A DNA stretch of 64,000 bases from Ignavibacteriales bacterium. GTDB lineage: Bacteria; Bacteroidota; Ignavibacteria; Ignavibacteriales; SURF-24. A program made the translations under genes and the position numbers. The notes beneath the pieces are model-generated. The model made no database searches. It was given only the letters and a program-made list of their open reading frames with translations, and was not told the origin of the DNA. Below are positions 1 to 64,000 of the stretch, one piece after another. Location: NCBI GenBank assembly GCA_026390815.1, contig JAPLFH010000056.1, positions 1 to 64,000 on the forward strand. The letters run 5' to 3'. Numbering within the stretch: position 1 is the first letter of the stretch; each line of letters begins with the position of its first letter.

Positions 1-78
1 TATTTTTCCTTCTTCTATCTCCTTTACTACTTTTTGTTTAAAGGCCCTACTATAACGTTTGATTATTTTTTCCTGCAC
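1..78 (-). CDS. IS3-type transposase orfA, N-terminal part only (runs off left edge)
   Basis: The minus strand is open from a GTG at 76-78 to the window edge (26 codons). The product begins VQEKIIKRYSRAFKQKVV and continues KEIEEGKI. This resembles the start of the helix-turn-helix OrfA of IS3/IS911-type elements, in which an RYS-x-xFK-x-xVV segment opens the HTH. A Shine-Dalgarno GGAGG lies 8 bases before the GTG. The rest of the element is outside the window, so completeness cannot be judged. A short HTH protein of another kind is possible, but the adjacent terminal inverted repeat supports an insertion sequence. Confidence 0.6.
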   Translation of the reverse strand, partial: MQEKIIKRYSRAFKQKVVKEIEEGKI

Positions 79-82
79 TGTT

Positions 83-137
83 TTGTCCTCCGAACTTAAG
101 TTTTTTATTTTTCATGTGTAAACTTAACTCCGGACAA
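83..137 (-). repeat. Imperfect inverted repeat at the IS end covering the orfA ribosome binding site
   Basis: TTGTCC at 83-88 can pair with GGACAA at 132-137, and TTAAG at 96-100 with CTTAA at 123-127, with an internal loop between. On the minus strand the orfA Shine-Dalgarno lies in the downstream arm. The outermost element sequence probably begins near 140-145 (TGTGTTGTCC on the minus strand), but the exact end of the element cannot be fixed without the other copy end. Confidence 0.5.
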
Positions 138-141
138 CACA

Positions 142-173
142 CTACGTTCTTAGTTCTACGTTCTTAGTTCTAC
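142..173. repeat. Heptanucleotide tandem repeat, 4 units, overlapping a stop codon
   Basis: On the plus strand the units GTTCTTA (146-152), GTTCTAC (153-159), GTTCTTA (160-166) and GTTCTAC (167-173) follow a partial CTAC. The stop codon of the mutase gene (170-172, minus strand) falls inside the last unit. Related arrays lie at 28016-28050 and 29309-29378. Confidence 0.8.
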
Positions 174-1855
174 ACTACCACGTTTTCTCTATATTCTCCA
201 AATACTTCGCGCAGTGTGTTGCAAATTTCTCCAATGCTCGCATAGGATTTTACCGCATCAACAATAAAAGGCATCAAGTTATTTTCACCTTCTGACGCCG
301 TTTTAAGCGCTCTAAGTTTTTCAGTCACTTCAATATTGTTTCTTTCTGAACGAACTTTACTCAGGAATTTCATTTGTTCTTCCTGGACTTTCATATCAAT
401 CTTAAGTAAGCCTGTTGGCTCTCCTTCTTTAACCTGGAATTTATTCATACCAACAATTATCCTTTCACCCTTTTCCATCTCTCGGGTAAATTGATAGGAG
501 GCTTTTTGTATCTCGCCTTGCACATAACCATTTTCAATTGCTTCAATCATTCCGCCTAATGCATCAATCTTTCCGATGTATTCTTCTGCTTCTTTTTCAA
601 TTTGATTTGTTAAAGTTTCGATATAGTAAGAACCTGCCAACGGATCGATTGTATTTATCACTCCGCTTTCATATGCAACAATTTGCTGTGTGCGTAAAGC
701 TATCCTAACTGAATCCTCTGTTGGAAGAGCAAGAGCTTCATCGCGCGAATTTGTATGCAAACTTTGTGTTCCGCCAAGTACAGCAGCCAAAGTTTGAATT
801 GTAACCCGTACGATATTATTATCAACTTGTTGGGCGGTTAAAGTAGAACCAGCCGTTTGTGTATGGAAACGAAGCATCATCGATTTTGGTTTTTTTGCTA
901 CAAATCTATCCTTCATAATTTTAGCCCACAATCTTCTTGCGGCTCTAAACTTAGCAACTTCTTCCAGCAAATCATTGTGGGAGTTAAAGAAGAAAGAAAG
1001 CTGTCCAGCAAATTCATCAATATCAAGTCCAGCTTTTATTGCTGCATTAACATAAGCGATACCATCTGCTAATGTAAATCCAACTTCCTGTGCAGCGGTT
1101 GAACCAGCTTCTCTTATATGATATCCGGAAATTGAAATTGTATTCCACTTTGGAACTTCTTTGGAACAGAATTCAAAAATATTTGTAATCAATCTCATAG
1201 AAGGTTTTGGTGGAAAAATATAAGTACCGCGGGCAATATATTCCTTTAAAATATCATTTTGAATTGTACCAATAATTTTATCTCTTGTAACACCTTGTTT
1301 TTCTGCAACTCCAATATACATTGCCAGGAGCACGGAAGCCGGGGCATTGATTGTCATCGATGTAGAAACTTTATTTAATGGAATTTGATCAAATAAAATT
1401 TCCATATCTGCAAGTGTATCAATGGCAACTCCCACCTTTCCAACTTCGCCATTAGCCATTGGATCATCACTATCATAGCCAATTTGTGTTGGAAGATCAA
1501 AAGCAACAGATAAACCCGATTGCCCCTGTGCAAGTAAATATCTATATCTTTCATTTGATTCTTTGGCGTTTCCAAATCCAGCATATTGCCGCATAGTCCA
1601 GAATTTTCCACGGTACATGGTTGGTTGAACTCCACGCGTAAATGGATATTGTCCAGGAAAACCGAGTTCTTCAACATAATTTTCTTGATTTATATCGTTT
1701 GGAATGTAAAGTGGCCTTACAGGATTAAAAGAAGCAGTTGTAAATTCTTTTCTTTGTTCGGGAAATTTTGATATGGTCTTATTATAATTGTTATCTTCCC
1801 AAACCTCATAAGCGGTCTGGACTTTTTGCCGAAGTTCTTCTAGGTTAGGCATCAT
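170..1855 (-). CDS. Methylmalonyl-CoA mutase, catalytic (large) subunit
   Basis: Carries the substrate-binding TIM barrel of methylmalonyl-CoA mutase, which interconverts methylmalonyl-CoA and succinyl-CoA with adenosylcobalamin in propionate metabolism. Family landmarks are [35 protein letters not shown] and [18 protein letters not shown]. At 561 residues it ends after the barrel and has no C-terminal cobalamin-binding domain (no DxHxxG motif). The B12 domain must therefore be a separate small subunit, as in two-gene mutases; it is not in this window. The gene starts ATGATG. The ribosome site AGAGGAAG is only a few bases from the first ATG, so the second ATG (1852) is equally likely. An isobutyryl-CoA or ethylmalonyl-type mutase cannot be excluded by eye. 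Confidence 0.93.
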
Positions 1856-2114
1856 CTTCCTCTAAATAATTTTCAGATACTTTTAATTGCAAGTTATATG
1901 CCTTTAAGATAATGACATCTAATTATGATACAAGCATAAAAAAAATCAATAAATTTAGTTTTTCCAAACAATAATTATTTATTTTGCCATTAATGATTCT
2001 CAATTATTGGAATGAATGGGGGGAAAATAGAAAATTATTTTATTTTCGAAAATAAGTTAAACCCAACTTGATTTATTTGATGGTTATCTATATTTTTACA
2101 CCACGAAATATTAT

Positions 2115-2189
2115 TCCGCGATAGCTCAATGGTAGAGCACTCGGCTGTTAACCGAGATGTTGTAGGTTCGAGCCCTACTCGCGGAGCCA
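2115..2189 (+). tRNA. tRNA-Asn (anticodon GTT)
   Basis: A full cloverleaf can be drawn. The acceptor stem is TCCGCGA (2115-2121) with TCGCGGA (2179-2185), the D arm begins GCTC, and the anticodon stem is CTCGG/CCGAG with loop CTGTTAA, giving anticodon GTT at 2147-2149. The T arm contains GGTTCGAGCCC. Discriminator G2186 is followed by an encoded CCA (2187-2189). Confidence 0.97.
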
Positions 2190-2305
2190 AAGGTGTCTGG
2201 TGTGCTAACTGGTTTACAAACCCCACTTTTTATTTCCGACCACAATTTTTCATACTTCCCATCACCCGTATTTTCAGTTCAATAACGCCATCAGTCTCTC
2301 CACTC

Positions 2306-2470
2306 TTAAATGAAAGAATGAAATAAACGGTTTATTAAAGAATCGGCAGGTTGATGTCCCTCAGTAGAAATTTCAAACTTCAAATAGTAGTTACCTTTCT
2401 CATCCACTATTTATAAAATAGTATTGGTGCCGCCAATATCAACACCAAGCATAACTTGTTTTAAACTCAT
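2306..2470 (-). pseudogene. Remnant of a ROK-family glucokinase (N-terminal part)
   Basis: Reading the minus strand from an ATG at 2468-2470 gives MSLKQVMLGVDIGGTNTIL, a TAA, then IVDEKGNYYLKFEIS and TEGHQPADSLINRLFHSF before a second TAA at 2306-2308. LGVDIGGTNT is the phosphate-binding DxGGT motif that opens ROK sugar kinases. The IVDEKG strand and the later TEGHQPADSL segment follow at the expected distance. The stop sits where family members usually have a Gly just before the IVD strand. Nothing recognisable follows the second stop, so this is a decayed 5-prime fragment. It sits at the end of the glycoside hydrolase gene run, where a sugar kinase would make sense. Confidence 0.8.
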
Positions 2471-2495
2471 AAGTCATGCTTTTTAATCTTAATTT

Positions 2496-2521
2496 GCAGG
2501 GTGAGCAGATTGTCACCCTGC
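2496..2521 (-). terminator. Hairpin after the CBM9-like secreted protein gene
   Basis: A perfect 9-bp stem GCAGGGTGA / TCACCCTGC with an 8-base loop lies 27 bases past the stop codon of the gene ending at 2549. There is no long T run on the minus strand, so it is a weak intrinsic terminator or an mRNA-stabilising hairpin. Confidence 0.5.
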
Positions 2522-2548
2522 GTTTATTTGCTAATGCGATATATGTCG

Positions 2549-5044
2549 TTATTTGATCAGCATCAACTTCTTAGTGCTAGTGAATTTACCAGAATTTATT
2601 TGATAGAAATATATTCCGCTTGTAAGATTAGAAGCATTAAAATTTACTGAATGCAAACCTGAATTTTGCTGTTCATTTACAAGAGAAGTAACAAGTCTAC
2701 CAAGCAAGTCGTAAACCTTTAATGTAACTAATCCGGTTTTTTCAAGAGTGTAAGTTATTTTTGTTGCCGGGTTAAATGGATTAGGATAATTCTGTTTTAA
2801 TGAATATGTATTAACAGCATTTTCATCTTTTTCAACACCAACAGGCTTCCAAAGATTTCCAATCCATGTATAAGACCATAGAGAAACATCCGCCCAAGAC
2901 ATGTCCTGGTCTTCTGGAGAGTAAGTTAAAATACCTTCTCTTTCTCCAGTAGCATCAGCATCGCCAACTCCAATATCAAGTTTAATTCTATAACCCTCAG
3001 TAGGACTAAAAACATTATCATTAAACAAGCTTCCTAAAATCGCAAAAGGAATACGTGCTTCAACTACATAACCGGTTGGGAATTTTTCCCCCCAGTAATA
3101 TTCGGATCCGGGAACAAGTATATTATCGATACCTGAATCATCAAGCAATCTGTCGAAACAAAATCTAAAATGATAATCAGGTTCTACACCTCTTTGATAA
3201 CCTCCATGAGAAGCACCATGCCAATTATACAATCCAATATAAAGATCCGGTGCATCATTCAACCAGGTAGTTGCTTGAGAATGTGAAATAATATCATCTT
3301 CAACATCAAAGGCTACATATAAATAATTATTATCCATAGCGAGATATGCATTAAGAGAAAGGTCAGCGTCATTATCAATAACGGTATTGTCTACAATAGT
3401 ACCGCCCCCAGAAGGTGCCATATGAATAGGAGTAACGTTTGTCCATTCAGTTAAATTACCATCTGCAGCAAAATTTGCTGTAGGAGCATTTAAGGAAATA
3501 GTTACAACACCTTTTGCTTTAGTTGTAGTTGATGATAATGTAGGTGCAAGTGTTCCTATTATTTGAGATTGGCTTTGGCAGACAACTGCATAATAATATG
3601 AAACATTTTGATCAGTAACCGGAGCTCTTAATGGTTGAATAAATGACTGTGTTCCTGCACCAATTCCTGTAGCTGCAATCTCAACACCGGGTGCATTTAT
3701 ATCTGTAATCGGATCTAATGAATAATAAATACTATATGTTCCATTTAACTGTTTGGGAACATCAATCCATGTAATAGTATTTGTATATTTTGCATTATCA
3801 GATGCTACCGAAATGTTTGTAGGAGCTACAGGTGGCAGCACATCCAAGACCGGGTTGCCCGTCCATACATTTGATAAGTAAGTAACCTTACCTGTTACAC
3901 TGTTATCTGCATTTTCTGTCATAATTGAAAATGCATTAATGTTTGAAGGATCAAAACCGGTTGTTCCATCCATTGGTGTAAATGCCAGTAATGCAAGACC
4001 ATATTGATGCCACAAAGTATCATTTTCCGCCGTGAAAGTCATACCAAGCTTTGCTTGTGTTCCAACTACAGTTGTACTTGCAGATTCAAACTGAACTCTA
4101 AAAGTAGTTCCACCCGCAAATGTTTTCATGCTAAAATTTAAACTGTCGGGTATCCAACTTGCATTTAAATCAGTGTTTGAAAGGAAATTTAAAATGAATC
4201 CGTTTTTGCCATTTCCATCCTGGTTAGCCATCATCCATTTTAATGAACTTGAGTTTGTTACAGGACCTATTTTTTCTGCAACAGCAACAGTTGCACCACC
4301 AAAGACAGCAGGTTCCGCAATCTGTGGATTTAAATTTACTCCATTAAAAATAACAAACGGGCGCTCGTGGGCTCCTTTCAATCTTAGATCATCAATTATA
4401 AATTTTCCTCTTGCAATCTTTGTAGTTTGCACATTCGTGTTTAACTCAAAGCCCCAGCCTTTAATCTTATCAAGATCTAAGGTGCCGTTGCCGTATGAAG
4501 TCCCTCCCCACTGCGTTAAAGTAAATCCTTTATCATCATAATTGCCGTTTGCAACTAATGGAAGCGAAACATAATGCCAGCCGGGAGCATTCGTCATTAT
4601 ATGAAGAAATGAAAAGTATCTTTCGATATCACTGTACGAATATGTATTATTGCCGCTTGGTGAATTGCTGACTTCGTAAAGATTGAATCGAAGAAGGAAG
4701 TCAAATCCGGTATCTGCCGGTACTTCATTGTAATACCAAAAACTTATGCTGTCATAACCGGAAAAATCATATGTTAAATTTGGGTTGAGATTCCAATGCT
4801 CAAACACGAGTCTTTGTCCCCAGCTTTCCCAGCCGGTTGTACGATAGGTAACTTTCATAGCACCGGGACCTACCTTTACCGGACTTGTAATGTAATCTAA
4901 CAGCAGTGTGTCTGTTGGAGCATAGTCGATATATTTAATCCAATAATTGGTATCTGCCGGTGCAGAGTCGTAGCCATCAACCAATTGGGCTAAAACGGAT
5001 ACACTGAAGATAAATACGAAGAAAAAGCTTAGTAACCCTTTCAT
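2549..5044 (-). CDS. T9SS-exported carbohydrate-binding protein with CBM9-like domain
   Basis: 831 residues with a Sec signal peptide (MKGLLSFFFVFIFSVSVLAQ). The N-terminal half has beta-sandwich segments resembling carbohydrate-binding domains (DSISFWYYNEVPADTG and later FIIDDLRLKG). A fibronectin-III-like stretch (PPVAPTNISVASDN, around residues 400-510) follows. A CBM9-like domain (ADGNLTEWTNVTPIHM, YLAMDNNYLYVAFDVEDD, VVEARIPFAIL) spans roughly 515-740. The C-terminus is a T9SS type A sorting domain (NYPNPFNPATKITY ... GIYFYQI), so the protein should reach the cell surface or medium. No catalytic glycosidase domain is visible. It lies downstream of GH120 and GH3 genes on the same strand, so a xylan-capturing or scaffolding role is a reasonable inference. 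Confidence 0.85.
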   Translation of the reverse strand: MKGLLSFFFVFIFSVSVLAQLVDGYDSAPADTNYWIKYIDYAPTDTLLLDYITSPVKVGPGAMKVTYRTTGWESWGQRLVFEHWNLNPNLTYDFSGYDSISFWYYNEVPADTGFDFLLRFNLYEVSNSPSGNNTYSYSDIERYFSFLHIMTNAPGWHYVSLPLVANGNYDDKGFTLTQWGGTSYGNGTLDLDKIKGWGFELNTNVQTTKIARGKFIIDDLRLKGAHERPFVIFNGVNLNPQIAEPAVFGGATVAVAEKIGPVTNSSSLKWMMANQDGNGKNGFILNFLSNTDLNASWIPDSLNFSMKTFAGGTTFRVQFESASTTVVGTQAKLGMTFTAENDTLWHQYGLALLAFTPMDGTTGFDPSNINAFSIMTENADNSVTGKVTYLSNVWTGNPVLDVLPPVAPTNISVASDNAKYTNTITWIDVPKQLNGTYSIYYSLDPITDINAPGVEIAATGIGAGTQSFIQPLRAPVTDQNVSYYYAVVCQSQSQIIGTLAPTLSSTTTKAKGVVTISLNAPTANFAADGNLTEWTNVTPIHMAPSGGGTIVDNTVIDNDADLSLNAYLAMDNNYLYVAFDVEDDIISHSQATTWLNDAPDLYIGLYNWHGASHGGYQRGVEPDYHFRFCFDRLLDDSGIDNILVPGSEYYWGEKFPTGYVVEARIPFAILGSLFNDNVFSPTEGYRIKLDIGVGDADATGEREGILTYSPEDQDMSWADVSLWSYTWIGNLWKPVGVEKDENAVNTYSLKQNYPNPFNPATKITYTLEKTGLVTLKVYDLLGRLVTSLVNEQQNSGLHSVNFNASNLTSGIYFYQINSGKFTSTKKLMLIK

Positions 5045-5203
5045 ATTATTACTCTCCTTATTTAAATGAAAAAATAAGTAGTTAATTATCGACTTAGATT
5101 TATTTATAATAATCTTTGCTGTAAAATATTTGGTGCTTGTTCCAAATGTCAGTTAATTTCAGTAAGTGCAATGATTTTGCTGTGAACGAGTAATACTGAA
5201 CAA

Positions 5204-7024
5204 TCACCATACCTTAATTGATAATAATCCGTCTCCCGGATTCTCAAAAGGTCCGGGTGTAGGATTCAATTCATTTCGCCGCTTGCCAAAGTAATCTGTA
5301 GTAACATTAACAGGCGAGCCATCAGGTTGTTCATAAGAAAGATTTGGTATAGAGGCTTTTCCAAGTATCTCTGTTGATATTATTTTATGCTTTCGTTCTT
5401 TCGACCATTCTTTATCGAATTTAATTTCAAGGTAAAAATCATCTGACTTCTCAATTAACTTGATCATAGGATCAAAGTAATGTTTGAAGAGAGGATCCTT
5501 TTCAAACTTAGAAGGATTGGCACCTTTTAGGAACACATTGCCATCCATCCATACGGGTAATTGAACATCATCGTAACTACTCATATCGAAGTGTTGCACA
5601 AATATATTGTTATAATAGCGATCATCCCCCAATGGGTTATCGTGAAATCCTGCAGTCTCAGTTGAATGTGGCTTGAGGAATGGTGTCAAACGGCTGTCGA
5701 AAGGAAGTACACTTAATGTCCCGGAAAATAAGTTATGAACGTAAGCACCTCCTTGCGATTGGTCTACCAGTGACACAGGTGAAAGAAAAAGATTGTTGTC
5801 CATCAGAAATGGTCCATGATCTACTTCTACAAAAACATCTTCACCATTATCATGAAATAGATTCTCAGAGACACGCGTGCCCTGTGCCATCCAGTCGAGC
5901 CATAACCCACGGATGGTTTTATAGATGTGGTTCCGGCTGATAGTGACGTCAATAGCTGCATGGAACTTGATTGCCGCCAACTCTGCGCCAGCAAACCATT
6001 TTAGCACGCGAATGTCGTGGATGGTATTACCGGTGACCGTGCTGAATATAGCGCCAAGACTGCCGACGATGCCCGCTTGCTCGCAATGAGAGATGATATT
6101 GTTGCGAACGAAATGGTGTCCAATACTTTCCTTCATCCAGCCGTTTGTGTATGCGCGCTCGATGGTCTTGACGTAACCTTCTGCAGCATTTTCAGAAGTG
6201 TTATCCCATTGATCGCCGGATTTACCGAGTGAGATACCGGTACAAATTGAATACTTGATTACATTGTTTTCGATAATCCAGCCTTTACTCCAGTTAGTAC
6301 CAATTAAGCCAATCTGCTCTGCGGTGGGTGGTGCCCACGGTGTTGCTGCATGCTCCATAATAAAGCCGCGCACAGTAATGTAGTTGATGCCTGTGTTTTT
6401 CGGATAGAACACTGTCTGACGAACGTTGATCTCGACCATTTGTTTATTTGGATTGATTCTTTTGAACTGCGCCCAGATTGTTGTACTATCTTTTTCTACA
6501 TTTCCGAACCAGAGTGCCTCAGTTCCAATAGGTTTCATTACATCATCAAGATTGGCAGCTTCCGTAAGCCAGTAGCCGTTAAGATAGACAGCACCTGTAT
6601 GATGCTCTCTGCCCTCAGGATCAAACCAGTCGCCGTGGATGAGGTCATTGTAAGGATTGAATTTTCCAAAGAATGAATTTGGAATAATTACTTTCCAAAG
6701 ATCCCCCTGATCTTTCACCCAGTTCCTGATAACTTCGGAACCTTTGATAACAACTTCCTCCCCATGTGCTGCTTCATAGATAATCCGTTTTGAATCCGAT
6801 TCGCCTCCGCGAGGAGGATCAATACGTTCACGATAAACTCCTTGATGTACGATGACAATATCACCCGGCTGTGCAAGTTCTGCAGCATGTTGGATTGTTT
6901 TCAGCGGTGCTGTTAATGTACCTGGATTCGAATTGTTTCCATTTTTAGAGACGTGTAGTTCAGTACAATTAATTAATGTGGCAGATAATAAAATGATTGA
7001 GAAAATTCCGATTATCGTTTTCAT
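5204..7024 (-). CDS. GH120 family beta-xylosidase (right-handed beta-helix)
   Basis: The protein has the layout of the GH120 beta-xylosidase XylC of Thermoanaerobacterium: ELHVSKNGNNSNPGTL and QPGDIVIVHQGVYRERI at the start, then IIPNSFFGKFNPYNDLIHGDW, HAATPWAPPTAEQIGLIG and NWSKGWIIENN. The catalytic pair of that family is seen as the Asp in GLWLDW (D377) and the Glu in VFVEVDHG (E400), with the same 23-residue spacing. The start is taken at ATG 7022-7024, because AAGGAGG lies 6 bases upstream. The longer frame from 7042 would translate this ribosome site as Ile-Arg-Arg. A hydrophobic leader ends in LINC, so it is secreted and perhaps a lipoprotein, although Asn before the Cys is unusual. 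It probably releases xylose from xylo-oligosaccharides in the periplasm. Confidence 0.88.
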   Translation of the reverse strand: MKTIIGIFSIILLSATLINCTELHVSKNGNNSNPGTLTAPLKTIQHAAELAQPGDIVIVHQGVYRERIDPPRGGESDSKRIIYEAAHGEEVVIKGSEVIRNWVKDQGDLWKVIIPNSFFGKFNPYNDLIHGDWFDPEGREHHTGAVYLNGYWLTEAANLDDVMKPIGTEALWFGNVEKDSTTIWAQFKRINPNKQMVEINVRQTVFYPKNTGINYITVRGFIMEHAATPWAPPTAEQIGLIGTNWSKGWIIENNVIKYSICTGISLGKSGDQWDNTSENAAEGYVKTIERAYTNGWMKESIGHHFVRNNIISHCEQAGIVGSLGAIFSTVTGNTIHDIRVLKWFAGAELAAIKFHAAIDVTISRNHIYKTIRGLWLDWMAQGTRVSENLFHDNGEDVFVEVDHGPFLMDNNLFLSPVSLVDQSQGGAYVHNLFSGTLSVLPFDSRLTPFLKPHSTETAGFHDNPLGDDRYYNNIFVQHFDMSSYDDVQLPVWMDGNVFLKGANPSKFEKDPLFKHYFDPMIKLIEKSDDFYLEIKFDKEWSKERKHKIISTEILGKASIPNLSYEQPDGSPVNVTTDYFGKRRNELNPTPGPFENPGDGLLSIKVW

Positions 7025-7129
7025 TTTGATCCTCCTTATCATTGAACTTAGATGGAGTTATTATTCAAAGTAAATGCTTCCAAACTTTAAAACTTGACTA
7101 CTGAATAACAATTGAATTACCACTGAACA

Positions 7130-9757
7130 CTATTCGATCATAAAATCATTACCGGAAAGTACAACCTTTGTTTTAATTATTTTTTTGTTCTTCAAACCAG
7201 CCGTATACGGTTGTTCGCCACCTGCGAATATTTCTACTTCACCAGAAATAACTACTCGTTTATTTGAGTTATCTATAACCGACATGTTATAAGGTGTTAG
7301 ATTGAATTCAACAACTTTCTTCTCACCTTTCTTCAGGTGAATTCTTTTAAATCCTTCAAGCGCAATATTTGGAACTGGAACTGGTGTTTGTAAATGTTTG
7401 ATATAAAGCTGCACAACTTCATCGCCGTCCATCTTCCCATTATTTTCAACTGTTACTTTTACATTTAGTGTGTCACCCGTTTTCATTTTTTTTTGCATAT
7501 GAAGATCACTGTATCTAAATGATGTATAGCTTAAACCGTAACCAAACTTGTATAAAGCCTCACCTTCAAAATATCTGTAGGTTCGTCCCTTCATATTATA
7601 ATCTTCAAATGTCGGAAGTTGATCTATAGATTTATAAAAAGTAACAGGCAATCTTCCGGCAGGATTGTAATCACCAAAGAGAATGTCGGCAATTGCGGTA
7701 CCTCCTTCCTGACCGGGATACCACGCTTCAAGAATAGCGGGTAAATTTTTATCTGCCCAATTTATTGATAGCGCGCTTCCATTCATTATAATAAATACAA
7801 TAGGTTTACCGGTGGTTTGTAATTTCTTTAGCATTTTTTCCTGAACTGCCGGCAGATCAATTGAAGTTCTGTCGCCGCCTTTAAATCCTTCATACGGAAC
7901 ATCCATCTCTTCACCTTCAAGTGACGGGGAAATACCGCCGCAATAAATTATTACATCCGACTTCTTTGCAATATCAAGGGCTTCCTTAAGACGGTCTTTT
8001 CCAAACACATGCCAGGAAAATTTAATGCTTGCGCCGCCTGCTTTTTGGAAATATTCTATTCTTATTTTATGCTTGCTTCCTTTTTGTATTTCAATCGTGC
8101 CGGATTTAGTAGTTGGTGCATGTTCAGTCCAATCATCAATCAAAAGGCTGTCATCTAAGAATAATCTATACCCGTCGTCGCCTGTTAGGGCTAATTGATA
8201 TTTACCATCTTCGGGCGCTAACAATGTACCTGTCCATCTCACGGAAAAGTTTTCTAAAGGAAATCCTTTTGGAATGGTTTTGCCTTCAAAGTTAAAATCA
8301 ATGAGTGTATCAATTCTTACTTCTTTAGGATTTCCGGAGATGTCCGGATTGGTAAAGTACTCTCCCTTTAATCCATGCTGGTCTTCCGAAAATAAATATT
8401 CGGTTGGGACATTCTCAATTGTTGCCATTCCTTCCACGTAATCATTCCCAATGGCATAATAAACTTTAGTCTGCTTTGAGACTTTATTTTTTATTCCCTG
8501 TAAAGGAGTAACATATTTGGAAGGTACACCGTTATAGTTTCCATACATTACTGTTGCATTGTCGGCATTTGGTCCAATCACTGCAATGGCAGTTAAATCT
8601 TTTTTCAAGGGTAGGAGATTTTTTTCATTCTTCAACAAAACCATACTCTGTTGAGCAGCGATAATCGAAAGCATGCGGTGTTCAGGTGAATCATTTATGT
8701 CCGGAGAAATTTTATTGTAAGGTACTTTGTCTTCAGGATCGAAATCACCAAGCCTGAAGCGTGCTTCCATTAATCTTTTTACAGACACATCAATGTCTTT
8801 TTCAGTTAAATATCCTTTTTCAACAGCACCTTTGAGATGACTAAACAGAGTGCCGCAGTTAAGATCTAACCCGGCTTTAACGGCTAAGGCTGCTGCTTCC
8901 TCCATAGATGAAGCATACTTATGAGTCGAATATATATCTCTGACCGCATCGCAATCCGATACGACATAACCTTTGAAGCCCCATGTATCTCTTAGTAATG
9001 TTGTAAGAAGATACTTGCTTGCACTGACGGGAATACCTCTAAAGCTGTTGTACGCAGACATAATAGAATAAGCCTTACCTTCCTTGACACATGCTTCGAA
9101 AGCAGGAGCATAAGTATCAAGAAAGTCCCGTTCATTTATTTCGGCGTCGAATACATGCCGTAAAGGTTCGGGTCCGCTGTGGACAAGATAATGTTTTGGT
9201 GTTGATACCGTCTTCAAATAAAAAGGATCATTGCCCTGCATGCCTTTAACAAACGCAACTCCCATCCTTGAAGTAAGGAAAGGATCTTCACCATAAGTTT
9301 CCTGTCCTCTTCCCCAACGGGGGTCGCGGAAAATATTTATATTCGGCGACCATACAGTTAAACCAATGAAGCCTTCATTTTTATCTTTTATATAAGCATT
9401 ATATTTTGCTCGGAACTCATCTGATATTACAGTTGCAACATTATAAAGAAGACTATCATTAAATGTTGCAGCTATTCCAATTGCCTGTGGGAAAACAGTT
9501 GCAATGCCTGTGCGAGCCACACCGTGCAGCCCTTCATTCCACCAGTCGTAATATGGTATACCAAGCCTCGGTATAGCCACAGCAATATTCATCATTTGCG
9601 AAATCTTTTCATCTAATGTCATCCTTGAAACAAGGTCATTAACCCGTTCCTCGATTAGTAAAGTCGGATTTTTATAAGGTTCATTCTGTGCCGTTAAATT
9701 AAAAGTTAATATTAAGCAGAATGAGAAAACAAACAATAAGAAATGAATTTTTTTCAT
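7130..9757 (-). CDS. Secreted GH3 beta-glycosidase with inserted PA14 domain
   Basis: 875 residues with a signal peptide (MKKIHFLLFVFSFCLILTFN). The GH3 N-terminal barrel shows PRLGIPYYDWWNEGLHG, STPKHYLVHSGPEPLRH and GYVVSDCDAV; D268 in VSD is the expected nucleophile. The alpha/beta sandwich domain starts near 380 (LLPLKKDLTAIAVIGPNADN). It is interrupted by a PA14 domain at about 463-585 (LKGEYFTNPD ... GDDGYRLFLDDSLLIDDW) and resumes with VIYCGGISPSLEGEEMD. A fibronectin-III-like domain ends the protein. This layout fits beta-glucosidases and beta-xylosidases; substrate cannot be decided by eye, but the GH120 neighbour favours xylosides. The gene begins 23 bases after the upstream six-hairpin-like gene, so the two are probably co-transcribed. 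Confidence 0.92.
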   Translation of the reverse strand: MKKIHFLLFVFSFCLILTFNLTAQNEPYKNPTLLIEERVNDLVSRMTLDEKISQMMNIAVAIPRLGIPYYDWWNEGLHGVARTGIATVFPQAIGIAATFNDSLLYNVATVISDEFRAKYNAYIKDKNEGFIGLTVWSPNINIFRDPRWGRGQETYGEDPFLTSRMGVAFVKGMQGNDPFYLKTVSTPKHYLVHSGPEPLRHVFDAEINERDFLDTYAPAFEACVKEGKAYSIMSAYNSFRGIPVSASKYLLTTLLRDTWGFKGYVVSDCDAVRDIYSTHKYASSMEEAAALAVKAGLDLNCGTLFSHLKGAVEKGYLTEKDIDVSVKRLMEARFRLGDFDPEDKVPYNKISPDINDSPEHRMLSIIAAQQSMVLLKNEKNLLPLKKDLTAIAVIGPNADNATVMYGNYNGVPSKYVTPLQGIKNKVSKQTKVYYAIGNDYVEGMATIENVPTEYLFSEDQHGLKGEYFTNPDISGNPKEVRIDTLIDFNFEGKTIPKGFPLENFSVRWTGTLLAPEDGKYQLALTGDDGYRLFLDDSLLIDDWTEHAPTTKSGTIEIQKGSKHKIRIEYFQKAGGASIKFSWHVFGKDRLKEALDIAKKSDVIIYCGGISPSLEGEEMDVPYEGFKGGDRTSIDLPAVQEKMLKKLQTTGKPIVFIIMNGSALSINWADKNLPAILEAWYPGQEGGTAIADILFGDYNPAGRLPVTFYKSIDQLPTFEDYNMKGRTYRYFEGEALYKFGYGLSYTSFRYSDLHMQKKMKTGDTLNVKVTVENNGKMDGDEVVQLYIKHLQTPVPVPNIALEGFKRIHLKKGEKKVVEFNLTPYNMSVIDNSNKRVVISGEVEIFAGGEQPYTAGLKNKKIIKTKVVLSGNDFMIE

Positions 9758-9780
9758 CTATGTATCCTATTTTACTTTGA

Positions 9781-11499
9781 TTATTTTTTTTGTATTAAGT
9801 TCTTTGCCATTAATATTTCTACTTCTGATCCCTGAGTATGATTGATCCGCAAAACTCCTCCGTTATCCAGACCTTTCCATATCCAACCTTCTTTGATTTG
9901 ACTATTTTCCTGATCGGAAAGATTTTTAATTTCCCCTATTGCAGAACCATTCACTTTTACAATTTCAGGTTTTAACATGAGGCGTAAAACTTCTGTAGAA
10001 GATTCATCATAAGTTGTAAACTCAATTTTATCAGTTGAATAAAATATCTTTTTTATAACTGATGATGAGCTTAGTAAATGATTTTCATCAGGTGGAGCCC
10101 ATTCCGGAACCGCAGCTAATCCTTGCATAAAATGTTGGATATAATCACCATAGCCATCCGAAAACCATGCGGTGGTCCAATCTGGTCCGGTCCATACATA
10201 ACCATTATCCTCACACATATAAGTAGCAAAATTAAAATAGCGAAAAGCCTTTTCTTTATACTTATCTTCCCCGGTTTTTTCATACCACAGTGCGCAGATA
10301 GAAGCATAACGCGCCGTATGGCTGCCCATTGGTTCATAGCACCAGGTCTGTTCTCTAATTGCATCCATTCCCTCAACGGCAAAAGTGCTGGCAACCCAAT
10401 GTAAAAGTGCTGGGATGTCATTTCTCCAATTAGAATCTTTCTCAGGATGGTTTAAAATATAACGGGCGGTTTCCATCGGAGTAATTTGTACTCTGTTTAT
10501 TCTATTTGTATCGCTGGGTACATCTTCAAAATAACCATTCCAAATAAAAGTTTTCATAGGACCATTTTTTGAGAAAAGCCAGTCCCAAGCCTGCTTACCA
10601 GCTTTTTGATAAGCTTCAATTTTTTCCTTTTCAAGAGGAATGGTTTTTTTTATACGTATTAGTTCATCAAACAACCGGACAGGAGTAACTACATTGGAGC
10701 AATAGTCATCTTTAACTTTACCGGTTTTAGCATTTACTCTAAATGCCCAGGGTGATGATATAGAAAAGTTAGTGGCAAATTTTGTATCGGGCGCAGAAAC
10801 GTTGCGTATGTTTTTAGCCAGAGCATCTGCACAATTGATAGCTGCGCTAAAATATTTTTCTTCTCCAGTGATTTCGAAAAATTTTAAATATGCTATTCCA
10901 AGTTCGCCAACCTTATCCGGTTCAATCACATAAAGTCCGTCTCCTCGTCCTTCATTTTCCCATTTGGTAGCTCCATTGTAAACAATACTTCTTGGATCTG
11001 CACTTGCATATGGACAGTTCGCCCAAGTCCAATTTGATGGTGTAGTTCCATTTGATATCATTTGATCCAAACAATCTCTAACAATAGCAATATAGGAATT
11101 GTCGCCCGAAAATATTCGGTAATCTAAAGCAAGACTCTGTACGAATCCGGCAAATATACAAGCAGGGTTAGGCATCCAATCAGATCCGCTTGTTCCTTTA
11201 TAAAAATCTTTGTTTTGTCTTGGTCCGTCAAAATCGGCATGAACCATATAAAGTTTTAATTTGGTCGTTGGTTCAACCGGACAATCTTTTACAAACTGAG
11301 AAGCTAATTTTACAACATGAATATAACCGGCACCCGGCAATTGGGGTTTGTACCAGGAAAGAATTTCTCCATTATTATTGCGAATTACTTTATGTGAACA
11401 GATAGTATCAATTGGTAAAACTGGTCTCTTATAATCATTCTGTGGCAACAGGTTATATATAATTAAGAAGAACAGAAAAATTGTATAAACTTTTTTCAT
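9781..11499 (-). CDS. Secreted six-hairpin-glycosidase-like protein, function unknown
   Basis: 572 residues with a signal peptide (MKKVYTIFLFFLIIYNLLPQN). The body has repeated helical-hairpin signatures typical of (alpha/alpha)6 toroid enzymes: GELGIAYLKFFEITGEEKY, ARYASICALWYEKTGEDKY, ARYILNHPEKD. Aromatic-rich loops such as WTWANCPYASADP and VWTGPDWTTAWFSDGYGDYI may line an active cleft. A small beta-rich C-terminal part follows. It is the first gene of the run that continues into GH3 and GH120, so action on a xylan side chain or related polysaccharide is a plausible inference. I do not recognise a specific glycosidase or lyase family and cannot name catalytic residues. Confidence 0.7.
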   Translation of the reverse strand: MKKVYTIFLFFLIIYNLLPQNDYKRPVLPIDTICSHKVIRNNNGEILSWYKPQLPGAGYIHVVKLASQFVKDCPVEPTTKLKLYMVHADFDGPRQNKDFYKGTSGSDWMPNPACIFAGFVQSLALDYRIFSGDNSYIAIVRDCLDQMISNGTTPSNWTWANCPYASADPRSIVYNGATKWENEGRGDGLYVIEPDKVGELGIAYLKFFEITGEEKYFSAAINCADALAKNIRNVSAPDTKFATNFSISSPWAFRVNAKTGKVKDDYCSNVVTPVRLFDELIRIKKTIPLEKEKIEAYQKAGKQAWDWLFSKNGPMKTFIWNGYFEDVPSDTNRINRVQITPMETARYILNHPEKDSNWRNDIPALLHWVASTFAVEGMDAIREQTWCYEPMGSHTARYASICALWYEKTGEDKYKEKAFRYFNFATYMCEDNGYVWTGPDWTTAWFSDGYGDYIQHFMQGLAAVPEWAPPDENHLLSSSSVIKKIFYSTDKIEFTTYDESSTEVLRLMLKPEIVKVNGSAIGEIKNLSDQENSQIKEGWIWKGLDNGGVLRINHTQGSEVEILMAKNLIQKK

Positions 11500-11661
11500 C
11501 GTTCTTATTCCATTCTCATTTGACGTTTATTACGCTTTAATTGGACCCAACTCGAGCGATTAGATCGTTAAAAAAGCCTTTTGGACGATTAAGTATTTTA
11601 AAAATAATACCTTTGTAATGTTGAAAAAACTGAAACAAACAACCCAAAAGTTGAAACAAAG

Positions 11662-11937
11662 ATGCTAAAAAACAGTCATAAAAACCAATCCATCTTTGGC
11701 GAACAAATTAGTAAAATTGAAATAACTAACGAAAAAATTTCAGGAAGAGGTGGATTAGCATTCTTTCTTCGATATGTTGCACAAATAGAATTTTATTAAA
11801 TCTCTGAAAGAATATTGGGTCGTATTCGAATGGCATCAAAAGGTTTGTCATAATATCATTTCATTAAACAGATGCTTGCATACTTTATTGACGGTTTTTA
11901 TATGAGTATTGAAAGTTTTACTGATAGGAAAAAATAA
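11662..11937 (+). pseudogene. IS1380-type transposase remnant (N-terminal part with internal stops)
   Basis: The plus strand from ATG 11662 reads MLKNSHKNQSIFGEQISKIE, then ITNEKISGRGGLAFFLRYVA, a stop, ISERILGRIRMASKGLS, a stop, and YHFIKQMLAYFIDGFYMSIE before a final TAA. The order SGRGGL-xFF-RY, then a G-xI-R-SKKGxS segment, then a (F/L)A-FIDG-xMSI segment matches the N-terminus of IS1380-family transposases. Two in-frame stops and loss of the catalytic region show it is dead. The stretches on either side (11500-11661 and 11938-12057) have no recognisable coding content, and I could not identify terminal inverted repeats. Confidence 0.75.
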
Positions 11938-12057
11938 AAAAGAACAACTTACTACAAGCAAAATCCGTTTCGTAAAGCTTCTCACCGTTTACCTAAGGTT
12001 CCCCTTTAACCATTTACTCTACAAACCAATATTTTATTAACAGTAAAAGAAAAATTT

Positions 12058-12084
12058 TAAGAGGGACTTCCATAGTCCCTCTTA
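12058..12084 (-). terminator. Rho-independent terminator of the cytochrome cluster
   Basis: An 11-bp perfect stem TAAGAGGGACT / AGTCCCTCTTA with a 5-base loop lies 22 bases past the stop of the last cytochrome gene (12106). On the minus strand it is followed by AAATTTTTC. Confidence 0.8.
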
Positions 12085-12105
12085 TATTTGAAAAACACTA
12101 ACCTA

Positions 12106-13293
12106 TTATTTCCGTAATTCCACAATGGAAGATTTAAGCAACTCGACAGCATAATGAGTATTATGTGATCCTTTACTTTTATCATGTTCAACAAACAAGA
12201 AATTAAATAAAGCACCTGCTCTGGATGCCGGGCGGATTTTAAGTGCATTACTTCCACTACCGGCATTGATTGTAATACTACCGTCTGTAGCAGAAACAAC
12301 TATCCACGGGTTCTTTGCACCAACATTCCATTTGTTAACTACATTTACATCAAGCAATAAAGTTTGCAATGTATCCAGATATGCTTCTATTGCCGTGTGA
12401 CTTCCAAGTCCATTGGTTAATGTTGAGGATGCACCAATATAATCAACTTTAAAACCAGCAGCATGACAACCTGAGGTTGTACAACCTGTTGTTAGAGATA
12501 CAGGTTGATGCGAAGTATTGTCATAGCTTATATTCATTGTATGACCACCTGCTATTCCGGAACCTGCGGTAGCATCTGCCATATGGCAAGAAATACAGCC
12601 TTCTTGTTTAATTGTTGTATTATCAGTGTGATTGGAATTTCCTGTATAAGTATAATCAGCAAATTGGAATCCACCTTTTCCCATCAGCATTTGTCCCTGA
12701 ACTCCGTAATGAGGATACCATCTATTGTTGTTGATGGTAATTGTATCGGTTAATGCAGTTTTGGTTGGATCTGGTTTAGGACTTATTGTGCGTGGTTTAT
12801 GGCATTGAACACAAAGATTACCTTTACCATAATTAAAAGAATAATCTGCCATACCTTGAATTGGAGAAGTAATAGTAACTGCATTGATAGTGCGTAGTGC
12901 AAAATTACCATTAGCATGCGGTGAATGACATGCAAAACATCCTGGCGGCGAGGCATCTACATGATTAGTAACTGTTTTACCTTGCATTTCCTGGATAAAA
13001 CCTTCGGTTGTATGGCATCCTGCACATGTTGAACTGTTACGTTCAAAATCTCCACCAACAAAATGTTTAGATAACTGCCATTGATATCTTTTAGCCCAGA
13101 CGTAGTAGGTTGTATCCTGGTCAGGGTCATGGCAGTCGCCACATTTAATCCCTTCCTTGAATCCTTCCAGGTTAAGTAAAGTTGTATCACCCGCTGGACC
13201 TGTTGGACCCGCAGGACCTTTACATCCATCAAAGGAAATTATTAAAAATCCTCCGATTACCAGAAGACAAAAAAAGATATTTTTTTTTCTCAC
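12106..13293 (-). CDS. Multiheme c-type cytochrome lipoprotein with collagen-like linker
   Basis: 395 residues. A hydrophobic leader ends at FDGC (Cys24), giving a probable but slightly atypical lipobox. Directly after it comes a Gly-X-Y stretch (KGPAGPTGPAG) resembling a short collagen-like linker. Heme motifs: CGDCH, CAGCH, CFACH, CVQCH, CISCH, and one CX4CH (CTTSGCH), so five canonical sites plus one possible. The last about 100 residues carry no heme motif. It is the last gene of the porin-cytochrome cluster; a surface or outer-membrane-anchored electron acceptor is the natural inference. Confidence 0.85.
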   Translation of the reverse strand: MRKKNIFFCLLVIGGFLIISFDGCKGPAGPTGPAGDTTLLNLEGFKEGIKCGDCHDPDQDTTYYVWAKRYQWQLSKHFVGGDFERNSSTCAGCHTTEGFIQEMQGKTVTNHVDASPPGCFACHSPHANGNFALRTINAVTITSPIQGMADYSFNYGKGNLCVQCHKPRTISPKPDPTKTALTDTITINNNRWYPHYGVQGQMLMGKGGFQFADYTYTGNSNHTDNTTIKQEGCISCHMADATAGSGIAGGHTMNISYDNTSHQPVSLTTGCTTSGCHAAGFKVDYIGASSTLTNGLGSHTAIEAYLDTLQTLLLDVNVVNKWNVGAKNPWIVVSATDGSITINAGSGSNALKIRPASRAGALFNFLFVEHDKSKGSHNTHYAVELLKSSIVELRK

Positions 13294-13349
13294 ATATCCC
13301 TCCTTTTTCTTTTTTAAGAACTATAAATTGATTATACCAAAATCCCTCT

Positions 13350-14225
13350 TTAATAATCTATATCCTTACCAAATAAATTTAGTTTACCATCAATATGTTT
13401 TGATGAATTTATGAATTGTAAATTTGCATTCACAACATCTCCGTGGCATGCAGAACAAGTAAGTACATTTACGTGTGTTCCACCTTCCGCCTGAGTTTTG
13501 GGTAATGCTTTTTCAGCAATCGTTGTTTTTGTAGGATCACCATGACAAGTTCCACATGCTGCCGAGGATGGATTTGTCCATACAGGTGCATTCTGTGTGT
13601 TACCATTTTTAAATGTACCATGACAATAAGTATTAGTGCAGCCCGCAGTTGTAAAATTGTACTGTGGATTTGGTTCAAATAGTGGAAGTTGAGAATCATA
13701 TTCTGAAGTTGATGGTTTATTCGTTATAATATTTGCAAAAAAACTATTGAACATCACTTCGGCTTTACCATCATCAATATGACCTGCTTGATAAACACTT
13801 ACAGGAACATTATGGCATTCTGAACAGGAAAGAGTTTTTCCTTTTGAATTACCTTCAAGATGAACTTTATGCGCACCAACTCCACGTTCTGTAATTGCAG
13901 TGTTTCCATTAAGATCACGGCTATCTTCATGGCAAGTTGCACAGTTTTCTGGTCCTGCGGGTTGGTTATGACAAGTAAGACAAGAAGCTTTAGATAAGCC
14001 TCCATCGTACATTATTCCATGACATTGCTGGCATCGTTTCATATCCCAATTGCTGCTTTTAATAAATGTCCCATGAAAATCAGGATTTCCAGCTTTAGCA
14101 AATCCCGCACTATGAACTGCAACACCGGAAAAGGAAGTTGGGATGTTTTCTTTTATATCTGCACAGGATAGGAAAAGCAATCCAAACAAGAAAAATGAAA
14201 TTATATATTTTACTTTTTTTTCCAT
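13350..14225 (-). CDS. Multiheme c-type cytochrome lipoprotein (CXXCH and CX4CH motifs)
   Basis: Start taken at ATG 14223-14225, 13 bases after the upstream stop. The resulting leader MEKKVKYIISFFLFGLLFLSC ends in a convincing lipobox (Cys21), whereas the longer frame from 14270 would bury it. Heme motifs: CQQCH, CLTCH, CATCH, CSECH, CGTCH, CSACH, plus CTNTYCH (CX4CH): six canonical and one extended. Mixed CX4CH/CXXCH proteins are known among outer-surface cytochromes of metal-reducing Geobacter-type bacteria. The neighbours (porin, 14-heme cytochrome) suggest an outer-membrane cytochrome of the same conduit. Confidence 0.87.
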   Translation of the reverse strand: MEKKVKYIISFFLFGLLFLSCADIKENIPTSFSGVAVHSAGFAKAGNPDFHGTFIKSSNWDMKRCQQCHGIMYDGGLSKASCLTCHNQPAGPENCATCHEDSRDLNGNTAITERGVGAHKVHLEGNSKGKTLSCSECHNVPVSVYQAGHIDDGKAEVMFNSFFANIITNKPSTSEYDSQLPLFEPNPQYNFTTAGCTNTYCHGTFKNGNTQNAPVWTNPSSAACGTCHGDPTKTTIAEKALPKTQAEGGTHVNVLTCSACHGDVVNANLQFINSSKHIDGKLNLFGKDIDY

Positions 14226-14238
14226 ATCAAACTCGCTG

Positions 14239-15444
14239 TTAATCTCTTTTTGAACTGTGGCAATAACCACAAAATCCTACACCAGGACTGTTGGTAGAAA
14301 TATGACAATTAAAACAGAGTGAATTACTATCGTTGTGCCAATCGCCTTGTTCGTCTCGCATAAATCCATTTGGATGCGTTTTAGGATTTGTACCTTTTAT
14401 TCCATCGCTATCAAAATGACAGGTTATGCAGGCAGGATCACCACCCTGAGTATCGTGGCAGGAGGCGCATCTTTCAATATCTCTTTTTGCTTCAGTAGCA
14501 TGCTGTCCGCCACCGCTACCAACACCTATGATCATAAAATCTTTAGCTTTATGCGAAGTAGGCATAACTCCTGCAATAGCGTAATCACCACCGCTTAAAT
14601 TATGACATTCAGCGCAAAACGTTTCTGCCTGGTGGCATGTTTGGCATTCACTTTCTTTTCCTTTCAAATCTATACCGTGAGTATAAGTAAAGTTCAGATC
14701 GTGTACGCGAGTAATTTTTTGCTGCTTTGTACCATCAACAAAATTATGAGGTGAATAAGGTGCATAAAAATCTTTTGCTGTATTTTTTTCAGTCAACATA
14801 TTTGTACCAACGTGGCAGCCAGCGCAGGAATTATTATCGTGGCACATTGCGCAGTTTGCATCATTTGCTTCAGCAGCAAATTTGTGTGTCTTTTTATAAT
14901 TGCTTGTCTGGTGATTCTGCGGGATCAAATTAGCTGTAGATAAATGACAAGCTTCGCATTCGTTAGTTGCAATTCCTTGTTCATTATTATGGCACTGGTA
15001 ACAGGTTTCCATTTGCGGCATTGCCTTTACCGCTTTAAAACTATAATCAACTTCTTTCAAACCAGTGTGGCAGATTTCGCATTCCATCTTTTTTTCGTTT
15101 ATGTGAAAACTGTGATTGAAAATCATTTGAGATTTAGTTTGATTTAACGGCTCGAATTTATTATCGAAGTGGCAAGTGTTGCATGTTTTTTCATCCTGAA
15201 CGTCGTGGCATTGTGAACACTCTGTGTGGTCAGGAAGCAATCTGTCGTTCAATGATTTACTATCGGAAACTTTAGAATGACAACCCTTGCAATCTGTGGC
15301 TTCACTATGTACTGCGTGAGAAAACTTTATGATCTTTTCATTTCCATTTCCAGGATTTACATCTTCGCCGGAAGCAAACGCACTGAATGTTATGAATCCT
15401 GCAACGGAAAATATTATGATTAAATAAAAATATTTTAGTTTCAT
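14239..15444 (-). CDS. Periplasmic 14-heme c-type cytochrome
   Basis: 401 residues with a cleavable Sec signal peptide (MKLKYFYLIIIFSVAGFITF) and no lipobox. Fourteen CXXCH motifs are seen in order: CKGCH, CSQCH, CNTCH, CEICH, CYQCH, CEACH, CAMCH, CAGCH, CQTCH, CAECH, CASCH, CITCH, CFNCH, CGYCH. Heme density is about one per 28 residues, like periplasmic MtrA/OmaB-type cytochromes that plug into an outer-membrane porin. The gene starts just after the porin gene (stop at 15446, start at 15444) and so is almost certainly co-translated with it. Alternative view: a cytochrome of the nitrite or sulfur cycle, but no CX2CK or other catalytic heme motif is visible. Confidence 0.92.
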   Translation of the reverse strand: MKLKYFYLIIIFSVAGFITFSAFASGEDVNPGNGNEKIIKFSHAVHSEATDCKGCHSKVSDSKSLNDRLLPDHTECSQCHDVQDEKTCNTCHFDNKFEPLNQTKSQMIFNHSFHINEKKMECEICHTGLKEVDYSFKAVKAMPQMETCYQCHNNEQGIATNECEACHLSTANLIPQNHQTSNYKKTHKFAAEANDANCAMCHDNNSCAGCHVGTNMLTEKNTAKDFYAPYSPHNFVDGTKQQKITRVHDLNFTYTHGIDLKGKESECQTCHQAETFCAECHNLSGGDYAIAGVMPTSHKAKDFMIIGVGSGGGQHATEAKRDIERCASCHDTQGGDPACITCHFDSDGIKGTNPKTHPNGFMRDEQGDWHNDSNSLCFNCHISTNSPGVGFCGYCHSSKRD

Positions 15445-15445
15445 A

Positions 15446-16723
15446 TTAAATCAGGTTTAAGTTTGTGTTGAACCAATAATTTAGTTTAAGGAAGAACCTA
15501 AAATCATTCTTGTAAATTTTATTGTTCAGGTATTGCCCCTGAATATCGAATGACAAGACTCGCCATGGTCTTACGTTCACATTGCCAAGTATTGTTACTA
15601 AATCATTTCTAGGATCAGCTTCAGTAAGTTTGTAAGTTGTAAAAGTAACACCGGCAGAAGGAGTAACTAATCCATCAAAAAATGTATTTGCTGCATAAAG
15701 AGAAACTGCATCAAGTTCGCCGGCATATCCAAATGTTTTTCTGTAGCTGATATTTCCATAAGGTGAATTTACACCTACAGTAACTCGTTCAGAATTATCA
15801 TCCTTGTATTTAACATATCCGAATTTTCCGAGTACGGTGTAAGCACCAAGCTTGTAATCCAATCCAGTTTCAATTTCCTGCGAATTACCATAATCGAAAA
15901 CTGAAAATATAGAATTGTATCTTACTCGTGGCTCTCTGTAATTATAATAAACATCAACGCCTAAATCTTTAACTCCCATATACCTGCCGTTAAATTCAAC
16001 TTTAGAAGTTTTGGTAAGATTAAAATCAAAATCGTAACGTGTATCTATATTAAAAAAGTTTTTCGATTCATAAGAAACTTCAGCCGATGCAAATTTATAT
16101 TGATTTGATTTGCTTTGAACAAGCACAGAAATTGGATTTAAATTTTCATCCAACCGCGTTGCCCAGTAATCGTAAATTCGGAAATTTTTATTTACGTAGC
16201 TTAACCCTATCTTCCAATTTTCAAATGCATTGATTGTAAATTTTCCACCGTAAATATAATCATCCTTCCATTTCTTAGTCAGCTCAAGCTTTTGATAAGC
16301 CGGCACATTACCGCCATAATACCCGGTAATTTTATAATCACTATATCGCAAATCGGCAGTAATTCCATCAAACACACCTCCTGCAACACTGTTGAACAAT
16401 GGCTGCCTGCCAAGTTTAATTGTGGCAACATCAAAAAGTTTTCTTGTTTCTAAATAAAGATTGTAAAATCGAAGTCGTGGATCATTATCCACATTTTTAG
16501 AAAGATCACCTTCAAGTGTAAAGTAGGATCTTAAAGAAAAGAAATCTTTATTCACATTCAGGTTAAGTGTTTGATAAGAGCGGAGGTAAGTGTTAGAAAC
16601 GTCAGCCGATTCAAACCGTTCAAACGAATAAATTGAAGATGAAAATCTTCCATTAATAGTTTGAGCGAAGTTAAACAAGGGCAAGCAAAATATAAGAATC
16701 AAATAGTAAAATTTTTTATTCAT
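15446..16723 (-). CDS. Outer-membrane beta-barrel protein of the cytochrome cluster (porin candidate)
   Basis: 425 residues with a signal peptide (MNKKFYYLILIFCLPLFNFA). The rest alternates hydrophobic and polar residues in strands rich in Tyr, Phe and Asn (ATIKLGRQPLFNSVAGGVFD, DLGVDVYYNYREPRVRYN, NDFRFFLKLNYWFNTNLN), as in transmembrane beta-barrels. It sits between a tetraheme and a 14-heme cytochrome gene and is tightly coupled to the latter. That position is the one held by the MtrB/OmbB porin in porin-cytochrome complexes. It is shorter than MtrB, and homology to MtrB cannot be claimed from sequence reading. A general alginate-export-like porin is the alternative. Confidence 0.8.
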   Translation of the reverse strand: MNKKFYYLILIFCLPLFNFAQTINGRFSSSIYSFERFESADVSNTYLRSYQTLNLNVNKDFFSLRSYFTLEGDLSKNVDNDPRLRFYNLYLETRKLFDVATIKLGRQPLFNSVAGGVFDGITADLRYSDYKITGYYGGNVPAYQKLELTKKWKDDYIYGGKFTINAFENWKIGLSYVNKNFRIYDYWATRLDENLNPISVLVQSKSNQYKFASAEVSYESKNFFNIDTRYDFDFNLTKTSKVEFNGRYMGVKDLGVDVYYNYREPRVRYNSIFSVFDYGNSQEIETGLDYKLGAYTVLGKFGYVKYKDDNSERVTVGVNSPYGNISYRKTFGYAGELDAVSLYAANTFFDGLVTPSAGVTFTTYKLTEADPRNDLVTILGNVNVRPWRVLSFDIQGQYLNNKIYKNDFRFFLKLNYWFNTNLNLI

Positions 16724-16792
16724 CTGCAGCCTGCTTTAATTTTAAAAATATTAGCTATCAAATATTTAAAAACTTTATAACCAAAAGATGAA

Positions 16793-16843
16793 GGATACTT
16801 GTTTCTGAATATTAATTTTTTAAAAACCCAGCAACAAGTATCC
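16793..16843. repeat. 15-bp imperfect inverted repeat between porin and c554-type genes
   Basis: GGATACTTGTTTCTG (16793-16807) and CAGCAACAAGTATCC (16829-16843) are complementary at 14 of 15 positions around a 21-base AT-rich centre. It lies between co-directional genes (16723 and 16887). There is no T run right after the stem, so it could be an attenuating hairpin or part of a dispersed repeat. Confidence 0.6.
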
Positions 16844-16886
16844 AGTATCAGAAAAACTAATACTCAACTAAATCGTTCTAAACTCA

Positions 16887-17447
16887 TCAGCCTTTAGGCA
16901 TCGAATGAGCAATCTTTCCCCAGGCTTCCTCATACTTGAAAGATTTAAAAGTTGGACTTTCTGAGTTATGGCAGCCGGTACAAAATTTTTCTTTTTCTTT
17001 ATGAATAACCAAACCTTTGGAAATTGCTTGATCTCGATTTTTCATTATACTCATTTGTTGATACTCCGAACCTGGACCATGACAAGTTTCGCATTGAACA
17101 CCATCTTCAACTTTAAACTTTGCAGTTTTAAGAGCGGCATCAACATCATAACCACTAGCGTGGCACTTTAGACAGGCTTTTGTTTCAACTGCTTTGGTTT
17201 TAAATCCTTTTGCTTTGGCTATATCATCAGCTTTTTGCGTTTGTAAAGCTTTATAAGCGTTGGCATGTTTACTTCCCTGCCAGATGGTAAATTGCTTACC
17301 TGCCTTGTCAGACTTATGACACATACCGCATTTTTCAGCACCAACAAATCCGGATTTTTTATCTTCCTTAAAAGAATTAATTGAAGTGAAACCGAATGTT
17401 AGAGAAACAATAATAAGAAGTGAACAGAATTTTATTAAGTTGGTCAT
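16887..17447 (-). CDS. Tetraheme cytochrome c554-type protein
   Basis: Four heme motifs: CGMCH, CLKCH, CETCH, CTGCH. The pattern (V)GAEKCGMCHKSD, KACLKCHASGYD, VQCETCHGPGSEY and FCTGCHNSESP is that of the cytochrome c554/c-prime family, small periplasmic electron carriers first known as partners of hydroxylamine oxidoreductase. Start chosen at ATG 17445-17447, because AAAGGAGG precedes it by 5 bases and the signal peptide (MTNLIKFCSLLIIVSLTFGF) follows. The longer frame to 17504 reads through this ribosome site. It sits between the membrane cytochrome b/c fusion and the porin, so a shuttle between inner and outer membrane modules is a good inference. Confidence 0.9.
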   Translation of the reverse strand: MTNLIKFCSLLIIVSLTFGFTSINSFKEDKKSGFVGAEKCGMCHKSDKAGKQFTIWQGSKHANAYKALQTQKADDIAKAKGFKTKAVETKACLKCHASGYDVDAALKTAKFKVEDGVQCETCHGPGSEYQQMSIMKNRDQAISKGLVIHKEKEKFCTGCHNSESPTFKSFKYEEAWGKIAHSMPKG

Positions 17448-17548
17448 TTTTCCTCCTTTATGATAAATATTATATTGCCCTACAGATTTATTTACCAGAT
17501 GCAATATAAAATAATTTTATTAATTAAAACAAGATATTTTTAAGCGCT

Positions 17549-20203
17549 TTATTCCGCATTATTATTTTTGATTCCTGCATCAGCACTATTTTTTGCAGAA
17601 TCATTATTAAAAGTATTTTCAATTTCTTTAATTTTTTCCAATTCTAATGGATGCTCATGCTTCATTTCTTCTTCGGATAAAACTCCGGTAATTAAAGCAG
17701 TATTCAAAGGATATACTTCCGGGTTAAAAATAACAAAGTAAAAGTGCCAGACAATTATAGATAAAGTTGCCAGCCATGCTTCATAAAGATGAACTAAAGT
17801 AGCCGCATCTAAAAATATTTTTGGTGCAATTGAAAGAAAAATAGTATTAAAGAAAAGCATCAAGCCTGTTGCTGACATAACTATTACACCCCAAATCAAA
17901 GCCCAGTACTCAGCTTTTTCCATATAGCTGAATCTTCCAAACAATGGTTTTACTTTGCTTATACCTAAAAGGTATTTAACATTTGTGATTACATCTTTAA
18001 GATCCTGTAAGTTTGGAAGGAAATCAAAAAGCATTTGTCTTCCTCTCTTCGTAAAAAATAAATAGTAAGAATGATAAAATGAGATGGTAATCATAAAAAT
18101 TCCAAATGATCTATGCAGGAAACTCCTGGTTTGAAACGCCCATTCGCCAAGTATCCATTTAAACGGAATTACCCACCAGGCATCCGGGTATTTTAAAGCG
18201 AAGCCGGTAACCACTAATGCAATAAAACTTGTTAGCATAATAAAATGCTGGATACGTTCATTAAGCGTCATCCTCAAATAGTATTTGCCTTGTTCCTTTA
18301 ACTCTTTTAATTCCCTGGCATGTTTCTTTTTCTCTTTACGCTTTCTAATAAAATCAAGAATATTATGAATTAACATTCCAGAAATTACCAGGAGAATTAA
18401 TACAATGTAAATTCTGGTAATCCAGTAAAGAAGCGGGGATTCAGCTTTAGATCCTGTAAGATGAACTTGTTTAAAATCTGCTGTAATGCTTGCACCCGGA
18501 TGGCATCTTCCACAAGTTTTAGAAAGATTATTATCATTTATACTTGAGGTTGAATCGGAGCTCGGTTTTATTTTATGCGCTCCGTGACAGCTTGAACAAT
18601 CAGCCGCATATTTGGAACCACCACGAACGGCTAAACCATGGTAACTTTCATTATAAGAACTTGCTTTTGTTGTAGGAACGCCATACTTACTAATCATTTC
18701 AACATCACCATGGCAGGAACTGCAAAGTAGAACTACATTTTTTCCCGAGGCAACTTTACTTTTCGGGTTATCCTTTGCAAATATTTGATGATTGCCATGG
18801 CAATCTATACACGTGGGGGCATCCATCACGCCTTTCTTTACAGCTTGTGCATGAATGCTCTCCATATAATCAGAAGCAATACCAGGATGGCAATTTGCTC
18901 CATCACCGCAGGTATTGGCAATATTTTCTCTTTTAATTCTTGAGGAAGCATTTTTTGTTGTTTGCATTTTATGCGCGCCATGGCAGTCGGAGCAGGTGGC
19001 GGCATTTTCATTACCAGCTTTTAGTGCTTGAAAATGAACTGAATTTTCGTAACCCAATATTTCATTTTTAGATTTTCCGGTAAGCTTTATTACTTCGATG
19101 TTGTTGACATGGCAGGTAAAGCATACTTTATGTTCATTCAATTTACTCAATGGGGATTTATCAACTGATTCAATATTATGCTCACCGTGGCAATCAGTAC
19201 AGCTTGGCGCTAAGTTAGCACCGGAAAAAAAAGAAACACCATGGGAAGATTTTTTGTAATCAGCTAAAATATTTGAATGACATTTACCACAAGTATTGGG
19301 AATATTAAATTTTGAAATCTTACTTTTTGCTGCATCTGTACCTAATACCATATGGTTATCATGGCAATCAACACAGGTTGCCGCTTCTTTGCCATCTACT
19401 CCAATTCTGCCATGGATGCTTGTCTGATAATTTTTAACAAATTCTACTAAATTAATTTTACCAGCTTTTTCAAAATTATTTTTATCAAGATGACATTTTA
19501 AACATGAACGAGAGGAAATAGAATATTTATTATTGAATACTTCATGAGCACCATGGCAATTAACACAACCGGGTGTATTGTTTTTCTTTGCTAATTTATG
19601 TACACTTGTTGCAAACTCATCATCACTTTTTTTGTGGCATGATGCACAAAGTTTTTCCTCTTCAACTTTGGTAAATTTAACCGATTTAATTTCATGCGCA
19701 GATTTGTTATGGCAATCAGTACAATTAGGTGCTTTTTTACCTTTTAAAAATCCGGCATGATGTGTACTTTTTGAATAGGATCTTACAGACGGAGATTTAT
19801 GACAGCTTACACAAAACACAACTTCGTTTTTTGAAAAATCTTTAGCTGGCTTAATTTCATGTTTTGAGTGACATGCAAAACATTCAACTTTTTTTTCTCC
19901 ATGAATGCTTTTGGAAAATGATGGACTATCATGACACTGAGCGCAATCAACCCTGGAAATATCATTGCCTTCTTTATGAGGAATATTTTCTGAATTGAAA
20001 CCGGAGTGACAATCTGTACATTCTAAACCAGCATGAACTGAATTATTAAAATGATCTTTATCTACAAAAAGGGAAATTTGTTTTCCGTTTCTTTCAATCG
20101 TTAAAGTATTATCACTATGGCAATCAATACAAGCAGTCTTTGTTGTTTGCGCCATAATTAGCGAGCTCAAACAAATAAAAACTACAGCAGAAATAAATTT
20201 CAT
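17549..20203 (-). CDS. Multiheme c-type cytochrome fused to a membrane cytochrome b domain (CbcL-like layout)
   Basis: 884 residues. A signal peptide (MKFISAVVFICLSSLIMAQ) is followed by about 570 residues with eighteen CXXCH motifs (first CIDCH, last CGRCH) and one CX5CH (CGDGANCH). From about residue 595 come several membrane spans (YWITRIYIVLILLVISGMLI, HFIMLTSFIALVVTGFAL, AEYWALIWGVIVMSATGLML, LATLSIIVWHFYFVIF) with histidines placed as in hydrogenase/formate-dehydrogenase-type cytochrome b. Members of this layout, such as CbcL of Geobacter, take electrons from menaquinol and pass them to periplasmic cytochromes. The heme count here is about twice that reported for CbcL. It follows the Rrf2 gene by 15 bases and leads the cytochrome cluster. 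Confidence 0.92.
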   Translation of the reverse strand: MKFISAVVFICLSSLIMAQTTKTACIDCHSDNTLTIERNGKQISLFVDKDHFNNSVHAGLECTDCHSGFNSENIPHKEGNDISRVDCAQCHDSPSFSKSIHGEKKVECFACHSKHEIKPAKDFSKNEVVFCVSCHKSPSVRSYSKSTHHAGFLKGKKAPNCTDCHNKSAHEIKSVKFTKVEEEKLCASCHKKSDDEFATSVHKLAKKNNTPGCVNCHGAHEVFNNKYSISSRSCLKCHLDKNNFEKAGKINLVEFVKNYQTSIHGRIGVDGKEAATCVDCHDNHMVLGTDAAKSKISKFNIPNTCGKCHSNILADYKKSSHGVSFFSGANLAPSCTDCHGEHNIESVDKSPLSKLNEHKVCFTCHVNNIEVIKLTGKSKNEILGYENSVHFQALKAGNENAATCSDCHGAHKMQTTKNASSRIKRENIANTCGDGANCHPGIASDYMESIHAQAVKKGVMDAPTCIDCHGNHQIFAKDNPKSKVASGKNVVLLCSSCHGDVEMISKYGVPTTKASSYNESYHGLAVRGGSKYAADCSSCHGAHKIKPSSDSTSSINDNNLSKTCGRCHPGASITADFKQVHLTGSKAESPLLYWITRIYIVLILLVISGMLIHNILDFIRKRKEKKKHARELKELKEQGKYYLRMTLNERIQHFIMLTSFIALVVTGFALKYPDAWWVIPFKWILGEWAFQTRSFLHRSFGIFMITISFYHSYYLFFTKRGRQMLFDFLPNLQDLKDVITNVKYLLGISKVKPLFGRFSYMEKAEYWALIWGVIVMSATGLMLFFNTIFLSIAPKIFLDAATLVHLYEAWLATLSIIVWHFYFVIFNPEVYPLNTALITGVLSEEEMKHEHPLELEKIKEIENTFNNDSAKNSADAGIKNNNAE

Positions 20204-20218
20204 AAATCTCCGGAAATA

Positions 20219-20647
20219 TTACTTATTCTTCTGTAACGTTTCAGCATACTTTTTTGCTACTTCTTCAACCGTTTTACTTGATATCAAATTATAAATTCGA
20301 TCTCTTACCTGCGCCCACTCTTCGTGCAATGGACAAGGATTTTCTTCGGAACATTCTTTTAATCCAGTTACGCACTTTTGATTAATAATTGGTCCCTCAA
20401 CTCTTTCAACAATTTGTAGTATGGAGCTTTTCTTTGCCAAATTGGTTATTTTGAATCCACCACCTCTGCCTTTAAATGAATCGACATATCCATACTTCGC
20501 CATCCGTTGCAATATTTTTGCAAGATAGTGAGTTGGAATTTCTTCACTTTTAGCAATTGCCGCAGACATAGTCAAAGAATCTTTTGGCTGTCTGGCTAAA
20601 AATAAAACAGCACGGATTGCATATTCACCTGTTTTTGTATAGATCAT
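20219..20647 (-). CDS. Rrf2-family transcriptional regulator with three-cysteine cluster motif
   Basis: 142 residues. The winged-helix start MIYTKTGEYAIRAVLFLARQ, the recognition region IPTHYLAKILQRMAKYGYVD and the wing SFKGRGGGFKI are typical of Rrf2 proteins (IscR, NsrR, RsrR). Cys residues in KCVTGLKECSEENPCPLHEEW are spaced C-x6-C-x5-C, close to the C-x5-C-x5-C iron-sulfur site of IscR/NsrR, so Fe-S-based sensing of NO, oxygen or redox state is likely. It is the first gene of the cytochrome run and probably controls it. Two palindromes just upstream are candidate operators. The start codon at 20647 is supported by TGAGG about 8 bases before it. Confidence 0.92.
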   Translation of the reverse strand: MIYTKTGEYAIRAVLFLARQPKDSLTMSAAIAKSEEIPTHYLAKILQRMAKYGYVDSFKGRGGGFKITNLAKKSSILQIVERVEGPIINQKCVTGLKECSEENPCPLHEEWAQVRDRIYNLISSKTVEEVAKKYAETLQKNK

Positions 20648-20660
20648 GATTTCTGCCTCA

Positions 20661-20678
20661 AATTATTTTAAAATAATT
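20661..20678. promoter_or_regulatory. 18-bp perfect palindrome upstream of the Rrf2 gene
   Basis: AATTATTTTAAAATAATT reads the same on both strands and lies 14-31 bases before the Rrf2 start codon. Rrf2 proteins bind AT-rich palindromes as dimers, so it is a candidate autoregulatory operator. AT-rich palindromes can also arise by chance in this DNA. Confidence 0.45.
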
Positions 20679-20685
20679 ATTTGAA

Positions 20686-20710
20686 TCGGATAAAATGGTT
20701 TTATATCCGA
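20686..20710. promoter_or_regulatory. Inverted repeat TCGGATA-N11-TATCCGA upstream of the Rrf2 gene
   Basis: Perfect 7-bp arms (20686-20692 and 20704-20710) around 11 bases, 39 bases before the start codon of the cytochrome cluster's first gene. The position and 18-base centre-to-centre spacing fit a dimeric regulator site near the promoter. It is a candidate Rrf2 operator. Confidence 0.5.
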
Positions 20711-20850
20711 ATTGAAATTAGATATAAATCTTTTTTTTGTCAACTCCATTTTCCAATAAAAAAAAAAAAATGAGAAATCGAATAAAAATTTCAACAATTA
20801 TACCAGTTGTCTTTTATTAAATTTTCGAATTTTGGATAGATTGAGGATAA

Positions 20851-20872
20851 AAATTCCCGCCTTCGGGAATTT
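20851..20872 (-). terminator. Rho-independent terminator after yigZ-like gene
   Basis: Stem AAATTCCCG / CGGGAATTT (9 bp) with a 4-base loop, followed on the minus strand by TTATCC after the T-rich arm. It lies 40 bases past the stop codon at 20913. Confidence 0.8.
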
Positions 20873-20912
20873 ATTTTCTAAGAATGGGTAATTATTCAGC
20901 AAAAATGGATGG

Positions 20913-21539
20913 TTATTGAAATAGTGAATTTAAAATTTCATACTTAATTTGCCCTCTACCAATTTGCTTAATCTCCTCAATAAACAGAGAATGATTCTTT
21001 GCTGGTACCAGAAATTCCAGACAGAATTTTTCCTTAAAAACAGAATTAAGGATTTTTGCTTCCACTTTAGAAAGCAGTTGGTATACATCACCTGTAAGAT
21101 CAAACTTAGCAAAAAGACTAATTCTAATAAATTTTCTTTTTTCAATTTTATTTGCAGCATTCAAATTATTAAATGCAGAATCATAATATGCCTTTCCTAA
21201 TGGTCCAATTCCTAATTTGGTTCCGCCAAAATATCGAACAACAACTACTAAAACATTATTCAAGTTGAAATGCTGGATTGCATTTAGAATTCTTTTTCCA
21301 GCAGTACCAGCTGGCTCGCCAGCGTCAGAATACTTAGTAGAATTATCTGTAAAAGTAAGAGCATAACAATGATGTAAGGCATCAAAATACTTTTTCTTTA
21401 AGCTTTCTAAAATTAAATGTGCTTCATCCAAATTAAGAACTGGATAAGAAAAACACATAAAGACAGAACCTTTCTCTTTCGTTCTTGTTTCAGTTATATC
21501 TTTTACTGTAAAGTAGTTTTCCAAATCCATAAAATGCAC
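20913..21539 (-). CDS. IMPACT/YigZ family protein
   Basis: 208 residues with the two signatures of the YigZ/UPF0029 family: YSDAGEPAGTAGKRIL and VVVVRYFGGTKLGIGPLGKAY. Family members are two-domain proteins, a ribosomal-S5-like N-terminal fold and an EF-G-V-like C-terminal fold. They are related to the yeast/mammal IMPACT regulators of translation; the bacterial role is not settled. The gene is divergent from uvrA with 83 bases between start codons, which must hold both promoters. A start at the second Met (position 4, 21530) is also possible. Confidence 0.93.
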   Translation of the reverse strand: MHFMDLENYFTVKDITETRTKEKGSVFMCFSYPVLNLDEAHLILESLKKKYFDALHHCYALTFTDNSTKYSDAGEPAGTAGKRILNAIQHFNLNNVLVVVVRYFGGTKLGIGPLGKAYYDSAFNNLNAANKIEKRKFIRISLFAKFDLTGDVYQLLSKVEAKILNSVFKEKFCLEFLVPAKNHSLFIEEIKQIGRGQIKYEILNSLFQ

Positions 21540-21622
21540 GGATAAAATTTTTATTCAAATAATATTTGTTTTTCATAATCATTGTCTTTAAAATAACTAA
21601 TTAAAAATAATAAATCTGAAGA

Positions 21623-24454
21623 ATGAGTTTACAAGATAAAATAATTATTAAAGGTGCAAGAGAACACAACTTAAAGAATATTGATGTGGAATTACCACGG
21701 GATTCCTTAGTTGTTATTACTGGATTATCTGGTTCTGGTAAATCATCTTTAGCTTTTGATACAATTTATGCTGAAGGACAGCGCAGGTATATTGAATCAT
21801 TATCTTCATACGCACGTCAATTTTTAGATCAACTTGAAAAGCCCGATGTTGATTTAATTGAAGGTTTAAGTCCAGCGATTTCTATTGAACAAAAAGCTAC
21901 ATCCCACAATCCAAGATCAACCGTTGGAACTGTAACCGAAATTTATGATTATCTCCGGTTACTTTATGCCAGATTAGGAACACCACATTGTTATAACTGC
22001 GGTAAACCAGTGGCAAAACAAACTACGGAACAAATTATTGATACGATTCTTACAAATCAAAATGAAGAAAAGATTTTTATTTTAGCTCCGGTTATAAGAG
22101 GCAGAAAAGGACATTACCGTGAACTGTTTGAGGAAATTTTAAGCGATGGTTTTTTACGTGTTAGAGTCGATGGAAACGTGTCCGAAATTACAAAAGGATT
22201 TCAAGTTGACAGATATAAAATTCATAACATTGAGATACTGGTAGATCGAATTAAGGTGATCGAAGAATCAAGATCGCGATTAACTGAATCTATTGAAGTA
22301 GCTTTAAATTATGGTAACGGAAATATTATTATCAGTGATGGAAAAGAAGATTTAGTCTTTAGTAGAAATCTTGCTTGTCTTGATTGTGGAATTAGTTTCC
22401 AGGAGCTGGCTCCAAATTCATTTTCATTTAATTCACCATACGGATACTGCCCCGACTGCGATGGTCTTGGTGAAAAGAAAGAGCTTGATATAAATTTAAT
22501 TATTCCGGATTGGGAAAAATCAATTAATGAAGAAGGAATTGCCGCATTAGGCAAACCGCGACAAATGTGGTTCTTTAACCAGGTTCGGGCGGTTGCAGGA
22601 TTGAATGGATTCACCTTCGATACAAAATTAAAAGATTTGACTGAAGAGCAAAAACAAATTTTATTTTATGGGACCAAAGAAAAAATTCCATTTACATATA
22701 CTTTTGGCGGTGGTAAAAGTGTAACCTACGTGCACAAATTCTCTGGTGTATTTAATTACATAAAACATTATTACGATACTACATCATCCAGCCACATCCG
22801 CGAATGGGCTGAATCTTTTATGAACACTTTGACCTGCTCAACTTGCAACGGAGGCAGATTAAAAAAGGAATCTCTTTCAGTAAAGTTTAATGGGGTTAAT
22901 ATTACTGAAGTGACAAATCTTTCCATCCTTAACGCTTTGGAATTTTTTAAGAAAATAAAATTAAAAGGACGAGAAGAAATAATTGCAAGACAAATCTTAA
23001 AAGAAATTATCTCCCGGTTATCTTTCCTTTTAAATGTAGGATTAGATTATTTAACACTCAATCGTACAGCCAGAACTTTATCTGGCGGCGAGAGCCAGCG
23101 GATAAGACTTGCAACTCAAATTGGTTCCCAGCTTGCCGGTGTTCTTTACGTTCTGGATGAACCAAGCATCGGTTTACATCAGAGTGATAATATAAAACTA
23201 ATACATTCTTTGAAGAATCTGAGAGATCTTGGTAATACAATTATTGTTGTTGAACACGATAGAGAAACGATTGAAAGCTCAGATTACATTGTTGATCTTG
23301 GTCCTGGAGCCGGTGAACATGGTGGAAAAGTTTGCTTGGCTGGATTTACAAAAAAGATTATTCATACCAAAGATGGACATGATTCTCTAACACTGAAATA
23401 TCTTACAAATAAAGAAAAAATTCATGTCCCAGAAATAAGAAGAAAAGGAAACGGAAAGAACCTCCTTCTGAAAGGTGCAGAAGGTAATAATCTTAAAAAA
23501 GTAAATTTGAAAATTCCACTTGGTACATTTACTACAATTACCGGTGTAAGTGGATCAGGTAAATCATCACTTATAAATGAAACCTTAGTAAGAATTTTAA
23601 TGAAGAAATTATTCCACTCTAAGGTTGTACCTCTTCCTTTCAAAGAAATAACCGGATTAGAGCATATCGATAAGGCAATCGAAATTGATCAATCACCTAT
23701 TGGAAGAACACCGCGTTCTAATCCCGCAACTTATACCGGTCTGTTTACTTTTATTCGCGATTTGTTTGCCCAACTTCCTGAATCTAAAATGCGGGGTTAT
23801 AAAACCGGCAGATTTAGTTTTAATGTTGCAAGTGGAAGATGCGAAGATTGCCAGGGCGATGGATTGAAAAAAATAGAAATGAATTTTCTGCCAGACGTTT
23901 ATGTTGAATGCGATGTTTGTAACGGCAAGCGTTATAACCATGAAACACTTGAAGTTCTTTACAAAACAAAATCTATTTCGGATGTTTTGGATATGACAGT
24001 TGAAGAGGCTTTAAGTTTCTTTGAAGATCACCCAAGAATAAAAAGAAAAATGCAGGCAATATTTGATGTTGGATTAGGTTACATTAAACTTGGGCAACAG
24101 GCAACAACACTTTCCGGTGGTGAAGCGCAGCGCGTAAAACTTGCTACCGAACTTAGCAAAATTGGAACAGGAAATACAATTTACATTCTTGATGAACCCA
24201 CAACCGGACTTCATTTTGAGGATGTAAAAATTTTACTGAACGTTTTGAACAAGCTTGTTGATAAAGGGAATACAGTTGTGGTTGTAGAACATAATCTGGA
24301 AGTAATTAAATTCGCTGATTGGGTAATCGATCTTGGTCCAGGCGGTGGTGAATTTGGTGGTGAAATAGTTGCCGAAGGAACTCCTGAAGAAATAATTGAA
24401 TTTGAAGATAGTTTAACAGGTAAATATTTAAAGAAAGAGTTGTCTATTCATTAG
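21623..24454 (+). CDS. uvrA: Excinuclease ABC subunit A
   Basis: 943 residues, full length. UvrA is the damage-recognising ATPase of nucleotide excision repair. Seen in order: Walker A GLSGSGKS (residues 34-41), a zinc-binding region (CYNCGKP, then CLDCGISF and GYCPDCDG), ABC signature [17 protein letters not shown], Walker [12 protein letters not shown], a second Walker [10 protein letters not shown] near 643, a second zinc module ([10 protein letters not shown] ... [11 protein letters not shown]), [15 protein letters not shown] and [11 protein letters not shown]. The N-terminus [15 protein letters not shown] is typical. It stands alone; uvrB and uvrC are not here. Confidence 0.98.
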
Positions 24455-24484
24455 AAATTTTTAGCTAACTGAGAAAACAAATAA

Positions 24485-24892
24485 TTATTTCTTTTGGATT
24501 TTTAAATCTGTCTTTATTGATGGCTGTAATTCTATGTTAAATGATTCAGGCAATAAATTGTACATCGCACCTGTAAATAAATCAACCACTGCACCGGGAA
24601 TAAAACCATTAAAAATATTTCCCCAGAACCAGAATGAAAGTTTTGTTGTTATCTGGGTTTCGTAAATATCATATCCGTCGAGATCCAGTTTTACTATATG
24701 GTTATTCTTCCTTTCCATATTTACAACCTGTGGAGTAGTTCCGAATTTCTTTCCATCGATAATCAACTTTGCATTTGGGGGAGTTGTTTTTATCTCAATC
24801 TCCTGCGTTGTAGAATTTAATATCGTTGCACAGGAAATGAATAAAAAGGTTGATAAAAAAAACAGACCTACAATTATAAACCATTTCATCAT
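24485..24892 (-). CDS. PEGA-domain lipoprotein
   Basis: 135 residues. The leader MMKWFIIVGLFFLSTFLFISC ends in a lipobox (ISC). A PEGA-like beta domain follows: IKTTPPNAKLIIDGKKFGTTP ending in HIVKLDLDGYD. PEGA domains are small surface beta-sandwiches of poorly known role. A hydrophobic glycine-rich segment (WFWGNIFNGFIPGAVVDLFTGAMYNL) in the second half is common in this type of protein. Converges on uvrA with 30 bases between the stops and stands alone. Confidence 0.8.
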   Translation of the reverse strand: MMKWFIIVGLFFLSTFLFISCATILNSTTQEIEIKTTPPNAKLIIDGKKFGTTPQVVNMERKNNHIVKLDLDGYDIYETQITTKLSFWFWGNIFNGFIPGAVVDLFTGAMYNLLPESFNIELQPSIKTDLKIQKK

Positions 24893-25079
24893 CGTTTCTC
24901 TTTATTTAAAGTAATTCTAAATAATAATCGAAAATTATCGTAATAAATTGAGATAAATTCAAAATAACTTTTGCATTGCTCAGTATATTGGAATAAGGAT
25001 ACCTGGAAATGAAAGTCAAAATAATCATTATAGTTAATAAGTAAAGAAATTGTGAAAATTTTTTATCAACCTTTTTATT

Positions 25080-27950
25080 ATGAATTTCCTTATTTTGATG
25101 AAAAAGATAGAGACTAATATGTACAATGCCATTCTATTTGTGCTTCTAGCAGCTGCAGGATCGCTCCTATTTCTCGGAATGAAAAGAAATAAAAAATCTT
25201 TTATTTCAATGGGTTTAATCCTCGGCTTATTCACAATTTTCTTTTTCTGGTATATGGATTTTTACGGCGAGATGCTCTGGTATCAATCGCTTGGATATGG
25301 GGACAGATTCTGGATCTCAATTTTCAGCCAAACTGGCTTTGCAATTGCCGGTGCAGTAATCAGCGGAATAATAGTTTTCGTTCTCACATTAAATATCACC
25401 AATTATAAAAAATTTGCCCGCTCAGTAATTCTTTTAATTTCTCTTGTTATCGGAGGACTTTGGGGATATACCAATTGGGAAATAATCCTTAAATATTTTT
25501 ATGCCGTGCCTGCTGGAATAACAGAACCAATATTTAATAACGACGCTGGTTTTTATTTGTTCAAATTCCCCTTCCTGCAAAATGTTAATTCACTACTCTT
25601 TACTTTATCTTTTATTTCTTTAATTGCTATCATATTCACAACCTTTTTTAAAATTTCTGGCGAACAAATGCGTTTTGAATTTCCGGTTGAGAATACTGAA
25701 CAACAATTAAAACCGCTTTATTTGAACATCGGAATTTTTCTTTTAATACTAGCTTTAGGTAAATATTTAAATCGTTATGAACTTATGTACTCAAAAATGG
25801 GAGTAGTTGCTGGTCCTGGATGGACGGATGTAAATATTTTACTTCCTGCATACAGCATAATAATTGTAATTACTATAATCTTTGCATTGATGTTTTTAAT
25901 TCCACCAATAAGAAGATTTGCACAAAGGAAATTTCAAAATGTTTTTAAGCGATTAGGACAATTACGGATTGCATTTTTAATTTTCTCATTAGTCGTTTTA
26001 TTTTCGATTTGGTTTATTGCAATTACAGCAATTCCAGGATTATTCCAATGGCTGCGCGTTCAACCAAATGAAATAACTTTTGAAGTGCCGTACATCTCAA
26101 ACAATATTCAGCTTACTCGATATGGCTTCGGTTTGAATAATATCGAAGAAAGAGAATATCCTATAACAGGAGATTTTACGCAGACAACCGTTGACAGCAA
26201 TCCTGCGATTTTTAATAATATTAGATTATGGGACTGGCATGCGCTTCAGGCAGTTTACAAACAGTTTCAGGAAATCAGACTTTATTATGAATTTACAGAT
26301 GTAGATGTTGACCGCTATACTTATGATAATAAGTACAGGCAGGTTATGATATCTGCCAGAGAACTGGAAGTGAATAATCTTCCGCAGCAAAGCCAAACTT
26401 TTGTAAACAGAATATTTAAATACACACATGGATTTGGAATTACTTTAGCATCTGTTAGTGAATTCACTCCACAGGGTTTACCTCATCTTCTAATAAAAGA
26501 TATTCCTCCTGTAAGTGAATTCCCTAACCTAAAAGTTGATCAGCCAAGAATTTATTTTGGTGAAGTTACAAATACTCATGTGGTTGTAAATTCAAAGGAA
26601 GATGAATTTGATTATCCCAGTGGTGAAGACAATGTTTACTATAATTATAAAACCAAAAGCGGAGTTGAGATAAACAATTTCTGGCGTAAGTTTTTATATG
26701 GATGGAAATTTGATGGAAGTTCATTCCTTTTTTCATCTTATACAACTGAGAAGAGCAGCATTTTATTTCATAGGCAGATTGAAGAACGTGTAAAACTGCT
26801 TGCACCTTTCCTTAAGTTTGATGAAGATCCATATATAGTGCTTGCAGATGGTAAGCTATACTGGATTATAGATGCTTATACAACTTCACATTATTTTCCT
26901 TACAGCGAACCGTTTTCATCAAATGAAAGAATAGAATTTAAAGAAGGTGAAACTGCAAAAATTCTGGAGAACCAGATTGCAGGATATCTTGATGGAGAAA
27001 ATTATATCCGTAACTCTGTTAAAGCTGTAATTGATGCATTTAGTGGTGATGTTAATTTTTATATCTTTGATGATAAAGATCCGATAATTAAAGTATGGAA
27101 CAAGATTTATCCTAACCTGCTTAAAACCAAAGACAAAATGCCGCAATCCATTCATGCTCATGTACGGTATCCCAGAGATCTGCTGCTTACACAGGGACTT
27201 ATATATGCAAAATATCATATGAATGATCCACGTGTATTTTATAACCAGGAAGATTTATGGATACGGGCAACGGAAAAATATTATAAAGATGTTAAACCGG
27301 TTGATCCATATTATATAATGTGGCAATTACCGGAACTTAATAAACCGCAGTTTGCTCTTGTTCTTCCATTTACTCCAAAGAACAGGCAAGTTTCAATTGG
27401 CTGGATTGCCGGAATGTGCGATCCTGGTAACTACGGTAAATTTATTGCATACAAATTTTCTAAAGAAAAACAGGTGCTCGGTCCGCAGCAGGTTGAAACA
27501 AAAATTGATCAGGATAGATTTCTTTCCGGACAATTAACATTGTGGGATCAGCGTGGTTCCAATGTAATACGCGGAAACACACTTGCAATTCCAGTTGATA
27601 AAACTATGTTTTATGTTGAACCGATTTATCTTCAAGCGGAAACAGCCGCTTATCCAGAACTGAGACTTGTTGTTGTTATGCACGGCGATAATTTGAGTTA
27701 TGGTGAAACATTCGACAAAGCATTGCAAGGATTGTTTAATAAAACAGATCAGCCTTTGCCAATAGCCGAACAGCAAATGCAGGGAACAAAGGAACAACCA
27801 GCAATAACAAACAGCCAATTAATTAAAAATGCCAACGATGCATTTAATAACTATCTTAAAAATTTAGGTGAAAAAAAGTTCGGTGAATCCTCTAAAGAAT
27901 TAGAGAATTTGCAGAACTATCTTAAACAGTTATCAGAAAAATCAAAATAG
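25080..27950 (+). CDS. UPF0182 family (COG1615) large membrane protein
   Basis: 956 residues. Seven or so membrane spans fill the first third (NAILFVLLAAAGSLLFLGM ... FSLVVLFSIWFIAITAIPGLF). A long extracytoplasmic domain follows with family motifs RYGFGLNNIEEREYP, RLWDWHALQAVYKQFQEIR, VMISARELEVNNLP, THGFGITLASVSEF and MWQLPELNKPQFALVLPFTP. The function of UPF0182 is unknown. The C-terminal 60 residues form a Lys/Gln/Asn-rich helical tail. No clear ribosome site precedes ATG 25080; downstream ATGs at 25098 and 25119 are alternatives. Confidence 0.93.
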   Translation: MNFLILMKKIETNMYNAILFVLLAAAGSLLFLGMKRNKKSFISMGLILGLFTIFFFWYMDFYGEMLWYQSLGYGDRFWISIFSQTGFAIAGAVISGIIVFVLTLNITNYKKFARSVILLISLVIGGLWGYTNWEIILKYFYAVPAGITEPIFNNDAGFYLFKFPFLQNVNSLLFTLSFISLIAIIFTTFFKISGEQMRFEFPVENTEQQLKPLYLNIGIFLLILALGKYLNRYELMYSKMGVVAGPGWTDVNILLPAYSIIIVITIIFALMFLIPPIRRFAQRKFQNVFKRLGQLRIAFLIFSLVVLFSIWFIAITAIPGLFQWLRVQPNEITFEVPYISNNIQLTRYGFGLNNIEEREYPITGDFTQTTVDSNPAIFNNIRLWDWHALQAVYKQFQEIRLYYEFTDVDVDRYTYDNKYRQVMISARELEVNNLPQQSQTFVNRIFKYTHGFGITLASVSEFTPQGLPHLLIKDIPPVSEFPNLKVDQPRIYFGEVTNTHVVVNSKEDEFDYPSGEDNVYYNYKTKSGVEINNFWRKFLYGWKFDGSSFLFSSYTTEKSSILFHRQIEERVKLLAPFLKFDEDPYIVLADGKLYWIIDAYTTSHYFPYSEPFSSNERIEFKEGETAKILENQIAGYLDGENYIRNSVKAVIDAFSGDVNFYIFDDKDPIIKVWNKIYPNLLKTKDKMPQSIHAHVRYPRDLLLTQGLIYAKYHMNDPRVFYNQEDLWIRATEKYYKDVKPVDPYYIMWQLPELNKPQFALVLPFTPKNRQVSIGWIAGMCDPGNYGKFIAYKFSKEKQVLGPQQVETKIDQDRFLSGQLTLWDQRGSNVIRGNTLAIPVDKTMFYVEPIYLQAETAAYPELRLVVVMHGDNLSYGETFDKALQGLFNKTDQPLPIAEQQMQGTKEQPAITNSQLIKNANDAFNNYLKNLGEKKFGESSKELENLQNYLKQLSEKSK

Positions 27951-27967
27951 AATTATAGACCATCTAC

Positions 27968-27998
27968 AAATAGCCCCGGAATAATTTCGGGGCTATTT
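27968..27998 (+). terminator. Rho-independent terminator after the UPF0182 gene
   Basis: An 11-bp stem AAATAGCCCCG / CGGGGCTATTT with a 9-base loop, 18 bases past the stop codon. Confidence 0.85.
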
Positions 27999-28015
27999 AA
28001 TAAATCCAATTTTGC

Positions 28016-28050
28016 ATTCTTCACTCTACGTTCTTCGTTCTTCATTTTCT
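28016..28050. repeat. Heptanucleotide tandem repeat, 4 clear units and 1 degenerate unit
   Basis: Plus-strand units ATTCTTC, ACTCTAC, GTTCTTC, GTTCTTC (28016-28043) and a degraded ATTTTCT. The same unit family is found at 142-173 and 29309-29378. It lies just past the terminator of the UPF0182 gene. Confidence 0.75.
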
Positions 28051-28207
28051 CTTGGTGATTAAAACAGTTTAAACCAAAACCATACGGTAATGTATAAAAT
28101 AATCCGCTGGAACTATTAAATAGCATTATAATGTTTAGGTGTCATTAAGTTGATGCTGATATACTGGTGAATATTTTTTTATCAGTTCAGCTTCAAAAGG
28201 AAAAGGA

Positions 28208-29242
28208 ATGGAAACAATAACTAAAATAAATCCTAACGACTGGAAAAATCTTGTAGCAAAATATCAAACATCTCACACCTGGAAAAGTATTTGGCAATTA
28301 GGTAATTCATTAATACCATTTTTTGTTCTATGGTATGCAATGTATCGAACCCTGGAAGTTAGTTACTGGTTAACTCTTCTTCTATCAATTCCGGCAGCAG
28401 GATTTCAGGTTCGTATTTTTATAATTCAGCACGATTGTGGACACGGATCATTTTTAAAATCTCATAAAGCGAATAGCTGGATTGGTTTGTTGTGCAGCTT
28501 TATCACCTGGACTCCTTATTTTTATTGGAGGAAAGGACATGGTATTCATCACGCTCATGCAGGAAATTTGGAATATCGCGGGATCGGGGATGTTTATACA
28601 ATGACTGTTCAGGAATATCTTCAGAAATCAACCTGGGGGAAAATAAAATACCGGTTATACCGGCATCCATTATTTTTATTCTTTTTTATACCGGCAATAA
28701 TATTTGTGCTTTGGTACAGGTTCCCCACATCAAAAAATAAAGCTTTAAAGAAAGTTCAATCCAATGTTTACTGGACAGACCTGGTAATTATATTGCTTGT
28801 AGGCTCCTTGATTTGGTTGGTTGGATTAAAAGCTTATTTATTAGTGCAATTACCTATCATTTTTTTAGCAGCATCTGCGGGTAACTGGCTGTTTTATGTT
28901 CAGCATCAATTTGAAGATACTTACTGGGCAGATAAAAATAATTGGGATTTCTCTCTGGCTGCAATGCAGGGAAGTTCTTATTATAAGTTGCCAAAAATAA
29001 TTCAATGGTTTACCGGTAATATTGGATTCCATCATATTCATCATCTTAGTCCGGTAATTCCAAATTATTTGCTGGAAAAATGTTATAAGAATAACTTGGT
29101 TTTTCAGAAGGCGGTAACATTAAATTTGCACACAAGCCTAAAAAGTATTTTCTTAAGTCTATGGGATGAAGATCAAAAAAAAATAATCAGTTTCCATAAA
29201 CTTAAAAAGATTAAAGTCCATCATATTACCGCTACAATTTAG
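28208..29242 (+). CDS. Membrane fatty-acid desaturase
   Basis: 344 residues. Three histidine boxes bind the di-iron centre: HDCGH (75-79), HGIHH (111-115, followed by AHAG) and HHIHH (275-279). Hydrophobic spans lie between them (NSLIPFFVLWYAM, YWLTLLLSIPAAGF, LVIILLVGSLIWLVGLKAYL). The layout is that of omega-6/delta-12-type acyl-lipid desaturases, which introduce double bonds with oxygen as oxidant. This implies at least some exposure to oxygen. AAAGGAAAAGGA precedes the ATG as a good ribosome site. A carotene-type oxygenase of the same superfamily is less likely. Confidence 0.93.
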   Translation: METITKINPNDWKNLVAKYQTSHTWKSIWQLGNSLIPFFVLWYAMYRTLEVSYWLTLLLSIPAAGFQVRIFIIQHDCGHGSFLKSHKANSWIGLLCSFITWTPYFYWRKGHGIHHAHAGNLEYRGIGDVYTMTVQEYLQKSTWGKIKYRLYRHPLFLFFFIPAIIFVLWYRFPTSKNKALKKVQSNVYWTDLVIILLVGSLIWLVGLKAYLLVQLPIIFLAASAGNWLFYVQHQFEDTYWADKNNWDFSLAAMQGSSYYKLPKIIQWFTGNIGFHHIHHLSPVIPNYLLEKCYKNNLVFQKAVTLNLHTSLKSIFLSLWDEDQKKIISFHKLKKIKVHHITATI

Positions 29243-29264
29243 TATAACATCAATTTTAATTAAA

Positions 29265-29298
29265 AGTCCCCGACTTCATATCGGGGCACTTATTTTTT
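29265..29298 (+). terminator. Rho-independent terminator after the desaturase gene
   Basis: Stem AGTCCCCGA / TCGGGGCACT (one bulged base) followed by TATTTTTT, 23 bases past the stop codon. Confidence 0.75.
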
Positions 29299-29308
29299 AA
29301 ATTTGCCA

Positions 29309-29378
29309 ATTCTTCATTCTACATTCTACATTCTACATTCTACATTCTACATTCTACATTCTACATTCTTCATTCTAC
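29309..29378. repeat. Heptanucleotide tandem repeat, 10 units, abutting a stop codon
   Basis: Ten head-to-tail 7-bp units on the plus strand: ATTCTTC, seven copies of ATTCTAC, ATTCTTC, ATTCTAC. The array ends at 29378, and the stop codon of the TonB-receptor gene (minus strand) begins at 29379. Confidence 0.95.
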
Positions 29379-31685
29379 TTAAAGCTCCCATTCGATTCCA
29401 AATATCGGCATAATGCTCCACTGAAAAATTGTTTCTTGTAAATTTTTATCAGCGTTCCAAACATACTCTGTAATGTTCTTTCTGTTGTAAGTATTCCAGA
29501 TTGAAAGATAAATATCTACGCTTTGTGAGCTGAAGAAAAATTTCTTATCAACTCTGATATTTAGTGAATGATAATCCGGATAACGTTCTTCATTTATTTT
29601 TGAATCATCAATTATTCCAAGTCTTGCTTGGCTTGATTTTTCAATGTTGAACGGAGTATAAGGAATTCCGCCGGCATAAGTCCAGCGCAAACTAAACTCC
29701 CAATCGTTGGTTGGTTTGTACCCAACGATAAAACTAAAAATAAATTTGTTATCATAAATTCTATTTCTCCAGGCACTGTTGTAGTCTTGATATCTGCTTC
29801 GGAAATATGATCCGCTGATAATTCCATAAAAATCTTCTGCAAGTTTTTTCTGAATAAGCAATTCTATTCCTCTTGTAAAACCTTTACCAATGTTTTCCAA
29901 ATTATCATAGTTACCAAAAGAGTTTCCGCTCAAACCACCATCAATCACACATAAACTTGGATCTTGTTTTGTCAAAGGAAGATTTTCATATTCCTTATCA
30001 TATACTTCAAGCGAAAGTTTTGTATCCGGTGTAACTAAAAATTCCAATCCTGCTCCGAAGTGATATGCGGTTACACTATTCAGTTTCTTAAACTTTTCCT
30101 TTTGTGATAGCAACACCATCGGTAACTGCTGATAGAAAATTCCCGTATTAGCACTTAATCTAAGTTGATCAGTCAAATCATACGCAATAGATAATCTTGG
30201 CGACCACTTCATAACTTCATTAAGAGAATAATAATCTGACCTAATCCCGATGGATGCAGTAAATCTATCAAACGGATTTACAACGTATGATAAAAATATT
30301 CCTGCTCTTTGTGGATGAATTTTTCTATTAACAACATTAGTCGGATCAACTGTTCCAAGTCTATTGGTATCAGAGTACATAGTATAATCATATTTGCCAA
30401 CACTAAAGTTTATATCAATTCCAAGTTCCAGCTTATTCCATTTGTTAAGTTGTAAATAGTTTGAGTTCTTTAAATTAAATGAATTCTCAAGATTGTTAGA
30501 AGAATAATGTTTTTCACTTGTGCTTACTTTATTGAAATCATTTTTAAAACTTTGTGTTGATAAGGAAATATTTGTTGTTGAATAAAAATCTTTGTTCCAT
30601 AATGCCCGCCAGGAAACTCCCGCAGTGTTCTGATAATTCTTTATCATTCCATAATAACTACTTCCTTGCTCAATCGCATCATCTCTATTAAACTTCTCAT
30701 AATCGTCTGCAAAAATATCAAGCAAAGTAATTTTATGGTTTTTATTTATATCATATGTTACTTTTCCCTGAGCATCTCCGTAACGAATAAGCATTCCCAT
30801 TCCGGCAGCTTTCTGGAAAAAATCTAAATAACTTCGTTTAAACGAAAGCATCCACGATCCTATCTTGCCCGGTAATGGACCTTCAGCTCCACCACCAAAA
30901 CCAGCCCAATTTAAATCAGCTTGCAGATCAAATTCTTCTTTATTTCCTTCCCGGTATTTAATGTCAACTATAGAAGAAAGTTTGTCGCCATATGATGACG
31001 AGAAACCGCTTGTTAAAAAATTAAAATTATCAATTAAGTCAACATTCAGAATTCCAATTGGTCCCCCGGTGGAACCAATAGCAGGGAAATGATTTATATT
31101 TGGAATCGGAATACCATCAACAAAAAAACCATTCTCGCTCGGACTACCACCTCTAACAACAAGGTCATTGTTTTCATCGGATACTTTAGATGTGCTCGGT
31201 AAAGATAAAATTATTCTACTTACATCACCCATGGAACCGGGTGATCTTTTTATTTCTTCTGAATTGAAATTAACCAAACCAAGATTATCGGCGTCAATTT
31301 TCTGGAAATAACCTGCAGTTACAGTAACTCCTTCTGTTTGAATTAATGTTTCCTTTAATTCTATTTCAATTTGTGTAATTCTTTCTGGACGAACAAATAC
31401 ATCTGTTCTTATTAAACTTTCGTAACCTACTGATCGAATTTCCAATTTATAATTTCCCACGGGCACATTTGGAATTGTGAAGCTGCCGTCCAAATTTGTT
31501 GTTGTGCCAAGTTTTGTATCCAGAATTAAAATTGTAGAGCCGACAAGATCTTCTTTTGAATTTTGACTAATAATTTTTCCGTTTATAGTTCCCTTGGGTT
31601 CCTGACTAAATAAAACAGCGGACAAAACTATTACCAATATTATTGAGAGGATAACTGTTAAAATAAATCTGATTCTGTCTGACAT
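29379..31685 (-). CDS. TonB-dependent outer-membrane receptor with N-terminal carboxypeptidase-regulatory-like domain
   Basis: 768 residues. After a leader (TVILSIILVIVLSAVLFSQE) comes a CarboxypepD-reg-like domain (GTINGKIISQNSKEDLVGST, TTTNLDGSFTIPNVPVGNYK). The plug follows (SPGSMGDVSRIILSLPST, DLVVRGGSPSENGFFVDGIP), then a 22-strand-type barrel ending in FGIEWEL. Such receptors import or bind large ligands using TonB energy. No SusD partner lies nearby, so a glycan-uptake SusCD pair is not indicated. The upstream, co-directional AraC-type regulator suggests linked regulation. The ligand is unknown. Confidence 0.92.
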   Translation of the reverse strand: MSDRIRFILTVILSIILVIVLSAVLFSQEPKGTINGKIISQNSKEDLVGSTILILDTKLGTTTNLDGSFTIPNVPVGNYKLEIRSVGYESLIRTDVFVRPERITQIEIELKETLIQTEGVTVTAGYFQKIDADNLGLVNFNSEEIKRSPGSMGDVSRIILSLPSTSKVSDENNDLVVRGGSPSENGFFVDGIPIPNINHFPAIGSTGGPIGILNVDLIDNFNFLTSGFSSSYGDKLSSIVDIKYREGNKEEFDLQADLNWAGFGGGAEGPLPGKIGSWMLSFKRSYLDFFQKAAGMGMLIRYGDAQGKVTYDINKNHKITLLDIFADDYEKFNRDDAIEQGSSYYGMIKNYQNTAGVSWRALWNKDFYSTTNISLSTQSFKNDFNKVSTSEKHYSSNNLENSFNLKNSNYLQLNKWNKLELGIDINFSVGKYDYTMYSDTNRLGTVDPTNVVNRKIHPQRAGIFLSYVVNPFDRFTASIGIRSDYYSLNEVMKWSPRLSIAYDLTDQLRLSANTGIFYQQLPMVLLSQKEKFKKLNSVTAYHFGAGLEFLVTPDTKLSLEVYDKEYENLPLTKQDPSLCVIDGGLSGNSFGNYDNLENIGKGFTRGIELLIQKKLAEDFYGIISGSYFRSRYQDYNSAWRNRIYDNKFIFSFIVGYKPTNDWEFSLRWTYAGGIPYTPFNIEKSSQARLGIIDDSKINEERYPDYHSLNIRVDKKFFFSSQSVDIYLSIWNTYNRKNITEYVWNADKNLQETIFQWSIMPIFGIEWEL

Positions 31686-31781
31686 TGTTACTCCTGATTT
31701 TGCAAAAATTTCTGGAGCAAAAGTATCGATGGATACAGATCAATTCGCCTTTTCTTATAAAAGTGAACAGATATTATGGTT

Positions 31782-31797
31782 CGGACTTATAAATCCG
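31782..31797. repeat. Near-palindrome CGGACTTATAAATCCG between receptor and regulator genes
   Basis: 14 of 16 positions are symmetric. It lies 15 bases past the stop of the AraC-type gene (31812) and about 97 bases before the receptor start. It could be a regulator site or a small dispersed palindromic repeat. Confidence 0.4.
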
Positions 31798-31811
31798 CAC
31801 GAGTTTTAGGT

Positions 31812-32936
31812 TTACAAAGTTTGCAGAGTTTGTTTTTTAAACTCAGAAGGAGTAATACCAGTATATTTTTTAAAAGAAGTGTTGAATGAAGATTTTGAAT
31901 TGAAACCACATTCTTCTGCAATTGCAAGTACAGTTAGATTTTGAACATTTGGATCGATTAACATTTTTTTTGCTTCTTCAACCCGGTAAGTATTTATAAA
32001 ATCAAAAAAATTCTGATTTAGTTTTTCATTTATAATTTGTGAAAGATGATGTGGAGTTATTTGAAGTCTATCAGCAAGTTTTTGCAAAGTAAGTATGTTA
32101 TCAATGTATGGCTTTTCGTTTGTCATCAAAGCTAAAAGCTTTTTAAGATACTCATCCCCTTTTTCACCAGTTAAATTTGATTTTTCATATTTCTTTACAC
32201 TTATCTCATCATTCAGCGGAAATACAATTTCCGGTTGAATCAGTCCAAGGTAACCAAATACGAAAATAAAGATTGTAATAATTATTGGTAAAGTAACGTG
32301 GTAAATTGAACTGAGATCAACACCAAGATAAATAAGAACCAGGTGACTTGCGATGAACACAAAAATTGAAATGATAGCATTAAGACAAATATTTAACCAA
32401 TGCAAATTCATTTTTTCAAGTGAAGAAGTTTCATTTTTTAATCTTTGTACATGAGCATTGATTGATTTTTTTGTAATAATAATATAGGTGGAAGTTTGGA
32501 TTACCTGGAAAATGCTAATAAGCATATCCATACTACTTTTCATAATTGCAGGATTGGAAAGATACACAAGCTTATAATCAGCGTCTTTTAAATAAAATGG
32601 TAAGTTTAAAATAATTACTAAAACAAATGGTATAAAATGAAGCGCATGATTCCATATAAATTTGTAGTTTCTCTCGGTCTGGATTTTTACATAGAAGTAA
32701 ATAAGTGGTCCAAATAACAGCGTGGTTGGGAAAGTGGTTTTTTGCAGGTGCGGGTATTTGAAAAACAGATTAGCAGTATAAAAAAAATAATAGCCCATGC
32801 TTACTGACAATACAAAAAATATAGCACCAAGGATATTATTTGCTCTTCGGTTACCGCTTTTTTTAGTAACCAGAAAGAACCCGACAAAAAATCCCTGGAC
32901 AATGCCAAGCAAAATAATTACTGCTATTATATTCAT
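31812..32936 (-). CDS. Membrane-anchored AraC-family transcriptional regulator
   Basis: 374 residues. The N-terminal two-thirds hold about seven membrane spans (MNIIAVIILLGIVQGFFVGF ... IITIFIFVFGYLGLI). The C-terminal 100 residues are an AraC double HTH: LQKLADRLQITPHHLSQIIN, FFDFINTYRVEEAKKMLIDP, AIAEECGFNSKSSFNTSFKK, GITPSEFKKQ. This layout is common in Bacteroidota, where the membrane part presumably senses a signal. It is 126 bases upstream of, and co-directional with, the 768-residue TonB receptor, a likely target. Confidence 0.93.
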   Translation of the reverse strand: MNIIAVIILLGIVQGFFVGFFLVTKKSGNRRANNILGAIFFVLSVSMGYYFFYTANLFFKYPHLQKTTFPTTLLFGPLIYFYVKIQTERNYKFIWNHALHFIPFVLVIILNLPFYLKDADYKLVYLSNPAIMKSSMDMLISIFQVIQTSTYIIITKKSINAHVQRLKNETSSLEKMNLHWLNICLNAIISIFVFIASHLVLIYLGVDLSSIYHVTLPIIITIFIFVFGYLGLIQPEIVFPLNDEISVKKYEKSNLTGEKGDEYLKKLLALMTNEKPYIDNILTLQKLADRLQITPHHLSQIINEKLNQNFFDFINTYRVEEAKKMLIDPNVQNLTVLAIAEECGFNSKSSFNTSFKKYTGITPSEFKKQTLQTL

Positions 32937-33002
32937 ATTTGACTTTTGAAAATTACAGCGTAAATTTAGCGAGAAATATTTGAATTATAAATTTACATTC
33001 CG

Positions 33003-33471
33003 ATGTTAGCAATAAAACCAGTCCAAACCCGGGATGAATTGAATTTCATCCACCAACTATTTTTGGAATATGCATCCTCACTTGATTTTAAATTGTGTTT
33101 CCAGAATTTTGATAATGAACTAGCTAATTTACCCGGAGATTATTCCCCGCCTTCCGGCAGACTACTAATTGCATTTTACAAATCCAATCCTGCAGGATGT
33201 GTTGCACTTAGAAAACATGAAGCGAATGTTTGCGAAATGAAACGGCTTTATGTTAAATCTGAATTCAGAGGAAAAGAGATCGGTAAAAAATTATGTGAAA
33301 GCCTCATTGAAGAATCTAAGAAGATTGGTTATGAATTTATGAGAGTTAGATACAGTTCCAAATATGATTGCTGCAATAAAACTTTATCAGTATTTAGGAT
33401 TTAAGGAAATAATGCCATACCGTTTTAATCCTATTGCAGGGGCAGTTTATATGGAAATAAAATTAACTTAA
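33003..33471 (+). pseudogene. GNAT-family N-acetyltransferase, broken by one extra base
   Basis: The open frame (33003-33404) encodes a GNAT fold up to EMKRLYVKSEFRGKEIGKKL, the acetyl-CoA-binding motif A, and GYEFMR, then turns into unrelated residues and stops. Skipping one G (near 33345) restores MRLDTVPNMIAAIKLYQYLG followed by FKEIMPYRFNPIAGAVYMEI, the normal GNAT C-terminus, to a TAA at 33469-33471. The indel is therefore a single-base insertion, either a real frameshift or an assembly error. The restored end overlaps the convergent histidine kinase gene by 9 bases. The substrate is unknown. Confidence 0.88.
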
Positions 33472-34830
33472 CGGCAGTTGCACAATAAAAGTTGTTCTCT
33501 TTCCTACTTCACTTTCAACCGAAATAGTGCCTTTGTGAATTCTAACAATCTCCTGCGCAAGCGAAAGACCTAATCCGCTCCCGGGAATTTTTCCGCGAGT
33601 TTCATTTGAGCGATAAAATCTTTTGAAGATATGTTGCAACTCAGCTTCCGGAATGCCGCATCCATAGTCTTTTATTTTTAGAATTGCAGAGGAATTATTC
33701 TTTTCAAGATTTATTTCTACTTTACTATTTACTTTTGAAAACTTGATTGCATTATCAATCAAATTTATTATTACACTTTTTAATTTTTCTCTATCTGCCT
33801 GCAATTCAATTATATCTGAAATTGAAGGATAAAGTTCTACACGGTTTACAGAAGCAACGCTTTTCATCAGCTGTATGCATTCGATAACTAACTCGTCCAA
33901 TCTTACTAATTCATAATTTAATGCCTGCGGAGAAGCATCCAATTTTGCAAGCGCCAGCAATGAATTAGAAAGAACATTTAATCTTTCAATTTCAGTCAAA
34001 GCTATTTTTATGCTTTCTTTTATTTCTTCTTCTTTAGAACTGAGTTCTGCAAGTTCAAGCTCTGTCTGGATAACTGTAAGCGGAGTTTTAATTTCGTGGG
34101 AAGCATCGGCTATAAAACGTTTTTGGCTTTCAAATGATTTATCGAGACGGTTAATCATATCATTAAGTGTTTCTCCAAGTTTTCTTATTTCATCTTTTAC
34201 TTTAGGTAGTTCAATTCGTTTACTTAGGCTTGTGGCTGTAATAGTCTCAACTGTGTCAATCATATTCAATATTGGTTTGAAAGAATATTTTGAAATGAAG
34301 TTTGCTGCTGCTGCTGTTATAAATAATGTAATTGGAATTACAATAATAAAAAAGAAAATATGTATTGTAATCTGGCGTTTGTATTCCTGCAAAGATGATG
34401 CAGCCACAATAAAATATTTTCTGGATGTATCTAATTCCTCCTTAATTACCGTGCAGTAGAAATCATGATTATCCTGTTTAACTTCAAACCATTTTTCAAC
34501 ATTTAGTTTCAGCATTTCGGTAGAAAAATCTTTAGAGAATTCACCGACTACCACAACTTTTTTAAAATCGGAATTTAAAATCATAAACTGACGGTGAATT
34601 AATCCTTCTGAATTTATTTTGTTAAATTTTTCAAGTTTAGGAAATTCTTTACTGTATATTTGTCTTGTTAGCTCACTCCTAAGTTTTTGAGAATAATCAG
34701 CAAGCTGAGTAGAAACCATTCTCTTTTGCTCTCTCCGAATATCATCAATTGCAAAAATAGAAATTATTATAAGCAGAAATCCAAATACCATTGTGTAGCT
34801 TAAAACAATTTTTTTCCTGATTGTAAGCAT
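33463..34830 (-). CDS. Sensor histidine kinase of a two-component system
   Basis: 455 residues. Membrane spans at about 7-27 and 150-175 flank a periplasmic sensor of about 120 residues. A HAMP linker follows (ISKYSFKPILNMIDTVETI), then HisKA with H245 in DASHEIKTPLTV, and HATPase motifs NLIDNAIKFS, DYGCGIPEAEL, FKRFYRS and GSGLGLSLAQEIV. It phosphorylates the adjacent OmpR-type regulator; its ATG overlaps that gene's stop by one base (TAATG). The layout is close to heavy-metal-type sensors such as CusS, but the signal cannot be told. Confidence 0.95.
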   Translation of the reverse strand: MLTIRKKIVLSYTMVFGFLLIIISIFAIDDIRREQKRMVSTQLADYSQKLRSELTRQIYSKEFPKLEKFNKINSEGLIHRQFMILNSDFKKVVVVGEFSKDFSTEMLKLNVEKWFEVKQDNHDFYCTVIKEELDTSRKYFIVAASSLQEYKRQITIHIFFFIIVIPITLFITAAAANFISKYSFKPILNMIDTVETITATSLSKRIELPKVKDEIRKLGETLNDMINRLDKSFESQKRFIADASHEIKTPLTVIQTELELAELSSKEEEIKESIKIALTEIERLNVLSNSLLALAKLDASPQALNYELVRLDELVIECIQLMKSVASVNRVELYPSISDIIELQADREKLKSVIINLIDNAIKFSKVNSKVEINLEKNNSSAILKIKDYGCGIPEAELQHIFKRFYRSNETRGKIPGSGLGLSLAQEIVRIHKGTISVESEVGKRTTFIVQLPLS

Positions 34831-35507
34831 TATCTCTCCTTATCGGAAAATAAATAACCAACTCCGCGTACTGTGTGGATTAGAGGTTTATCAAATTCTT
34901 TATCAATTTTTTGTCGGAGAAATTTTATAAACGATTCTATTACGTTGCTCTTTGGATCAAAATTCATATCCCACAAATGCTCGGAGATTTTTTCCCGAGT
35001 AAGAATTTTGTCCGGATTCATCATAAACAATTCCAGTAAAGAAAATTCTTTAGCGGATAATGATATTTCCTTTCCATCTCTAGCCGCCTGGTGTAAACAT
35101 TGGTCGAGAACAACTCCGAATCTTTCAATCTTAGTTGTTTTCACAACAGTATTACGTCGGATAAGAGAACGAATCCGTGCAAGCAGTTCTCCAAAATGAA
35201 AAGGCTTTGAAAGATAATCATCAGCACCCTGGTCTAATCCTTTTATCCTATCCGTAACATCGCCAAGTGCAGTAAGCATTAAAATTGGAACAATAATTTT
35301 TTTATTGCGTAAATTTGTACAGGTTTGCCAGCCATCTTGTTTTGGAAGTATAATATCCAGAATTATTAAATCATACGAATTGATTATTGCAAGTTCTTCG
35401 CCTTCAACACCATCGTTGGCAAGGTCAACGGCATAACCTTCTCTCTGTAATCCTTTGCAAATTGCATCGGCAATTTTTTTTTCGTCTTCTATTATTAAAA
35501 TTCTCAA
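34830..35507 (-). CDS. OmpR/PhoB-family response regulator
   Basis: Receiver domain (RILIIEDEKKIADAICKGLQ, phospho-acceptor in LIILDIILPKQDGW, LTALGD, DDYLSKPFHFGELLARI) followed by a winged helix (LSAKEFSLLELFMMNPDKIL, TVRGVGYLF). The start is taken at TTG 35505-35507: AGGA lies 8 bases upstream, the protein then begins right at the first beta strand, and the phospho-acceptor becomes D51, the usual position. The frame to 35555 adds 16 residues (MNKNIRQRNLLCRNNE) with no receiver counterpart. Paired with the kinase that overlaps its stop. Confidence 0.92.
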   Translation of the reverse strand: MRILIIEDEKKIADAICKGLQREGYAVDLANDGVEGEELAIINSYDLIILDIILPKQDGWQTCTNLRNKKIIVPILMLTALGDVTDRIKGLDQGADDYLSKPFHFGELLARIRSLIRRNTVVKTTKIERFGVVLDQCLHQAARDGKEISLSAKEFSLLELFMMNPDKILTREKISEHLWDMNFDPKSNVIESFIKFLRQKIDKEFDKPLIHTVRGVGYLFSDKER

Positions 35508-35679
35508 TTCGTTATTCCTACAGAGTAAATTTCTTTGTCTTATGTTTTTGTTCAAATTGACTTCACACTGTTTTTCTGTCCTTGTCAGTGAGAAGAATAA
35601 AGGGAGAAACCAAAAATATTTTCAATTCCTCTCTAACAAAACTGTTAAGCTTCTGCTAATCGCTGGAGAGTCAGTTAAT

Positions 35680-36179
35680 TTAAAAACCAATGCTCAAAGC
35701 TGTTTCAATGGTATTATTAAAATCACTAACCCTAACATGACCTTTCGGTTCTGCAATTAAAAGATAACTATACTTTTTTAATGAATTATAAATCTCCGAA
35801 AGGAATCTTTTATAAACATGTACTTCGTGAACTACTGCAAACGCCGGTGCAAAATCAATCTGCTCTTTTACATTATTAATCTGAAGTGATGTAGATGCAC
35901 TTAAGCGTGTTTCAATTCTATTTTGCAAATTTGCTTTAGCAACTCTTCGTTTAAGATTACTCAGCATCTTCTCCTGCAAATCTACATATATAACATTACC
36001 CGAATCACCAACAAGCTGAGCCATTGGTAAACTAAAATATCCCATCGCACTTCCAACATCAAGCACTTTCATTCCCGGTTTAATATATGGGAAGAGAATC
36101 TTTACCGGATTGTGGTATAATTTCCTGAATGGCATTATAAAAAAAATCCAATCCACCAGGAGCAAACATGTTCATTCAT
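35680..36179 (-). pseudogene. Class I SAM-dependent methyltransferase, frameshifted in a T8 run
   Basis: An open frame to 36165 gives MPFRKLYHNPVKILFPYIKP, GMKVLDVGSAMGYFSLPMAQ (SAM motif I) and VIYVDLQEKMLSNLKRR. The true start is probably ATG 36177-36179, which has AAAGGA in front and reads MNEHVCSWWIGFF, an N-terminus typical of this methyltransferase group, before meeting a stop. One extra base in the run of eight T (minus strand; 36139-36146) would join the two frames. The gene is therefore one base short of intact: a slipped homopolymer, a real mutation or a sequencing error. The substrate is unknown. Confidence 0.85.
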
Positions 36180-36311
36180 TTTTTCCTTTAACAATGTTTC
36201 AAAAATAACACTTTTTGCAAGATGAATCCGTGAATAGGAAAATGTTTGCGGAAAATTAAATCCAATGTTATAAAAGTTGTTTTTCTCCGATTCACGGCTT
36301 CTTTATTTTTT

Positions 36312-37370
36312 TTATTCAACAAAAAGTCCTTCACCAAATCTCAAAATCAAAAATGAAGAATCCGGCATATTATATTTAACTAATGCTGATTTCAGGTCTT
36401 TCTCATGTGCATCAACAGCCTGCTCCGGGTGTTCTGCAAATGTTGCATAATGAATTCCAATACTTTGTCTGGAGTTTAGCAACCTGTGCGTTTTAACCGC
36501 GTCTTCAGGATTCATATGTTGGGTCTTCATAAACCATCTCTTTTCATAATTACCAACAGGAAGGATTGTTAACCTGAAATCAGAAAACTTTTTCTTTAGT
36601 GAATCAAGAAAATTTCCGTAGCCTGTATCACCGGCAAAATAAATGTTTCCTGATTTTGACTGGATTACGAATCCGCCCCAAAGAGTTCTATTGCCTCCAA
36701 ACAAAGTTCTGCCGGAACCATGAAGCGATGGAACAAAAATAAATTTCGTTTCTGATGAATTAATTTTATATTCATTCCACCAATCAAGCTCATAAACATT
36801 ATCGAAACCTTCATCTTCAAGCAGTTCCTTTATTCCCAATCCTGCTAATATTACCGGATGATGCTTTTTTAATAACTGCTCTAATGTTTTTAAATCAAGA
36901 TGGTCATAATGGTCATGACTTATCAGTATAAAATCTATCTTCGGCAAATCATTTAGATCTACCCCAGGCTTGCGGATTCTTTTTGGACTGAACCATGAAA
37001 AAGGTCCCGCATATTCCGACCAAATAGGATCTGTAAGAATATTGAGGCTATCTACCTGAATTAAAACTGTCGCGTGATTTATATATGTAACTTTCAGTTT
37101 GCCATCACCAACATAACTTTCTGGTTTAGGCTGTGGATCATCTTCAATATATTCAGGCCATTCTACAGTATCCATTTGCCACAGCCATTTCACTTCATCC
37201 CAAAAATTGTGATCGGGTTCTTTATTAAAGAACCGGCTTCCGTCAAAGTGATCGGATGGCGCACCATTGTATAATACTGAGCAACCGCAAAGCAATTGCA
37301 TAATCATTACGCCCATCAGCATTAAAAAAATATTAACAATTTTGCCAAAAAACATTTTATTTTTCTCCAT
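36312..37370 (-). CDS. MBL-fold metallo-hydrolase lipoprotein (UlaG / NAPE-PLD-like)
   Basis: 352 residues from ATG 37370, which overlaps the stop of the upstream gene in TGATG. A hydrophobic leader ends in LLCGC (lipid anchor at Cys30). The core shows VTYINHATVLIQ, NILTDPIWSE, the metal-binding SHDHYDHLD (H152, H154, D156, H157), FVPSLHGSGR, IYFAGDTGYG and a late His in IGIHYATFAEHPE. This pattern belongs to the NAPE-hydrolysing phospholipase D-like branch of the metallo-beta-lactamase fold. A phospholipid-related substrate is possible, and the overlapping gene is a lipid-methyltransferase-like protein, but the reaction is not established. Confidence 0.88.
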   Translation of the reverse strand: MEKNKMFFGKIVNIFLMLMGVMIMQLLCGCSVLYNGAPSDHFDGSRFFNKEPDHNFWDEVKWLWQMDTVEWPEYIEDDPQPKPESYVGDGKLKVTYINHATVLIQVDSLNILTDPIWSEYAGPFSWFSPKRIRKPGVDLNDLPKIDFILISHDHYDHLDLKTLEQLLKKHHPVILAGLGIKELLEDEGFDNVYELDWWNEYKINSSETKFIFVPSLHGSGRTLFGGNRTLWGGFVIQSKSGNIYFAGDTGYGNFLDSLKKKFSDFRLTILPVGNYEKRWFMKTQHMNPEDAVKTHRLLNSRQSIGIHYATFAEHPEQAVDAHEKDLKSALVKYNMPDSSFLILRFGEGLFVE

Positions 37371-38554
37371 CAATATAATGGAACGGGAATATTCATATAC
37401 TTGAAATTAACCGGCGGATTTGCAATTCGTGTAACTGAATTTTTTGATAGATTTACAATTACTTCAATTACCGGAATTCTTTTGGCTGCGCTAAAAAGAA
37501 TTTCTTTTCCTTCTGCTTCTTGTCCGTTACGTAAAATTGCTTTTGTAAAAACAATTTTATAAATGTTCTTATCATAATTATCTGGCAGGTAATGGTCTGT
37601 ATCTTCGTAAACTTTGTTCATTGGTATCTCCTGCACATACCAATTTACTGGTAATATATAATTGATGAACTTATTATTTTTTCCCTGACTGCTCATCAAA
37701 TGTTTTTGAACTTCCGGATTAGCATTAGCTATTTTAACAAGTTTGGTAAGTTTTGCTTGCTCCATTTTTGAAATAGAAATATATGCCGCATCTTTGTTAA
37801 ACTTTGCATACAGACTATTAATAGAAATCTCTTCAAGAAGATTTGCTAATCCAATTGCACATACAGCAGTTATTATATATAAGGTGACGATAGTTAGATA
37901 TCTGATAAATCCAGATGAAGGCAGTTTATAATAATTATTGAATTCCGCAATTCGAATTGGGAAGAACATTTGTGTTTTTCTTTTGTACTCGATGTATGTC
38001 TCGCCAAATTTTTCTTCGCATTCGCGCTCTTCCATTTTTGCAAGAAAGTAATAAACAAAAAGCATAAACAGATAAGAAAGAAGAGCTATATACCTTGGCC
38101 ATAAGATAAGCAATCCCAAACCACAAATTATAAGTGAAGCATATTGCGGATGGCGTATGATGCGGTAAATACCGCCGATTACTTCTTTCTTGCGTGTAAG
38201 TTTGTAATAGTAAACTTGTGCAGCGCCAAAACAGAAACCAGTAAAACCAAATATTATGAGAATCCAGCCGATTATGTTATGTATATCCAATAATCCATTA
38301 TATGTTTCTTTAACAATATGCGGAAGAAAGGCTCGGCATAACCAGGCAAGAATCGGACTATCATTAAGAAAGCCCAATCCTTTTCCATAAACTGCATAAA
38401 AATAAATTGCAAAAGGACTTGCCATAAACATAAACTCGAACGCAATCAGGATGTAAAATAAGGATGCAATCCAAAAAGTTTTTTTACCAATCGGTTGTTT
38501 ATTATCCAAGATATAAGAATTCTCTTTTTTCATAAGTGTATTCATATAATTCAC
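37370..38554 (-). CDS. Membrane methyltransferase of the isoprenylcysteine/phospholipid methyltransferase type
   Basis: 394 residues. N-terminal membrane spans (FWIASLFYILIAFEFMFMAS, IIGWILIIFGFTGFCFGAA) lead to the ICMT/PEMT signature GGIYRIIRHPQYASLIICGL and the terminal REC-EEKFGETYIEYKRKT motif, in which the RHP and E-x6-E-like elements bind SAM. A further membrane span and a periplasm-like tail of about 170 residues follow, which is longer than usual ICMT-type proteins. The start is uncertain (GTG 38554 or ATG 38545 or 38533). Overlaps the MBL-fold gene, so the two are co-translated. Confidence 0.85.
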   Translation of the reverse strand: MNYMNTLMKKENSYILDNKQPIGKKTFWIASLFYILIAFEFMFMASPFAIYFYAVYGKGLGFLNDSPILAWLCRAFLPHIVKETYNGLLDIHNIIGWILIIFGFTGFCFGAAQVYYYKLTRKKEVIGGIYRIIRHPQYASLIICGLGLLILWPRYIALLSYLFMLFVYYFLAKMEERECEEKFGETYIEYKRKTQMFFPIRIAEFNNYYKLPSSGFIRYLTIVTLYIITAVCAIGLANLLEEISINSLYAKFNKDAAYISISKMEQAKLTKLVKIANANPEVQKHLMSSQGKNNKFINYILPVNWYVQEIPMNKVYEDTDHYLPDNYDKNIYKIVFTKAILRNGQEAEGKEILFSAAKRIPVIEVIVNLSKNSVTRIANPPVNFKYMNIPVPLY

Positions 38555-38584
38555 ATTTATAATGGATAACTTTATTGAACTAAA

Positions 38585-40954
38585 CTAAAACTCAAACTTG
38601 AATCCAAAAGTTGGGTAAACCATTGAGCCTTCTTTAATAACTTCGCCGGTTCTGGAATTCAGAGTTTCCTGAAAAGTATTTTTGTTATCATAGACGTTTA
38701 TAACATCAATAAATGCAATCAACGCCAGATTGCTAATAAACTGATGTCGATAGTCAATTCTAAAGTTCAGTGCATGGTAGTCGTCAAAACGTTTGTTATT
38801 CTTTGCAAGTATCTCCATTGAATATCTAACCTTGTTTGGGTTATTCAACACATCGGAATAAACTATATATGTATCAGACGGTCTTCCTGTAGCATATTTC
38901 CACTTAACAGAGATTGACCAGTTATCGTTAAACTGATAACCAATAAGTACATTAAATATATGCGGCTGATTGAAAGAGGAATTATAATATGCCATCGCGT
39001 CTGCATTTTTTCTTTTGCTTACAGAATATGAGTAGTTTATCTGACCGTAATATTTGTCGGAAAATCTTTTTAACAAACCAAAATCTAATCCGTATACATA
39101 ACCCTTACCGTTGTTAACCATAGCATTACTGCCATATGCCGGTTTAACGAGTAAATCCCATAATTGTTTATAATACCCTTCAATGGTAAGCTTAATATCC
39201 TCGCTCAGGTAATTGGTAAAGCCGAAAATAAAGTGAGCCGCTTTTTCGTTAGTAAGATTTCTATTCTTTCCATTGGTTGTCAGATATTCAATTTCAGGCG
39301 CTTGATTATAAATACCAGCAGCAAAGTTAATAGTTTGAATCGGAGACAATTGATACGAACCGCTTATTCTTGGCGAGATAAAAGATTTTTTAATCATGTC
39401 ATCATATTCAAATCGCAATCCCGAATTGATATTCAAACATTCAATTGGAGAAAAAGAAACTTCAGTATAAGCTGCCGCTTCATTTCTTCTTCCTTTGAAC
39501 GAAAAGTTTACATCAGCAGGATTTGTAATATAATATTTATTACCGTTCATATAAGGCAAATCGTTGCTGTTATAAGTATAAATTGTGTCTTCCCCAAATT
39601 GCGAAAGACTAAAATTTCTTTTTGATGTTTGAAATTGAATTCCGGAACTAAATAAAACATTCTTCGAAACGGAATAGCTTAACTCCGACTTTGCCCCAAA
39701 AACATCAGTAACAGAGTTGTCCTGAATAATTGGAAATCTTGTTGATACCTTTTCCTTTTGTGGAGCAATTCCGTTTTCCTTATCAAGGTAAGCTGTACCA
39801 ACTTTATCAGTGCGGTCAATTTTGTTGAAATATACATTAGTGTTTAATACGCTGGATGGCGAAGTAAGCCAACGCCAGTTAAGACCTGTTAAAATCTTGT
39901 CCTCATTTTGATTTACCAAATCAGGATCGGTCGGATTTTTCAATTTAAAAATATGTTCTACTGTTCGCTGGTATGTTTCGGTTGAGTAAATTGATAGTAG
40001 TGAAATTTTGTGGCTTTGGTTTATTTCGGAAGTGAATTTGAATAAAAAATCGGAATACTTCGGGTGCCCATGACTTAACTCGTTAATCATATCCAATAAT
40101 GTTTTAAAATCCTGATGACGTGCAGAAAAAACCATACTTGAATTCTTAAAGAGATATGAAGGACCATCATAATTGGCTTCCCAGCCAAGTAAATCATATG
40201 TACCATTAAGTGAGAAGCTTTCGCGGTTTCCCTCTTTAATAGATAGGTCTAAAAGAGAGGCATTCTTTCCGCCAAACCTGGCACCAAAACCGCCCCCTTG
40301 AAATTTTGCTTTCTCAACTAATCCTGAAGCAAAGATACTGAAACGCCCGCCCTGAATTTCTTCATTGCCGCTTGATTCCGTAAAATGTGAAATACTCGAG
40401 AAAGGAATATTATCCACCATAATAATATTTTCTCTTGGCGCTCCACCGCGGACAGAGAAGGAACTGAACTCACCGCCGCTGCTTGATACACCGGGTATTG
40501 TTTCAACTGCTCTGAATATATCACCTGCTGCTCCGGGCGCTCTTTTAATTTCTTCACGTTCAAATCCATATGCAGAAACTGGAAATTCTTTATCTTCATT
40601 AAATACACCTGCCGTTACATTTACTTCCTTGCTGGAAATAAAAGATTCGACTAATTCTATTTCTTTAACATATGTTGTTTTATTCCTGATAACCCGCACA
40701 TCAGTTTCTAAATAATTATTATATCCCAAGTAACTCACCTGCAGCTTATAAATATCTTCGTCAACATTGCTGATGAGATAATATCCTTCGCCATCGGTTG
40801 ATGCGCCAAGCGAAGTACCCTGTACAGAAACATTAGCGCCAATTAAAGGCTGCTTTGTTTTTTTATCAATTACCTTTCCTTTAACGCTGCCTTTTTTCTG
40901 TGCAAAAATTGAAATACAGAAACAAAGTAAAATTATTAAGAATGTACTTTTCAT
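38585..40954 (-). CDS. TonB-dependent outer-membrane receptor
   Basis: 789 residues with a signal peptide (MKSTFLIILLCFCISIFAQ), a CarboxypepD-reg-like domain (GSVKGKVIDKKTKQPLIGAN, GASTDGEGYYLISNVDEDIY), a plug (APGAAGDIFRAVETIPGVSS, FSVRGGAPRENIIMVDNIPF) and a barrel ending in YPTFGFKFEF. Same general type as the 768-residue receptor, with no SusD neighbour. It is 31 bases upstream of the ICMT-like gene and co-directional. The substrate is unknown. Confidence 0.92.
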   Translation of the reverse strand: MKSTFLIILLCFCISIFAQKKGSVKGKVIDKKTKQPLIGANVSVQGTSLGASTDGEGYYLISNVDEDIYKLQVSYLGYNNYLETDVRVIRNKTTYVKEIELVESFISSKEVNVTAGVFNEDKEFPVSAYGFEREEIKRAPGAAGDIFRAVETIPGVSSSGGEFSSFSVRGGAPRENIIMVDNIPFSSISHFTESSGNEEIQGGRFSIFASGLVEKAKFQGGGFGARFGGKNASLLDLSIKEGNRESFSLNGTYDLLGWEANYDGPSYLFKNSSMVFSARHQDFKTLLDMINELSHGHPKYSDFLFKFTSEINQSHKISLLSIYSTETYQRTVEHIFKLKNPTDPDLVNQNEDKILTGLNWRWLTSPSSVLNTNVYFNKIDRTDKVGTAYLDKENGIAPQKEKVSTRFPIIQDNSVTDVFGAKSELSYSVSKNVLFSSGIQFQTSKRNFSLSQFGEDTIYTYNSNDLPYMNGNKYYITNPADVNFSFKGRRNEAAAYTEVSFSPIECLNINSGLRFEYDDMIKKSFISPRISGSYQLSPIQTINFAAGIYNQAPEIEYLTTNGKNRNLTNEKAAHFIFGFTNYLSEDIKLTIEGYYKQLWDLLVKPAYGSNAMVNNGKGYVYGLDFGLLKRFSDKYYGQINYSYSVSKRKNADAMAYYNSSFNQPHIFNVLIGYQFNDNWSISVKWKYATGRPSDTYIVYSDVLNNPNKVRYSMEILAKNNKRFDDYHALNFRIDYRHQFISNLALIAFIDVINVYDNKNTFQETLNSRTGEVIKEGSMVYPTFGFKFEF

Positions 40955-41175
40955 TCTTTCTCCAAATTATTTACAAAAATTTAAGAGCGATGAAAAACTC
41001 AAAGCTCTGGAGCAAACTTATCAGGGAAAGATGAAAATAAGATGAAAAGCCGAAGTCAGAAATAAAAAATTTTCTTTAATTCTCTACGAAATAAAACAGA
41101 AAATTTTATATATACTTTTATAGTAGGTTTTAATTATTTTTGAAAAAAAAATAGAAATATTTAAAAGGATTTACT

Positions 41176-41508
41176 TTGGAAGAGATTTTCCCACAACCAA
41201 TTAAAAATTTACCACAAGCGGATATTCCAATTAAAGGAATCACCTCTTATCTATCGCAAGCAGTAAATCATCAAATAATCTTTATGGAATTCAGTGAGGA
41301 TGTTGAAGTGCCAGAGCATTTTCATGAAAGTCAATGGGGAATTGTTCTGGAAGGAAAAATTGATTTAACAATTGATGGAGTACAGGAGAGTTATTTAAAA
41401 GGTGATAGGTATTTCATTCTAAAAGGAGTAAAACACTCGGCTAAGATTTACGCGGGTTATGCCGATATTACTTTCTTTAATCAAAAAGATAGATATAATA
41501 AAAAGTAA
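41176..41508 (+). CDS. Small cupin-domain protein
   Basis: 110 residues; TTG start preceded by AAAGGA at 7 bases. One cupin fold: VPEHFHESQWGIVLEGKIDL is motif 1 (H, H, E and G positions) and KGDRYFILKGVKHSAKIYAG is motif 2. Metal-binding histidines are conserved, so it may bind a metal and a small ligand, but the activity is unknown. Followed 30 bases later by the DUF3795 gene; the two may be co-transcribed. Confidence 0.85.
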   Translation: MEEIFPQPIKNLPQADIPIKGITSYLSQAVNHQIIFMEFSEDVEVPEHFHESQWGIVLEGKIDLTIDGVQESYLKGDRYFILKGVKHSAKIYAGYADITFFNQKDRYNKK

Positions 41509-41538
41509 TTTTGTTGGAATTGTAAAGGAGAAATTATT

Positions 41539-41931
41539 ATGGAAGAAATATTAGCCCGTTGTGGATACAGATGCGATCTGTGCCCCGCATTCAATCCCAA
41601 CATAAAAAGTTTTGATGACAAGAAGAAGATAAGTGAAAAGTGGCATCAGTATTTTGATTTCTATTTGGCTCCGGAAGAAATTGGCTGTGATGGTTGCTTA
41701 AAAGACGCTAAGCTGCTCGATTCAAATTGTACTGTTAGACCATGTGTTCTTGGGAAAGAATTAGTGAATTGTGGATATTGTAATGAGTTTGGGTGTGATA
41801 AATTGAAAACCAGAATGGACGCGATGGAAGAGGCGATTAAAAATCATAAAGATATTTCTAAGGAAGATTATAATCTCTACATTCAGCCATACGAAAGCCG
41901 TAATCGATTGATGAATTTCAGAAAGAAATGA
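41539..41931 (+). CDS. DUF3795 cysteine-rich protein
   Basis: 130 residues with the cysteine pattern of DUF3795: ARCGYRCDLCPAFNPN, IGCDGCLKDAKLLDSNCTVRPCV, and VNCGYCNEFGCDKLK. Eleven cysteines in so short a protein suggest metal or Fe-S binding. The family has no assigned function. AAAGGAG precedes the ATG. Confidence 0.85.
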   Translation: MEEILARCGYRCDLCPAFNPNIKSFDDKKKISEKWHQYFDFYLAPEEIGCDGCLKDAKLLDSNCTVRPCVLGKELVNCGYCNEFGCDKLKTRMDAMEEAIKNHKDISKEDYNLYIQPYESRNRLMNFRKK

Positions 41932-41956
41932 ACAACATATTTTGTATCGAATAATA

Positions 41957-42010
41957 AACAAGGAATACAAAATTCCGAAATGTTAATTTCATTATTAATA
42001 ATTCCTTGTT
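41957..42010. repeat. 10-bp inverted repeat between convergent genes
   Basis: AACAAGGAAT (41957-41966) and ATTCCTTGTT (42001-42010) enclose 34 AT-rich bases between the DUF3795 and VOC genes, which converge. It could end transcription from either side, but there is no T run to confirm this. Confidence 0.45.
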
Positions 42011-42046
42011 CATGATTTTAATTATTTTAATTCATTTAGTAAAATA

Positions 42047-42415
42047 TTAATGAACTGAATGAAGACCAATTTTATTTCCTTCTACATCAATAAAAAATGC
42101 CCAATATCCAATTTCCGCTGTAATTAATGTTTTTGGTAAAACAACTTTTCCACCGGCAGCTTCTACTTTAGAAAGAACAGTGGTTAAATCATCACCACCA
42201 TTTAAATAAACAACAGTGCCTTCTGTAGATGGTTTATAACCTTCACCTTTAACAATTGCTCCGCCAACAGCTTCCTTATCGCACTTGAAAAAACCCATTT
42301 GAAAACCCATCATGTCCTGGGCATCCATTGTATAACCAAAGATCGATTCGTAAAATTTTTTTGCTTTTGCGAAATCGATTACTGGAATTTCGAACCAGTT
42401 GATAGCGTTAACCAC
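42047..42415 (-). CDS. VOC-family (glyoxalase-fold) protein
   Basis: 122 residues: NAINWFEIPVIDFAKAKKFY, ESIFGYTM, GGAIVKGEGYKPSTEGTVVY, KVVLPKTLITAEIGYWAFFI and DVEGNKIGLHS. It has two beta-alpha-beta-beta-beta modules as in glyoxalase/bleomycin-resistance proteins; the metal-site positions include a Glu in IPVIDF-adjacent strand 1 and the last His. The substrate is not predictable. GGAGGT lies just before the ATG. Confidence 0.9.
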   Translation of the reverse strand: MVNAINWFEIPVIDFAKAKKFYESIFGYTMDAQDMMGFQMGFFKCDKEAVGGAIVKGEGYKPSTEGTVVYLNGGDDLTTVLSKVEAAGGKVVLPKTLITAEIGYWAFFIDVEGNKIGLHSVH

Positions 42416-42497
42416 TTTACCTCCTTAAATTAATGTTGTGTTGTGTATTATATAAATTATAATAAATTTTTATGAAAATGAAAAATTCTGAAAAAAA

Positions 42498-42519
42498 AAG
42501 ACGCCCTGATGGACGTCTT
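42498..42519 (-). terminator. Rho-independent terminator after the outer-membrane barrel gene
   Basis: 9-bp stem AAGACGTCC / GGGCGTCTT (one G-U pair), 4-base loop, followed on the minus strand by a run of T. It lies 29 bases past the stop codon at 42549. Confidence 0.9.
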
Positions 42520-42548
42520 AAATTTGGGATATGAGCCACAAAAAATTT

Positions 42549-43907
42549 CTACCTGGGTTGCTTTGGACCAAAATCGAATGGATACATAAATGAAACTCTT
42601 GGTTCAATTTTTTTCTGTGGTTTGTAATCGATAACCTTACTATCAGCATCTCTAATCGGTGAGAACGTCCATTGGTAAACTAAAGAAACAAGGAGATAAA
42701 CATAAGGCTTATATCCTGCCTCGGCATAAAGATAAGAGCGGTCATCAAGTGTAAACAAATCCTTTTCACCCTGGATATCTATTTTATCATAACCAACACG
42801 GGCAACATAGGATCCCTCTTTAGGTGAAATATCAGCAGCTAAATGGAGCAAACCGCTCTTCGGATTTTTATCAAGTCGCTGATAACTCCCAATAATATCA
42901 AAAGTATTAAGAAGGCGAACAAGAATTTCCCCGTAGAATCCATTCCCAACATCCTTAAAAGCATTCAGTCCAGCAGCTTTACTGTAAAATGAACCATTCG
43001 CAGTATCCAAAGCAAATCTTTGGATTTCATACATTGAATTAAAATAGGAAGGTAAATAATTATCACCGTTCCATCTTCTTTCTAATTTGGCTCTTACTGT
43101 TACAAGACCAAAACCGTTTAAATCCAACATCAATCCAGCAGCGGTGCCGCTTCCAAAATTTATTATTTTAACAAAATCGAAATAAGGTGTAAGTGTAACA
43201 AAGCTGGATAAACTGATTGGTAAACCTACATCTAACCCAATTATTTTAGTTGCTCCTTTATCTTTTTCTATTTGGAATGTATTCGTCGAATCAATATATG
43301 TTCCTTCAATAACTCCTGCATACTTATTAAAGTCAGTAGCAAAAGTAGCTCCAACTTCCAGATTACTAATAATTGGAATGGGAGCGCTTTCACCCCATTT
43401 CAATGGACGAACAAAACCTCTGATTCCAGCTACTCCGGATTGACCGAAGTTTCCATAAACTGTTTCGAACCCAATTTTATCAAAGTCCAGATCGAATTCT
43501 AATCCAATTTTTCTGGTATCGTAGCTTGGACTATTGTTGTACATATACATTATACTACCATGCCCAAGAGAGGCATAATCGAGCGCACCAAGACGAACAT
43601 AAGTTTCTTCGTGTTTTTGTCCGTAGCGGACATAACGAATAATACTAAGATAATCGGAGAACTCATTAAAATTTTCCTTACGCAAATTTCCCTGAGTATC
43701 AAATTCCAAATTCAGATCAATTCCAACTCCAAAATTGGCAAAAGCAATTTCCGGTCGGAAGTGAAAAGTGTAATGAGGTTGATTGTCAATCCAGGTTAAT
43801 CCGAGTCCACCAGCAATATCACCCTGGTTTGGATTTGGAAAATAACCAAATTGCGAAAATCCAATTTGTGAAAGAAGTACTAAAAAAATCAGTAACAGTT
43901 TTTTCAT
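42549..43907 (-). CDS. Outer-membrane beta-barrel protein of unknown function
   Basis: 452 residues from ATG 43905-43907; the GTG at 43919 lies in the ribosome site GGTGGA and is rejected as start. Signal peptide MKKLLLIFLVLLSQIGFSQ. The body has many amphipathic strands (HYTFHFRPEIAFANFGVGID, KIGLEFDLDFDKIGFETVYG, YVYLLVSLVYQWTF), typical of a barrel of about 16-20 strands. It lies directly downstream of the T9SS cargo gene and the C25 peptidase gene on the same strand. I do not recognise a specific porin family. Confidence 0.75.
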   Translation of the reverse strand: MKKLLLIFLVLLSQIGFSQFGYFPNPNQGDIAGGLGLTWIDNQPHYTFHFRPEIAFANFGVGIDLNLEFDTQGNLRKENFNEFSDYLSIIRYVRYGQKHEETYVRLGALDYASLGHGSIMYMYNNSPSYDTRKIGLEFDLDFDKIGFETVYGNFGQSGVAGIRGFVRPLKWGESAPIPIISNLEVGATFATDFNKYAGVIEGTYIDSTNTFQIEKDKGATKIIGLDVGLPISLSSFVTLTPYFDFVKIINFGSGTAAGLMLDLNGFGLVTVRAKLERRWNGDNYLPSYFNSMYEIQRFALDTANGSFYSKAAGLNAFKDVGNGFYGEILVRLLNTFDIIGSYQRLDKNPKSGLLHLAADISPKEGSYVARVGYDKIDIQGEKDLFTLDDRSYLYAEAGYKPYVYLLVSLVYQWTFSPIRDADSKVIDYKPQKKIEPRVSFMYPFDFGPKQPR

Positions 43908-43923
43908 GGTTCCACCCACTTAT

Positions 43924-44646
43924 CTATTTAATAAAATTCATTTTCCTAACAGAAATATATTTTGAATCAGAAGATTGAAATTCCATTTTGTAAAAATAAA
44001 TTCCACTGGCTAAACCTGCTGAATTGAATTCAACCTGATATTTTCCAACCCTCCCTCTTTGCAGGATTTCATCATCAATTAGAGTTGATATTTCTCTTCC
44101 GAATACATCATAAATTTTTAATGAAACATTTCCATTTGCGGGCAATTGCCAGCTAATAATCGTACTTGGATTAAAAGGATTAGGATAATTCTGGTTAAGC
44201 CTAAAACTTGTCACGGTATTATTTATTTCTACTGAAGTAATTCCGGAAAACAAAATTCTAACCGTATCAGAATATTCTATTCCCCCGTCTGTATCAATTT
44301 GCTTAAGTCTATAAAAATAAATTCCGTTCTTTGTAAGAGTGCTGTCTTCAAAATTGTAATCCTTGGGAGAAAAACTATTACCATGACCTAAAACAAATCC
44401 AATTGCTTCCCAATTTTGTGAACTGTCGCTTCGTTCAATATCATACCCATAATTGTTTACTTCCGTTGCGGTTCCCCAATAAAGCCATACAACATTTGCT
44501 GTAATTTGCGGATAGAAATAAATCAATTCTACTGGAAGGTAATTTTCATTTGAAAAATGATCCACTTTAGTTTGCGAAATATTTTCCACTGAAAGAATCT
44601 GGCAAAGGAAAACAGTTAACAAAATAATTTTAAAATGATTTTTCAA
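43924..44646 (-). CDS. Small secreted protein with T9SS sorting domain
   Basis: 240 residues. A hydrophobic leader (IILLTVFLCQILSVENISQ) is followed by a fibronectin-III-like domain (VWLYWGTATEVNNYGYDIER and NGIYFYRLKQIDTDGGIEYS). The C-terminal type A sorting domain is RLNQNYPNPFNPSTIISWQL ending SGIYFYKMEF. It should be exported by T9SS and processed at the surface. It sits between the C25 peptidase and the barrel protein on the same strand, which suggests a common surface function. Confidence 0.85.
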   Translation of the reverse strand: MKNHFKIILLTVFLCQILSVENISQTKVDHFSNENYLPVELIYFYPQITANVVWLYWGTATEVNNYGYDIERSDSSQNWEAIGFVLGHGNSFSPKDYNFEDSTLTKNGIYFYRLKQIDTDGGIEYSDTVRILFSGITSVEINNTVTSFRLNQNYPNPFNPSTIISWQLPANGNVSLKIYDVFGREISTLIDDEILQRGRVGKYQVEFNSAGLASGIYFYKMEFQSSDSKYISVRKMNFIK

Positions 44647-44679
44647 ACTACATTTTCCAAATATATTTTTTTGCAGAGT

Positions 44680-47600
44680 TTATCTAACAATAGCAAGTTT
44701 TTGAGTAACGTTTTCTGTTTTCCCATCTTTCTTTACGATCACTTTATACAAATAAACTCCATTGGCAACAGTGCTTCCATCCTGATCTTTTCCATCCCAA
44801 TTAATTCTATTGAAATTAATGCGCAGCGGATATTGTCTTCCGTCAATTTCTCTGATCAGTCTTCCTGCGACTGTGTATATTTTTATTTTTAATTCATCAG
44901 GAAATTGTGTAAGAATAAAAGTAAAATCTGTTTTGTCTTTAAAAGGATTAGGATAATTATATACATCAATAAGTTTTAAATCATTAGAAACCTGAAAAGT
45001 TTTTTCGTATCCCGGTCCGTTTTCTAAATTCCCAATTATATTTTTGCCAAAGACTCTAAAAGTATGTTCACCATCATTCAATGTTGGAAGATACCTGAAA
45101 ATAATTTTTCGCTTAATTGTATCCGAATTAATATCAAGCTGGGAATAGCTTACCTTCTCTTCATCAAGAAAGAATTGAACTGCAGAAGTGTCACTAACAG
45201 AAAACCAGACAGGATAAGTCAGAGTCATTTGAATGTTAGGAGATGGGGAAATAAAATCACCATCAGAAATAGATACGCCATCAAACGTAACATTTACGGA
45301 AGCCGATGAAACAGATGTTTTCGTTGTATCCCTTTTAACGATGAAAGGAATCTCATAAATATTATTGTCCTTGTATAATTCTCTTACTTTACCTTCTGAA
45401 TCAATTGAAATTTTAAATTTCATATTACCGTAGTTATCATATTGATTACTCAGATAATTATACTCAAAATACTTTCGGCTCATAGAATCCAACTTAACAA
45501 CTAAAGAATCCATTAAAATTCTTTGCGAGTTATCCGGTTTGACCAAATCGACTTTTACCTTAAAACTATCAGCCTGTGATTCGCCAACATTATAAACATA
45601 AAATTTTAGTTTAGTACTATCACCTTGAATGAGAGAATCTTTAGAAACGGAAACAACCTGGTAGTTAGTGACAAGTTCTGGAAGCATATGAAATTTTACA
45701 CTTAATGATGACAAATTGGGGGAAATGGAATCTGAATCAGTTTTAAAATTTGATAGAATTTTAATTTTTGGATAAACCTTGGCGTCAATAAAACTTAAAT
45801 TTGCAGCATTGTTATTTAATGATAAAAAATTCAAAGTATCAACAATTCCATTATCTCTTATCCCTAGTGGACGATAAGAACTAATGAGTTCATTACTAAC
45901 TAATTGATTTACTGAAAGTGAATCCCATCGCCCAACTGGTCCGATTTCAGAAGATAATAGCGAACCATTTTTATTCGGTAAATAAAAAGTTGTATCAATT
46001 TGTACTTTTCCTTTAAATGGTTGGGAATAGGCTTCAGGGACTGAGCCTGGAAATGCTCCTTTTTTCCCAATGATTGCCCAGGAACCACCAAATGTTAAGC
46101 TATCAATAAACTTACTTCCAAAATTTTTAATTAGGTTTTTTAAAATTGGAGAGGAAACACTTCCTTCATTTGACACCGCTATTATAACGGTAAACTTATC
46201 TGAGAGAGTATTTAAAAAATTTATATAATTATTGATTTCTGTGGCTCCTCCGCCCAATAAATCAAAATGTCGATAACCTTTAAAAGCAAAACTACTATCA
46301 TCAAATAAACAGATATGGTGACCTCGCAATGTATTTTCTGGAATATAGCTATTTCCATTTTTCTGAATTAGAGCCGAATTACCATCATAAAAACCAGCAG
46401 AGAGAGCGGAAAAAGCAACAATACTTGAATCAAATTCGATCCCCGTTTTTTGATATTTCAAATTTGCTAAAGTTGTTCTCGAGAAAGAAAGACTATCACT
46501 CAATAAATATTTACTCTCTTTCGTTTTAATAAAAGAAAAGAATGAACCAAATGGAGTATTTCCAACAATTTTTGCTCTTGCCCAGTACCGTTTGTTATTT
46601 TCAAAATCTGCAATACTAAGTGATGTAATTAATGTATCTAAAGTTTTAAATAGAGTTCTGCTGTTTTTAAAATTTTCATTGGTTGCAAATTCCATTTCTA
46701 AAGAATCGCTCAATTGTTTACTGCTTGGATTAAATAATCGCAAAGTATTACCCAATCCATTTTCAACAGAATTAAGAAGCGATGTTTTTATTGTTGAACC
46801 AACTACTAAATATTTAACAGTTACAAAATTATCCATTTCAGACAACTCATCAATTGAATTTTCAGCATCCAGTTGAATGGTCAATACATGTTCACCCGGT
46901 TTCTTTCGAATTGGAATTGATATTACTAAAGAGTCTGAAAATTTTGGTAGAGTTTTTTTTAACGATAAGCTAAAATTAGATGAATCATTTACAGCATCTT
47001 TTATAACAATCGTAAAAGAATCACTAGTAACTTTACCATAGTTATAAAATTTAATAAAAATTGAGAGAGACTCCGTGAGATCAGATGGATTTGCAGATTT
47101 TAAATGTATATCCGCAGCAGATATTGATAAGTTCGCTTTGTTAGGAATCGGGAGTCGTGCAATTGGATCACCAATTAGTGTATTGGTCAGAGCAAATAAT
47201 TGGTAAACCCCTGAACTACCATACGTCTGAAGCATGGTTAATTTTGCTTGTTTTAGGGCTTCACTGATTGTGTATATTGAATCTTTCAAAACTTTTTCAT
47301 AAAATAATTTTGGAGCTAATAATGATGAGGATAAAAATCCAAGAGAGGAGTTTCCGATATAAGCAATTGCTTCCCCTTCATTAGATGTAACAAATAGTTG
47401 CGAGAAAGAAGTTACATCAGGTTCAGCAAACCGAGCTGTTGAACAACCAAAATCTGTTATCAAAGGATTTCTATTTACATTATTATTTAATTGTGAAGCC
47501 TGTGTAATTGAGTTGTCCCATGTTTGAGTCCCACTATGCCCTAAATAAGAAATAATAACTGCTCCATCATTAATAGTTTTTTGAAACTCACCTTCTGTAT

Positions 47601-49992
47601 AGGGACCAAAATTCGTATTAGGGTTAATGGTTTTATAAAAATGTTTTTGAATTCCGCCAACAGGAGGAGGTGAAACAAAATTATCGATAACATAATTATT
47701 GACTTCACGAAGTTGATCCAACTGACTCTGATTATCGCCAGTCCCACCAGAAAAAAAGATAAATCGTTTATTCCAACTATCAAACCCTTTAGAAATATAA
47801 TTAATATGTTTATTCATGTAGTAGCTTAGTTCTTGCTCAGAAGTTACCGGTATTCTCCCAACATTCATTTGAGGTACATATGCTCCCGTTGTATCCCAGG
47901 TTACAAACCAATTATCGCTTACAGAAGCACCAAAGGAAGGAACGAAATTATATTTAGGCGGAATATTCATAAATTTAGTTTTATTCCCATGATAATCATA
48001 GGTAGCTCCGCCAATTAAACAAACATATTCCGGATAGGGAGATTGCCAATAGCTATGAGTAGCTTTTAAAAAATCTTTAATAGCTTCTGGGTTAAAATAA
48101 CCATAGGCAAACTCGTCGTAAATGTCGTCAACATCAATTACTTTTGCATTAACATTATAACTATTTGAAATAAAAGAGGCGTAATCGTTTGTTTTGGAGA
48201 TAAACTTTTTATTAGTAATTGCAAGATAATCTGCATGATTTTGTGAGTTTCTTAAGTTGACAAACTGCTTTACGTAATAAAACTTAGGTGTTTGGATTTT
48301 ATTTTTATTAATTAAAATAAACTTATTTTGGTTTGTTAATGTATCAAAGAAAATAATTTCGTTGTTACTTCGTGTTAAATTATATTTCTTAAAAGATCCG
48401 CCATATTTCCAAACAACAATTGAATCACTTAAAACATTTGTAATTTTAATTCCTTTAATGGCCGAAGACAAATCAATAAAAGGAAAGGAAAATATCAGAG
48501 AATCATTATAAGTCATTACCCATCTTGGATATTCTACTTCGTACCAATCGAAAGCACAAGTATTTAAACTTGCAGTTGTAGTGAAGGAATGAATTTTTAA
48601 TGAATTATTTCCATCATTTAAATCTTTCACAGGATATTTTCCTCGAAGGATTTTTTGACCATATTTATTAATATATCCCGAATCTTGTCTTTCTGCATTA
48701 TTAACCGAAATAGCTAAAAGGTGGGCGTTCTGAGATATATTTGAAGCATAATCTTGAAGCCTGGAAAATACATTAACAGTTCCCTCAGAATATAAATTAG
48801 AAATTGCAAATGTATAATTTCGGGTCCCAACGCCTAGTTGATTATCAACCCAAGTCTTATTCTCATACCAAAAAGGCATTTCTCGTCTAACTTGATCTGC
48901 CATTGAAAAATCAAACCAATTATTTATTTCGTAATGAATAACTTCATTATAGTATTTTAAAGTATCTGAACTTGGACTTGCCGATTCATTATCTCCAATT
49001 ACCACATGCTTACCATTTTCTCCATTCCATGTAAACCAATAAATAGTTGTATCCGAGTACCTATCAATATATTCGTTATAGGGTTCTCCAAAAATATTTA
49101 AATCACGGTTCTTACCACCCATATTGCGTTCACCAACAAATTCGATATAATCATTTGGATCGAAAGAATTATCTGCTTCACCCGAAACAAAAATCGGAAT
49201 TTCTTTCCCCTTATTTATAAGTTTAAATGATTTAGGACTAACGGAAGAAAAATTAAAATAATAATTCAGGTCACTATACCTTAATCGATAAATGGCATTT
49301 TTAGCAACACCAATTTTGATATAATTTGCATTATAATCAATCCAATCGTCTGTTGAATCATTTTCAATAAGGATATGGTTGCCAAATTTGTTATTGTTAT
49401 AATTGATTTTACTTTCTGATATAGAATTTAAATTGTTATTAAAAGAGAAAGTTGCGGTAATGTTGTTTGGATAAATGATTTCCAAACGGAATTTTAAAAT
49501 TCTTCGAATGTTTCTCTTATTGGGATCAAAAATAAAAGGAGAAATTGAAAGGTGAAGATAACTTTTACCGTCATTTATTAATTGACCATTTATTAGTAAG
49601 AATTTTGTATTGTAATATTTTGGAATCGATGTATTATATTCATAATGGAATATTTTTTGATTATCAAACGTAACCGTTGGATTTATCTCCGGTGATGCTG
49701 CAATTTGTTCTTCATTTTCAATAGTGAATTTCACAACTGGATTGGAGTTTGTTTGAATAGGAACAAATATATCTGAAACTGGTAAGTTAAATTGTTCCGA
49801 CTTCGATTCATCGAAAGGGTAATCAAAAATTAATTTATTTTGACCAGCAATCTGTTTTAGGTTAAAATTAAAATCATTTTGATAGTACAAAATATGTTTG
49901 TTTTCTTGAATTTTTTCCGAAATAAATTGAACTTGTGAGTGTAAAACCGACATAGTAAATAGTAATGCCAGGAAAAGAGTAAATTTTTTCAT
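44680..49992 (-). CDS. Large C25 (gingipain-type) cysteine peptidase with T9SS sorting domain
   Basis: 1770 residues with a signal peptide (MKKFTLFLALLFTMSVLHSQ). The N-terminal 500 residues resemble the prodomain region of C25 peptidases. The peptidase domain shows YVCLIGGATYD, MNVGRIPVTSEQELSYYMNK, the catalytic His in ISYLGHSGTQTW (H819) and Cys in TDFGCSTARF (C850), and LIGDPIARL at its end. Next come CARDB-like repeats (SADIHLKSANPSDLTESLSI, HVLTIQLDAENSIDELSEMD, then a second copy near 1500-1590). The end is a sorting domain (VYNYPNPFKDKTDFTFILTQ ... VANGVYLYKVIV). It is much longer than PorU, the T9SS sortase, and shares its family. It could be a surface protease or a PorU-like processing enzyme; the presence of its own sorting domain is compatible with both. 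Confidence 0.88.
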   Translation of the reverse strand: MKKFTLFLALLFTMSVLHSQVQFISEKIQENKHILYYQNDFNFNLKQIAGQNKLIFDYPFDESKSEQFNLPVSDIFVPIQTNSNPVVKFTIENEEQIAASPEINPTVTFDNQKIFHYEYNTSIPKYYNTKFLLINGQLINDGKSYLHLSISPFIFDPNKRNIRRILKFRLEIIYPNNITATFSFNNNLNSISESKINYNNNKFGNHILIENDSTDDWIDYNANYIKIGVAKNAIYRLRYSDLNYYFNFSSVSPKSFKLINKGKEIPIFVSGEADNSFDPNDYIEFVGERNMGGKNRDLNIFGEPYNEYIDRYSDTTIYWFTWNGENGKHVVIGDNESASPSSDTLKYYNEVIHYEINNWFDFSMADQVRREMPFWYENKTWVDNQLGVGTRNYTFAISNLYSEGTVNVFSRLQDYASNISQNAHLLAISVNNAERQDSGYINKYGQKILRGKYPVKDLNDGNNSLKIHSFTTTASLNTCAFDWYEVEYPRWVMTYNDSLIFSFPFIDLSSAIKGIKITNVLSDSIVVWKYGGSFKKYNLTRSNNEIIFFDTLTNQNKFILINKNKIQTPKFYYVKQFVNLRNSQNHADYLAITNKKFISKTNDYASFISNSYNVNAKVIDVDDIYDEFAYGYFNPEAIKDFLKATHSYWQSPYPEYVCLIGGATYDYHGNKTKFMNIPPKYNFVPSFGASVSDNWFVTWDTTGAYVPQMNVGRIPVTSEQELSYYMNKHINYISKGFDSWNKRFIFFSGGTGDNQSQLDQLREVNNYVIDNFVSPPPVGGIQKHFYKTINPNTNFGPYTEGEFQKTINDGAVIISYLGHSGTQTWDNSITQASQLNNNVNRNPLITDFGCSTARFAEPDVTSFSQLFVTSNEGEAIAYIGNSSLGFLSSSLLAPKLFYEKVLKDSIYTISEALKQAKLTMLQTYGSSGVYQLFALTNTLIGDPIARLPIPNKANLSISAADIHLKSANPSDLTESLSIFIKFYNYGKVTSDSFTIVIKDAVNDSSNFSLSLKKTLPKFSDSLVISIPIRKKPGEHVLTIQLDAENSIDELSEMDNFVTVKYLVVGSTIKTSLLNSVENGLGNTLRLFNPSSKQLSDSLEMEFATNENFKNSRTLFKTLDTLITSLSIADFENNKRYWARAKIVGNTPFGSFFSFIKTKESKYLLSDSLSFSRTTLANLKYQKTGIEFDSSIVAFSALSAGFYDGNSALIQKNGNSYIPENTLRGHHICLFDDSSFAFKGYRHFDLLGGGATEINNYINFLNTLSDKFTVIIAVSNEGSVSSPILKNLIKNFGSKFIDSLTFGGSWAIIGKKGAFPGSVPEAYSQPFKGKVQIDTTFYLPNKNGSLLSSEIGPVGRWDSLSVNQLVSNELISSYRPLGIRDNGIVDTLNFLSLNNNAANLSFIDAKVYPKIKILSNFKTDSDSISPNLSSLSVKFHMLPELVTNYQVVSVSKDSLIQGDSTKLKFYVYNVGESQADSFKVKVDLVKPDNSQRILMDSLVVKLDSMSRKYFEYNYLSNQYDNYGNMKFKISIDSEGKVRELYKDNNIYEIPFIVKRDTTKTSVSSASVNVTFDGVSISDGDFISPSPNIQMTLTYPVWFSVSDTSAVQFFLDEEKVSYSQLDINSDTIKRKIIFRYLPTLNDGEHTFRVFGKNIIGNLENGPGYEKTFQVSNDLKLIDVYNYPNPFKDKTDFTFILTQFPDELKIKIYTVAGRLIREIDGRQYPLRINFNRINWDGKDQDGSTVANGVYLYKVIVKKDGKTENVTQKLAIVR

Positions 49993-50078
49993 TTTCGTTC
50001 AAATTAACTTGAAAAATAAGTCAAAATATATCGAAGAATTTTGTATAATGAAAAAATAAAGTTAAAAGAGTTGTAAAT

Positions 50079-50858
50079 TTGAGACATATACTAAACGATA
50101 TCAAGATTTCAACCGGTTCTAAAATATTAGTTTTCGAGGAGGTTGAAAAATTATTAGAGAGAACTAATAACTCTTTAATTATCACCTTCAATCTTGATTT
50201 TCTAAGAATTTCAACACAAAATTTAATTTTCAAAGATATTTGTACAAAAGCTGATATAGTTGTTCCAGATGGTATCGGAGTTACTAGTCTTTTAAGAATG
50301 ATTTATAACATAAAGGTAAATCGAATTACTGGAAATGATATATTTCAGTTTCTTTTAAATTTATCTCGATCTGACCATTTAAGATATGCGTTTATTGGGT
50401 CAGAAGAGAAAGTACTAAGAAAATTGGAATCATATATCGATGACGAATTTCCTTACTTAAAAGAAAAACTTTTTTTTTCTCCACAATATAAATTTGAGGA
50501 ATCAAAGATTGAAAACGAAAAACTTGTAAATACTCTAGTACGCTTTAAACCTGATATTTTATTTTTGGCACTTGGTTGCCCACGACAAGAGATTTGGTTG
50601 TATGAACACATGAATAAAATTGGTGCAAAAATAAATATTGGAATTGGAGCAACTTTTGACTTTTATACTGGATTCAAAAAACGGTCTCCGATTTTTTTCC
50701 AAGAATTAGGATTTGAATGGTTGTGGAGATTAATGTCAGAACCTAAAAGATTGTTTAGGAGATATGTTATAGTTGATATTCCATTTTATTTTAAATCAGT
50801 CATTAAGATTTATACTTCAAATATTCATCAAATATTTAAAAGTAAAAATTGCAACTAG
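50079..50858 (+). CDS. WecG/TagA/CpsF-family glycosyltransferase
   Basis: 259 residues. Signatures of GT family 26: LIITFNLDFLRIS, ADIVVPDGIGVTSLLRM, RITGNDIFQFLL, PDILFLALGCPRQEIWLYEH, NIGIGATFDFYTGFKKRSPI, FEWLWRLMSEPKRLFRRY. These enzymes add N-acetylmannosaminuronate, N-acetylmannosamine or similar sugars to a lipid-linked intermediate in O-antigen, ECA or teichoic acid synthesis. TTG start. It is divergent from the C25 peptidase gene and overlaps the next GT4 gene by 10 bases, so they are translated together. Confidence 0.93.
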   Translation: MRHILNDIKISTGSKILVFEEVEKLLERTNNSLIITFNLDFLRISTQNLIFKDICTKADIVVPDGIGVTSLLRMIYNIKVNRITGNDIFQFLLNLSRSDHLRYAFIGSEEKVLRKLESYIDDEFPYLKEKLFFSPQYKFEESKIENEKLVNTLVRFKPDILFLALGCPRQEIWLYEHMNKIGAKINIGIGATFDFYTGFKKRSPIFFQELGFEWLWRLMSEPKRLFRRYVIVDIPFYFKSVIKIYTSNIHQIFKSKNCN

Positions 50859-51889
50859 ATAAAATTTCACTACTTTATTTAATTAACAGCCTCGATTTGG
50901 GGGGAGCAGAAAAATCTACTATTCTCTATGCGAATAGGTTTATTCATGAACTTCAACACATATCAATTTTTTCTAAAGAAGGATTTTATTCAGAAAAAGG
51001 AATTATAGATCAAAATATTTCTGTCTTTAAAACTTTTAAACCTGGCATACTTAATTTTCTTAAGAATTTGCTGACAATTAATCAAATAATTAAACTAAAG
51101 CAAGTAAACTTATTGGTATACCACCATAGAAAATTTTTCATTTATGCATTTTTAATTTCACTACTATTTAAAAAAGTAAGAATTATTTATGTGGCTCAAA
51201 ACTACTTCAATGATTTTCGTAATAGATTGTTGTTCGCTCATTCATATGTAGCACTAACAGATGAAGTTTATAATGATTTGCATAATCATGGCAAAAAGAA
51301 TATTGTAATTATTCCACATAGGATTGAAATCAATGAAAAGGTTATACATAATTCAGTTTTTAATATAGGTTATGTGGGCAGATATGAAAAGGATAAGGGG
51401 ATAAGTACACTACTGTTTGCGTTTAAACATTTAATTATAAAATACCCAAAAATTAAATTAATTTTTAGAGGGAAAGGAAAACAAGAGCCTCTAATTAAAA
51501 ATTTTGTATCAAAAAACAAACTTGTAAAGAGTGTAATAATTGATACACCTAAAATGGAAATAACAGAAATATATAAAGATATTGGAATACTTGTTCTTCC
51601 TTCTCTAAAATTTGAAGGACAAGGAATCGTCTTGATAGAGGCTATGAACTTGGGGATTCCAGTAATCGGTTCAAATGTTGGAGGGATTAAAAATGTAATC
51701 AAAAATAATTATAATGGATTATTGTTTATAAGTGGGAATTTTACTGATTTAGTTGAAAAAATAACAAATCTTATTGAAAATCGAGACCTATACCTTTCAT
51801 TAATTACAAACGGAAAAACAGATGTTAAGAATAATTATAATATCGAGCAGACAATTGAGGATTACTATAAATTGTTTAAAAAGATATAA
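50849..51889 (+). CDS. GT4-type glycosyltransferase
   Basis: 346 residues; TTG start overlapping the previous gene. GT-B fold: INSLDLGGAEKSTILYANRF at the N-terminus (donor-independent GGAE motif), VFNIGYVGRYEKDKGISTLL, KLIFRGKGKQEPLI, DIGILVLPSLKFEGQGIVLI (E-x7-E-like region), EAMNLGIPVIGSNVGG. It transfers an activated sugar to the growing glycan on the cytoplasmic side. The sugar cannot be told. Confidence 0.92.
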   Translation: MQLDKISLLYLINSLDLGGAEKSTILYANRFIHELQHISIFSKEGFYSEKGIIDQNISVFKTFKPGILNFLKNLLTINQIIKLKQVNLLVYHHRKFFIYAFLISLLFKKVRIIYVAQNYFNDFRNRLLFAHSYVALTDEVYNDLHNHGKKNIVIIPHRIEINEKVIHNSVFNIGYVGRYEKDKGISTLLFAFKHLIIKYPKIKLIFRGKGKQEPLIKNFVSKNKLVKSVIIDTPKMEITEIYKDIGILVLPSLKFEGQGIVLIEAMNLGIPVIGSNVGGIKNVIKNNYNGLLFISGNFTDLVEKITNLIENRDLYLSLITNGKTDVKNNYNIEQTIEDYYKLFKKI

Positions 51890-51951
51890 ACCTTTTTCAA
51901 TTATTATAATTTTCATGATGCTAAGATTTTTAACTAATTTATAAATACCAG

Positions 51952-52692
51952 TCATTTCTTCACAACATATGTGTAGCTAATCCAATTTGGACCAGAATTT
52001 CTGTTCTCAATTATTTCCAATAAATTCAAAGAAGAGTTTATTATAAATGTTTCAACCTTTTCTTTACAAATTGGATGAAGTTCCATCCTGGACTTTAGTT
52101 TCCCTCGAAATTGCAGAAAAAATGGATAAATCCATTTATGAACAAAATCATTATTCCATAAAGCATCAAATATTTTATTCGTCATCCTATCTGGTAATTG
52201 AAAAACAAGTATTCCTCCTTCGCACAATACTCTACTGAACTCTTTCAAGTAATTAAATGTCACATTTTTAGGAATATGCTGCAAAACAATATTTGAATAA
52301 ATAAAACTAAAAGATTCATCTAGAAAACAGGAGAGGTTGAGTTGTTGATTTAAAATATACCTTGCATTATCTTTCTGATTAAACTTAATTGATAGTTCAA
52401 TCATTTTGGGTGAGATATCCAAACCAGTAACAAAGTCAAAGTAATTTGTTAAAGGTTGAGTTAATCTTCCCACTCCACAACCAAAATCTAACGCATGGAA
52501 TTTCTTATAAATAATATTTTTTCTACCAAGAAAATTCATTAAGTCTTGTATTTCATTTACACCGGTAGCAAAGAATTCATCAACCTCCCATTTCCTTCCT
52601 TTTTTTTGTGGACAAGACAAAATCGCCCAAAAAGGATCCTCTTCAGCTAATTCCTCCCAAATTTTTTTTAAACGATTTATGTCTACATCCAT
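51952..52692 (-). CDS. Class I SAM-dependent methyltransferase of the polysaccharide locus
   Basis: 246 residues: FHALDFGCGVGRLTQPLTNY (motif I), FDFVTGLDISPKMIELSIKF, SFIYSNIVLQHIPKNVTFNY, LKEFSRVLCEGGILVFQLPD. It probably methylates a sugar or lipid intermediate; the position at the end of the glycosyltransferase run suggests O-methylation of the repeat unit or chain capping. It follows the GT2 gene by 9 bases. Confidence 0.88.
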   Translation of the reverse strand: MDVDINRLKKIWEELAEEDPFWAILSCPQKKGRKWEVDEFFATGVNEIQDLMNFLGRKNIIYKKFHALDFGCGVGRLTQPLTNYFDFVTGLDISPKMIELSIKFNQKDNARYILNQQLNLSCFLDESFSFIYSNIVLQHIPKNVTFNYLKEFSRVLCEGGILVFQLPDRMTNKIFDALWNNDFVHKWIYPFFLQFRGKLKSRMELHPICKEKVETFIINSSLNLLEIIENRNSGPNWISYTYVVKK

Positions 52693-52701
52693 TCCTATTT
52701 C

Positions 52702-53664
52702 TTATTGTTGCAAACTAGCATTTAATAATTCGCGGAGTATTTTGTTTTCTTTGCTAAAGTAGTGAATGAAATAATTTATTCGAAACCTAAACCTAACTTC
52801 CTTGAACTTAATAAATACTTTATTAGGTAAAAATGAAACCACAAATGCTAATAAAAGTCTGTAATCAAATAAAATTTTTGTTCCAGTTCTACACCAATAT
52901 TTTCTTGCCAATGTAGTTGAACCATAAAAATACTCTCGCCAACCTTTTATTTTGTTTACTTCATTTATATTCGTTATCGAAAAGTTAAATCCTAAGTCTT
53001 GATAATATGGCTCTTGAATTTTATAAATCAATTTATGTTTTATTGTTAAGCTAGCTCTAGAAAGAGAATTTCTCCTATATCGGACAAAACTAAGTACTTC
53101 CGGAATATTATAGAACCTAATACTACCTTTTATTCTTAGCCAAAGAGAATAATCTTCAAAAGCATTACCAGAATAGCCCCCATATTTAAAAATTATATTT
53201 CGATTATACATACAACCGGAATGAGGAATGGTTGAATACAACGCTAAATTTTTAACTATTTCTTCATAATTCTCAGGAGTCTTAACTATATACTTAATTT
53301 TTTCATCTTTGAAAACAGCATACCAGCTAGCGATTATTTCTTCATCAGATTTTTGGATTAGAATTTTCAATTGCTTATTAATTCTATTAGGATGTGCAAT
53401 ATCATCCGCATCCATTCTTGCGATTACATCGTATCTTGCTCTGTTCAGTCCATAATTTAGGCTATCAGCAAGACCCGAATGTTTTTTTTTAATATAATTA
53501 ATTCTATTATCAGAAAAGCTTGAAATTATCTTCTGTGTATCATCCGTAGAACCATCATCTATAATTAAAAATTCGAAATTACAAAAAGTCTGTCTTAAAA
53601 TGCTATTAATTGCTTCCTGAAGAAAGGGTGCACAATTATAGGTTGGCATTAATATGGAAACCAT
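52702..53664 (-). CDS. GT2-type glycosyltransferase
   Basis: 320 residues with the GT-A signature at the N-terminus: MVSILMPTYNCAPFLQEAIN, FEFLIIDDGSTDDTQKIISS, ADSLNYGLNRARYDVIARMD, ADDIAHPNRI (DxD-like). Start taken at ATG 53662-53664, just after the stop of the upstream gene (53666); the frame to 53691 would overlap that gene by 26 bases. It adds one sugar of the repeat unit. Donor and acceptor are unknown. Confidence 0.92.
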   Translation of the reverse strand: MVSILMPTYNCAPFLQEAINSILRQTFCNFEFLIIDDGSTDDTQKIISSFSDNRINYIKKKHSGLADSLNYGLNRARYDVIARMDADDIAHPNRINKQLKILIQKSDEEIIASWYAVFKDEKIKYIVKTPENYEEIVKNLALYSTIPHSGCMYNRNIIFKYGGYSGNAFEDYSLWLRIKGSIRFYNIPEVLSFVRYRRNSLSRASLTIKHKLIYKIQEPYYQDLGFNFSITNINEVNKIKGWREYFYGSTTLARKYWCRTGTKILFDYRLLLAFVVSFLPNKVFIKFKEVRFRFRINYFIHYFSKENKILRELLNASLQQ

Positions 53665-53665
53665 T

Positions 53666-55232
53666 TTACACAAACTTCCAATTTTTACCATTAAAATAAA
53701 TAAATCGATAATTCATAAAAGTATCCGGAATTTCAAATTGAATATCACTAAATCCCCTTCCACTTTTATGAGGTAATACCTTCATATTCAGTAATGTATT
53801 GCAATAGACATTTTTCTTATCAATATTCAAATAAACTAAATTGTCATAGGATTTGATTCTTAGTGTTTTATTGATTCTTTCAACTCTAATAACAGGTAGA
53901 CGAAATCGTTTTGGATCATAATAATTAAAGGAAATACTTGTAGAAAAAGGTAAATCTTCAATATTCTTTACATATCCAAACTCATGAGAATTAATATAAT
54001 ATAATTGATACTTTACTAACTCTGGAAATTCACTAGTAACAATTAGATATTTTGAATTAGTGTTTATTAGATTCTTAAGCTCAAATATGGTTTCTTGTTG
54101 ATTCCTTCGGATTTTTAAATCATCCTCTATTCTAAGATAAAATGATATAACAACAAATGCTATGAATACAGGTATTATTACTTTTATAAGATTGGTGTTA
54201 ATAGGTTTACAAATAAAGAAATAATATGTGCTTAATGATAACCAGAAAACAAATATGGTATTTATTCTTATACTTCCATCAGCAAAAAATCTAGGGAATC
54301 CAATTATCATAACCAAAAGAAGAAGAAAAAACATTTTTTTAAATTCTATTTTTTTTTATGAATATAATTATTAAAAGAATAGAAATTATAGATGACACCA
54401 ATACATATGCTTTATTCATAAGGAAATAATTATAAATATTTTGGGAACAAATTGGGATTAAAGTATGGATAAAAATACCAATTATTGTAAAAGGTTTTTT
54501 CCAGATATTGTTAAGAAAAACAGACGATTCAGCAAAATACAAATTAGTAACAACTGTTATAAAGAAAATTATTCCTGATAAAGCCAGTACTAAAAAAGCT
54601 TTTTTGTTTAAACATATTTTCTGTGATGTAAATGAATAATATAAAAATAATAGTAGTAGAAATGGCAGATGAGACCCTGTTTGTTTTGCTCCGACTGATA
54701 AAATATAAAATAGAAGAAACAAAAATAGTTTTCTATTATTTTGATCCAGACAGTATTGAAAAAAAGACCTTAATGATGCTATATAAAATAATAAATATAA
54801 TAGTTCTGTTCGATCACTAATCCAATTATTCCAATAGAGAACATCTAAATGAAAGGAAAAAAGAAATATTGATAAAAAACAAATTCTATAGTTTAACTCT
54901 ATCTTGAAAACTTGACATATAGTTTCGAAAAATCTGAATAAATTATACACCAATATTAGGTGATAAATTAAATTTGTTAACTTAATAAGGAAAGGATTAT
55001 TCCCCCAAAGTTGGTAGTCCAGCCAAAATGTAAAATACGATACTGGACGTAAAAAAAGGTAAAAGGGGTAGTCTGATTTAAGTAGAAAAAATTTTTCTGG
55101 ATTTAAATGGATAATAGTAAATAAAATATAGTCATCGGTATAAAAACCAGGGTAAAGAAAAATGATGTAAGAATACACTAAAAGATTTAACAACAAGATA
55201 GTTAATAATGACTGCCTCCTATTTGTTAGCAT
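53666..55232 (-). pseudogene. GT-C-like membrane glycosyltransferase split by an A-run frameshift
   Basis: Two adjacent open frames (54339-55232 and 53666-54334) form one protein. The first holds nine or so membrane spans and a GT-C-like first loop YPGFYTDDYILF plus RPVSYFTFWLDYQLWGNNPF and LIKLTNLIYHLILVYNLFRF. It ends FIKKNRI-stop right after a run of nine A (minus strand; 54350-54358). With one A less, the reading continues IKKIEFKKMFFLLLLVMIIG into the second frame, adding further spans and a soluble C-terminal part (DLPFSTSISFNYYDPKRFRL). This looks like a GT39/PMT-related sugar transferase or polymerase. It is split by one base in a homopolymer: a mutation, a phase-variable switch or an assembly error. 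Confidence 0.8.
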
Positions 55233-55248
55233 ATTTCTGCTTTCTTAA

Positions 55249-56310
55249 CTACAATGATTTATAAATTGACAAAGTTTTTTCAACAGAAATACTTAATGAA
55301 AAGTTTTTCTTTATATCCAAATAAAAATTATTAATAAGTACTTGAAGAGAATTGAAATTATTTACAGCCTTTTCAATTTTTCCTGATAACTCTAGGGTAT
55401 TCTGCTTCTTAAAAATGAATCCATGAAAATCATTTATAAAGAAAGGGAATAATCCTCTAAAATTAGAACTAATTATAAGGTTTTTACACATTCCCGCTTC
55501 TAAAATCGACATTGGAAATCCTTCAGCATCCCAATAACTTGTAAAAACAAAAATATCTGTTTCTTTTAAAAAGCGAATCAGTGGTTCAAGTATACCAAGA
55601 TAAGTAACATTAATTTCCTCTTCTTCAATTCGTTTTACTAGTCTTGTTTTCTCGCTCCCCTCACCCGCTATATAAAATTCAGCCTGGTTGAAAATATTTT
55701 TTGGTAGTTGCTTTATGGCATCCAGATACAGATCAAATCCTTTCTCTGGAATTAACCTACCTGCATTAATTACTCTCAACAAATTATTCCTCTTAGGCAA
55801 ACTAACATTTTGTTCAATTATCCCGTATCTGATTGTTTGAATTCTATTTCCATTATTAGTATAGTTTAAACATATATACTTTTTTATATCATCGTTAACA
55901 ACAATCTGATATTCGCTTGCCAATAATTTTAATTTGTTTGTTTTCTTAAAAAAATTATGATGTGTTTGAACAGTTTTAATTTTAGTTAACCTTGAAACAA
56001 ACCTGGCTATATTTGCAGCATAATAATTTTGAGAATGAATAATAGAAGGAGAATATTTCCTTATAAATAAGAATAATTTAATAATTGCTATAAAGAATCT
56101 TAAATAACTTTTCCTTTTTTCACTGAAGATATTATCAACGTATATTTGCGCATTTATTTCTTGAAAACGCTCAACAGCATCTCCTCCTGAACATAAGATA
56201 TAATAATCGAATTCAGTTGATTTATTTTCCAATAAAAAATTATATAAATAACTCGATATACCACATGTAAATTTTAAATCATCTGTAAGTATTAATACTC
56301 TGTTAGTCAT
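55249..56310 (-). CDS. GT4-type glycosyltransferase
   Basis: 353 residues, GT-B fold: RVLILTDDLKFTCGISSYLY at the start, RVINAGRLIPEKGFDLYLDA, AEFYIAGEGSEKTRLVKRIE, TDIFVFTSYWDAEGFPMSIL, EAGMCKNLIISSNFRG. It retains the E-x7-E-type motif of retaining GT4 enzymes. Its stop is 17 bases before the split GT-C gene and its start overlaps the next GT2 gene by 8 bases, so the whole run is one operon. Confidence 0.92.
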   Translation of the reverse strand: MTNRVLILTDDLKFTCGISSYLYNFLLENKSTEFDYYILCSGGDAVERFQEINAQIYVDNIFSEKRKSYLRFFIAIIKLFLFIRKYSPSIIHSQNYYAANIARFVSRLTKIKTVQTHHNFFKKTNKLKLLASEYQIVVNDDIKKYICLNYTNNGNRIQTIRYGIIEQNVSLPKRNNLLRVINAGRLIPEKGFDLYLDAIKQLPKNIFNQAEFYIAGEGSEKTRLVKRIEEEEINVTYLGILEPLIRFLKETDIFVFTSYWDAEGFPMSILEAGMCKNLIISSNFRGLFPFFINDFHGFIFKKQNTLELSGKIEKAVNNFNSLQVLINNFYLDIKKNFSLSISVEKTLSIYKSL

Positions 56311-57241
56311 TAATCAATCCAAGTTTCTTTTTATATCCAAAATATAATTGCTCGAATCCTTGCATAATATATCTTCCTTTCAAGTAAAACTTTTCAGAAC
56401 TATAAAAAACGATCCTTAAAAATCTTGTAAAATAAGATATAAGACTTAATATTTGAATAATTCGGTTTAGTCTTTGATTATGAATGCAATGAAATTCTAT
56501 ATAAGTAAGATTTCTTATCCCATACAAATGTTTCTTTATTTCCCATTTGGAGTTTTGAATTCCTAATTGATTTATCGCTTTTTTAATTAGAATGGAAAAT
56601 GGGATTAAGTATATTTTTCCAAATTGATTCAACCTAATACAGTATTCCAAATCATCATACCAAATGAAGAATTTTTCATTAGGAAATCCAACCTTATGAA
56701 TGGCATCTTTGTTAATCATCATTCCTTCAAAAGTAGCTGCAAATATGGTTCTAGGTTTATTTTCAATCTCACTTTCAGGGATTTTTATTTTATACCTTAA
56801 GTCATGCCTAATTTTTGAAAAATCTGTACAAATAATCTCTCCAATAGCTTTTTCCTGAGAAACTTCTCTGATTCTTTTGCTAGCAACTGCCGATATATTA
56901 TCGACTTGATCACTTAAAAAACAAATTAAATTAAACAAGGTGTTCTTTTCTGGAATCACATCATCATCCATACACCAAATCCAATCATATCCTTTTTCAT
57001 AAGCTGTTTTAATCCCAGTGTAAAATCCACCGGCACCCCCACTATTCTCTTGAGAAATAATTGTTAAATCGTTTTGTTCATTCAGCCATTCGAAGGTACC
57101 ATCTGTACTAGAATTATTTATAACTATAATTTCATCTAATTTTCTTGTTTGTTTATTTATGGAATCTAAACATTGTTTTAACAATTCTAATCTGTTATAA
57201 GTAACTATAACAGCAGCTATTTTGTAATTGTCCACATTCAT
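56303..57241 (-). CDS. GT2-type glycosyltransferase (galactofuranosyltransferase-like)
   Basis: 312 residues: AAVIVTYNRLELLKQCLDSI, IIVINNSSTDGTFEWLNEQN, SGGAGGFYTGIKTAYEKGYD, and WIWCMDDDVIPEKNTL with the DDD metal site, then NEKFFIWYDDLEYCIRL. The GGAGGF and WxMDDD motifs are shared with GlfT-type galactofuranosyltransferases. Its ATG overlaps the stop of the UDP-galactopyranose mutase gene (ATGA), a natural pair: the mutase makes UDP-Galf and this enzyme may use it. The donor assignment is an inference from motif and context. Confidence 0.88.
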   Translation of the reverse strand: MNVDNYKIAAVIVTYNRLELLKQCLDSINKQTRKLDEIIVINNSSTDGTFEWLNEQNDLTIISQENSGGAGGFYTGIKTAYEKGYDWIWCMDDDVIPEKNTLFNLICFLSDQVDNISAVASKRIREVSQEKAIGEIICTDFSKIRHDLRYKIKIPESEIENKPRTIFAATFEGMMINKDAIHKVGFPNEKFFIWYDDLEYCIRLNQFGKIYLIPFSILIKKAINQLGIQNSKWEIKKHLYGIRNLTYIEFHCIHNQRLNRIIQILSLISYFTRFLRIVFYSSEKFYLKGRYIMQGFEQLYFGYKKKLGLIND

Positions 57242-58329
57242 ATATTTCTAAATGAAATTCTTAAAGTATTAGCCACCACCTGATCCATATTGTAATACTT
57301 ATATTCTGCTAACCTTCCAACAAAAAGAACATTCTTTATACTTTCGATAAGCATTTCATACTTTTTATAAATATCAAAATTCCTTTTATTTGGTATCGGG
57401 TAATATGGTTCACCTTCCTCCTGAAAATATTCTTTGGAAATTGTCGTTCTATCGGAATTTTGATCATAAAAGTATTTGTACTCTGTAACCCTTGTAAATT
57501 CAAATGATGGTTCAACATAATTTATAACTGCTGCTTCCTGGTATTTTTTACTTTCTATTTTTTCAAATTCAAACCTAATAGACCTATATGGCAACTTTCC
57601 AAACTCATAATCAAAAAAGTAATCAATCGGTCCTGTATAAATTATTTTATTAAATTTTACATTATTCATAATAGATTTATAATCAGCGTTTAATAACAAT
57701 TCAATATTTTTATGATTCAGCATCCTCTCGAACATTTTTGTGTAACCATCTTTTGGCATAAACTGGTACTTATCAGTAAAATATCTGCAATCGTCATTTA
57801 CTCTAACCGGAATTCTTCCACAGACTGTAGCAGCTAATTCTTTTGGTTCTAATCCCCACTGTTTTTTAGTATAATGTTTGAAAAATTTCTCAAACAGGTC
57901 ATTCCCAACCTGGTTCACAATAATATCTTCCGAATTTAAAATTGGATACCGTTTTTCTCTCACTTTTTCGTAATAAGCTTTTGCTTCATCTTCGGTTTGC
58001 AAATTCAAATTATAAAGTTTGTTTAGTGTGATTCTGTTTATTGGAATCGGATAAAGTTCTCCATCTAGCTTTGCCAATACCTTATGTTCATAAAATCTCC
58101 ACTCAGTAAATTGAGAGAGATAATCAAATACTTCCTTACTGTTGGTATGGAAAATATGCGGTCCATATCTGTGTACTAAAATTCCATGTTCATCAAATTC
58201 ATCGTATGCATTTCCGCCAATGTGGTTTCGCTTTTCAACAACCAAAACTTTTTTATTAAGCTGACTTGCAATTCTTTCAGCCATAACTGAACCGGCGAAA
58301 CCGGCGCCAACAATCAGGAAATCATACAT
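57238..58329 (-). CDS. glf: UDP-galactopyranose mutase
   Basis: 363 residues. Flavoenzyme that converts UDP-galactopyranose to UDP-galactofuranose. Seen: FAD-binding FLIVGAGFAGSVMAERIASQ, VVEKRNHIGGNAYDEFDEHG, VHRYGPHIFHTNSKEVFDYL, FKHYTKKQWGLEPKELAATV, GRIPVRVNDDCRYFTDKYQF and the C-terminal VGRLAEYKYYNMDQVVANTL. The length is typical. It means the surface glycan most likely contains galactofuranose. It overlaps the flippase gene by 8 bases and the GT2 gene by 4. Confidence 0.97.
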   Translation of the reverse strand: MYDFLIVGAGFAGSVMAERIASQLNKKVLVVEKRNHIGGNAYDEFDEHGILVHRYGPHIFHTNSKEVFDYLSQFTEWRFYEHKVLAKLDGELYPIPINRITLNKLYNLNLQTEDEAKAYYEKVREKRYPILNSEDIIVNQVGNDLFEKFFKHYTKKQWGLEPKELAATVCGRIPVRVNDDCRYFTDKYQFMPKDGYTKMFERMLNHKNIELLLNADYKSIMNNVKFNKIIYTGPIDYFFDYEFGKLPYRSIRFEFEKIESKKYQEAAVINYVEPSFEFTRVTEYKYFYDQNSDRTTISKEYFQEEGEPYYPIPNKRNFDIYKKYEMLIESIKNVLFVGRLAEYKYYNMDQVVANTLRISFRNI

Positions 58330-59596
58330 TAACTTTTCTGAAAATGTGAATCTTTTTACTTACAAGCATTAAGTACATATACAGTGTTACTATAGTTTCC
58401 GTTAATAAAACGGAAACTGCGGTTCCAACGTGAAAAAATAATGGAACAAGAATAAATGAAGCAATCAAATTTATTAAACTAGAAATAACTATTACTCTTG
58501 TAAACTCTTTTTTCATATTAATGTTCAACATAACCTGAATTCCAAAAATATTGCTCAAAAATATTAGAAAAGGAAGAAAAGAAATAATCTGCAATACAAT
58601 TATCGAATTGAAATATCTTTCTCCCAACACTACTAATATAATTTGTTTGGCAAAGACCAACAGGCAAAGGCTAAATAAAAAACTAATCACTCCAAAATTC
58701 TTTAAGATTTTCCTAATAAAAGCAAATCCCTCACCCATTGATTTATTGAAAAGACTTGAAACATGTGGATAAATTGTTTGCGAAATCGTAGAGTAAACAT
58801 TTTGAACAGCACTTCTGATTTTATCAGCTGCAGAAAAATATCCAACAACAGTATTGCTGGCAAATAACCCAAGAATAAATGTATTAGAGATTGTGTATAA
58901 ACTAATTGCAATTGTTGAAAGGAAAATATACCAGCCTTCTTTTAATTGGTAAACTATTTCTGATTTTAATGGGAATTGGAACGCCATTTTGAATACGAAT
59001 TTTATAATAATAATACTCACAACCCCGGTCAAAATAAAACTAAGACTGTTTAAGAAAATCAACAAATGATAATCGGCTGGTTTTATTATAAGAATGAAAA
59101 TTAAAATGGTTGTAATGAACTTAAATGTAAAATTCAACAACGTAATATATTTCATCTTTTCTATACCTTGAAAGAACCAGACAGGGAAAAGGACATTTCC
59201 AAGAACAACACCAAAGCTTAGAAAATATGTTAAGTAATCACCTCTGAATAATGGAATTGAAATTATTAAAATAGTTATGATAACCGAGCTTAATAAAAAA
59301 AGACTTGATTTTATTATAATTACCGAATTGAAAATTTGCGCTATTTTTTTTTTATCATCCCGATGAATGGAAATTTCTCGGGTTGCTGATAGATTGAATC
59401 CATAATCAGTTAGTATTCCAAAATAACCCACAAATGCCCCGGCAAAATTAATTAATCCAAATTTTTCTGGACCCAAAACTCTTACCAAATAAGGAAATGT
59501 AATTAGTGGAAAAATATAATTTGATATTTGCAGAATTGATAATGCTGTGAAATTCTGGAGTAATTCTCTGTTTTTTTTAATTTTCTTTATTATCAA
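58322..59596 (-). CDS. Wzx-type polysaccharide flippase
   Basis: 424 residues with about 12 membrane spans. Opening: LLQNFTALSILQISNYIFPL, ITFPYLVRVLGPEKFGLINF, the classic N-terminal motif of Wzx/RfbX proteins of the MATE/MVF-like superfamily, followed by LTDYGFNLSATREISIHRDD. It moves the lipid-linked repeat unit across the inner membrane. TTG start with no evident ribosome site. It heads the operon with glf and the glycosyltransferases. No clear Wzy polymerase gene is visible nearby, unless the split GT-C-like protein has that role. Confidence 0.93.
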   Translation of the reverse strand: MIIKKIKKNRELLQNFTALSILQISNYIFPLITFPYLVRVLGPEKFGLINFAGAFVGYFGILTDYGFNLSATREISIHRDDKKKIAQIFNSVIIIKSSLFLLSSVIITILIISIPLFRGDYLTYFLSFGVVLGNVLFPVWFFQGIEKMKYITLLNFTFKFITTILIFILIIKPADYHLLIFLNSLSFILTGVVSIIIIKFVFKMAFQFPLKSEIVYQLKEGWYIFLSTIAISLYTISNTFILGLFASNTVVGYFSAADKIRSAVQNVYSTISQTIYPHVSSLFNKSMGEGFAFIRKILKNFGVISFLFSLCLLVFAKQIILVVLGERYFNSIIVLQIISFLPFLIFLSNIFGIQVMLNINMKKEFTRVIVISSLINLIASFILVPLFFHVGTAVSVLLTETIVTLYMYLMLVSKKIHIFRKVNV

Positions 59597-59703
59597 ACTT
59601 GTACAATTTCCGGTTTACTTAACTCACCTTACACAAAATAATAGAATTGTATTACGATTCTCTGAATCGCTTAATCTATTCACTTCAAATTATTCATTCA
59701 ATA

Positions 59704-59722
59704 AGCGAAACTGAGTTTCGCT
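59704..59722. repeat. Small hairpin upstream of the flippase gene
   Basis: 8-bp arms AGCGAAAC / GTTTCGCT with a 3-base loop, in the gap between the heptad-repeat ORF and the flippase gene. No clear T run on either side, so it may be a processing hairpin rather than a terminator. Confidence 0.5.
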
Positions 59723-59771
59723 CTACATTTTTGAGTAAGGTTAGTTACTTGCTTTAATGTTTTATTGATCC

Positions 59772-60122
59772 TTAAGCTAAAAACAGAGTTTTTATCCCAC
59801 AAAAGCCGTTGGAATGTTTATTAATGTCATTGGAAAACCTATAAATATCTTTAGAAAGTTTATTAATGTCTTTGGAAGGTTTATAAATGTCTTTCGAAAG
59901 TTTATTAATGTCTTTGGAAGGTTTATAAATGTCTTTCGAAAGTCTTTTAATGTCTTTGGAAGGTTTATAAATGTCTTTCGAAAGTCTATTAATGTCATCA
60001 GAAACTTCATTCAAGTTATTAAAAATTTTACTCGACTCATAAAAATCTTTACTAAAGCCATTATGAATTTCATCACTTACCATGCATCCAGTGCAACATT
60101 CCGAAGTTACATCATCCTTCAA
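59772..60122 (-). CDS. Small protein with seven-residue repeats (coding status uncertain)
   Basis: 116 residues from a TTG 13 bases after the stop of the peptidase gene. The N-terminus is Cys-containing (TSECCTGCMVSDEIHNGF). The middle is about nine heptads of the form x-(L/P)-S-K-D-I-x (for example RLSKDIY KPSKDIN), which could form a coiled coil. The C-terminus is short and hydrophobic (CGIKTLFLA). The 21-bp DNA repeat is also open on the plus strand (59814-60323, INVFRKF-type repeats), so repeat expansion alone could keep a frame open. No strong ribosome site. Function unknown; a second in-frame start is ATG at Met14. Confidence 0.45.
   Translation of the reverse strand: MKDDVTSECCTGCMVSDEIHNGFSKDFYESSKIFNNLNEVSDDINRLSKDIYKPSKDIKRLSKDIYKPSKDINKLSKDIYKPSKDINKLSKDIYRFSNDINKHSNGFCGIKTLFLA
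59812..60000. repeat. 21-bp tandem repeat, nine units in an A/B alternation
   Basis: Nine 21-bp units alternate between type A (GAAAGTTTATTAATGTCTTT + G) and type B (GAAGGTTTATAAATGTCTTT + C), i.e. a 42-bp higher-order repeat. Units at the edges are more diverged. The region encodes the heptads of the minus-strand ORF. Confidence 0.9.
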
Positions 60123-60135
60123 CCATCATCCATTT

Positions 60136-61446
60136 CTATCTCAACCAAACTTCTGGATTTTGGTTTACTCTTTCACTCCATATTTCAAAGTGAAGAATAT
60201 TTCCTTCAAGGCTTTCTTCTACAGTTCCGATGGATGTGCCGGATAATACTTGCGTCCCTTCACTCACAAAGATTTCTGAAAGATGCCCATACACCGTACG
60301 GTAATCATCCTTGTGTGAAATAATTAATACACTGCCAAATCCCGGCAGCCAGTTTACTGATGAAACTATTCCATCAGCCACAGCTTTAATAGTTTTATCT
60401 TTAGCAGTCTTTATATCAACACCATAATTTAACGTAACGGTGTTAAGACGTACATTTTTTTGCTCCCCGAATTTACGAATTATTTTCCCATTGTCAACAG
60501 GCCATTTTAACATTCCTTTTAAAGCAGCAAACGAAGAAAGATTTTGCGTGTAATCAGTTTCCACTAATGGAGCTTTTTCTGTTTTCAATTCCGATTTGGG
60601 TTTCCGTTTTGCAAGTTCTCTTTCCCGTTTCAATGCTTCAGCTTTTCTTTTTTCCTCTGCAATTAAATTTGCAATAATTCTTTTTATTCCATCTTCAGAT
60701 TTCCTTTTCAAATCGATTTCATCTTTTATTGCTTCCTTATCATTTTTCAACGAAGCCAAATATGTTCTTCTTTTCTCTATCTTAAGCTTAAGTTCTTCTT
60801 GCTCCTTCTGTTTTTGATCGGCAATTATTTTTTTTTGTTCCAATTCATTTGTTAAAAATATTCTTGCTTCACCCAACTCTGTTTGGCTATCTTTTAACTC
60901 AGTTAAATCTCTTTTACGTTGTTCGGAAATCTTATTTAAATATTTATACCTAAGCAGTGCCTGGTTAAATGATTCCGATCCAAGGATCATTGCAAGTTCA
61001 TCTTGTTTACCATATTTATATAGGTAAACAACATACTTAGCATAATTATCCTTAAGCTTTTTAATTTTTGCTTCAATCGATTTAATTTGTTGTTCAATAT
61101 TTATTATCTGCCTTTCTTTGTTCTTTTCTTCATTACGGATTGTATTTATAATTTTATTTAAAAGAAATTTTTGCTTGTTAAAATTTTCTATTACCTCAAT
61201 TGATTTCTGTTCATTTTGAGTTTTATTTAGTAATTGATTTTCAAGCTGCTTTATCTCTGCTTTAAGTTCACTCAACTCCCCTTTTTTCTGGAGTAATTGA
61301 TTTTTTACCTGGGCAGAAATTGGAATAATAAAACTGTTCAACAACAAGCAGCAAATTATAATTGATAATCGAAAATTTGCAAATAAAGGCAGGTGAAGTT
61401 TATTTGGATAGTTTAAGCAATCATTGTTAGGGAATGAATAAAGCAT
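60136..61446 (-). CDS. EnvC-like murein hydrolase activator (coiled coil plus degenerate LytM domain)
   Basis: 436 residues. A hydrophobic leader (LSIIICCLLLNSFIIPISAQ) is followed by about 230 residues of coiled coil (KNQLLQKKGELSELKAEIKQ ... EKRRTYLASLKNDKEAIKD) and a C-terminal M23/LytM fold (MLKWPVDNGKIIRKFGEQ, ADGIVSSVNWLPGFGSVLII, VYGHLSEIFVSEGTQV, ILHFEIWSERVNQNPEVWL). In active M23 enzymes zinc is held by HxxxD and HxH. Here the first His is N340 (NYGVD) and the first His of HxH is I417 (ILH), while D344, H388 and H419 remain. So it is probably not a peptidase but an activator of amidases at cell division, like EnvC and NlpD. It follows the DUF4292 lipoprotein gene by 54 bases. Confidence 0.9.
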   Translation of the reverse strand: MLYSFPNNDCLNYPNKLHLPLFANFRLSIIICCLLLNSFIIPISAQVKNQLLQKKGELSELKAEIKQLENQLLNKTQNEQKSIEVIENFNKQKFLLNKIINTIRNEEKNKERQIINIEQQIKSIEAKIKKLKDNYAKYVVYLYKYGKQDELAMILGSESFNQALLRYKYLNKISEQRKRDLTELKDSQTELGEARIFLTNELEQKKIIADQKQKEQEELKLKIEKRRTYLASLKNDKEAIKDEIDLKRKSEDGIKRIIANLIAEEKRKAEALKRERELAKRKPKSELKTEKAPLVETDYTQNLSSFAALKGMLKWPVDNGKIIRKFGEQKNVRLNTVTLNYGVDIKTAKDKTIKAVADGIVSSVNWLPGFGSVLIISHKDDYRTVYGHLSEIFVSEGTQVLSGTSIGTVEESLEGNILHFEIWSERVNQNPEVWLR

Positions 61447-61500
61447 TAAAAATTAAATCCAATTTTTATTTAAGATAGATCCAAATTCTAAAAACAAATA

Positions 61501-62289
61501 TTATAAATCAACCTTTTCAGCATCATCGGGAATATTAAGATGGATTTTAACGCTGTTTTTATTAACCACAATTTTTCTGTACTCAATGTTTACTTTTTCA
61601 TTTTCTGCAATTCTCTGGATTTGAATAATGTATGGAATGGCAAGACCTTCCTGGGTGTTAAATTTTGAATAATTTCCTTCTGCCAAAATTTTATCTGAAC
61701 CATCAAGCAGTTGATAGTCTGTAATTGATAATTCCCTCACATCAATAAAATATTTATTTTTTCTGCCGGAATCTGAATCTAAATAAGTTAAAATATATTT
61801 ATCGTATTCAATTGCATAATTGTCCGGCTCTTTAGAAAGCTTTGGGGTAAGATTAACAGCTCCCACAAACATATCCATCAATTCGCCAAATGTAAGATCT
61901 ACCTTGAAAATTCTTTTTAAAACATCATTATCATTACTGCCTTTGTAAAGGATATTATGCATTACATCATAAAATGCAAAATTGGTGGAAGTAATAACTG
62001 CCTGCGCCAAATCTATTCCGAATGGTCCATACATTTCAATATAAACAGAATCGGGCTTTTGAAGAATTACTTTGAAACTAACAGTAGTATTAATTTCCGC
62101 AGTAGATATACCGATACTGCCAACTCCTTCAAAATTTTTAACTTTCCTTCTGTTCGCTTCTAATTTTTTTATTAATCTTTCTGAAGGTAATATCTCAACT
62201 GATTCACTGGGTTTAGAAGGAATACAACCAGAAATGAATGAAACTAAAACAATTATTACTACCGATAGAAAGAAAGTACTTTTCCTCAC
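61501..62289 (-). CDS. DUF4292 lipoprotein
   Basis: 262 residues. Leader MRKSTFFLSVVIIVLVSFIS, lipobox ISGC. The body is a LolA/LolB-like beta structure: NFEGVGSIGISTAEINTTVS, VSFKVILQKPDSVYIEMYGP, FGIDLAQAVITSTNFAFYDV, YKGSNDNDVLKRIFKVDL, GELMDMFVGAVNL. Proteins of this family are found next to TPR lipoproteins and EnvC-like genes in Bacteroidota and are thought to act in outer-membrane lipoprotein or LPS handling; the role is not proven. Its ATG overlaps the stop of the TPR gene (ATGA). Confidence 0.88.
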   Translation of the reverse strand: MRKSTFFLSVVIIVLVSFISGCIPSKPSESVEILPSERLIKKLEANRRKVKNFEGVGSIGISTAEINTTVSFKVILQKPDSVYIEMYGPFGIDLAQAVITSTNFAFYDVMHNILYKGSNDNDVLKRIFKVDLTFGELMDMFVGAVNLTPKLSKEPDNYAIEYDKYILTYLDSDSGRKNKYFIDVRELSITDYQLLDGSDKILAEGNYSKFNTQEGLAIPYIIQIQRIAENEKVNIEYRKIVVNKNSVKIHLNIPDDAEKVDL

Positions 62290-64000
62290 AAATCACCTTT
62301 TTCAATTTTTTGTTTGAGTTCTGGATTATCTGCATTTAACTGCAATGCTTTTTGCCAGATTACAACAGCCTCGTTTTTATTTCCCTTCTTACAAGAAATA
62401 TCTCCAAGATGTTCTAAAATAGTAGCATTTTGCTTATCGATCTCAGCAGCTTTACTTATATATTTTTCTGCTGTTTCATATTTGTCTAATTGAAAATAAA
62501 CCCAGCCAATGGTATCGAGATAGGAAGAATTTAATGAATCCTTTGCAATTGCTTTTTTAGACATTTCCAAAGCAAGCGGCAACTTTTCTCTCCTTTCTGC
62601 CAAGGAGTAAGCAAAATTATTTAGAACTAAAGCATTGGTGGAGTCGAGACTTATTGCCTTTGAATAAATACTGTCGGATTCATGAAATTTCTTCAATGAA
62701 TTATATATTAATCCAAGTGTACCAAGCAATTCTACATTTTTAGGATCAATCTTTATCGCTTCATTTAAATAATAAATTGATTCATCAGCCTGCTTTAATT
62801 GGCTTAGTGTATAACCATAAGCGGAAAGCGCATTCAAATCTTTTGGATTAAGCTCAACCGCTTTCTTTAAATATTTCTTCGCATCTTTAAATTGATTCAT
62901 CTGAGAGTAAGACAGCCCGAGAATTAAATTTACAGCAAAATCATCCGGGAAATTCTGAACTGCTTCTTCCATCAAAGTAACAGCATTTGAATATTTTTTA
63001 TTATCAAAGTAAAGTCCGCCTAACCGTACCCAGGCTTCTCCATTCCAGCGTGCTAATTCAGTTACCTGTTTAAAGTATGAAATGGCAAGTGTATCATCTT
63101 TTTCTTTCAAAGCAATTTCACCAAGAAACATTTTAATCTGCCAATTCACTGTATCTTTATCAAGAGCAAGAAACAATGTCTTAGTAGTTGATAATAAAGT
63201 ACTATCTTTAAACGATTGGGCTAAGTATATTGAGCCGATTCTTACCTTGGTATCAAGAGGAATATTTGGATTCTTTAGCAGAATGGAGTATTGAGTTGCG
63301 GCATCAATCCAATTATTTTGCTGCACAAATATTTGCGCTTTCTGTTCTATAAATACAGGATCTTCAGGAAATTGTTTTAACAAGTCATTAACTTTTTCCA
63401 ATGCTTTATCAAACTTTTTAGCTTTCAAATAGGTTTCAACCACAAGTTTTTGAAGATCGGTGTTAGAAGGATCGATTGCAGAAAGCTGCTCTACTGAGTT
63501 AACAGCTTCTTCAGTGTTTCCCATTCTCTCATAAAGTTCTGCAATGCGAACAAGTACATTCCAATCGGGTCCAGTTAGTTCAAATAATTTTTTATAAATA
63601 CCCAAAGCTTTTAATGGTTTCGATTGTTCACATAAAACAGCAAGATTGAAATATGCTCTTGCGTCAGTTGAATCAAGCTGGATTATTTTTTCATACGCAA
63701 CTGCTGCAGAATCATTTATGCGGGCAGCGTTGTAGATATCGGCTAACAAATTGAAATAATCTGTATTGGTTGAATCAAGGTTAACTGATTTTCTTGAATT
63801 GGTAAGAGCAAGTGAAAGCTTGTTTAACAAATAATAATCTTTGGCTAAGGCATAATAAATTCCAGGGGATTTATCGAAAGTGAGCGCATCCTGATATTCT
63901 AAAATAGCCGATGCGTAATCACCCTTCATATCAGCAAGGTTACCATTAATAAAATGGTCCATTGCCTCTTTTGGTTTTTTGGTTTGAATTTCTCCACTGC
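62286..64000 (-). CDS. TPR-repeat protein, N-terminus beyond right edge
   Basis: At least 571 residues are in the window. The frame stays open from ATG 63962 to the edge (SGEIQTKKPKEAMDHFINGN), so the start and any signal peptide are outside. About fourteen tetratricopeptide repeats are seen, for example GDYASAILEYQDALTFDKSP, YFNLAVLCEQSKPLKALGIY, DAKKYLKKAVELNPKDLNAL, AKKYLSKAAEIDKQNATILE-like segments. Proteins of this type anchor protein complexes, often at the outer membrane or in the periplasm. Co-translated with DUF4292 and followed by the EnvC-like gene, an arrangement that suggests a shared envelope function. Confidence 0.9.
   Translation of the reverse strand, partial: SGEIQTKKPKEAMDHFINGNLADMKGDYASAILEYQDALTFDKSPGIYYALAKDYYLLNKLSLALTNSRKSVNLDSTNTDYFNLLADIYNAARINDSAAVAYEKIIQLDSTDARAYFNLAVLCEQSKPLKALGIYKKLFELTGPDWNVLVRIAELYERMGNTEEAVNSVEQLSAIDPSNTDLQKLVVETYLKAKKFDKALEKVNDLLKQFPEDPVFIEQKAQIFVQQNNWIDAATQYSILLKNPNIPLDTKVRIGSIYLAQSFKDSTLLSTTKTLFLALDKDTVNWQIKMFLGEIALKEKDDTLAISYFKQVTELARWNGEAWVRLGGLYFDNKKYSNAVTLMEEAVQNFPDDFAVNLILGLSYSQMNQFKDAKKYLKKAVELNPKDLNALSAYGYTLSQLKQADESIYYLNEAIKIDPKNVELLGTLGLIYNSLKKFHESDSIYSKAISLDSTNALVLNNFAYSLAERREKLPLALEMSKKAIAKDSLNSSYLDTIGWVYFQLDKYETAEKYISKAAEIDKQNATILEHLGDISCKKGNKNEAVVIWQKALQLNADNPELKQKIEKGDL

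What the first reader, a model, noticed from the sequence alone, without database searches (positions are those of the whole stretch)
12106..20648. Complete quinol-to-surface electron conduit in one gene run
In one direction the run encodes a sensor-type Rrf2 regulator, an inner-membrane cytochrome b fused to up to 19 c hemes, a soluble tetraheme shuttle, an outer-membrane barrel, a 14-heme periplasmic cytochrome joined to the barrel gene with no gap, and two multiheme lipoproteins. These are all parts of a porin-cytochrome pathway for extracellular electron transfer, with about 48 heme motifs in all (47 to 50 depending on the extended ones). Such sets are well studied in Shewanella and Geobacter. 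In this lineage the composition (small barrel, c554-type shuttle, CbcL-like entry protein of double heme count, collagen-like lipoprotein) looks different from those.
Basis: partly seen in the sequence, partly recalled or inferred. Interest (0 to 1): 0.8.

Follow-up and report, generated by a model that had tools for sequence, protein, structure and literature searches.

The report
Ignavibacterial porin-cytochrome electron conduit operon
Seven adjacent genes appear to encode a protein wire that carries respiratory electrons from the inner membrane through an outer-membrane barrel to the cell surface; it is a well-conserved but already described kind of system, seen here with its membrane entry protein and regulator attached.

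Summary
Window 12106-20647 (minus strand) encodes Rrf2, an 18/19-heme c-cytochrome fused to a b-type cytochrome, a c554-type tetraheme protein, a heme-free barrel, a 14-heme cytochrome one base after it, and two multiheme lipoproteins: 47 CxxCH plus 3 extended motifs, each supported by relatives. AlphaFold2 gives a plug-less barrel of 22-24 strands (pLDDT 76). The barrel occurs in 185 and the 14-heme protein in 180 of 294 genomes of the class, the second set inside the first as I read the tables. All 30 loci fetched with the barrel search keep the order c554-barrel-14-heme; the pair recurs in KSB1, Zixibacteria and, remotely, a further phylum. This is a porin-cytochrome (Pcc) conduit. Shi et al. 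2014 described the Ignavibacterium album counterpart (IALB_1837-1840, with a 400-aa, 14-heme protein), and CbcL homologues with 3-23 hemes were published in 2018, so the type is known. Added here: the barrel/14-heme/lipoprotein core is constant, while the inner-membrane entry module is exchanged between lineages and the lipoprotein's heme number varies from 4 to 28. Outward flow to extracellular acceptors is likeliest; sequence does not show direction or substrate.

The parts
20219..20647 (-). Rrf2-family regulator with Cys92, Cys99, Cys105 (putative Fe-S sensor), first gene of the operon
   Evidence: PF02082 E 1.4e-30, TIGR00738; same position in L005, L006, L007, L067
20738..20743 (-). TTGACA element upstream of Rrf2, conserved in the window and four relatives aligned; putative promoter
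   Evidence: inference as to function
17549..20203 (-). CbcL-type inner-membrane protein: N-terminal 18 CxxCH + 1 CX5CH, C-terminal b-type cytochrome with about 5 transmembrane helices
   Evidence: PF01292 E 2.1e-13 and c7/c3 domains; His 581, 653, 697, 805, 820 invariant in 20 homologues; 19th motif aligned to CxxCH
16887..17447 (-). c554-type tetraheme cytochrome, putative periplasmic shuttle (start re-placed from 17504)
   Evidence: PF13435 E 1e-18; PDB 1bvb cytochrome c554 E 4.6e-7; 4 CxxCH
15446..16723 (-). heme-free outer-membrane beta-barrel, 22-24 strands, no plug
   Evidence: AlphaFold2 pLDDT 76.4, pTM 0.66; no Pfam/NCBIfam family above cut-off; match in 185/294 class genomes
14239..15444 (-). 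14-heme cytochrome, putative wire inside the barrel
   Evidence: 14 CxxCH; PF14522 E 5.6e-15; profile hits 3ov0 at E 3.4e-24; 180/294 class genomes
13350..14225 (-). multiheme lipoprotein 1 (6 CxxCH + 1 CX4CH), putative surface cytochrome (start re-placed from 14270)
   Evidence: TIGR01904 E 7.1e-12; lipobox-like Cys with acidic residues after it, conserved in relatives
12106..13293 (-). multiheme lipoprotein 2 (5 CxxCH + 1 CX4CH) with short Gly-X-X stretch after the lipobox; accessory surface cytochrome
   Evidence: homologues only in L074 and L080 among the neighbourhoods read
12058..12084 (-). 11-pair stem followed by a T run: putative terminator ending the operon

Best explanation
An operon for a porin-cytochrome (Pcc) extracellular electron transfer pathway. 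The CbcL-type protein oxidises menaquinol at its b-type cytochrome and passes electrons along its periplasmic heme arm. The tetraheme c554-type protein carries them across the periplasm. The 14-heme protein, seated in the wide barrel, takes them through the outer membrane to the multiheme lipoproteins on the surface, which reduce an extracellular acceptor such as Fe(III) or Mn(IV) oxides, humics, an electrode or a partner cell. Rrf2 probably switches the operon in response to redox state, oxygen or iron. Shown: gene content, heme motifs, conserved order and co-occurrence, barrel prediction. Inferred: assembly into one complex, surface position, direction, acceptor and regulation.
For: Domains and heme counts. 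Barrel, 14-heme and c554-type genes in the same order in 30 of 30 loci fetched with the barrel search. Barrel in 185 and 14-heme protein in 180 of 294 class genomes, the latter nested in the former as read from the tables. Barrel beside a 10-14-heme homologue in KSB1 and Zixibacteria genomes wherever the stretch read is long enough, and beside a 13-heme one at three marginal hits in a further phylum. Barrel of 22-24 strands without plug; the highest query TM-scores listed, about 0.5, go to chaperone-usher pores. Invariant membrane histidines in the entry protein. The genome also encodes an ImcH-like protein (3 N-terminal helices by hydropathy, NapC/NirT domain, 6+1 hemes). Published: I. album and Melioribacter roseus carry Pcc clusters (PMC4245776, PMC6137239), and M. 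roseus reduces Fe(III) (cited in PMC6137239).
Against: No complex was modelled: the 14-heme model failed (pLDDT 40). The barrel matches no named family and MtrB_PioB is absent. Foldseek matches of the barrel are weak and generic. There are no expression or growth data for this organism. CbcL-type proteins occur in both Fe(III) reducers and Fe(II) oxidisers (PMC6295460).
Confidence: 0.82

Rival explanations
1. The same conduit runs inward: electrons from Fe(II), an electrode or a partner cell enter through the lipoproteins and reduce quinone at the CbcL-type protein.
For: CbcL/MtrH/MtoC homologues occur in Fe(II) oxidisers too and sequence does not tell direction (PMC6295460). The genome has a cytochrome oxidase and alternative complex III-like cluster.
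Against: The characterised relative M. roseus is an Fe(III) reducer (PMC6137239); an ImcH-like protein, so far tied only to quinol oxidation, is present.
Confidence: 0.12
2. The cluster serves periplasmic nitrogen-oxide metabolism: the c554-type and Rrf2 (NsrR-like) proteins act on nitrite, hydroxylamine or NO.
For: Cytochrome c554 of Nitrosomonas is the closest solved relative of the shuttle; weak matches to NrfB/NrfH families.
Against: No catalytic nitrite or hydroxylamine enzyme in the run; barrel, 14-heme wire and lipoproteins would have no role; an octaheme tetrathionate-reductase-family cytochrome (TIGR04315) lies elsewhere.
Confidence: 0.04
3. The barrel is a solute porin that happens to lie beside cytochrome genes.
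For: No family assignment; generic porin matches by fold.
Against: Barrel and 14-heme gene stay adjacent across phyla and co-occur genome by genome.
Confidence: 0.02

Closest known systems
Ignavibacterium album IALB_1837-1840 Pcc cluster (Shi et al. 2014, PMC4245776)
   Same: Porin-like protein (1839), 400-aa 14-heme periplasmic cytochrome (1838), outer-membrane cytochrome with atypical heme motifs (1837), further periplasmic cytochrome (1840)
   Different: No CbcL-type or Rrf2 gene is mentioned for that cluster in the passages read; compared by published description, not by sequence
Geobacter sulfurreducens ombB-omaB-omcB and extABCD conduits (PMC6148476)
   Same: Barrel + periplasmic multiheme cytochrome + lipoprotein cytochromes in one cluster; a regulator gene (TetR family) precedes omcC's set
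   Different: 8- or 12-heme periplasmic proteins; the I. album proteins fell outside the named Pcc groups in Shi et al.; no quinol-side entry protein listed in those clusters
CbcL/MtrH/MtoC quinol oxidoreductases (PMC6295460)
   Same: N-terminal multiheme domain, C-terminal HydC/FdnI-like cytochrome b with conserved His
   Different: 18-19 hemes against 9 in Geobacter CbcL; published range is 3-23
Shewanella MtrCAB
   Same: Works alike: cytochrome inside a barrel with a surface partner
   Different: Barrel not of the MtrB_PioB family; 14 rather than 10 hemes in the wire

Membership tests
Porin-cytochrome (Pcc) conduit | outer-membrane integral beta-barrel gene in the cluster | tested here: met
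   (22-24 strands)
Porin-cytochrome (Pcc) conduit | adjacent periplasmic multiheme c-cytochrome | tested here: met
   14 CxxCH, one base from the barrel gene; conserved
Porin-cytochrome (Pcc) conduit | outer-membrane lipoprotein with redox cofactors | tested here: met
   two lipobox-bearing multiheme proteins; surface position not testable
Porin-cytochrome (Pcc) conduit | the proteins form a complex that conducts across the outer membrane | not testable with these tools
   14-heme model failed; complex not modelled
MtrCAB / MtrB_PioB | barrel of Pfam PF11854 | tested here: not met
   no match for 14 barrels nor in the whole genome
CbcL/MtrH/MtoC | N-terminal CX2CH repeats and C-terminal cytochrome b with conserved membrane histidines | tested here: met
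   direct alignment with Geobacter CbcL not done
Cytochrome c554 | Pfam PF13435, tetraheme | tested here: met
   68.5 bits against cut-off 20.8; 4 CxxCH
Rrf2 | PF02082 with three Cys ligands | tested here: met
   C92, C99, C105 read from the translation; cluster binding not tested

The most novel reading that the evidence does not exclude
Ignavibacteria and relatives share one constant trans-outer-membrane unit (barrel, 11-14-heme wire, lipoprotein) that is plugged into exchangeable quinol-side modules (Rrf2 + 19-heme CbcL type; 19-heme protein + cytochrome b + 16-18-heme CbcL type; 11-heme CbcL type; sets with a multi-pass and an ImcH-like protein) and exchangeable surface lipoproteins of 4 to 28 hemes, which would tune one conduit to different redox potentials.
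Probability: 0.5. Interest if true: 0.5.

Novelty: new member of a known kind. Interest (0 to 1): 0.33.

Why it matters
It shows that extracellular respiration machinery is a near-standard feature of this window's order and common in its class, gives a gene-level map of the full route from quinol to surface, and points to a barrel family without a Pfam or NCBIfam model that a new model could make searchable.

Tried and rejected
Structure of the 14-heme protein: a six-sequence alignment gave pLDDT 40, unusable. Only loci of the search for related loci and the DNA search may be handed to the predictor, so the richer genome search set was not used for it. Family assignment of the barrel by Pfam, NCBIfam and PDB sequence gave nothing. 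MtrB relationship tested and rejected. A search for an operator palindrome before Rrf2 failed on strand input and was not pursued. Direct sequence comparison with named Geobacter or I. album proteins was not possible, since those records cannot be fetched by name.

Full report
Observation. The seven genes lie on the minus strand between 20647 and 12106. Heme motifs number 18, 4, 14, 6 and 5 in the five cytochromes, against at most about 0.1 expected in shuffled proteins. Three extended motifs are backed by relatives: the CX5CH of the entry protein falls where shorter homologues have CxxCH, and the two CX4CH motifs of the lipoproteins are kept in 15 of 15 and 3 of 3 sequences aligned. The total of 50 is therefore the better count. 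The run is followed by a strong terminator-like stem at 12084-12058 and begins behind yigZ and uvrA.

Identity of the parts. Pfam and NCBIfam give Rrf2, a cytochrome b561-type domain (Ni_hydr_CYTB) fused to c7/c3-type multiheme domains, Cytochrome_C554, and c7-type multiheme cytochromes. Five histidines in or near the membrane part of the entry protein are invariant in 20 homologues from several phyla. The 14-heme profile finds PDB 3ov0, a multiheme cytochrome c family protein, at 3.4e-24 over its first 140 positions.

The barrel. No family model matches it, no solved structure matches by sequence, and MtrB_PioB is missing from the genome. AlphaFold2 on seven sequences gives a barrel of 22 to 24 strands with no plug (pLDDT 76.4, pTM 0.66). 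Fold matches are generic; the highest query TM-scores listed, about 0.5, are to the chaperone-usher pores FimD and PapC, and smaller porins score lower. That agrees with a wide lumen but does not prove a cytochrome inside.

Linkage. The barrel is found in 185 of 294 genomes of the class, the 14-heme protein in 180. Reading the two tables, the genomes with the 14-heme protein all have the barrel; the five with the barrel alone (G025, G060, G095, G126, G144) are mostly incomplete or fragmented. In all 30 loci fetched, the window's own among them, the order c554-type, barrel, 14-heme is kept. In KSB1 and Zixibacteria genomes reached through the entry protein the barrel lies beside a homologue of the 14-heme protein (one locus, L102, ends before it). 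In a further phylum three marginal barrel hits each lie beside a 13-heme frame that matches the 14-heme profile at 1e-34 or better.

Modules. Neighbourhoods show barrel, 14-heme protein and lipoprotein 1 as the constant part. The entry side changes: Rrf2 plus 18/19-heme CbcL type in the window and L005, L006, L007, L067, with genes of yigZ and uvrA size conserved beside it; 19-heme protein plus cytochrome b plus 16-18-heme CbcL type in L008, L071, L073, L077; 11-heme CbcL type in L078; no adjacent entry gene in L074, L075, L076, L086; 11-heme proteins with a multi-pass protein in L080, L082, L083; multi-pass proteins of nuoLMN-like size before the cluster in L079 and L081 (identity not tested). 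Lipoprotein 1 ranges from 4 hemes (L012) to 28 (L072). Lipoprotein 2 has homologues only in L074 and L080 of those read.

The rest of the genome. The barrel, the entry protein and the 14-heme protein are single copy (the second hit of the last lies in a cluster that looks like alternative complex III). Elsewhere lie an ImcH-like protein, an octaheme tetrathionate-reductase-family cytochrome, an oxidase cluster, a second c554-type protein and a pair of 20- and 43-heme cytochromes.

Known or new. Shi et al. 2014 (PMC4245776) reported the I. album cluster with the 14-heme, 400-residue periplasmic protein, then the largest of its kind, and placed it apart from the other Pcc groups. Later papers report Pcc clusters in M. 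roseus, hot-spring Ignavibacteriales and bioanode Ignavibacteria (PMC6137239, PMC7399161). CbcL homologues with 3 to 23 hemes are known in 15 phyla (PMC6295460). The finding is therefore a member of a known kind. The combination with a 19-heme entry protein and Rrf2 in one operon, and the module exchange, were not seen in the papers searched, which is a limited library.

Verdict. Assembly, direction and acceptor remain inferences.

Noticed in passing
G000:C7, locus L112:6787-11609: A 526-aa cytochrome with 20 CxxCH overlapping a 1088-aa cytochrome with 43 CxxCH, behind a flavin/ferredoxin-type oxidoreductase gene and before a 541-aa protein of no family; possibly a second extracellular electron route.
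   Followed up: partly
G000:C31, locus L116:1982-3484: ImcH-like protein: N-terminal helices, NapC/NirT domain, 6 CxxCH + 1 extended motif, so both Geobacter-type quinol oxidase families seem present in this genome.
   Followed up: partly
L079, L081: The conduit core lies directly beside three multi-pass genes of nuoL/M/N-like size in distant members of the class; identity not tested.
   Followed up: no
L072:4981-7602; L069:132-1892; L071:11862-13355: Lipoprotein 1 homologues expanded to 28, 15+2 and 10+5 heme motifs while barrel and 14-heme partner stay the same size.
   Followed up: partly
window 13350-14225 and relatives: Conserved acidic residues soon after the lipid-bearing Cys of lipoprotein 1, resembling the surface-export signal of Bacteroidota lipoproteins (resemblance from memory).
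   Followed up: no
G000:C25, locus L113:3554-5125: Octaheme tetrathionate-reductase-family cytochrome (TIGR04315, 580 bits) next to a cytochrome b561-type gene.
   Followed up: no

Follow-up and report, generated by a model that had tools for sequence, protein, structure and literature searches.

A putative GT-C-type membrane glycosyltransferase gene in a polysaccharide cluster of an Ignavibacteriales bacterium is divided into two open reading frames at a run of nine adenines. Judging from the sequence and its alignment with relatives, we regard it as certain that the two frames are parts of one protein's gene, split at this run. The explanation that we favor, with somewhat better than even confidence, is a real and recent one-base slip at a slippery tract that formed by chance, a slip that may be reversible and leaky rather than the work of a specialized switch. 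The window analyzed here, a stretch of 64,000 nucleotides, belongs to a genome (G000) of 4,520,490 bases in 59 contigs that is 99.96% complete.

One glycosyltransferase gene in two frames

Reading the sequence directly, we find nine T on the plus strand at positions 54349 to 54357, that is, A9 on the minus strand from which the gene is read. The upstream frame, ORF1, enters this run and meets a stop codon six codons later, while the frame of ORF2, which differs from it by a one-base offset at the run, opens shortly ahead of the nine A. Together, the two halves (297 and 222 to 226 aa) cover a single protein of 526 to 559 aa in relatives from end to end. Aligned with the intact 526-aa relative from genome G046 (L002/L095), residues 9 to 294 of ORF1 correspond to residues 10 to 298, and residues 3 to 223 of ORF2 to residues 302 to 523; the matches being consecutive, the seam must be the A9 run. 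A sequence-only reading had proposed that removing one A would unite the two frames, and this seam-exact match to relatives with a single frame bears it out.

Full-length homologues were recovered from six distinct loci (L095, L096, L006, L092, L097, and L098), and two more (L093 and L094) are cut by contig ends yet continuous across the seam. All eight homologues that read through the seam carry 3 to 7 A there, none has a run of at least eight, and the split form was not seen in any relative examined. Apart from the break, the gene appears undamaged, with no further stop or frame change in either half over the ∼520 codons checked. The run lies ∼57% along the gene. The ATG of ORF2 follows 4 bases past the stop of ORF1, no ribosome-binding site is evident by eye between the two frames, and scans for promoters and terminators gave chance-level results.

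As to the identity of the protein, neither ORF1 nor ORF2 matched a Pfam family, PMT_2 was matched weakly in two of six family members (best E 0.0017), and a sequence search against solved structures returned no hits. We therefore turned to the fold of the intact relative L095, whose structure model (522 residues; mean pLDDT 77.7, pTM 0.81) stands in for the window protein and falls below a pLDDT of 50 at residues 294 to 323, which include the seam. Structure comparison placed Pmt4 highest (Z 17.8 over 317 residues, rmsd 4.3), followed by Pmt1-Pmt2 and the oligosaccharyltransferases and then by ArnT and arabinosyltransferases, with all top ranks taken by GT-C enzymes; Foldseek returned PglB as its best match (E 5e-4). 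The model of the relative has the multi-helix membrane fold of this class. In GT-C glycosyltransferases, the first extracytoplasmic loop bears an acidic motif, and a pair of aspartates, D33 and D34, is indeed invariant in six of six aligned sequences.

Gene order provides an additional line of evidence. Four related loci (L092, L095, L096, and L097) have a C25 peptidase behind the intact GT-C gene, and an M23 peptidase is found on the opposite side in all three loci scanned there (L092, L095, and L096). Locus L095 shows the order flippase-Glf-GT2-GT-C as in the window, then GT2, GT4, WecG, and the C25 peptidase. This synteny identifies the split gene as an ortholog, not a random fragment. Taken together, homology, the relative's modeled fold, and synteny show the gene to encode a predicted GT-C membrane glycosyltransferase of a polysaccharide cluster, in line with the GT-C-like polysaccharide membrane transferase that had been called from the sequence.

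In the window, the polysaccharide cluster spans positions 44680 to 61446 and is bounded by the PorU-like C25 peptidase and the M23 peptidase (Table 1). Between the flippase and M23 genes, positions 59812 to 59996 hold a tandem repeat of 21/42 bp with open frames on either strand, whose translation yields SKDIYKPSKDIN-like repeats.

Table 1. The split gene, its long A runs, and the surrounding cluster, in window coordinates
Feature	Coordinates	Strand	Remarks
PorU-like C25 peptidase	44680..49992	-	far edge of cluster
WecG/TagA-type glycosyltransferase	50079..50858	+	
GT4-type glycosyltransferase	50849..51889	+	
Methyltransferase	51952..52692	-	
GT2 glycosyltransferase	52702..53691	-	downstream of split gene
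A9 in intact neighboring GT2 gene	53482..53490	-	in frame; internal control
ORF2, putative remaining membrane core and C-terminal domain of the same protein	53666..54334	-	222 aa if started at its ATG; frame stays open as far as 54346; from homology
A9 run, seam of frame shift	54349..54357	-	in a short, lysine-rich loop flanked by two hydrophobic segments
ORF1, putative N-terminal part of GT-C-type membrane glycosyltransferase, conserved DD near first loop	54339..55232	-	297 aa; from homology, conserved columns, relative's fold
GT4-type glycosyltransferase	55249..56310	-	upstream of split gene
GT2 glycosyltransferase	56303..57241	-	
UDP-galactopyranose mutase (Glf)	57238..58329	-	
Wzx-type polysaccharide flippase	58322..59596	-	
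A10 in intact flippase gene	59344..59353	-	in frame; internal control
M23 peptidase	60136..61446	-	near edge of cluster

Long A/T runs and broken genes across the genome

The 4.52-Mb genome contains 197 A/T runs of exactly nine and, by a count made from the run listing, 39 distinct longer ones. To judge how genes cope with such runs, we relied on 306 genes from contig C56 and the first 280 kb of contig C6, fetched regardless of the runs they carry. While A8 was as frequent as expected (72 seen, 76.8 expected), A9 was mildly avoided (18 versus 27.5, sd 4.4; ratio 0.65) and runs of at least ten were under-represented about eightfold (2 versus 17.4). One of these two coding-strand runs of at least ten is the A10 of the flippase gene. 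A larger sample, partly picked for A9 sites and to be read accordingly, gave 45 A9 against 57.7 expected (ratio 0.78), and 48 A runs of at least nine lie within genes in 828 kb of sampled sequence. In this genome, then, a mild avoidance of A runs in genes begins at nine. For T, avoidance on the coding strand sets in at a length of seven, with T9 at 2 versus 8.2 expected (ratio 0.24) in the 306 genes. That T runs should be avoided more strongly than A runs hints at an RNA-level or translational cost, because replication slippage ought to be strand-blind.

Within the cluster, three A runs of at least nine were seen where synonymous-codon shuffling predicts 2.46; by this measure there is no enrichment. 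When genome-wide avoidance is taken into account, the expectation drops to 1.25 (P 0.13), an excess that relaxed or positive selection could account for but that is suggestive at most. By itself, the A9 at the seam is unremarkable for this genome.

How often do such runs break genes? We scanned 228 distinct A/T runs of at least nine, out of about 236, with their surroundings; by the scan's rule, 123 lay within one open frame, 6 were junction-like with no other open frame covering them, and 99 fell into neither class. Junction-like sites, also those inside open frames, were judged by eye. With a 70-codon limit combined with filtering by codon usage, the window gene was the sole true break, and looser limits added two, for a total of two firm and one probable gene splits among the 228 runs. 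The other junction-like sites proved to be gene boundaries (pepD-like, rpsB/tsf, xseA/xseB, and hypB/hypF; by eye) or to involve implausible frames.

The second firm split concerns a GT2-like gene interrupted at a T9 at C24:122358 (L087:2158-3512 = C24:122158-123512), next to miaA-like and prfA-like genes named by eye from the sequence. It is conserved across the order, with a match in 28 of 29 relatives (or in 29 of 30 genomes once our own is counted). In 27 of these 28 relatives, the best match lies in an open frame of 380 to 483 codons, versus 386 here; in the 28th, G025, the gene is spread over two contigs. Its N-terminal motif VIPAI.EY, severed in our genome, is in frame in the four loci, out of seven from relatives, that a pattern search caught, and none of the four relatives' loci read at the break site has a long T run there. 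The probable third break, in a CoiA-like nuclease gene, occurs at an A9 at C40:76847 (L199:3747-5092 = C40:75807-77152), one of the scan's 123 single-frame runs. With matches in 2 of 59 genomes, our own included, it offered no usable relative and stays a likely candidate. In both the GT2-like and the CoiA-like break, the frame offset has the opposite sign from the one in the window gene. The breaks in the conserved GT2-like gene and, probably, the CoiA-like gene indicate that 9-mer breaks are not peculiar to polysaccharide genes. Against a mere chance slip, two of the three breaks hit glycosyltransferase-type genes. Among runs of six to eight bases in the 828 kb, 49 junction-like entries inspected by eye contained no split gene save a decayed transposase.

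Origin and consequences of the break

Could the break be a product of assembly or consensus, with the majority sequence truly having another run length? That breaks are confined to long homopolymers, the 6- to 8-mers having yielded only the transposase, speaks for this, as does the break in a conserved gene elsewhere in the genome. However, the contigs bear the mark of short reads. Among 72 contig ends compared (66 once three contigs with N ends are dropped), 12 end pairs share terminal sequence, which is exactly 141 bases long in eight of them, 140 in two, 136 in one, and 135 in one; no overlap among the ends compared exceeds 141 bases. The largest default word of MEGAHIT is 141, and a constant maximal overlap of this length points to a de Bruijn short-read assembly. 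At homopolymers of nine bases, the consensus of short reads can be trusted; a miscall at the A9 is unlikely, while the assembler may perhaps have dropped a minority path there. The 123 scanned long runs that sit within one open frame add to the case against an artefact, and a generally error-ridden assembly in homopolymers was rejected with so few of the 228 runs broken. Overall, we consider an artefact quite improbable.

Under the explanation we prefer, a recent slip at a chance-formed tract, a lysine-coded A tract in the sequenced population would have changed its length by one base. As read from the frames, ordinary translation would halt after 297 residues, within a loop between membrane helices, leaving a truncated membrane protein that is presumably inactive. 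The tract itself appears to have arisen by chance in a region of 28% G+C, because it is absent in relatives and the shuffles predict such runs, and the 3 to 7 A at the seam of eight homologues argue that it has not been kept as a switch. Homopolymers of about nine are slippage-prone in many bacteria. From the avoidance statistics and published cases, the tract is probably a mutational hotspot that can revert and is probably also mildly slippery for RNA polymerase, such that some full-length protein may arise. Reversion should be more frequent here than that of a point mutation, by ∼1000-fold according to the estimate in PMC2831843 for one poly(A) tract. A single interruption at a homopolymer in an otherwise undecayed gene also fits a gene that is not long dead.

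The sequence-only reading had gone further, suggesting that the gene may be phase variable. In this scenario, the run would be a selected contingency locus, where slipped-strand mispairing toggles the transferase and with it a surface glycan, for example under phage attack. Several points favor the idea: an otherwise intact surface-polysaccharide gene carries a coding-frame run at which a change in length breaks the protein, the same cluster has an A10 in the flippase gene and an A9 in the adjacent GT2 gene, and a precedent exists among O-antigen genes in PMC3441752, where wbeL (A8) and manA (A9) of Vibrio cholerae O1 are presented as phase variable. Yet the run is missing from the relatives, all eight of which have intact genes without a run of at least eight at this place, one of the two findings that the sequence-only reading itself had named as refuting it, and the cluster has no more runs than synonymous shuffling provides; the run is neither kept nor in excess. 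Moreover, a conserved gene outside polysaccharide clusters is broken alike, and the position of the run past the middle of the gene departs from the survey in PMC2831843, whose excerpted results place A/T tracts closer to the 5′ end of genes. The phase-variable reading is not supported by these comparisons, and, judged against the genome as a whole, the ordinary reading is the likelier one. We rate a selected contingency locus as rather unlikely. A limited literature search found no paper on phase variation in Ignavibacteria; if a switch did operate here, it would be a homopolymer switch on a surface glycan beside a type IX sortase in Ignavibacteriales. A possible product of the cluster is the anchoring glycan for type IX secretion cargo. 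The further step, that the cluster makes this attachment glycan and that slippage in the A tracts of the GT-C, GT2, and flippase genes varies the anchor, we consider highly improbable; if true, a single homopolymer would alter the surface display of many secreted proteins together.

Two other readings concern the way in which a split gene might still be expressed. Transcriptional slippage at A9, yielding a mixed mRNA pool, could be the normal expression route of split genes, making this one a "pseudo pseudogene." Consistent with this, the homologues have one ORF and the seam is a 9A, the very length at which this genome begins, mildly, to select against A runs in genes; the stronger avoidance of T9 than of A9 on the coding strand fits an RNA-level cost; and the core gene broken likewise suggests tolerance. 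There are published cases as well: PMC1088944 (Baranov et al. 2005), as far as the sections available go, describes how a change from 8 to 9 A splits the frame and argues that such pseudo pseudogenes give product, and RNA-polymerase slippage is argued in the corresponding part of PMC3017870 for Blochmannia genes with frameshifts in poly-A tracts. Against it stand the 48 in-gene A runs of at least nine, which imply that slippage at A9 is neither very costly nor very frequent, and the lack of a conserved run, which purposeful slippage would be expected to show. As the normal route of expression, we hold it to be unlikely. Barely credible, finally, is a two-piece enzyme, in which ORF2 would re-initiate at its ATG and the halves would join in the membrane. 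The closeness of that ATG to the stop of ORF1 and the placement of the seam in a short loop flanked by hydrophobic segments would suit such an arrangement, but no relative examined has the split form and a ribosome-binding site between the frames is not evident by eye.

Comparison with known systems

If the break is no more than a chance slip, the present case implies for AT-rich genomes that a gene split at an A9 should be called neither dead nor phase variable without reads or RNA. It also provides a testable set within one organism, comprising the GT-C gene, the core GT2-like gene, and the CoiA-like gene, for telling replication from transcription slippage at 9-mers.

With the GT-C enzymes Pmt4, ArnT, PglB, and OST, the intact relative has its fold in common, although identity is only ∼10% and the window protein has no Pfam family. 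The wbeL and manA genes of V. cholerae O1, as portrayed in the relevant parts of PMC3441752, resemble the gene described here in that a one-base change in a short poly-A tract truncates a surface-glycan protein. In that species, however, all 37 strains keep the wbeL tract and manA has been shown to revert, whereas the run studied here is absent from relatives in other genera.

Closer parallels come from genes broken at A runs in which polymerase slippage has been invoked. Like the pseudo pseudogenes in the accessible text of PMC1088944, the GT-C gene is one ORF in relatives and two here, with a 9A seam, in a genome in which A runs are avoided from nine; the gene is known to us from DNA only, and the organism apparently lies outside those covered in that text. 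Blochmannia, as characterized in portions of PMC3017870, is a reduced endosymbiont, in contrast to the 4.5-Mb genome considered here, but shares with it an AT-rich genome in which several otherwise intact genes are broken at A/T runs.
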